The translations under genes and the position numbers were made by a program. Source: Kutzneria sp. 744 (lineage in GTDB: Bacteria; Actinomycetota; Actinomycetes; Mycobacteriales; Pseudonocardiaceae). Taken from it: 35,870 nucleotides of DNA. The stretch lies in the NCBI RefSeq assembly GCF_000568255.1, contig NZ_KK037166.1, positions 6,584,077-6,619,946 on the forward strand, in the 5' to 3' direction. Positions 1-35,870 of the stretch are shown in pieces. Position 1 is the first letter of the stretch. Each line of letters begins with the position of its first letter. The notes under the pieces are model-generated. The model was not told where the DNA came from and ran no database searches. It saw only the letters and a list, made by a program, of their open reading frames with translations.

Positions 1-1
1 G

Positions 2-334
2 GAGGGCCCGGCCGCGGGCGCGGTGGCCGGCTACGCCGCGGTGCTGCACGTGCGCCCGGCCGCCCCGGTCGGCCCCGGGGAAAGGGTGCTCGACCGGGCG
101 CTCACGGAGGTGCTTGAGCGGCTCGCGACACCCCCTTGCGCGATCTTCACCAGTGCTTCCGGAAGTGACGTTCGCCACACTGTTTCGGCCGTGGTGACCC
201 TGGCGACCCGCCAGGGTGTGCCAACCTCTTTCGAGTGTGATCATCTGCCCGTCCGACCGTCGCCGCTGGTCAGCGCGGTCCAAGCGGGTGGATTTGCTGT
301 CCGCCACTGGAGTGATCGGCCGGTGACACCTTGA
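2..334 (+). CDS. 3' end of an unidentified gene (5' end outside window)
   Basis: The frame is open from base 2 to a TGA at 332-334, giving 110 residues with strongly G/C-biased third positions over the first part, so it is probably real coding sequence cut by the window edge. A GTG at 23 could be a start, but the frame stays open upstream and no clear ribosome binding site precedes it. I do not recognise the product with confidence. The stretch AGYAAVLHVRPAAPVGPG followed by an Ala/Leu-rich helix faintly recalls the region after the active site in ketosynthase / chain-length-factor proteins; this is only an impression. It ends 226 nt before rpoB and is probably a separate transcription unit. 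Confidence 0.55.
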   Translation, partial: EGPAAGAVAGYAAVLHVRPAAPVGPGERVLDRALTEVLERLATPPCAIFTSASGSDVRHTVSAVVTLATRQGVPTSFECDHLPVRPSPLVSAVQAGGFAVRHWSDRPVTP

Positions 335-395
335 CTGCGAGCCTGGGCAGGGTCACTCTGTCGGTGAGCACCGCCGTGGGCCTTCCAGGGACCCC

Positions 396-424
396 TCGAC
401 AGTTGCCATTCTCCGGGCTAGACT
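396..424 (+). promoter_or_regulatory. Candidate rpoB promoter
   Basis: TCGACA (396-401) and TAGACT (419-424) are separated by 17 bp, a good match to the -35 and -10 boxes of the actinobacterial housekeeping sigma factor. The predicted start near 431 leaves a leader of about 130 nt before rpoB. The leader contains a nine-pair hairpin with one mismatch (498-506 with 519-527) and two copies of AGTCCCTG (508-515 and 541-548), the second abutting the ribosome binding site. Confidence 0.5.
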
Positions 425-560
425 GCCCCTTTGCGCTGCCCTCTGTCCGTTTGCCCTTCGCCGAGAGCACGGGATTCGGGGAGCCACGCACCCTTGACAG
501 ACGCGTTAGTCCCTGCTGACGCGGCTGCCGCCAGTACATCAGTCCCTGGAAGGACGCATC

Positions 561-4040
<3,480 letters not shown>

Positions 4041-4053
4041 CCTTCGCCGCGCT

Positions 4054-4083
4054 GACTCCGGTGTTCCCCGAAACGCCGGAGTC
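4054..4083 (+). promoter_or_regulatory. Intercistronic hairpin between rpoB and rpoC
   Basis: Bases 4054-4065 pair with 4072-4083: 12 base pairs with one T-G wobble and a 6-nt loop (CCCCGA). No T-run follows, so it is not a classical intrinsic terminator. It could be an RNase or attenuation site that tunes rpoC relative to rpoB. The function is inferred; the structure is visible directly. Confidence 0.6.
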
Positions 4084-4133
4084 GGCGTCCCGACCCCCAG
4101 GCAGCAATCAACCCGAAGGGGAGAAGAGCCGAC

Positions 4134-8030
<3,897 letters not shown>

Positions 8031-8033
<3 letters not shown>

Positions 8034-8086
8034 GTGCGATCTGGGCGATCCATGCCTGGGAAGAACTCAGGCATGGATCGCACTTA
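8031..8086 (+). terminator. rpoC 3' hairpins with two competing folds
   Basis: Two alternative pairings share the same right arm. The inner fold pairs 8045-8058 with 8068-8081 (14 perfect base pairs, 9-nt loop). The outer fold pairs 8031-8041, which includes the rpoC stop codon, with 8076-8086 (11 perfect pairs) and can coexist with only part of the inner stem. It probably ends or processes the rpoBC transcript. A ribosome on the stop codon would hide the outer left arm and favour the inner stem. Confidence 0.65.
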
Positions 8087-8087
8087 G

Positions 8088-8146
8088 CGCCTTCTGGGGG
8101 CTGAGCCCCCAGACCCCCACACCGGGGGCAAGCCCCCGGACCCCCG
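8088..8146 (+). repeat. GC-rich palindromic intergenic repeat, copy 1
   Basis: CTGGGGGC (8094-8101) pairs with GCCCCCAG (8105-8112) over a 3-nt loop. After ACCCCCACA a second hairpin follows: CCGGGGGC (8122-8129) with GCCCCCGG (8132-8139) over AA. The same core and order recur at 31310-31360, and the first half recurs at 31585-31613. Similar GC-rich palindromes are common between genes in actinomycete genomes. Here it lies directly downstream of the rpoC terminator hairpins. Confidence 0.75.
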
Positions 8147-8152
8147 AACGAC

Positions 8153-8195
8153 ACATATGGCCCGCCACCCCAAGCCGGGGCGGCGGGCCATATGT
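8153..8195. terminator. Bidirectional terminator between rpoC and the type VII-like operon
   Basis: Bases 8153-8166 pair perfectly with 8182-8195 (14 bp). After an A-C mismatch a further 4-bp C/G stem (8168-8171 with 8177-8180) closes on the loop AAGCC. The end of the hairpin is 6 nt beyond the stop codon of the minus-strand gene ending at 8202. Its symmetry and its place between converging genes make it the likely minus-strand terminator and a backstop for rpoC. Confidence 0.7.
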
Positions 8196-8201
8196 CTGTC
8201 C

Positions 8202-9449
8202 TCAGTAGACGGGGCGGTGCTCGGCGGCCTCGCGCTCGTAGTTGGAGCGGCCGCTGCCCACGCTCAGCTCGTCGTCGATGTCGTCGGCCGACTGCTCGGG
8301 CTCGGGCAGGTTGTCCATGGTCTCCTTGGCCTTGCCGTAGATCTCCTTGGCCCCGTCCTTGATCTCGCCCTTCCAGTCGAAGCCCTCGTCCTCCTTCTCC
8401 CCGGAGGACCCGGCCTCGGCCGCCTTCTCGCTGCTGCCGAGCACGCTCTTGGCGGTGCCGGTGATGTGGTCCCAGTCCTCGCCCAGCTGCTTGACGTCGC
8501 CGATCAGGCCCTTGCCGTCGCGGCCGACGACGTGCTCGCCGATGTGGCCGACGGTGGTGCCGGCCTCGTTGACCCGGGAGCCGACCTTGCCGACGTTGGC
8601 CCCGATCTCGGTGACCTTCTCGCCGGCCTTGCCGATGCCCTTGCCCATCACCTTGCCCAGCGTGCCCGAGGTCTCCTCGATGCTCTTGCCGACCTCGCCG
8701 AGCTTGCCGCCGATCTTCTGGATCTTCGAGGCGAACTTCTTCAGCAGCTCGGCGATCTTGCGGATCATGTCCATGATCTTCTTGATCAGGTTGCCGACCT
8801 TCTCGATCAGCTTCTCGACCTTGGAGACCGCGGCGCCGGACTTGCCGATGGCCACGCTGGCCTCGGTGGCGGTGGCCGCGGCCGCCGCGGCGTCGGACAG
8901 GCCGGCGGTGAAGAACGTGGCGGCGGCGCCGATGGCCCAGGTGATCAGCATCTGCTCGACGAAGTCGGCCAGGATGCCGATGATGATGTCCTTGGCCGCC
9001 TGCATCATCGAGGCGCTGGCCTTGAGCAGCTGGACGATGTAGCCGGCCAGCGTCGCGGTGCCGTGGATGCCGTCCAGGAAGGTGGCCATCTCCTGGTGGG
9101 CCACGTCGGAGGCGTCGCCCTCCCAGTGGGCGAAGCCCTGGGTCAGCTCGTCGTGCAGCTGCTGGCCGAGCCGGTCGATGTCGGCCGAGAGCTGCGAGTA
9201 GTTCTCGGCCGCCGCGTTCAGCGCGTCCGGGCTGCCGGTGACCAGCTCAAGGGCCTCCTTGACCGGCTCGATGTAGTCGATGACAAAACTGAGGCCCTTG
9301 CTGATCAGCGTGTTCAACGGGTCGATGCCGCCGGAGTCGTCGGCCTCGGCCGAGTACTGCTCGATCTCGGTGACGGTGGCGTGCACGTCGTTGCCGGCCC
9401 CGTAGATCTCGTCGAGCACGGCGGTGTTGCCGATGGGCAGGGAGGTCAT
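8202..9449 (-). CDS. WXG100-superfamily-like protein, putative type VII secretion substrate
   Basis: A 415-residue protein that I place in the WXG/LXG superfamily by architecture, not by close similarity. Residues 75-130 look like a helical hairpin with the motif Trp109-Glu-Gly111 at the turn (HWEGDASDVA). Residues 150-195 hold two hydrophobic or Ala-rich helices, separated by GAAATFF. Residues 200-245 are Lys/Ile-rich amphipathic helix, residues 245-308 have regularly spaced glycines, and the tail (345-415) is highly charged. No known toxin domain is visible in the tail. The ATG overlaps the preceding stop (ATGA) and follows a GGAG box at 5 nt. As last gene of a three-gene unit with YbaB-like and EspC-like partners, it is probably exported or membrane-acting. 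Confidence 0.75.
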   Translation of the reverse strand: MTSLPIGNTAVLDEIYGAGNDVHATVTEIEQYSAEADDSGGIDPLNTLISKGLSFVIDYIEPVKEALELVTGSPDALNAAAENYSQLSADIDRLGQQLHDELTQGFAHWEGDASDVAHQEMATFLDGIHGTATLAGYIVQLLKASASMMQAAKDIIIGILADFVEQMLITWAIGAAATFFTAGLSDAAAAAATATEASVAIGKSGAAVSKVEKLIEKVGNLIKKIMDMIRKIAELLKKFASKIQKIGGKLGEVGKSIEETSGTLGKVMGKGIGKAGEKVTEIGANVGKVGSRVNEAGTTVGHIGEHVVGRDGKGLIGDVKQLGEDWDHITGTAKSVLGSSEKAAEAGSSGEKEDEGFDWKGEIKDGAKEIYGKAKETMDNLPEPEQSADDIDDELSVGSGRSNYEREAAEHRPVY

Positions 9450-10276
9450 GCCCGCTCCTCAGTGCTGTCCGGGAGCAGCGTGCCGCTCATGTGCTCGTAC
9501 GACGGGTCCTTCAGCGCCACCTTGGCGTGGCCGGCGTCGTCGGTCCGCGCGTGCACGTCGACGTGCTCGGTCTGGCCGCCGGCCTGCTGGATGTCGCCCT
9601 TGACCTCGACGTCCTCGTGGGCCTCGCCGGTCACCTCGACGGTGACGGGGCCGCCGCCCTCCACCTCCACGGTGATCCTGCCGTGCACGTTCTGGTGGCC
9701 GTCCTGGCCCAGGTTCGGCGCCATGCCCGGGTCGACCGGGGCATCGGGCACCTTGGGCGGCAGGCCGCCGTGCTCGACCGGCGGATAGGACGGCGCGCCG
9801 CCACCGACAGGGCCGCCGTCACCGACCGTGCCGCCGCCGGGGACCCGGGCCGCGCCGCCGTACTGGTCGGTGTTGGTGTTGCGGGGCCCGCCGCCGCCGT
9901 CGACCGGGGTGACGTCGGGCGGCCCTCCGGACTGGCCGGGATCGGTCTTGCCCGGGTCCTTGTCGTCGCCGCCGGCCTGATCGATCTGCCGCTTGTGGTA
10001 CTCGTCGATCTCCCGGTACAGATCCGCGGTGTTGGAAATGCGCTGCCCGGCGTTGTCCAGGCCGGCGGTCATGTTCGACAGGTGATCGGTGAGCTGGTTC
10101 TGCAAATCGGCGTACTTGCTGTGGGTCGTCAATTCACCGAGCAGTCCCCAGGACCGGGAAGGAACCTCGGCCGCGCCCGCCCGCCCGTGCAGGGAGTCGG
10201 CCTGGCCCGCCATCGACGACACGCGAGAGCCGCACTGGGCCAGTTCCTCGGTGACAACGCTGAATCCCTCGGCCAT
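9446..10276 (-). CDS. EspC-like type VII secretion-associated protein with Pro/Gly-rich tail
   Basis: The 276-residue product begins with about 95 residues of predicted helical hairpin resembling the ESX-1 secretion-associated EspC family. The turn carries Ser-Trp-Gly (42-44), and the second helix ends in Tyr87-Arg-Glu-Ile-Asp91, matching the YxxxD/E export signal known for type VII substrates. Residues 100-190 are a low-complexity Gly/Pro/Asp linker. Residues 190-255 are Val/Glu/His-rich with alternating charged and aliphatic residues, probably beta. The ATG overlaps the upstream stop (TGATG) and follows GGAGGA at 9 nt; its own stop overlaps the next gene. Export is inferred from the signal and operon; no secretion ATPase lies in the window. 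Confidence 0.75.
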   Translation of the reverse strand: MAEGFSVVTEELAQCGSRVSSMAGQADSLHGRAGAAEVPSRSWGLLGELTTHSKYADLQNQLTDHLSNMTAGLDNAGQRISNTADLYREIDEYHKRQIDQAGGDDKDPGKTDPGQSGGPPDVTPVDGGGGPRNTNTDQYGGAARVPGGGTVGDGGPVGGGAPSYPPVEHGGLPPKVPDAPVDPGMAPNLGQDGHQNVHGRITVEVEGGGPVTVEVTGEAHEDVEVKGDIQQAGGQTEHVDVHARTDDAGHAKVALKDPSYEHMSGTLLPDSTEERA

Positions 10277-10917
10277 CAGAACGAGTCCTCCGAGCCGAAG
10301 CGGAACTCCTCGTCGTCATCGGCCCGACGCGGCCGGGACGGCGCGGCCGGCGGTGGCGTCGGCCGGTCCTCGTCGTCGGTCATGATGCCCTCCGACAGGG
10401 AGTCGTCGACGTACTCCTCGCGGTCGGGACGGGCGTGCTGGGGCACCGCGTGCTGACCGTGCTGGGCCGGCGGGACGGGGGTCTGAACAGGGGCCTGGAC
10501 CTGGGGTTCCGGCCGTTGCGGGGCGTCGTGCCAACCGTCGGACGGCGGCTCCGGTGGGTTGGCCAGCTCCTCCTGAACCCGGTTGACCCGGGCGGCGATG
10601 TCGGTGCGGTCGCCGGCGTAGCGCTGCACCATCTCGGCCTGCTGCCGGGCCGCCTTGGCCACGGCCTGCTGGAACGTGGTCGTGACCAGCCGGGACAGCG
10701 CCTGCGCCGACATGCTCATCGCCGACGGGCTGATGGTGATCGACCGCACCGCCCCCGACGGCCCGGCGACCACGGTGACGGCGCCGTCGCGCGAGGTCTC
10801 CGTGGATTCGATCGCGGCGATCTCCTGCCGCATCAGCTCGAAGCGGTCGGTGTCCTTTTCCGCCTGCGCCACAGTGCGCCGAAACGCGTCGATGCGCGCG
10901 GCGGTGTCCTGATTCAT
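10276..10917 (-). CDS. YbaB/EbfC-family-like protein, first gene of type VII-like operon
   Basis: I chose the ATG at 10915-10917 (213 residues) because it follows GGGGAG at 9 nt and opens [14 protein letters not shown]; a longer frame reaching 10986 adds 23 residues without a visible binding site. Residues 5-110 have the YbaB layout: a long N-terminal helix (about 5-35), a short beta section with [18 protein letters not shown] (about 48-65), and a second long helix (72-110). Residues 115-213 are Pro/Gln-rich, then acidic, and end EDSF. YbaB-like proteins occur beside WXG100/EspC-type genes in actinomycetes, and YbaB itself binds DNA as a dimer; the role here is unknown. It is divergent from rpsL. 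Confidence 0.75.
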
Positions 10918-11131
10918 GCCCCAGTTCTCCCCGTGTCGGTGTGTCGAGATAAACACATACCGCATCGCCGTGGTCACCGTCCGCACATCGACCCGGAACG
11001 GGCTCGAACACGCGGTCGACTATGCTGTCGACAAGGAATGCCGGGAGGCTTGCCGATCTTCGTGCTCGATCTTGTCGGAGTGCGACACACCACATGCGAC
11101 ACGCGTGTCCGGTCCGCTCCCGACCCCCGTT

Positions 11132-11161
11132 TTGACCCTCGGGGCGCGGGGAAGGTATCTT
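11132..11161 (+). promoter_or_regulatory. Candidate str operon (rpsL) promoter
   Basis: TTGACC at 11132-11137 and TATCTT at 11156-11161 lie 18 bp apart, a near-consensus housekeeping promoter. It predicts a leader of about 230 nt before rpsL, long enough to hold the structured motif shared with the rpsJ leader. Just upstream is the TGCGACAC repeat and palindrome, a plausible operator. Confidence 0.55.
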
Positions 11162-11290
11162 TGGTATCCGTGCCCGACCCATGTCGGGCCGCTCCGCGTG
11201 CCTGTGGATGGCAGTCTCTGGCTGCGTCGACCTCAGGGCCACGGAAGTCCTCCGGAAACCGTTGGGACAGTTAGTTGGTCTCTCGCGGGT

Positions 11291-11333
11291 CCCGTGAGCG
11301 GGCGACACGCCCGACCTCGGGGGACGGAGGGGC
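11291..11333 (+). promoter_or_regulatory. rpsL leader motif shared with rpsJ leader
   Basis: GGCGACACGCCCGACC at 11301-11316 is identical, over 16 nt, to 16031-16046 in the rpsJ leader. The likeness extends to both sides: TCCC(g)TGA upstream and GGAC(c)GGAGGG downstream. GGCG-ACA-CGCC forms a small hairpin (six pairs here), and CCGACC can pair with GGACGG around an A-A mismatch. It lies about 70-100 nt before the rpsL start and is a candidate cis-regulatory RNA. Confidence 0.6.
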
Positions 11334-11398
11334 CAAGTACACAGAGTCCACGGCGCCCGCGAGGACGCCAAGACGCGAACGGAAGAAGCAGCCGGTCT

Positions 11399-11773
11399 AT
11401 GCCCACGATCCAGCAGCTGGTCCGCAAGGGCCGCCAGGACAAGGTCGCGAAGACCAAGACCGCGGCTCTCAAGGGGAGCCCGCAGCGGCGCGGCGTGTGC
11501 ACCCGCGTCTACACCACTACGCCCAAGAAGCCGAACTCGGCGCTGCGCAAGGTCGCCCGCGTGAAGCTGACCAGCGGGATCGAGGTCACGGCCTACATCC
11601 CCGGTGAGGGTCACAACCTCCAGGAGCACTCGATGGTGCTCGTTCGCGGTGGCCGTGTTAAGGACCTTCCGGGTGTCCGTTACAAGATCATCCGTGGCTC
11701 GCTGGACACGCAGGGCGTGAAGAACCGCAAGCAGGCGCGCAGCCGCTACGGCGCGAAGAAGGAGAAGAGCTGA
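11399..11773 (+). CDS. rpsL: Small ribosomal subunit protein S12
   Basis: The 124-residue S12 protein of the 30S decoding centre. The ATG at 11399 gives [12 protein letters not shown], the standard actinobacterial N-terminus; a longer open frame upstream is spurious. The streptomycin-linked loops are wild type: Lys43 in [11 protein letters not shown] and the lysine of [10 protein letters not shown] (the usual K88). The binding site GGAAG at 11381-11385 is rather distant (13 nt). The stop overlaps the rpsG start by one base (TGATG), so the two are translationally coupled. Confidence 0.98.
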
Positions 11774-12243
11774 TGCCCCGCAAGGGCCCGGCCCCGAAGC
11801 GGCCGCTGATCTCTGACCCGGTCTACAGCTCCCCGTTGGTGACGCAGCTCATCAACAAGGTGCTCGTGGACGGCAAGCGCTCGGTCGCCGAGGCGATCGT
11901 CTACAAGGCGCTCGAGGGCGCCCGCGAGAAGACCGGCACCGACCCGGTCGTCACGCTCAAGCGCGCGCTGGACAACGTGAAGCCCTCCATCGAGGTGAAG
12001 AGCCGCCGCGTCGGTGGCGCCACCTACCAGGTGCCGATCGAGGTCAAGCCCGGCCGCTCGACCACGCTGGCGCTGCGCTGGCTGATCACCTTCTCCCGGC
12101 AGCGCCGCGAGAAGACCATGATCGAGCGCCTGATGAACGAGCTGCTGGACGCCAGCAACGGTCTCGGCGCCAGCGTCAAGCGCCGTGAGGACACCCACAA
12201 GATGGCCGAGTCCAACAAGGCCTTCGCGCACTACCGCTGGTGA
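11773..12243 (+). CDS. rpsG: Small ribosomal subunit protein S7
   Basis: The 156-residue S7 protein nucleates assembly of the 30S head and contacts the E site. It starts [10 protein letters not shown] and ends NKAFAHYRW, both typical, with the central [12 protein letters not shown] motif. Its ATG shares a base with the rpsL stop. S7 is the usual autogenous repressor of the str operon in E. coli; whether that holds here is unknown. The gene is followed by an 84-nt gap holding a perfect hairpin before fusA. Confidence 0.98.
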
Positions 12244-12249
12244 TTCGGG

Positions 12250-12275
12250 CGCGGCCGGCCTTCGAGCCGGCCGCG
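12250..12275 (+). promoter_or_regulatory. Intercistronic hairpin between rpsG and fusA
   Basis: CGCGGCCGGC (12250-12259) pairs perfectly with GCCGGCCGCG (12266-12275), ten G/C pairs over a 6-nt loop CTTCGA. It lies 6 nt after the rpsG stop and 52 nt before fusA. No T-run follows. It could attenuate transcription or protect the upstream 3' end; that is inference. Confidence 0.6.
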
Positions 12276-12327
12276 ACGGATCGGCGCCCGCACCGACCAC
12301 AGTCGCACGGAAGCAAGGAAGAAACCC

Positions 12328-14427
12328 GTGGCACAGGAAGTGCTCACTGACCTGGCCAAGGTCCGCAACATCGGGATCATGGCCCATATCGACGCGGGAA
12401 AGACCACCACCACCGAGCGGATCCTGTTCTACACCGGGATCAACTACAAGATCGGTGAGGTCCACGACGGCGCGGCGACGATGGACTGGATGGAGGAGGA
12501 GCAGAAGCGCGGCATCACGATCACGTCCGCCGCGACCACCTGCTTCTGGAACGACCACCAGATCAACATCATCGACACGCCGGGGCACGTCGACTTCACC
12601 GTCGAGGTCGAGCGCTCGCTGCGGGTCCTTGACGGCGCGGTTGCGGTGTTCGACGGCAAGGAGGGCGTCGAGCCCCAGTCCGAGCAGGTCTGGCGGCAGG
12701 CGACCAAGTACGACGTCCCGCGTATCTGCTTCGTCAACAAGATGGACAAGCTCGGCGCGGACTTCTACTTCACCGTCCGCACCATCCAGGAGCGTCTCGG
12801 CGCCAAGCCGCTGCCGATCCAGCTGCCGATCGGCGCCGAGAACGACTTCACCGGCGTCGTCGACCTGGTCGAGATGCGCGCGCTGACCTGGCACGGCGAG
12901 GTCCAGAAGGGCGACGACTACACGATCGAGGAGATCCCGGCCGACCTGGCCGAGATCGCCGCGGAGTACCGCGAGAAGCTCGTCGAGGCCGTCGCCGAGA
13001 CCGACGACGCCCTGATGGAGCTGTACCTCGGCGGCGAGGAGCTGTCGGTCGAGCAGATCAAGCGGGGCATCCGCAAGATCGTGACCGACCGCGTCGCCTA
13101 CCCGGTGCTGTGCGGCTCGGCGTTCAAGAACAAGGGCGTGCAGCCCATGCTCGACGCCGTCATCGACTACCTGCCGTCGCCGCTGGACGTGCCGCCGGTC
13201 GAGGGCACGCTGCTGGACGGCGAGACGCCGGCCTTCCGCAAGCCGTCCTCGGAGGAGCCGTTCTCCGCGCTCGCGTTCAAGATCGCCGCGCACCCGTTCT
13301 TCGGCAAGCTGACCTACATCCGGGTCTACTCGGGCAAGCTCAACGCCGGCACCCAGGTCATCAACTCGACCAAGGACCGCAAGGAGCGCATCGGGAAGCT
13401 CTTCCAGATGCACTCCAACAAGGAGAACCCGGTCGAGGTGGCCAGCGCCGGCCACATCTACGCGGCCATCGGCCTGAAGGACACCACGACCGGTGACACG
13501 CTGTGCGACCCGCAGTCGCCCATCGTGCTCGAGTCGATGACCTTCCCGGACCCGGTCATCTCGGTCGCCATCGAGCCGAAGACCAAGGCCGACCAGGAGA
13601 AGCTGGGCACCGCGATCCAGAAGCTGGCCGAGGAGGACCCCACCTTCCAGGTCAAGCAGGACGAGGAGACCGGTCAGACGATCATCGCCGGCATGGGCGA
13701 GCTCCACCTCGAGGTGCTCGTCAACCGGATGAAGTCCGACTACAAGGTCGAGGCGAACATCGGTAAGCCGCAGGTGGCCTACCGGGAGACCATCCGCCGC
13801 AAGGTGGAGAAGTACTCCTACACGCACAAGAAGCAGACCGGCGGCTCCGGCCAGTTCGCCAAGGTGATCATCGAGATCGAGCCCTTGAAGAGCGAAGACG
13901 GCGCGCTGTACGAGTTCGACAACAAGGTCTCGGGTGGCCGCATCCCGCGGGAGTACATCCCCTCGGTCGACGCCGGCGCCCAGGACGCGATGCAGTACGG
14001 CGTGCTGGCGGGTTACCCGCTGGTCGGCATCAAGGTGACGCTGCTGGACGGCGCCTACCACGAGGTCGACTCCTCCGAAATGGCCTTCAAGATCGCCGGT
14101 TCCATGGCGCTCAAGGAAGCCGCTCGGAAGGCCGACCCGGTGTTGCTGGAGCCGGTGATGGCTGTCGAGGTGACGACGCCCGAGGACTACATGGGCGATG
14201 TCATCGGCGACTTGAACTCCCGCCGTGGTCAGATCCAGGCGATGGAGGAGCGCAGCGGTGCCCGTATCGTGAAGGCACTGGTTCCGCTGTCGGAGATGTT
14301 CGGGTATGTCGGCGACCTGCGGTCCAAGACCCAGGGTCGGGCGAACTACACGATGCTGTTCGACTCCTACGCCGAGGTTCCGACCAACGTGGCGAAGGAA
14401 ATCATCGCGAAGGTGAACGGGGAGTAG
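12328..14427 (+). CDS. fusA: Elongation factor G
   Basis: The 699-residue GTPase drives tRNA-mRNA translocation and, with RRF, ribosome recycling. The GTG start at 12328 follows AGGAAG at 12316-12321 with a 6-nt spacer. GTP-binding motifs are AHIDAGKT (19-26), DTPGH (83-87) and NKMD (137-140); the switch I region reads [18 protein letters not shown]. Domain IV, which enters the A site, carries the [13 protein letters not shown] and [12 protein letters not shown] motifs. Length and order are normal. It is the third gene of the str operon, separated from tuf by 136 nt with another strong hairpin. Confidence 0.99.
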
Positions 14428-14448
14428 TCAGTCCCGCCCGCTTTCAAC

Positions 14449-14477
14449 GGTGGCCCGGGAGTCGATCTCGGGTCACC
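14449..14477 (+). promoter_or_regulatory. Intercistronic hairpin between fusA and tuf
   Basis: Bases 14449-14460 pair with 14466-14477, twelve pairs including two G-T wobbles, over the loop GTCGA. It lies 22 nt beyond the fusA stop. No tuf-specific promoter was recognised in the 136-nt gap. A site of partial termination or processing here would let tuf mRNA be handled separately from upstream str mRNA, as EF-Tu is made in excess over EF-G; this link is inference. Confidence 0.6.
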
Positions 14478-14563
14478 GACCAACCGACCCTGACGTAACC
14501 GCCGGGCCGACCACACCAACACCCGGTCCGGCGGAAGCAACACAAGTCCAGGAGGACAATCCA

Positions 14564-15757
<1,194 letters not shown>

Positions 15758-15766
15758 TTTGGTGGT

Positions 15767-15800
15767 GGGGCCGGGTGGCAGTCACCTGTTACCTGGCCCT
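15767..15800 (+). terminator. Candidate tuf terminator hairpin
   Basis: GGGGCC (15767-15772) can pair with GGCCCT (15795-15800), six pairs with one wobble, enclosing a second stem GGTG/CACC (15774-15777 with 15783-15786). It begins 9 nt after the tuf stop and precedes the proposed S10 promoter. The fold is weaker than others in the window, so the call is tentative. Confidence 0.35.
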
Positions 15801-15818
15801 CACTTCGCCGCCCCCGAT

Positions 15819-15847
15819 TTGGACGCCGCACCTGGGTGTGGCATCCT
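15819..15847 (+). promoter_or_regulatory. Candidate S10 operon promoter
   Basis: TTGGAC (15819-15824) and CATCCT (15842-15847) lie 17 bp apart. The -35 box is imperfect and the -10 keeps the conserved second A and last T. A start near 15854 would give a leader of about 315 nt containing the structured elements described next. Read-through from tuf is also possible. Confidence 0.35.
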
Positions 15848-15866
15848 TAACGGGTTGCTCGTTGCA

Positions 15867-16132
15867 GAGGCGGCTGGCTCGTTCGCGTACCAGCCGCCTC
15901 GCTGCGAGAAGCCGGCACCCACACGGGCCTAGATGGCCTGGGTGTACTGGGTCTGACCGGACCCCGCCTACTCGGGACTGAACAAGGACCAGTAGGGCTG
16001 GTGTGCGCGTTGGCGCGGTGTCCCTGAAAAGGCGACACGCCCGACCGCGTGGACCGGAGGGCCCCGGCACCTGATGACATTGACTCGTGAATAGGGGAGC
16101 GGCACAGCTGGGCCCCGGCCCGTCACGAGTCA
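15867..16132 (+). promoter_or_regulatory. Structured S10 operon leader
   Basis: The 412-nt gap between tuf and rpsJ has no gene but several RNA-like structures. Bases 15867-15877 pair perfectly with 15890-15900 (11 bp, 12-nt loop). The shared motif GGCGACACGCCCGACC lies at 16031-16046. TGACTCGTGA (16081-16090) pairs perfectly with TCACGAGTCA (16123-16132); its 32-nt loop contains a further GGGG/CCCC stem. The last stem ends 37 nt before the rpsJ start. In E. coli the S10 leader is the target of L4 autoregulation; an equivalent here is only a hypothesis. Confidence 0.6.
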
Positions 16133-16169
16133 GCCCGCAGCGGTACGAGAAGAGGAACGGCAAGCCATC

Positions 16170-16475
16170 ATGGCGGGACAAAAGATCCGCATTCGGCTCA
16201 AGGCCTACGACCACGAGGCGATCGACGCGTCCGCGCGCAAGATCGTCGAGACCGTGACGCGCACCGGCGCTCGGGTCGTCGGGCCGGTGCCGCTGCCGAC
16301 CGAGAAAAACGTCTACTGCGTCATTCGCTCGCCGCACAAGTACAAGGACTCGCGCGAGCACTTCGAGATGCGCACGCACAAGCGGCTGATCGACATTCTC
16401 GACCCGACGCCGAAGACGGTTGACGCGCTCATGCGCATCGACCTGCCGGCCAGTGTCGACGTCAACATCCAGTAA
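16170..16475 (+). CDS. rpsJ: Small ribosomal subunit protein S10
   Basis: The 101-residue S10 protein of the 30S head, which in bacteria also binds NusB in antitermination complexes. The ATG at 16170 gives [22 protein letters not shown], the classic N-terminus, and the protein ends [11 protein letters not shown]. Conserved [32 protein letters not shown] is complete. The nearest purine box (GAGGAA, 16152-16157) is 12 nt from the start, a little far. It is the first gene of the S10 operon, after a long structured leader. Confidence 0.98.
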
Positions 16476-16504
16476 GCGCGCGGCGGCGGAGAGTAACGAA
16501 ACTC

Positions 16505-17155
16505 ATGTCTGACAAGCAGATCAAGGGGATCCTGGGCACCAAGCTCGGCATGACCCAGGTCTTCGACGACAAGAACCGGGTTGTGCCGGTCACGGTCGTC
16601 AAGGCTGGGCCCAATGTCGTCACCCAGGTCCGTACGCAGGAGAAGGACGGCTACACCGCCGTCCAGCTGGCCTTCGGCGCCATCGACCCGCGCAAGGTGA
16701 ACAAGCCCCGCGCCGGTCACTTCGCCAAGGCCGGCGTGACGCCCCGTCGTCACGTCGCCGAGCTGCGCACCGCCGACGCCGACGCCTACGAGGTCGGCCA
16801 GGAGATCACCGCCGAGGTGTTCCCGGCGGGCTCCGTCGTCGACGTGGTCGGCACCAGCAAGGGCAAGGGCTACGCCGGTGTCATGAAGCGCCACGGCTTC
16901 AAGGGCTTGGGCGCCGGCCACGGCGTGCAGCGCAAGCACCGCTCGCCGGGCTCCATCGGTGGCTGCGCCACCCCGGGTCGTGTGTTCAAGGGTGTGCGCA
17001 TGGCCGGCCGGATGGGCCACGCCCGCGTCACCACCCAGAACCTGACCGTGCACCAGGTGGAGGCCGAGTCCGGCCTGCTGCTCATCAAGGGCGCCATTCC
17101 CGGCCCCAAGGGTGGCCTGGTGTTCGTCAAGACGGCCGCGAAGGGCGAAGCCTGA
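16505..17155 (+). CDS. rplC: Large ribosomal subunit protein L3
   Basis: The 216-residue L3 protein binds 23S rRNA near the peptidyl transferase centre and is an early assembly protein. The N-terminus [22 protein letters not shown] and the central finger motif [19 protein letters not shown] are intact. The gene starts 29 nt after rpsJ, and its TGA overlaps the rplD ATG by one base, indicating coupling. Confidence 0.98.
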
Positions 17156-17835
17156 TGACCACTGTGGACATTCGCAACGCCTCCGGTGAGGCCGGCGGCA
17201 GTGTCGAACTGCCCGCCGAGATCTTCGACGTGCAGGCGAACATCCCGCTGATGCACCAGGTCGTCGTGGCCCAGCTGGCCGCGGCCCGCCAGGGCACGCA
17301 CGCCACCAAGACCCGCGGCGACGTCCGCGGCGGTGGCAAGAAGCCGTACCGCCAGAAGGGCACCGGCCGCGCCCGCCAGGGCTCGACCCGGTCGCCGCAG
17401 TTCGTCGGCGGTGGCATCTCGCACGGCCCGCAGCCGCGTGACTACTCGCAGCGGACGCCCAAGAAGATGAAGGCCGCCGCTCTGCGTGGCGCCCTGTCCG
17501 ACCGGGCTCGCGCCGGCCGGCTGCACGTGGTCAGCTCCCTGGTCGAGGGCGACAAGCCGTCCACCAAGGGCGCCCGCCTCGCGCTCGCCGCCATCACGGA
17601 GTCGCGCCGCACGCTGGTCGTGATGGGCCGCTTCCAGGAGCAGGACTGGCTGAGCGTGCGCAACCTGACCAACGTGCACCCGATCGCGCCGGACCAGCTG
17701 AACACCTACGACGTGCTGGTCAACGACGACGTCGTGTTCACCAAGGACGCGTACGAGCTGTTCATCGCCGGCCCGGCCAAGGGTCGTTCGGTCAAGGCCA
17801 CGGCCCGCTCGTCCGAGCTGACCGAGGAGGTCTGA
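17155..17835 (+). CDS. rplD: Large ribosomal subunit protein L4
   Basis: The 226-residue L4 protein lines the peptide exit tunnel with an extended loop, seen here as [25 protein letters not shown]. In enterobacteria L4 is the repressor of its own operon; whether it acts on the leader found here is untested. The ATG shares a base with the rplC stop, and rplW follows after 3 nt. Confidence 0.98.
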
Positions 17836-17838
17836 CCA

Positions 17839-18138
17839 ATGATCCCCGACCACAGGGACATCCTGCTCGCGCCGGTGATCTCCGAGAAGAGCTACGGCCT
17901 TCTCGAGGAGAACAAGTACACCTTCCTGGTGGCTCCGGACGCCAACAAGACGCAGATCAAGATCGCGGTCGAGAAGGTCTTCGGCGTCAAGGTCCTGAGC
18001 GTCAACACGATCAACCGCCAGGGCAAGCGGAAGCGGACCCGGTCCGGCTTCGGCAAGCGCAAGGACACGAAGCGCGCGATCGTCACGCTCTCCGCGGAGA
18101 GCAAGGCGATCGAGATCTTCGGCGGCCCGACCGCCTGA
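17839..18138 (+). CDS. rplW: Large ribosomal subunit protein L23
   Basis: The 99-residue L23 protein sits at the tunnel exit and docks trigger factor and SRP. The sequence [41 protein letters not shown] is typical, with the basic loop [28 protein letters not shown] at 17824-17830, inside the end of rplD, is a strong binding site 8 nt before the ATG. Confidence 0.98.
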
Positions 18139-18161
18139 TGACTGAGGACTGCTGATCTGAC

Positions 18162-18995
18162 ATGGGCATTCGCAAGTACAAGCCGACGACGCCAGGCCGT
18201 CGCGGTGCGAGCGTGTCCGACTTCGCCGAGATCACTCGGTCGACGCCGGAGAAGTCGCTCGTGCGTCCGCTGCACGGTCGTGGCGGCCGAAACGCGCACG
18301 GCAAGATCACCACTCGGCACAAGGGCGGCGGTCACAAGCGGGCATACCGCCTGATCGACTTCCGTCGGGCCGACAAGGACGGCGTGCCGGCCAAGGTCGC
18401 GCACATCGAGTACGACCCCAACCGCACGGCGCGCATCGCGTTGCTGCACTACGCGGACGGCGAGAAGCGCTACATCATCGCGCCGAACCGCCTCTCGCAG
18501 GGCGACACCATCGAGAACGGGCCGCGCGCGGACATCAAGCCGGGTAACAACCTCCCGCTGCGCAACATCCCGGTCGGCACCGTGGTGCACGCGATCGAGC
18601 TCCGCCCCGGTGGCGGCGCGAAGATCGCTCGCTCCGCCGGCGCGAAGGTGCAGCTCGTGGCCAAGGACGGCCCGTACGCCCAGCTGCGGATGCCCTCGGG
18701 CGAGATCCGCAACGTGGACGTGCGCTGCCGCGCCACGGTCGGCGAGGTCGGCAACTCCGAGCACGCCAACATCAACTGGGGCAAGGCCGGCCGCATGCGC
18801 TGGAAGGGCCGCAAGCCCACGGTGCGTGGTGTCGCCATGAACCCGGTCGACCACCCGCACGGCGGTGGTGAGGGCAAGACCTCCGGTGGTCGCCACCCGG
18901 TGAACCCGGCGGGCAAGCCCGAAGGCCGTACCCGTCGCCGCAAGGCAAGCGACCAGCTCATCGTCCGGCGTCGTCGCACCGGTAAGAAGCGCTGA
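18162..18995 (+). CDS. rplB: Large ribosomal subunit protein L2
   Basis: The 277-residue L2 protein is needed for subunit joining and peptidyl transferase assembly. It starts [21 protein letters not shown] and carries the invariant [22 protein letters not shown] with His231 equal to the essential E. coli His229. The basic tail ends RRRRTGKKR. It follows rplW by 23 nt and precedes rpsS by 18 nt. Confidence 0.98.
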
Positions 18996-19013
18996 GCAGG
19001 AAGGGAGTGAAGG

Positions 19014-19295
19014 ATGCCACGCAGCCTGAAGAAGGGCCCCTTCGTTGACGACCACCTGCTCAAGAAGGTGGACGCCCTCAACGAGTCGGGCAAGAAGACC
19101 GTGATCAAGACCTGGTCCCGCCGGTCGACGATCATCCCCGACATGCTGGGGCACACCATCGCGGTGCACGACGGCCGCAAGCACGTTCCGGTGTTCGTCA
19201 GCGAGGCCATGGTCGGTCACAAGTTGGGCGAGTTCGCCCCGACGCGGACCTTCAAGGGTCACATCAAGGACGACCGGAAGTCGCGCCGCCGCTGA
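19014..19295 (+). CDS. rpsS: Small ribosomal subunit protein S19
   Basis: The 93-residue S19 protein of the 30S head contacts S13 and the A-site region. It begins [19 protein letters not shown] and contains [36 protein letters not shown] at 19001-19007 lies 6 nt before the ATG. Normal length and position. Confidence 0.98.
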
Positions 19296-19328
19296 GCGGG
19301 CACGGACAGGAGCAAGGGGTAACAAGCA

Positions 19329-19742
19329 ATGGCTGACAACGCGACCGGCGCGGAGGAGCTGCCGCGCGCCGTGGCGCGGGCCCGCTACGTCCGCCTGACG
19401 GCAATGAAGGCACGCCGTGTGGTCGACCTCATCCGTGGCCGCAACGCCACGGAGGCCCTGGCCGTGCTGCAGTTCGCGCCGCAGGCGGCGAGCGAGCCGG
19501 TGGCCAAGGTGCTTGCGAGCGCCATGGCCAACGCCGAGAACAACCTGAGCCTCGACCGCGACACCCTCTGGGTGTCCAGCGCGTACGTGGACGAGGGTCC
19601 GACGTTGAAGCGGTTCCGTCCGCGCGCTCAGGGCCGGGCCTACCGGATCCGCAAGCGGACGAGCCACATCACGATCGAGGTCGAGTCCCGCCCGGCGGAT
19701 AAGAAGGCCGGCAAGTCTCGAGCCAAGAAGGGGGCCCAGTAG
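19329..19742 (+). CDS. rplV: Large ribosomal subunit protein L22
   Basis: The 137-residue L22 protein lines the exit tunnel; its beta-hairpin region ([25 protein letters not shown]) is intact and typical of macrolide-sensitive bacteria. The N-terminus is extended by about 15 residues relative to E. coli, as in related actinobacteria, and a basic tail [13 protein letters not shown] follows. Its TAG stop overlaps the GTG of rpsC by one base. Confidence 0.98.
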
Positions 19743-20584
19743 TGGGTCAGAAGATCAACCCGCACGGCTTCCGCCTTGGTATCACCACCGACTGGAAGTC
19801 CCGCTGGTACGCCGACAAGCAGTACGCGGAGTACGTGGCGGAAGACGTCAAGATCCGCAAGATGCTGAGCAAGGGCATGGAGCGGGCCGGCATCTCCAAG
19901 GTGGAGATCGAGCGCACCCGGGACCGGGTTCGCGTCGACATCCACACCGCCCGTCCGGGCATCGTCATCGGTCGCCGCGGCGCCGAGGCCGATCGCATCC
20001 GGGGCGAGCTGGAGAAGCTGACCGCCAAGCAGGTCCAGCTCAACATCCTCGAGGTCAAGAACCCCGAGTCGGACGCCCAGCTGGTCGCCCAGGTGACCGC
20101 TGAGCAGCTGTCCAACCGCGTGTCGTTCCGGCGCGCGATGCGCAAGGCCATGCAGTCGGCCATGCGCTCGCCGCAGGTCAAGGGCATCCGGGTGCAGTGC
20201 GGTGGCCGTCTCGGCGGCGCCGAGATGTCCCGCTCGGAGTTCTACCGCGAGGGTCGCGTCCCGCTGCACACGCTGCGCGCGGACATCGACTACGGCTTCT
20301 TCGAGGCCCGCACCACCTTCGGCCGCATCGGCGTGAAGGTGTGGATCTACAAGGGCGACGTGGTCGGCGGCTTCCGCTCGCGCGACACCGCCGCCCCGGC
20401 CGGCGGCAACGACCGCCCGCAGCAGCGTCGCGAGCGTCCGAACCGCGCCCGCCGCTCGGGTTCGGCCGGCACCCCGCGACGAGCACCGAGGCCGGCCGCG
20501 CGGCCGCCGAGGCGAACGCCGCGACCGCGACCGAGGCTCCGGCCGTCGAGGCCGCCAGCACTGGCAATGGGGAGGGCTGAGTAG
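19742..20584 (+). CDS. rpsC: Small ribosomal subunit protein S3 (C-terminal tail frameshifted as read)
   Basis: S3 forms part of the 30S mRNA entry site and helicase. The GTG at 19742 gives [28 protein letters not shown]; the KH domain loop [17 protein letters not shown] is intact and the body is normal to about residue 240. As read, the frame runs to TAG at 20584 (280 residues), but after residue 244 it becomes an Arg/Pro-rich tail using CGA and AGG codons unlike the rest of the window. Adding one base in the C-run at 20472-20475 moves into a frame with normal third-position bias, yielding an Ala/Glu-rich tail ([17 protein letters not shown] onward) that ends at the TGA 20578-20580, 279 residues. 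Probably a sequencing undercall, less likely a true mutation. Confidence 0.93.
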
Positions 20585-21003
20585 TGCTCATCCCGCGTAG
20601 GGTCAAGCACCGCAAGCAGCACCACCCGAAGCGGAGTGGTGCGGCCAAGGGTGGCACCCGTGTCACCTTCGGCGAGTTCGGCATCCAGGCGCTGGAGCCG
20701 GCCTACGTGACCAACCGGCAGATCGAGTCCGCTCGTATCGCCATCAACCGGCACATCCGTCGTGGCGGCAAGGTCTGGATCAACATCTTCCCGGACCGCC
20801 CCCTCACGAAGAAGCCGGCGGAAACCCGCATGGGTTCCGGTAAGGGCTCGCCCGAGTACTGGGTGGCCAACGTCAAGCCCGGCCGGGTGCTCTTCGAGAT
20901 GAGCTACCCGAACGAGACGGTTGCTCGGGAGGCGCTTCGCCGCGCCATCCACAAGCTGCCGCTGAAGTGCCGGATCGTCACGCGTGAAGGTGGTGACTTC
21001 TGA
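20584..21003 (+). CDS. rplP: Large ribosomal subunit protein L16
   Basis: The 139-residue L16 protein helps form the A-site tRNA platform of the 50S. The GTG start yields [19 protein letters not shown], and the [35 protein letters not shown] core is complete. As read, its start shares a base with the frameshifted rpsC stop; in the restored rpsC frame the gap is 3 nt. Its own TGA overlaps the rpmC ATG. Confidence 0.98.
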
Positions 21004-21251
21004 TGGCAGCGGGTACCAACGCCGCGGAGATGCGTGAGCTCACCGACGAGGAGCTCGTGCTTCGACTTCGGGAGTCCAAGGAGGAGCTGTTCAACCTCCG
21101 GTTCCAGATGGCCACCGGCCAGCTGGACAACAACCGCCGGCTGCGCACGGTCCGTCACGACATCGCCCGCGTCTACACCGTGATGCGGGAGCGGGAGCTC
21201 GGTCTTTCCGTGTCGCCCGACGACGTTACGACTGGTGAGGGTGCTGCATGA
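21003..21251 (+). CDS. rpmC: Large ribosomal subunit protein L29
   Basis: The 82-residue L29 protein sits near the tunnel exit beside L23. The two-helix core [51 protein letters not shown] is clear; an 18-residue C-terminal extension ([18 protein letters not shown]) is a common actinobacterial addition. It overlaps rplP by one base and rpsQ by four (ATGA). Confidence 0.97.
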
Positions 21252-21523
21252 GTGAGACCAACGAGGCCGCGAGCCGCAACGACCGCAAGGTGCGCGAGGG
21301 GCTTGTCGTGTCCAACAAGATGGAGAAGACGATCGTCGTCTCCCTCGAGGACCGCAAGAAGCACCCGCTGTACGGCAAGGTCCTGCGGACCACGACCAAG
21401 GTGAAGGCGCACGACGAGGAGAACGCCGCCGGCATCGGCGACCGCGTCCTGCTGATGGAGACCCGTCCGCTGTCGGCCACCAAGCGCTGGCGTCTGGTCG
21501 AGGTCCTCGAGAAGGCCAAGTAA
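21248..21523 (+). CDS. rpsQ: Small ribosomal subunit protein S17
   Basis: The 91-residue S17 protein is a primary 16S rRNA binder with an OB fold. The core [54 protein letters not shown] is typical, preceded by a 12-residue polar extension. It overlaps rpmC by 4 nt. It is the last gene of the S10 part; a 62-nt gap with a hairpin separates it from rplN. Confidence 0.98.
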
Positions 21524-21535
21524 CAACAAGACCGA

Positions 21536-21562
21536 GCCTGTCAGGTCGGAAATCTGGCAGGC
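21536..21562 (+). promoter_or_regulatory. Hairpin at the S10/spc junction
   Basis: GCCTGTCAG (21536-21544) pairs with CTGGCAGGC (21554-21562), nine pairs with one wobble, over a 9-nt loop. It lies between rpsQ and rplN, where the S10 and spc units join, and 24 nt before the rplN start. It may be an spc regulatory target (S8 controls spc translation in E. coli) or a processing site; neither is shown. Confidence 0.5.
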
Positions 21563-21585
21563 CATCGATGGTCAGGGAGCTGTAA

Positions 21586-21954
21586 GTGATTCAGCAGGAG
21601 TCGCGACTGCGTGTCGCCGACAACACCGGTGCGAAGGAGATCCTTTGCATCCGCGTGCTCGGCGGCTCGTCGCGTCGCTACGCGGGCATCGGCGACATCA
21701 TCGTCGCCACCGTGAAGGACGCCATTCCCGGCGCCGGTGTGAAGAAGGGTGACGTGGTCAAGGCCGTCATCGTTCGCACCGTCAAGGAGCGGCGCCGTCC
21801 GGACGGCTCGTACATCCGGTTCGACGAGAACGCCGCGGTGCTCATCAAGCCCGACAACGAGCCGCGGGGCACCCGCATCTTCGGCCCGGTCGGCCGCGAG
21901 CTGCGCGACAAGAAGTTCATGAAGATCATCTCGCTCGCACCGGAGGTGTTGTGA
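21586..21954 (+). CDS. rplN: Large ribosomal subunit protein L14
   Basis: The 122-residue L14 protein lies at the subunit interface and is the docking site of RsfS. The GTG start at 21586 follows GGGAG (21574-21578) and gives [27 protein letters not shown]. The sequence ends IISLAPEVL at the expected length. First gene of the spc group. Confidence 0.98.
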
Positions 21955-22268
21955 TGAAGGTGCGCAAGGGCGACACGGTCGTGGTCATCGCGGGCAAGGA
22001 CAAGGGCGCCAAGGGCAAGGTCATCCAGGCCTACCCCGACACCGACCGGGTCCTGGTCGAGGGCGTCAACCGGATCAAGAAGCACACCAGGGTCACGCAG
22101 ACCCAGCGTGGCGCTCAGTCCGGTGGCATCGTGACCCAGGAGGCGTCGATCCACGTGAGCAACGTGATGGTCGTCGACTCCGACGGCAAGCCGGCCCGCG
22201 TCGGCTACCGCTCGAACGACGACGGTCGGCGCGTGCGCGTCTCCCGCCGCAACGGTAAGGACATCTGA
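21954..22268 (+). CDS. rplX: Large ribosomal subunit protein L24
   Basis: The L24 assembly-initiator protein, 104 residues from the ATG at 21954. That ATG overlaps the rplN stop (TGATG) and lies 7 nt after GGAGG (21942-21946). A GTG three bases earlier is in frame but only 4 nt from that box. The KOW motif is visible in [26 protein letters not shown]. Confidence 0.97.
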
Positions 22269-22270
22269 TC

Positions 22271-22834
22271 ATGACCACTACTGAGAAGGTCCTGCCGCGG
22301 CTGAAGACCCGGTACCGCAGCGAGATCGTTCCTGCCCTGCAGGAGCAGTTCACCTACGACAACGTCATGCAGACGCCCGGCGTCGTGAAGGTCGTCGTCA
22401 ACATGGGCGTCGGCGACGCCGCCCGTGACGGCAAGCTGATCGAGGGCGCGGTCCGCGACCTGGCCACGATCACCGGCCAGCGTCCCGAGGTCCGCAAGGC
22501 CCGCAAGTCCATCGCCCAGTTCAAGCTGCGCGAGGGCATGCCGATCGGCGCGCGCGTGACGCTGCGCGGCGACCGCATGTGGGAGTTCCTGGACCGCCTG
22601 CTGACCATCGCGCTGCCCCGTATCCGTGACTTCCGCGGCCTGTCGGGCAAGCAGTTCGACGGCAACGGCAACTACACGTTCGGGCTGAACGAGCAGTCGA
22701 TGTTCCACGAGATCGACCCCGACTCGATCGACCGTCCCCGTGGCATGGACATCACCGTCGTGACCACGGCCACCAACGACGACGAGGGTCGGGCGCTGCT
22801 CAAGCACCTCGGCTTCCCGTTCAAGGAGAACTGA
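22271..22834 (+). CDS. rplE: Large ribosomal subunit protein L5
   Basis: The 187-residue L5 protein binds 5S rRNA in the central protuberance and contacts S13. The sequence [42 protein letters not shown] and [21 protein letters not shown] are conserved. It starts 2 nt after rplX. Confidence 0.98.
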
Positions 22835-22838
22835 GCCG

Positions 22839-23024
22839 ATGGCGAAGAAGGCGCTGATCAACAAGGCGGCCGGCAAGCAGAAGTTCGCCGTGCGTGCCTA
22901 CACCCGCTGCCAGAAGTGCGGCCGCCCGCACGCCGTGTTCCGCAAGTTCGGCCTGTGCCGGATCTGCCTGCGCCAGATGGCGCACCGCGGCGAGCTGCCC
23001 GGCGTGCACAAGTCCAGCTGGTAA
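22839..23024 (+). CDS. rpsN: Small ribosomal subunit protein S14, zinc-binding (type Z)
   Basis: This 61-residue protein is the short zinc-ribbon form of S14 (also called rpsZ). Cys24, Cys27, Cys40 and Cys43 in [10 protein letters not shown] and GLCRICLRQ form the metal site. Many actinomycetes carry a second, longer zinc-free S14 induced under zinc starvation; none lies in this window. AAGGAG at 22823-22828 precedes the ATG by 10 nt. Confidence 0.98.
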
Positions 23025-23102
23025 TTCGTTCGACCCCGCACCACCCCACTTCGCCCCAGGCCTGCACTTGGAACCAGGGCGAGAAAGGTTGACAGGTCAC
23101 CC

Positions 23103-23501
23103 ATGACGATGACCGACCCGATCGCAGACATGTTGACGCGTCTGCGGAACGCAAACTCGGCATACCACGACGAGGTCGTGATGCCGCACTCGAAGCTCAA
23201 GGCGAACATTGCCGAGATCCTCAAGCGCGAGGGCTACATCGCCGGCTACCGCGACGCAGCGGGCGAGAAGGGCAAGAACCTTGTCGTCGAGCTGAAGTAC
23301 GGCCCGAACCGTGAGCGGAGCATCGCCGGTGTCCGGCGTGTCTCCAAGCCGGGTCTGCGGGTCTACGCGAAGTCGACCAACCTGCCCAAGGTGCTCGGTG
23401 GGCTGGGTGTCGCCATCATCTCCACCTCCGGCGGTCTCGTGACCGACCGGCAGGCGGGCAAGCAGGGTGTGGGCGGGGAAGTCCTCGCCTACGTGTGGTG
23501 A
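23103..23501 (+). CDS. rpsH: Small ribosomal subunit protein S8
   Basis: The 132-residue S8 protein binds helix 21 of 16S rRNA and in E. coli represses the spc operon. The sequence [33 protein letters not shown] and the C-terminal [27 protein letters not shown] are canonical. It follows rpsN after 78 nt, one of the larger gaps within the spc genes; the purine box is about 14 nt from the start, so initiation may be modest. Confidence 0.98.
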
Positions 23502-23517
23502 GGAAGGGGGACTGACG

Positions 23518-24057
23518 ATGTCGCGCATTGGAAGGCTGCCCATCACCGTCCCCTCCGGGGTCGACGTGAACATCGAGGGCCAGGTCGTGAACGTGAAGGG
23601 CCCGAAGGGCTCGCTCGTGCACACCGTGGCCGAGCCGATCGCCGTGGAGCGGGCCGAGGACGGCACGCTCCAGGTGACCCGGCCCGACGACGAGCGTCTC
23701 TCGCGCTCGCTGCACGGCCTGTCCCGCACGCTGATCAACAACCTGATCATCGGCGTGACGCAGGGCTACGAGAAGAAGATGGAGATCACCGGCGTCGGTT
23801 ACCGCGTGCAGCTCAAGGGTTCTGACCTTGAGTTCGCGCTCGGCTACAGCCACGCGGTCCCGGTGAAGGCGCCCGCGGGTATCACCTTCGTGGTGGAGAC
23901 CCCGACCAAGTTCTCCGTCCAGGGCATCGACAAGCAGTTGGTCGGCGAGGTCGCCGCCAACATCCGCAAGCTGCGCAAGCCCGACCCGTACAAGGGCAAG
24001 GGTGTGCGGTACGCGGGCGAGAAGATCCGCCGCAAGGTCGGGAAGACGGGTAAGTGA
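23518..24057 (+). CDS. rplF: Large ribosomal subunit protein L6
   Basis: The 179-residue L6 protein lies near the GTPase centre of the 50S. I use the ATG at 23518 ([24 protein letters not shown]), which follows AGGAAGGGGG at 23501-23510; the frame stays open for 17 more codons upstream inside rpsH, which is not L6-like. The C-terminal [21 protein letters not shown] is typical. Confidence 0.98.
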
Positions 24058-24059
24058 TC

Positions 24060-24461
24060 ATGGCTGAGTCCACTGCTACCAAGAGGAAGCCGGTCGGCAA
24101 GGACGTGTCGACCCGGCGTCGTGTCGCGCGGGCCCGTCGTCACTTCCGGCTTCGCAAGAAGATCAGCGGCACGTCCGAGCGCCCGCGCATGGTCGTCAAC
24201 CGCTCCTCGCGGCACATCGTCGTGCAGGTCATCGACGACATCGCCGGCCGCACGCTGGCGTCGGCCTCCAGCCTGGAGGCGGACGTGCGTGGGATGGACG
24301 GCGACAAGAAGGCCCGCGCCGTCAAGGTGGGCCAGCTGGTCGCGGCCCGCGCCAAGGAAGCCGGCATCGACAAGGTCGTCTTCGACCGCGGCGGTTACGA
24401 CTACCACGGCCGTATCGCCGCGCTGGCGGACGCCGCCCGCGAGGCGGGGCTGGAGTTCTGA
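24060..24461 (+). CDS. rplR: Large ribosomal subunit protein L18
   Basis: The L18 protein, which binds 5S rRNA, is 133 residues from the ATG at 24060 ([37 protein letters not shown]). An in-frame GTG at 24054, overlapping the rplF stop as GTGA and 8 nt after GGAAG, would add two residues and cannot be excluded. The end [20 protein letters not shown] is characteristic. Confidence 0.96.
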
Positions 24462-24495
24462 TCATGAACAACACTGGAATTGAGAGGGCCGTCTG

Positions 24496-25104
24496 ATGCC
24501 GGGACGCACGCGTCGCGAAGGCGGCGGTGGCGAGCGCGGAGAGCGCCGCGACCGTCGTGACGGTGGCCGCGGCGGGGCGGCTCAGGAGAAGACCCCGCAC
24601 CTCGAGCGCGTCGTCGCCATCAACCGGGTGGCGAAGGTCGTCAAGGGTGGTCGTCGCTTCAGCTTCACCGCGCTGGTGATCGTCGGCGACGGCGACGGCA
24701 TGGTGGGCGTCGGCTACGGCAAGGCCAAGGAAGTTCCGGCCGCCATCGCCAAGGGTGTCGAGGAAGCGAAGAAGAACTTCTTCCGCGTGCCTCGCATCGG
24801 CGGCACCATCCCGCACCCGATCCAGGGCGAGAAGGCCGCCGGCGTGGTTCTGCTGCGCCCGGCCAGCGCCGGTACCGGTGTTATCGCCGGTGGCCCGGTG
24901 CGTGCCGTCCTGGAGTGCGCGGGTGTGCACGACGTGCTGAGCAAGTCGCTGGGCAGCGACAACGCCATCAACATCGTGCACGCCACCGTGGCCGCTCTGA
25001 AGGGCCTTCAGCGCCCCGAAGAGGTTGCCGCGCGCCGTGGCCTGCCGCTGGAGGACGTTGCTCCCGCCGGCATGCTGCGCGCCCGTGCCGGCCAGGGGGT
25101 GTGA
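24496..25104 (+). CDS. rpsE: Small ribosomal subunit protein S5
   Basis: The 202-residue S5 protein helps decoding fidelity and mRNA entry. After a 35-residue Arg/Gly-rich N-terminal tail typical of actinobacteria comes [31 protein letters not shown]; the VKGG loop at 49-52, where spectinomycin resistance arises, is wild type. GAGAGG precedes the ATG by 8 nt. It follows rplR after 34 nt. Confidence 0.98.
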
Positions 25105-25108
25105 CGCC

Positions 25109-25294
25109 ATGGCTCAGCTCAAGGTGACGCAGGTCAAGAGCAGCATCGGTACCAAGCAGAACCACCGCAACTCGTTGCGGACGCTGGGTCTGCGCAAGAT
25201 CCGCCAGTCGGTCGTGCGTGAGGACAACCCCGTCAACCGGGGTCTGATCCACACCGTGCGCCACCTGGTGGTCGTGGAGGAGGTCAACTCATGA
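25109..25294 (+). CDS. rpmD: Large ribosomal subunit protein L30
   Basis: The 61-residue L30 protein: [59 protein letters not shown]. The ATG at 25109 is 4 nt after the rpsE stop; a longer upstream frame is within rpsE and not real. Its TGA overlaps the rplO ATG (ATGA). Confidence 0.98.
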
Positions 25295-25734
25295 CCATCA
25301 AGATCCACCACCTCCGCCCCGCCCCCGGCGCCAAGACGGCGAAGACCCGGGTCGGCCGCGGTGAGGGTTCCAAGGGCAAGACCGCGGGTCGCGGCACCAA
25401 GGGCACCGGCGCACGCAAGAACGTGCCGGCTCGCTTCGAGGGTGGCAACCTGCCGCTGCACATGCGGCTGCCGAAGCTCAAGGGCTTCCGCAACCCGTTC
25501 CGCACCGAGTACCAGGTCGTGAACGTCGCGGACCTGGCCCGCCTGTTCCCGCAGGGTGGCGCCGTCGACGTGGCCGCCCTGGTGGCCGCGGGCGCCGTTC
25601 GCAAGAACGAGCTGGTCAAGGTGCTGGGCGACGGTGACATCGCCGGCGTGAAGCTGGACGTCACCGCGCACAAGTTCTCCGGCAGCGCGGTGGAGAAGAT
25701 CGCCGCCGCTGGTGGCACCGCCACCGTGCTGTAG
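25291..25734 (+). CDS. rplO: Large ribosomal subunit protein L15
   Basis: The 147-residue L15 protein is a late 50S assembly protein. It has the Gly/Lys-rich N-terminal extension ([26 protein letters not shown]) and a compact C-terminal domain. It is the last gene of the S10-spc run and, unlike in E. coli, is not followed directly by secY: a strong terminator and an unrelated gene intervene. Confidence 0.98.
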
Positions 25735-25772
25735 CGGCGCGACCTCGCAGCTGTGAACTGACGCAGTAACCG

Positions 25773-25813
25773 CGAAGCGGCCGGCAGGAGCTCCTCTCCT
25801 GCCGGCCGCTTCG
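25773..25813 (+). terminator. Strong spc operon terminator after rplO
   Basis: Bases 25773-25790 pair perfectly with 25796-25813: 18 base pairs, GC-rich, over a 5-nt loop CTCCT, followed by TTGTTGTCG with a modest T content. It is among the longest perfect hairpins in the window and clearly closes the ribosomal transcript before the inserted gene at 25884. Confidence 0.85.
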
Positions 25814-25869
25814 TTGTCGTGGTCCGGCGGGTTCAAGAGTTCCTCAATAGTCCGGACGGACCAGTCCGC

Positions 25870-25875
25870 TACCTT
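25870..25875 (+). promoter_or_regulatory. Candidate -10 box for a leaderless transcript
   Basis: TACCTT matches the TANNNT actinobacterial -10 pattern and ends 8 nt before the GTG at 25884. Transcription would start at or next to the first codon. No convincing -35 box sits 17-18 bp upstream, and no ribosome binding site precedes the GTG; both fit a leaderless mRNA. Confidence 0.45.
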
Positions 25876-25883
25876 TCGGTCGC

Positions 25884-27338
25884 GTGTCGACGCCACCGCA
25901 ACCGCCCCAGTGGCAGCAGCCGCCGTATCCGGGGCCGCAGCAACCTCACTGGCAGCAGCCCTATCCGCCGCAGCAGCCGTACCAGCCCTATCCGGGCCAG
26001 CAGCAGTACCAGCCCGGACCGCCGATGCCGCCGCCCCCGAACCGCGGCCGCACCGTCCGCCTGGTGATCGTGCTGTGCTGCGCGCTGCTGGTCGTCGGCA
26101 TCCTCGGTTTCACCTTGCTGCGGCCCATGCTGTTCCCGGGCGGCGGCGCCCAGCAGACCGTGGCCAGGGACGACGGCATGGCCGTGAAGCGGCCCGGACC
26201 CGAGGCCGACGGGGACAGCTACGCGGACCCGGCGCCGCTGGCCGAGCAGCCCAATCCCCAGCCGACCAACTACCAGGGCACCGCGGTGGTGCAGGCGTGC
26301 AACGTGCTGTCCGTCGCCGACCTGAACAAGCTGGGCCTGCACTACGACCCCAATGCCGAGCCGAACTCGGCGAACTACGAGCGGATCTCCATCGCCGCCG
26401 ACGGGACGGCGCCGCTGCACACCGACGCCCTCAGTTACGCCAGCGGCAGCGGGTTCGCGCTCAACCGGTGCGAGTACAGCCTTGAGGCCAACGACAAGAG
26501 CACCGGCGACTCGGTGCGGATCGCCGTGTCCCAGCAGCCGTACAACCCGGTGAGCGGCTTCGTGGACCGGTACACGCGCGGGCCCGACATCGGCGACATC
26601 AGCGTCTACACACTGCTGCGGGACGGCGGCAAGCCCGGCGACACGAGCGGCGACACCGTGTTCAGCGCCAAGGGCATCACCGTGGACATGGACTTCACCC
26701 TGAGCAAGGCGGGCTATGCCGGCAAGCTCACCGACCTCACCGCGACCGTCGGCCACAACATGGCCACGCAGATGGCGAGCCCGACGGGGCCGTCGACGGT
26801 CACCTACGACAAGGGCGCCTTCCCCAAGAGCTATGCGCAGGCCTGCCCGCTGCTGGCCGGCGGGGTCTTCGACGCCGCGTACCACAAGCCGCTGTCCCCG
26901 CTGGTGATCGAATCCCCGGGCACGGCCGTCGGCCAGGTGGCGTTCAGCGACCAGAACGACCACCACCTCTACAACTACGTGGAGATGGAGTGCGAGCGTG
27001 GCGGCGGCGAGGCCGACGGGCTGTCCCGCACCAGCCTGGAGCTGCGGGTGACCAGCTACCTGTCGGACCGGCCGGCCCAGCAGAACGTCAACTTCGAGCG
27101 GTCCCACCACAACGGCGTGGCCACCAGCGTGCCGATGGGCGACGAGTCGCTGATCATGAACCAGCCGGGGTCGGTGGCCACCGCGGGCGTGCTGCTGATC
27201 CGCAAGGGGCGGTTCGTGATCGAGCTGCGGGCCGCGGATCCGGACCACGGCGACCGGGGGCTGTCCCCGCAGGAGGCCGAGTCGATGCTCGTGCCGGCCG
27301 GGCAGCTGATCATGAAGAACTTCGGCGACCAGAAGTGA
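25884..27338 (+). CDS. Single-pass membrane protein with tandem Cys-pair extracellular domains
   Basis: A 484-residue protein not recognised by name. Residues 1-53 are Pro/Gln/Tyr-rich repeats ([13 protein letters not shown]) and cytoplasmic; residues 57-80 form one transmembrane helix ([21 protein letters not shown]); the rest is probably outside the cell. Two similar blocks follow, each opening with a Cys-x-x-Leu pattern and closing with Cys-Glu: Cys139 to Cys196 ([10 protein letters not shown]...NRCEYSL) and Cys321 to Cys370 ([10 protein letters not shown]...MECERG). This pattern resembles DUF3558-type exported domains, duplicated; the match is inference. Third-position bias fits a native gene. 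It stands alone, between two strong terminators, interrupting the usual rplO-secY linkage, with a likely leaderless start. Confidence 0.8.
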
Positions 27339-27343
27339 TGTCA

Positions 27344-27379
27344 CCGTCCCGACCGGCCCCTTGCGGCCGGGCGGGACGG
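27344..27379 (+). terminator. Terminator after the tandem-domain membrane protein gene
   Basis: CCGTCCCG (27344-27351) pairs with CGGGACGG (27372-27379); after an A-G mismatch CCGGCC (27353-27358) pairs with GGCCGG (27365-27370), loop CCTTGC. It starts 5 nt after the stop codon. Fourteen G/C-rich pairs make termination likely and isolate secY from upstream transcription. Confidence 0.7.
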
Positions 27380-27496
27380 CGTGAGCAGTGCTTATGTGGC
27401 CGGGATTGTCCGGTTCGGGACCCGCCGTCCGGCGGGGCCCGATGATCACCGTGGCTTTCTGCTCCCGGCGGGGTCCGTAGCCCCGGCCGGGCCTGT

Positions 27497-27609
27497 TACA
27501 GTCGTGAGCACGCTTCGGGCCCCACAGGCACGAAGCGTTCCTGGCTTGCTCGCCAGGTCGTCAGCCGGCCTAGAGTCGGACAAGCCGTTCACCGGTCGGA
27601 GACCGGTGA
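27497..27609 (+). promoter_or_regulatory. secY promoter region and structured leader
   Basis: Possible -10 boxes are TACAGT (27497-27502) and TAGAGT (27571-27576), the latter with TTGCTC 19 bp upstream; neither pairing is convincing. Three hairpins follow in series: 27510-27517 with 27531-27538 (8 bp), 27540-27545 with 27552-27557 (6 bp), and 27589-27597 with 27601-27609 (9 perfect pairs, loop GGA), the last ending 4 nt before the GAGGAGG ribosome binding site. The exact promoter is uncertain; the folds are plain. Confidence 0.4.
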
Positions 27610-27626
27610 CGCCGAGGAGGTCACGC

Positions 27627-28940
27627 GTGCTTGGCGCCTTCCGCTCGGCTCTCGCGACGCCGGACTTGCGCCGCAAGATCCTTTTCACCCTGGGGATCCT
27701 TGCGCTGTATCGGCTGGGCTCGCAGCTGCCTTCCCCGGGCGTGAACTTCGCAAACGTTCAGCAGTGCATCTCGGGTATTGACCAGAGCGGCGGGGTCTTC
27801 GGCCTCATCAGCCTGTTCAGCGGCGGCGCATTGCTCCAGCTGTCGGTGTTCTCGCTGGGCATCCTCCCGTACATCACGGCGAGCATCATCATCCAGCTGT
27901 TGACGGTGGTGATTCCCCGCTTCGAACAGCTGAAGAAGGAAGGCCAGTCCGGCCAGAACAAGCTGACCCAGTACACCCGGTACCTGACGGTCGCGCTGGC
28001 CATCCTGCAGTCCACCGGCATCATCGCGCTGGCCACCCGCGGCCAGCTGTTCGGCAACTGCCCGGCCCAGGTCATCCCCGACCAGAGCCTGTTCTCGCTC
28101 AGCGTCGTCGTGCTGACCATGACCGCGGGCACCGCGATCATCATGTGGTTCGGCGAGCTCATCACCGAGCGCGGCGTCGGCAACGGCATGTCGATCCTGA
28201 TGTTCACCTCGATCGCCGCCCGCATCCCGACCGAGGGTCAGCAGATCCTGCAGCAGGGTGGCGGCCTGGTGTTCGCCGCGATCTGCGTGTTCGGCCTGCT
28301 GATCATCGGCTTCGTCATCTTCCTTGAGCAGGCTCAGCGCCGTATCCCGGTGCAGTACGCCAAGCGCATGATCGGGCGCCGCATGTACGGCGGCACCTCG
28401 ACCTACCTGCCGCTGAAGGTCAACCAGGCCGGCGTCATCCCGGTCATCTTCGCCTCGTCGCTGCTCTACCTGCCGCAGCTGATCATCTCGCTGACGTCCA
28501 ACACGGGCGGCGACGGCGGTTGGCAGCAGTGGGTGCAGAGCTACATCGTCGACCCGAAGAGCTGGGGCCACATCGCGCTGTACTTCGGCCTGATCATCTT
28601 CTTCACGTACTTCTACGTCGCCATCACGTTCAACCCCGACGAGCGGGCCGACGAGATGCGCAAGTTCGGCGGCTTCATCCCCGGTATCCGCCCGGGCCGC
28701 CCGACTTCGGAGTACCTCTCCTACGTGCTGAACCGGATCACGCTGCCCGGCTCGCTGTACCTGGGCGTGGTGGCCGTGCTGCCGACCTTCTTCCTCAGCG
28801 TCACCGGGTCGAGCGGCGCGAACAACAACTTCCCGTTCGGCGGCACCGCTGTGCTGATCATGGTTGGCGTCGGTCTCGACACGATCAAGCAGATCGAGAG
28901 CCAGCTCATGCAGCGCAACTACGAAGGGTTCCTGCGCTAG
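27627..28940 (+). CDS. secY: Preprotein translocase subunit SecY
   Basis: The 437-residue channel subunit of the SecYEG translocon, an integral membrane protein of ten helices. The GTG at 27627 is set by GAGGAGG (27614-27620) with a 6-nt spacer and by the start [39 protein letters not shown]; an open frame reaching 27381 is not SecY-like. Conserved motifs include the plug/TM2 region [28 protein letters not shown] and the cytosolic loop [22 protein letters not shown]. Its TAG overlaps the adk GTG by one base. Confidence 0.98.
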
Positions 28941-29491
28941 TGAGACTCGTCCTCGTCGGCCCGCCAGGCGCGGGCAAGGGTACTCAGGCAACCGTGCTCA
29001 GCGACAAGCTCGGCGTCCCGCACATCTCCACCGGGGACCTGTTCCGGGCCAACATCGCCGATGAGACCCCTCTCGGGCTGGAAGCCAAGAAGTACCTGGA
29101 CACCGGCGCCCTCGTGCCGGACTCGGTGACCAACGCCATGGTCAAGGACCGGCTCGCGCAGCCGGACGCCCACGCCGGGTTCCTGCTCGACGGCTTCCCG
29201 CGCAACACCGCTCAGGCCGATGTGCTGGCCGAGATCCTTGCCGAGTCCGGCGAGACCCTCGACGCCGTGCTCGAACTGGACGTGCCCGAGGACGTGGTCG
29301 TCGGGCGGCTGCTCGCGCGGGGCCGGGCCGACGACACCGAGGAGGTCGTGCGGCACCGGCAGGAGGTCTACCGGTCGGCCACGCGGCCGCTGCTGGACTA
29401 CTACGACAGCATTCTGGTCACCGTCGACGCCGTCGGCGAGATCAGCGAGATCACCGAGCGGGCGCTCAAGGCGCTGCGCGCTGGAGCCTGA
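28940..29491 (+). CDS. adk: Adenylate kinase
   Basis: A 183-residue cytoplasmic enzyme converting ATP + AMP to 2 ADP. The P-loop GPPGAGKGT is at residues 7-15 and the AMP-binding motifs STGDLFR and LLDGFPRN are present. Between [11 protein letters not shown] and the final helix there is no long LID insertion, so this is the short form seen in other actinobacteria. GTG start overlaps the secY stop (TAGTG), the usual coupled arrangement; map follows after 1 nt. Confidence 0.98.
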
Positions 29492-29492
29492 G

Positions 29493-30284
29493 TTGCTCAA
29501 GCGAGGTCGCGGTATCGAGATCAAGACGCGCGGTGAGCTGGAGGCGATGCGGGCGGCCGGAATCGTGGTCGCCCGCTCCCTCGCCCTGATGGCCGAGCGG
29601 GCCGCCGCCGGCGTCAGCACCGCCGAGCTGGACGAGTTGGCCGAGCAGACCATCCGGGACGCCGGGGCCGTGCCCTCCTTCAAGGGCTACCACGGCTTTC
29701 CGGCGTCCATCTGCTCGTCGGTCAACGATCAGGTCGTGCACGGCATCCCGAGCCGCACTCAGGTGCTGGCCGACGGGGACCTCGTCTCCATCGACTGCGG
29801 CGCCATCCTCGACGGCTGGCACGGCGACGCCGCCGTGACCGTGCTCGTCGGCGCCTCCGCCGAGGCCGACCGCAAGCTCTCCGAGGCCACCCGCGCCTCC
29901 ATGCACGCCGGCATCGAGGCCGCCGTCGTCGGCGCCCGCCTCACCGACGTCTCCTTCGCCATCGAGAGCTCCGTCCTGCGTTCCGACGAGGCCGACGGCA
30001 TCGAGTACGGCATCGTCACCGACTACGGCGGCCATGGCATCGGCACCCAGATGCACATGGAGCCCTTCCTGCCCAACTTCGGCAAGCCCGGCAAGGGTCC
30101 CCGCCTCAAGGCCGGCATGGCCATCGCCATCGAGCCCATGCTCACCCTCGGCACCGACCAGACCCGGGAACTCGACGACGGCTGGACCGTCATCACCGCC
30201 GACGGCACCCGTGCCGCCCACTGGGAGCACTCCGTCGCCATCACCGACGAAGGCCCCTGGATCCTCACCGCCCCCGAGGACTGA
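29493..30284 (+). CDS. map: Methionine aminopeptidase, type I
   Basis: A 263-residue metalloenzyme removing the N-terminal methionine from nascent proteins. The TTG at 29493 follows GGAG (29483-29486) with a 6-nt spacer and begins [23 protein letters not shown]; frames further upstream lie within adk. Metal ligands are Asp101, Asp112, His181, Glu214 and Glu245 ([35 protein letters not shown]), with substrate-contacting His83. All are present, so it should be active. Confidence 0.97.
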
Positions 30285-30339
30285 TCCCGTAGCGGCGGTA
30301 ACGGTGTTATCGGAGGCCGCCGGCTGGCAGGATGATGCT

Positions 30340-30816
30340 GTGGAGCAGCCAGTGCCGTCAGACGCCAAGCGAGTGTCGGATGCCGACCGCGGGATGGTGG
30401 CCGGCCAGCTCAAGAAGGCCCATGCGGAGGGCCGCCTCGACCTGAACGAGTTCGACGAGCGCACCCGGCTGGTGTGGGAGGCGCGGACGTTCGGGGAGCT
30501 GGCGGCGGTGACGGCGGACCTGCCCGATGTGCGTCAACCGGTGCCGTGGTCGCGGTCGGAGCTGGTGCAGGAGCCGGTGTCGACGAGCGCGCCGACGGCG
30601 GAGGTGGCGCGCCGGCCGGAGGCCCGTGGGTCGGCGGTCATGCGGGTGGCGACCGGGGCCTGGTTCGCGGCGAGCCTGGTGAACTTCGTGATCTGGGCCA
30701 TCGTGGTGTTCACCGAGGGCATGGTCTACCCGTGGTGGATCTGGGTGGCCGGACCGTGGGGAGCCCTGCTGGTCGCGGGCTACATCCTGGGCCTGGGACG
30801 CGACAACCGGGGCTGA
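30340..30816 (+). CDS. DUF1707-domain membrane protein
   Basis: A 158-residue protein. The GTG at 30340 follows AGGA (30329-30332) at 7 nt. Residues 11-62 (RVSDADRGMVAGQLKKAHAEGRLDLNEFDERTRLVWEARTFGELAAVTADLP) match the DUF1707 pattern common in actinobacteria. After a Pro/Ser/Glu linker, two hydrophobic helices follow (about 105-126 and 131-152) with the aromatic turn YPWWIWVAGPWG. An in-frame GTG at 30304 would add 12 residues including a rare TTA codon; I prefer 30340. Function unknown. Its presence between map and infA breaks the usual linkage. Confidence 0.85.
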   Translation: MEQPVPSDAKRVSDADRGMVAGQLKKAHAEGRLDLNEFDERTRLVWEARTFGELAAVTADLPDVRQPVPWSRSELVQEPVSTSAPTAEVARRPEARGSAVMRVATGAWFAASLVNFVIWAIVVFTEGMVYPWWIWVAGPWGALLVAGYILGLGRDNRG

Positions 30817-30864
30817 GTGCAGGCCCTGTCACTGGGGCTGACCGGGCGTGACCTGCGTCTGGAT

Positions 30865-30893
30865 TTGGGCGATGCGGGAAGGCACCGTACACT
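30865..30893 (+). promoter_or_regulatory. Candidate infA / alpha operon promoter
   Basis: TTGGGC (30865-30870) and TACACT (30888-30893) lie 17 bp apart. The predicted leader of about 140 nt contains a 7-bp hairpin (30934-30940 with 30949-30955) and a 12-nt near-repeat GTGATCTTGATG / GTGATCTTGGTG (30937 and 30960). Confidence 0.5.
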
Positions 30894-31039
30894 GGATTGA
30901 CGGCGCACTCGTCGCGTCGATTCCGTCGTGCCTGCGGTGATCTTGATGTCACCGCGTTCGTGATCTTGGTGGGCGATCGGAGTCGGGGTGTCGCGCGGGC
31001 CGCACACCAGTCATACCACCGTCACGAAACGCGGAGGAC

Positions 31040-31261
31040 ATGGGCAAGAAGGACGGGGCCATCGAGGTCGAGGGCCGCGTGGTCGAGCCACTCCCCAACG
31101 CGATGTTCCGAGTCGAGTTGGAGAACGGCCACAAGGTTCTCGCACACATCAGCGGCAAGATGCGGCAGCACTACATCCGTATCCTGCCGGAGGACCGGGT
31201 TGTCGTGGAGCTGTCGCCCTACGACCTGTCCCGCGGCCGAATCGTCTACCGCTACAAGTGA
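31040..31261 (+). CDS. infA: Translation initiation factor IF-1
   Basis: The 73-residue OB-fold factor occupies the 30S A site during initiation. [73 protein letters not shown] is complete. GGAGG at 31033-31037 is only 2 nt from the ATG, an unusually close spacing. The gene is followed immediately by palindromic repeat copy 2. Confidence 0.98.
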
Positions 31262-31367
31262 GGGTAGGGATGTGGGGCCGCATGCTTCGCCGGAGCACCC
31301 CTACCGGTGCTTTCTGGGGGCCCGGCCCCCCAGACCCCCACGCCGGGGGCAAGCCCCCGGGCCCCCA
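31262..31367 (+). repeat. GC-rich palindromic intergenic repeat, copy 2
   Basis: It begins at the base after the infA stop. GGTAGGG (31263-31269) pairs with CCCTACC (31299-31305) around a loop containing GCATGCTTCGCCG (31280-31292). Then CTTTCTGGGGG leads into a hairpin (31314-31320 with 31327-31333) and, after ACCCCCACG, CCGGGGGC (31343-31350) with GCCCCCGG (31353-31360) over AA. The second half matches copy 1 almost base for base; the first half matches copy 3. Confidence 0.8.
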
Positions 31368-31422
31368 CCTCGGGCGCCGGATTCCGGAGCCCGTACGACT
31401 CGCACAGCAGGAGTGCACGACC

Positions 31423-31536
31423 GTGAAGGTCCAGCCGAGCGTCAAGAAGATCTGCGACAAGTGCAAGGTGATCCGCCGTCACGGCCGGGTCATGGTGATC
31501 TGCGACAACCTGCGTCACAAGCAGCGTCAGGGCTGA
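31423..31536 (+). CDS. rpmJ: Large ribosomal subunit protein L36 (zinc type)
   Basis: The 37-residue L36, with zinc ligands Cys11, Cys14, Cys27 and His32 ([24 protein letters not shown]). The GTG at 31423 follows AGGAG (31409-31413) with a 9-nt spacer. It is flanked on both sides by the palindromic repeats, so it sits as a small island between infA and rpsM. Confidence 0.96.
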
Positions 31537-31547
31537 GCAGAGGGATT

Positions 31548-31613
31548 GGGTCAGCATGCTTCGCCGCTGACCCTCTGTCAGGTTCTTTCTGAGGGCTCCG
31601 CCCCCAGACCCCC
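31548..31613 (+). repeat. GC-rich palindromic intergenic repeat, copy 3 (short form)
   Basis: Eleven bases after the rpmJ stop, GGGTCAG (31548-31554) pairs with CTGACCC (31567-31573) around a loop carrying the same GCATGCTTCGCCG as copy 2. CTTTCTG follows at 31585, then CTGAGGGC (31589-31596) with GCCCCCAG (31600-31607), containing one A-C mismatch. The second CCGGGGGC hairpin of copies 1 and 2 is absent. Confidence 0.75.
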
Positions 31614-31846
31614 GAGCCTGATCACCGGCCAAGTGCTCGTCGCTGATCCACTCAAGTGGACGCGACCACAAGTACACACACCTCCTCGACCCTGCCGAGT
31701 GCCACACGCACTCGGCTCACCCCCGGACTCCAGGCCGGGGCTGGGACAGCACCCGCGCGAGCGGGTGCAACGGCACAGCGAGTCGGTCCCGGAACGGACG
31801 AGGAGCAGACCTGGAGCGATGAAACAAGTGAGGAGCAGTACGCCGC
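31614..31846 (+). promoter_or_regulatory. rpsM leader with three tandem hairpins
   Basis: No gene is seen in this part of the 310-nt rpmJ-rpsM gap. Three hairpins stand in a row: 31694-31702 with 31708-31716 (9 perfect pairs, loop CACAC); 31721-31726 with 31735-31740 (6 pairs); and 31749-31756 with 31761-31768 (8 perfect pairs closing a GCGA loop, a GNRA tetraloop). A separate promoter for rpsM is likely in such a long gap, but I found no convincing -35/-10 pair. Confidence 0.5.
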
Positions 31847-32227
31847 ATGGCACGACTCGCTGGCGTCGACCTCCCCCGCGAAAAGCGGATGGAGATCGCG
31901 CTGACTTACATCTTCGGCATTGGCCGGACTCGCTCGAAGGCACTCCTGGCCGCGACGGGCATCAGCCCCGACCTGCGCGCCAAGGACCTGGGCGACGACG
32001 ACCTGGCCAAGCTGCGTGAGCACATCGAGGCCAACTACAAGGTCGAGGGTGACCTCCGCCGCGAGGTCCAGGCCGACATCCGTCGCAAGATGGAGATCGG
32101 CTGCTACGAGGGGCTTCGGCACCGTCGTGGGCTTCCCGTGCGTGGTCAGCGGACGAAGACCAACGCCCGCACCCGCAAGGGCCCGAAGAAGACGGTGGCC
32201 GGCAAGAAGAAGGCCGGTAAGAAGTAA
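31847..32227 (+). CDS. rpsM: Small ribosomal subunit protein S13
   Basis: The 126-residue S13 protein of the 30S head bridges to the 50[35 protein letters not shown] and the C-terminal [27 protein letters not shown] are canonical, ending in a Lys-rich tail. AGGAG at 31831-31835 lies 11 nt upstream. Confidence 0.98.
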
Positions 32228-32257
32228 CCCCCGCTAGCTAGGAGATCTGAAGCAGAA

Positions 32258-32665
32258 ATGCCACCCAAGACTCGCTCCGGCGCCGGGGTCAAGAAGGTCC
32301 GGCGCAAGGAGAAGAAGAACGTCTCTCACGGGCACGCCCACATCAAGAGCACGTTCAACAACACGATCGTTTCCATCACGGACCCGACCGGCGCCGTCAT
32401 CGCGTGGGCCTCGGCCGGCCACGTGGGCTTCAAGGGCTCGCGTAAGTCGACGCCGTTCGCCGCGCAGATGGCCGCCGAGAACGCCGCCCGCAAGGCGGCC
32501 GAGCACGGCATGCGCAAGGTCGACGTGTTCGTGAAGGGCCCCGGCTCCGGCCGGGAGACCGCGATCCGCTCGCTGCAGGCGGCGGGCCTCGAGGTCGGAA
32601 CCATCCAGGACGTGACCCCGCAGCCCCACAACGGCTGCCGCCCGCCCAAGCGGCGCCGGGTCTAG
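32258..32665 (+). CDS. rpsK: Small ribosomal subunit protein S11
   Basis: The 135-residue S11 protein of the 30S platform. The stretch [54 protein letters not shown] and the end [16 protein letters not shown] are typical. It follows rpsM by 30 nt; AGGAG at 32241-32245 is 12 nt before the ATG. Confidence 0.98.
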
Positions 32666-32688
32666 GGTACGGGGAGGAGTAAGCACCG

Positions 32689-33294
32689 ATGGCTCGTTAC
32701 ACCGGCCCCGCGACGCGTATCTCGCGTCGCCTCAAGGTCGACCTTGTCGGCGGCGACCAGGCATTTGAGCGCCGTCCGTATCCGCCCGGCCAGCACGGTC
32801 GTGGCCGCATCAAGGAGTCCGAGTACCTCCTGCAGATGCAGGAGAAGCAGAAGGCTCGCTACACCTACGGCGTGCTGGAGCGTCAGTTCCGCCGCTACTA
32901 CGAGGAAGCGGTTCGCAAGACCGGCAAGACCGGTGAGAACCTGCTGCAGATCCTCGAGTCGCGGCTGGACAACGTCGTCTACCGCGCCGGTCTGGCTCGC
33001 ACGCGCCGCCAGGCCCGCCAGCTGGTCAGCCACGGTCACTTCATCGTGAACGGCCACAAGGTGAACATCCCCAGCTACCGGGTGTCCAAGTGGGACATCA
33101 TCGACGTGAAGCCGAAGTCGCTGCCGACGCTGCCTTTCGAGGTCGCCAAGGCCACCTTCGGTGACCGTCCGATCCCGGCTTGGCTCCAGGTGGTTCCGTC
33201 CTCCCTGCGTGTTCTGGTGCACCAGCTCCCCGAGCGGGCCCAGATCGACACGCCGGTGTCGGAGCAGCTGATCGTCGAGCTGTACTCGAAGTGA
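32689..33294 (+). CDS. rpsD: Small ribosomal subunit protein S4
   Basis: The 201-residue S4 protein initiates 30S assembly; in E. coli it represses the alpha operon. MARYTGPATRISRRLKVDLVGGDQAFERRPYPPGQHGRGR and the S4 RNA-binding motif ESRLDNVVYRAGLARTRRQARQLVSHGHFIVNG are present. There is no N-terminal Cys-rich zinc motif, so it is a zinc-independent S4. A 16-bp perfect hairpin follows. Confidence 0.98.
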   Translation: MARYTGPATRISRRLKVDLVGGDQAFERRPYPPGQHGRGRIKESEYLLQMQEKQKARYTYGVLERQFRRYYEEAVRKTGKTGENLLQILESRLDNVVYRAGLARTRRQARQLVSHGHFIVNGHKVNIPSYRVSKWDIIDVKPKSLPTLPFEVAKATFGDRPIPAWLQVVPSSLRVLVHQLPERAQIDTPVSEQLIVELYSK

Positions 33295-33298
33295 TCCT

Positions 33299-33334
33299 TT
33301 CCGGCCTGGCCGCCCTCGGGCGGCCAGGCCGGAA
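33299..33334 (+). promoter_or_regulatory. Strong hairpin between rpsD and rpoA
   Basis: Bases 33299-33314 pair perfectly with 33319-33334: 16 base pairs around a CTCG loop, starting 4 nt after the rpsD stop and 46 nt before rpoA. It would pass for a terminator, yet rpoA follows at once with no clear promoter between. Partial termination or mRNA processing that lowers or stabilises rpoA message is the likeliest reading. Confidence 0.65.
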
Positions 33335-33380
33335 CTCGGTCGACGTCAAATAGCGGGCGTCGTACGAAAGAAGGTAAGCA

Positions 33381-34436
33381 GTGCTCATCTCTCAGCGACC
33401 CACGCTCGCCGAGGAGCCCATCAACGACACCCGGTCCCGGTTCGTCATCGAGCCGTTGGAGCCCGGGTTCGGCTACACGTTGGGCAACTCGATCCGGCGC
33501 ACGCTGCTGTCGTCCATCCCGGGCGCGGCCGTGACGAGCATCCGGATCGACGGCGTGCTGCACGAGTTCACCACGGTTCCCGGGGTGAAGGAGGATGTCA
33601 CCGACATCATCCTGAACCTCAAGGAGCTGGTCGTGTCCTCCGAGGAGGACGAGCCGGTGACCATGTACCTGCGCAAGCAGGGCCCCGGCGCGGTGACCGC
33701 GGGCGACATCGTGCCTCCGGCCGGTGTCACCGTGCACAACCCCGACCTGCACATCGCCACCCTCAACGCCAAGGGCAAGCTGGAGATCGAGCTCGTTGTC
33801 GAGCGCGGTCGCGGCTACGTCCCGGCGGTGCAGAACAAGCAGGCCGGCGCCGAGATCGGCCGGATCCCGGTCGACTCGATCTACTCGCCGGTCCTGAAGG
33901 TGACGTACAAGGTCGAGGCCACTCGTGTCGAGCAGCGCACCGACTTCGACAAGCTGATCCTGGACGTGGAGACCAAGCCGTCGATCACGCCTCGCGACTC
34001 CGTCGCGTCCGCGGGCAAGACGCTGGTCGAGCTCTTCGGGCTGGCCCGTGAGCTCAACACCGACGCTGAGGGCATCGAGATCGGCCCGTCGCCGGCCGAG
34101 GCGGACACCATCGCCGCGTTCGCGATGCCGATCGAGGACCTGGACCTCACGGTTCGGTCCTACAACTGCCTCAAGCGTGAGGGCATCCACACCGTCGGCG
34201 AACTGGTCTCGCGCAGCGAGGCCGACCTGCTCGACATCCGCAACTTCGGCGCCAAGTCGATCGACGAGGTCAAGCTCAAGCTCGTCGGCCTCGGCCTCGC
34301 GCTGAAGGACAGCCCGCCCGGATTCGACCCGTCGGTCGCCGCGACCGACTTCCCGGCCGACGCGGGCTGGTCCGACGCGGGTGTGGACGGACACCACGAC
34401 GACGGCCAGGACTACGCAGAGACTGAGCAGCTCTGA
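33381..34436 (+). CDS. rpoA: DNA-directed RNA polymerase subunit alpha
   Basis: The 351-residue alpha subunit dimerises to start RNA polymerase assembly. The GTG at 33381 follows GAAAGAAGG with a 6-nt spacer. The N-terminal domain (1 to about 230) has [24 protein letters not shown]. After a linker, the C-terminal domain (about 247-315) carries [14 protein letters not shown] with Arg259 equal to E. coli Arg265, the UP-element contact. A Pro/Asp-rich tail of about 35 residues follows. Confidence 0.99.
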
Positions 34437-34468
34437 CCCAGCTGTTCTAGACCACAGGAGTAACGGAA

Positions 34469-35011
34469 ATGCCGACCCCCACCAAGGGCGCCCGGCTTGG
34501 CGGGTCTCCGGCCCACGAGCGGCTGCTGCTGGCCAACCTGGCCACGGCGCTGTTCACCCACGGGCGGATCAAGACCACCGAGGCCAAGGCGCGCAAGCTG
34601 CGTCCGCTCGCCGAGCGGCTGATCAGCAAGGCCAAGCGCGGCGACCTGCACAACCGTCGTGAGGTCCTCAAGACCATCCGCGACAAGGACGTGCTGCACA
34701 AGCTGTTCGCCGAGATCGGCCCGCACTTCGCCGACCGCAACGGTGGCTACACCCGCATCGTGAAGACCATGCCCCGCAAGGGCGACAACGCCCCCATGGC
34801 CGTGATCGAGCTGATCGCGGAGCAGCTGGTCGCCACCGAGGCCGAGAAGGCCCGCGGCACCAAGTTCGCCAAGGACGAGGCCGCGACCCCGGCCACCGAG
34901 GTCGTCGAGACCCCGGCTGCCGAGGAGGCCGTCGCTGACGAGGCCGCCGAGACCGAGGCTGTCGCCGAGGTCGAGGAGACCACCGAGGCTGAGGACAAGA
35001 AGTCCGAGTGA
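34469..35011 (+). CDS. rplQ: Large ribosomal subunit protein L17 with acidic C-terminal extension
   Basis: The 180-residue L17 protein. Residues 1-122 are the conserved fold ([52 protein letters not shown]). Residues 123-180 are an Ala/Glu/Thr-rich acidic tail ([18 protein letters not shown] onward) found in many actinobacterial L17 proteins. AGGAG at 34456-34460 lies 8 nt before the ATG. The stop overlaps a possible truA GTG (GTGA). Confidence 0.98.
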
Positions 35012-35859
35012 CTTCGGTTCACGACGAGCCCGCCATTCCCGCTGGGGATGGCGGGCTCGTTCGCGTGCGGCTCGATCTCGGCTACGACGGCACGGACTTC
35101 TCCGGCTGGGCCCGCCAGCCCGAGCGGCGCACGGTGTGCGGCGTGCTGGAAGACGCGCTGTCCCAGGTGTTCCGGCAGCCGCTGACGCTGACCGTGGCCG
35201 GCCGCACCGACGCCGGCGTGCATGCCGGCGGCCAGGTGGCGCACGTCGACCTGCCGGCGGAGTCCGATGTGGACGGTCTGCCCAAGCGACTGTCCCGCAT
35301 CCTGCCGGCCGATGTGCGGGTGTTCCGGGCGACCCGGGTGCCCGACGAGTTCGACGCGCGCTTCACCGCGCTGCGCCGGCACTACGAATACCGCGTGGCT
35401 GACGCCCCCTTCGGCGCCCATCCGCTGCGCCGGCTGGACACCCTGTCCTGGCCCCGCCCGCTGTCGCTGGCGGCCATGGCCGAGGCGTCCCGGCTGCTGC
35501 TCGGCGAACACGACTTCTGCGCCTTCTGCAAACGACGCGAGGGCGCCACCACCATCCGCGAGCTCCAGCGGTTGGAGTGGACGCGAGGCGAGGACGGCGT
35601 GCTGACCGCCGCCGTGTCCGCCGACGCCTTCTGCCACTCCATGGTCCGCAGCCTGGTCGGGGCGCTGCTGTCCGTCGGCGAGGGCCGCAAGCCCGTCGAC
35701 TGGCCCGCCTCCCTGCTGCGCGCCACCGAGCGTTCCAGCTCCGTCAGCGTCGCCCCACCGCACGGCCTGACCCTGGTCCGCGTCGACTACCCGGCCGACG
35801 CCGACCTGGCCGCCCGCGCCGCGATCACCCGCAACGTCCGGGTCAGCTCCGCCGGCTGA
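35008..35859 (+). CDS. truA: tRNA pseudouridine(38-40) synthase TruA
   Basis: The enzyme makes pseudouridine at positions 38-40 of the tRNA anticodon stem. The catalytic aspartate is Asp68 in [27 protein letters not shown] and [12 protein letters not shown] are also family motifs, and the C-terminal [19 protein letters not shown] is complete. From GTG 35008 (GTGA overlap with rplQ) it has 283 residues. An alternative GTG at 35065 would begin at residue 20 ([15 protein letters not shown]). The first 19 codons use T in six third positions, well above the rest, and coincide with a 17-bp hairpin, so the shorter start is credible; against it, GGLVR before RLDL is often part of actinobacterial TruA proteins. 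Confidence 0.92.
35024..35060 (+). terminator. Hairpin after rplQ, overlapping the truA 5' end
   Basis: Bases 35024-35040 pair with 35044-35060: 17 pairs including one T-G wobble, loop GCT. It begins 12 nt after the rplQ stop. If truA starts at 35065 this is a plain intergenic terminator or processing hairpin; if truA starts at 35008 it lies inside the coding sequence. Confidence 0.65.
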
Positions 35860-35870
35860 ACCGACGTTTG

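Follow-up and report, generated by a model that had tools for sequence, protein, structure and literature searches.

In most of the actinobacterial loci examined, the gene rpsM appears, from comparison of sequences, to be preceded by a conserved leader that contains a pseudoknot. This leader, whose conserved structure appears to be new, is more interesting than the two repeat copies that flank rpmJ just upstream of it and are called copies 2 and 3 below. For those copies the preferred reading, on which our judgement is evenly poised, is that they are weak hairpin-cluster terminators inside the operon, at the border of infA-rpmJ and the alpha operon. The window, i.e. the whole stretch of 35,870 nucleotides that was analysed, corresponds to contig positions 6584077-6619946 of a single-contig genome of 11.65 Mb, and according to Pfam it carries infA, rpmJ, rpsM, rpsK, rpsD, rpoA and rplQ in this order (Table 1). 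IF-1 of the window is identical to IF-1 of Lentzea, Saccharothrix and Amycolatopsis species, which would place the genome within Pseudonocardiaceae or close to it. No sigma-70-type promoter was predicted within 30800-32300. Comparison within the genus covers seven genomes, namely the window's own (G000) and those of six congeners (G001 to G006).

Table 1. Features of the window discussed in the text
Feature	Position	Strand	Remarks
Copy 1: strong hairpin with the same GC palindromes, directly after rpoC (ends 8033)	8037..8146	+	z -7.3
infA (IF-1)	31040..31261	+	Pfam eIF-1a, 1.7e-30
Copy 2 element: hairpin cluster between infA and rpmJ	31262..31393	+	orthologues in G001, G004 and G005; whole not beyond shuffles
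Copy 2 hairpin A: GGTAGGG 31263-31269 / CCCTACC 31299-31305	31263..31305	+	all 7 pairs formed in every one of 5 copies
Shared 13-nt loop, copy 2	31280..31292	+	
Copy 2 hairpin B: GAGCACC 31293-31299 / GGTGCTT 31306-31312, then TCTGGGGG	31293..31312	+	z -4.4
GC palindrome 1, copy 2	31313..31334	+	
GC palindrome 2, copy 2 (copy 3 without counterpart)	31343..31360	+	
Hairpin D, 5' of rpmJ	31371..31393	+	-16.8 kcal/mol, z -2.84
rpmJ (L36), GTG start	31423..31536	+	Pfam Ribosomal_L36, 2.2e-19
Copy 3: insertion of 85 nt flanked by CTGA repeats	31533..31617	+	absent from 6 of 6 congeners; z -2.59
Copy 3 hairpin A: CAGAGGG / CCCTCTG	31538..31577	+	
Shared 13-nt loop, copy 3	31554..31566	+	
Copy 3 hairpin B: CTGAC/GTCAG (31567-31581) and T-rich GTTCTTTC	31567..31589	+	terminator-like by scan
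Copy 3 right-hand hairpin TCAGGTTC/GAGCCTGA, around GC palindrome 31588-31608	31578..31621	+	-21.2 kcal/mol, z -3.66
rpsM leader candidate	31681..31849	+	covariance model 109.2 bits (own sequence in training set)
rpsM (S13), opens rpsM-rpsK-rpsD-rpoA-rplQ	31847..32227	+	Pfam

How compact is the infA-rpmJ-rpsM series in other genomes? The initial annotation had taken it for a normally compact operon, but in 55 parsed members of the family from other genera the rpmJ-rpsM spacer measures 145-277 nt, with a median of 201 nt. The infA-rpmJ spacer of the same members measures 19-128 nt (median 53 nt), and that of the window's genus 97-161 nt. In 74 loci of a wider set the rpmJ-rpsM spacer is 133-284 nt, apart from four loci in which it is 13-27 nt; seven of the 146 loci were dropped because parsing them into spacers failed. 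With rpmJ-rpsM spacers as wide as these, the series is therefore normally split before rpsM. The four loci with the short spacers (L043, L048, L049 and L051) belong to Blastococcus, Goekera and Trujillonella, and show no leader match. In E. coli, rpmJ closes the spc operon and rpsM opens the alpha operon with its own leader. The border described here is like that of E. coli in that rpmJ ends one unit and rpsM begins the next with its own leader, although here rpmJ follows infA and the leader is of another structure.

In the predicted structure of the leader, helix P1 (31682-31688/31799-31805) closes over several hairpins, including P2 (31695-31702/31708-31715) and P3 (31721-31726/31735-31740). 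The pseudoknot (31728-31734/31810-31816) has one arm on the 3' side of P1, with its end 30 nt upstream of the ATG, and a Shine-Dalgarno-like AGGAG stands at 31831-31835. When actinobacterial spacers were searched for GC-rich stem-loops with a loop that pairs to a downstream stretch, the pseudoknot was found in 125 of the 132 spacers kept after exclusion of duplicates and of spacers of 100 nt or less, compared with 13 of 660 dinucleotide shuffles, the distance from its 3' arm to rpsM being 19-40 nt. In an alignment of 63 sequences, chosen by hand from 91 filtered leaders, pairing amounts to 99.2% for P3, 96.6% for the pseudoknot, where many changes are compensatory, 81.7% for P2 and 73.2% for P4; the 95.0% of P1 is biased upward, because the filter favoured canonical arms of P1 (not of P2, P3 or the pseudoknot). 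Altogether 89.9% of the alignment cells are paired, and the covariation value, 0.396, exceeds those of shuffles (0.140) and of slid controls (0.059-0.131). The nested fold of 31700-31810 is only mildly better than that of shuffles (z -1.55; 12 of 200 as good), and it is thus covariation, rather than energy, that supports the leader.

A covariance model from which the pseudoknot was left out matched 44 of 50 loci at an E-value of at most 0.1, six of the 50 being members of its training set; the six misses are the four loci with spacers of 13-27 nt together with L067 and L073. Matches were also obtained at L045 (Dietzia) and at L070 and L081 (Corynebacterium), three loci in which rpmJ was not seen in the interval from infA to rpsM. 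Therefore, the leader goes with rpsM and not with rpmJ. Other actinobacterial loci, some of them long enough to be expected to include rpoA, gave no more than one match each. In a sample of the phylum under stricter filters, the model matched in 16 of 296 genomes and had no match in 280; the 13 strongest of the 16 matches end at the start of rpsM, and the three weakest show no such start.

Release 15 of Rfam, among whose families is Alpha_RBS of E. coli, gave no match at gathering score in the whole window or in eight loci of other genera, and between 31200 and 31900 of the window it gave two unrelated weak matches only, at E-values up to 5. No description of the leader structure was found in a literature search outside of which most subscription papers lay. 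It is to be noted that the existence of an rpsM UTR is not new, because a 216-nt rpsM 5' UTR has already been reported to be expressed in Mycobacterium tuberculosis, with regulation suggested from its homology with the rpoA 5' UTR (PMC3207917). This UTR occupies the same place as the leader; the accessible text of that report gives neither a co-varying structure nor a pseudoknot for it, whereas the leader structure presented here comes from actinobacteria other than M. tuberculosis. S4 leader candidates before rpsM have been listed in Clostridia and Fusobacteriales (PMC7247131, Table 1; PMC10931766), and PMC7247131, in its accessible part, has S4 leaders for other phyla and only L17 and L31 leaders for Actinobacteria. 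The main text of PMC11109978, as far as it is accessible, does not mention rpsM among 30 ribosomal leader candidates, and the accessible part of PMC8470358 calls the autogenous control of actinobacterial ribosomal operons little studied. As described in the accessible parts of these sources, the S4 leader of the E. coli alpha operon and the candidates in Clostridia and Fusobacteriales resemble the leader in being structured and in lying directly upstream of rpsM-rpsK-rpsD-rpoA-rplQ. The E. coli leader, by the same accessible accounts, has a pseudoknot as well, which comprises the ribosome binding site, whereas the arm of the one found here is placed 3' of P1 and stops 30 nt short of the ATG.

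The leader is a candidate element for autogenous control of the alpha operon. From gene order, in which rpsD is the third gene of the rpsM-rpsK-rpsD-rpoA-rplQ operon, and from the analogy with E. coli, we infer that it may bind S4. A wider proposal, which we put forward tentatively and with somewhat less than even confidence, is that a protein of the operon, most likely S4, would control rpsM-rpsK-rpsD-rpoA-rplQ through this uncatalogued, actinobacteria-wide leader, and that in the window a duplicated weak terminator between rpmJ and the leader would be added to it, so as to make a control in two steps, at transcription and then at the leader. A co-varying leader in front of the alpha operon, which also encodes the alpha subunit of RNA polymerase, offers, in many orders of actinobacteria, a candidate regulator that can be tested directly.

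Copies 2 and 3 flank rpmJ as the initial annotation had described them, with the same 13-nt loop, CTTTCTG (starting at 31310 and 31585, respectively) and a GC palindrome. The loop, GCATGCTTCGCCG, occurs exactly twice on the forward strand and never on the reverse strand of the 11.65-Mb genome, both times beside rpmJ, and a control gave no occurrence. The pattern CTTTCTGNGGGNNCNGNCCCC fits both copies without a mismatch, and at up to two mismatches it has four matches in the window, where 0.02 are expected; the exact TTTCTG-palindrome pattern has only two occurrences in the genome. The interval of about 30 nt given between loop and CTTTCTG holds if it is counted from the start of the loop (30 and 31 nt), and from the end of the loop it is only 17-18 nt. 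What had been seen as one left hairpin does contain the shared loop, but it is really two overlapping hairpins. In each copy, hairpin A consists of a 7-mer paired with a downstream 7-mer, and hairpin B is short and is followed by a T-rich run; since the loop of B is the 3' arm of A, the two are mutually exclusive. Hairpin A of copy 3 has an alternative inner stem, GGGTCAGC at 31548 with GCTGACCC at 31566. An H-type pseudoknot between A and B was considered unlikely by reasoning, as hardly any nucleotides are free to cross the stem.

The two copies had been thought to be alike in layout and to have unrelated stems. The layout is indeed common to them, but copy 3 can be aligned with copy 2 at 79% over 73-74 nt (query positions 9-81 of 89 nt) and with copy 2 of the congener G001 at 80%, and the copies are homologous as judged from these alignments. 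Because they align at 79-80%, the shared loop comes at least partly from shared ancestry; therefore the loop alone is no proof of selection, of which a conserved loop with variable stems had been taken as the mark. The other half of that argument, preserved pairing, fares better. Over five copies (copy 2 of G000, G001, G004 and G005, and copy 3), 35 of 35 pairs of hairpin A and 32 of 33 of hairpin B are kept, with changes on both sides, although these counts have no unbiased control, because the arms were picked by eye in the five sequences. Among the orthologues of copy 2, hairpin A reads GGTAGGG/CCCTACC, GTTAGGG/CCCTAAC or GTTGGGG/TCCCAAC, so that two of its pairs are altered on both sides, and a G-T intermediate is seen in G001.

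Copy 2 is recognisable in the three congeners G001, G004 and G005, and other sequence takes its place in G002, G003 and G006. The copy 2 of G005 is the most diverged, and its left half compares with copy 3 no better than the best shuffles do (3 of 1000 as good). Copy 3 is found in none of the six: the alignment of G001, G003 and G004 passes the insertion point without a break, and in G002, G005 and G006 the spacer is without it. Thus, the comparison of spacers in relatives, proposed earlier as a check, cuts both ways. CTGA is single at the insertion point in G001, G003 and G004 and stands at both ends of copy 3 (31533-31536 and 31618-31621), with the stop codon of rpmJ inside the first repeat, although so short a repeat (4 bp) may have arisen by chance. 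Copies 2 and 3 differ by about 20%, yet copy 3 is absent from a congener that is 96% identical over the preceding 500 nt. Among 200 genomes of the family, no other match comparable to these was found for copy 3 at an E-value of 0.001; the lesser matches do not exceed 45 nt in any of 11 further genomes, and G000 itself has one more, of 40 nt, at another place. Two matches to the left half, in G123 and G190, fall inside open frames of 199 and 248 codons or at their ends, and were taken as chance. The copies beside rpmJ show gain and duplication of composite terminator-like elements inside an essential operon.

Compared as wholes with shuffles, copy 3 has the better fold (z -2.59; 3 of 200 as good) and copy 2 does not (z -0.16; 89 of 200 as good), and the two GC palindromes of copy 2 together also do no better than shuffles (z -0.71). 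A terminator scan picked copy 3 and not copy 2. The T-run is short and interrupted in both copies: it reads GTTCTTTC after hairpin B of copy 3, and TCTGG after hairpin B of copy 2, whose arm already uses two T. Measured against dinucleotide shuffles, the 75 nt upstream give z -0.35 for copy 2, -1.24 for copy 3, and -0.49, -1.15 and -1.86 for the copies of G001, G004 and G005, so that by this control none of the rpmJ copies reaches -2 and their folds are unexceptional.

The GC palindrome belongs to a class of the genus. Its pattern occurs 52 times in the seven genomes, 1-15 times per genome, against five times for the reversed pattern as a control, and three of the 52 are rpmJ copies. The surroundings were examined for 33 distinct palindromes of the 52, and six of these stretches contain a second palindrome. 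For 28 of the 33, the upstream 75-nt stretch folds at z of -2 or below against dinucleotide shuffles; the G001 rpmJ copy is among the five above this value. A tRNA on the same strand lies within 260 nt upstream of 15 of the 33 palindromes, copy 1 follows rpoC and another member follows rpsI. The upstream energies are -26.9 to -27.3 kcal/mol for the rpmJ copies of G000, G001 and G004 and -28.4 to -51.1 kcal/mol for 32 other elements, the rpmJ copy of G005 being inside the range of the class with -30.0 kcal/mol. I read this as strong copies at the ends of units and weak copies inside a unit. Weak copies beside rpmJ are as expected, because the elements must let essential genes be read, but their weak folds are equally a warning that they may not terminate. 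A literature search with the letters of the GC palindrome brought nothing relevant, only an unrelated virus paper.

The layout common to the copies and to the class behind tRNA genes, rpoC and rpsI argues for reading the copies as putative terminators, as do the kept pairing of hairpins A and B and the age of the hairpin between infA and rpmJ that is described below. In the composite terminator of the genus, a hairpin specific to each gene would be followed by a short run rich in T and then by a single GC palindrome or a pair of them. After infA and rpmJ, such elements would cause partial termination, lower read-through and protect 3' ends, and would separate infA-rpmJ, as one unit, from the alpha operon that rpsM opens and whose own leader has the pseudoknot. 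We infer both that RNA polymerase terminates at the copies and that termination is partial; its extent could be adjusted through hairpins A and B, which exclude each other. According to the accessible parts of two reports, hairpin clusters act as terminators for which poly-U is not necessary (PMC8355165), and 3' ends of Streptomyces transcripts are highly structured and lack U (PMC8269248). In both systems, as accessible, adjacent hairpins stand just past the stop codon, whether a U-tract follows or not, as they do here, whereas the elements described here lie inside a conserved ribosomal operon, have a tail of sequence-conserved GC palindromes and overlapping hairpins, and are putative as to termination.

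Could the copies instead be a low-copy palindromic or mobile repeat of REP/MITE type that landed in the operon and is functionless there? The 85-nt insertion of copy 3 between CTGA repeats, absent from all six congeners, and the recurrence of near-identical palindromes behind unrelated genes are consistent with it. We nevertheless hold it to be very improbable, since the palindromes number only 1-15 per genome and mostly (28 of 33 examined) follow strong hairpins, the loop is nowhere else in the genome, a search with copy 3 gave only a piece of the right half, and the paired arms are preserved. Dispersed copies of the full unit in any number were not found in the window's own genome or in the 200 family genomes, where the full unit stands only beside rpmJ, and a high-copy mobile repeat is ruled out by the copy counts. 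As attenuators, the copies would let a ligand, or a ribosome translating infA or rpmJ, choose between termination and read-through by way of hairpins A and B, and the overlap of A and B is indeed kept in all five copies in spite of their different sequences. This too seems improbable, if less so than the repeat: the five sequences are few and their arms were picked by eye, hairpin B of copy 3 is weak when alone (-5.3 kcal/mol, z -1.2), and nothing suggests a ligand.

The main rival to weak termination is that the copies serve RNA processing or stability, as endonuclease sites or as barriers to 3' exonucleases that give infA, rpmJ and rpsM different mRNA levels once the transcript is cut. We regard this as unlikely on balance but well ahead of the attenuator. 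The weakness of the rpmJ copies as terminators suits it, as do the structured, U-lacking Streptomyces ends in the accessible part of PMC8269248 and a hairpin between infA and rpmJ that many members of the family have, mostly with no T-run; against it, the T-run and the GC palindromes of the copies match elements behind tRNA genes, rpoC and rpsI, where termination is expected. A stem of at least 7 pairs is present in 36 of 53 distinct infA-rpmJ spacers of the family (three of the 53 from the window's genus), against 9.2 expected from mononucleotide shuffles, and 33 of the 36 start within 20 nt of the infA stop. One type of this hairpin, represented by 16 sequences, has both-sided changes at three of eight pairs. 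The hairpin in the infA-rpmJ spacer is old, and because the older infA hairpins mostly carry no T-run, RNA protection would suit them as well. In the family loci L172-L230, the first 35 nt past the infA stop form a short hairpin in many cases, often with a GNRA-like loop (GAGA, GTGA or GCAA), and such post-infA hairpins are of at least two unrelated sequence types at the same place.
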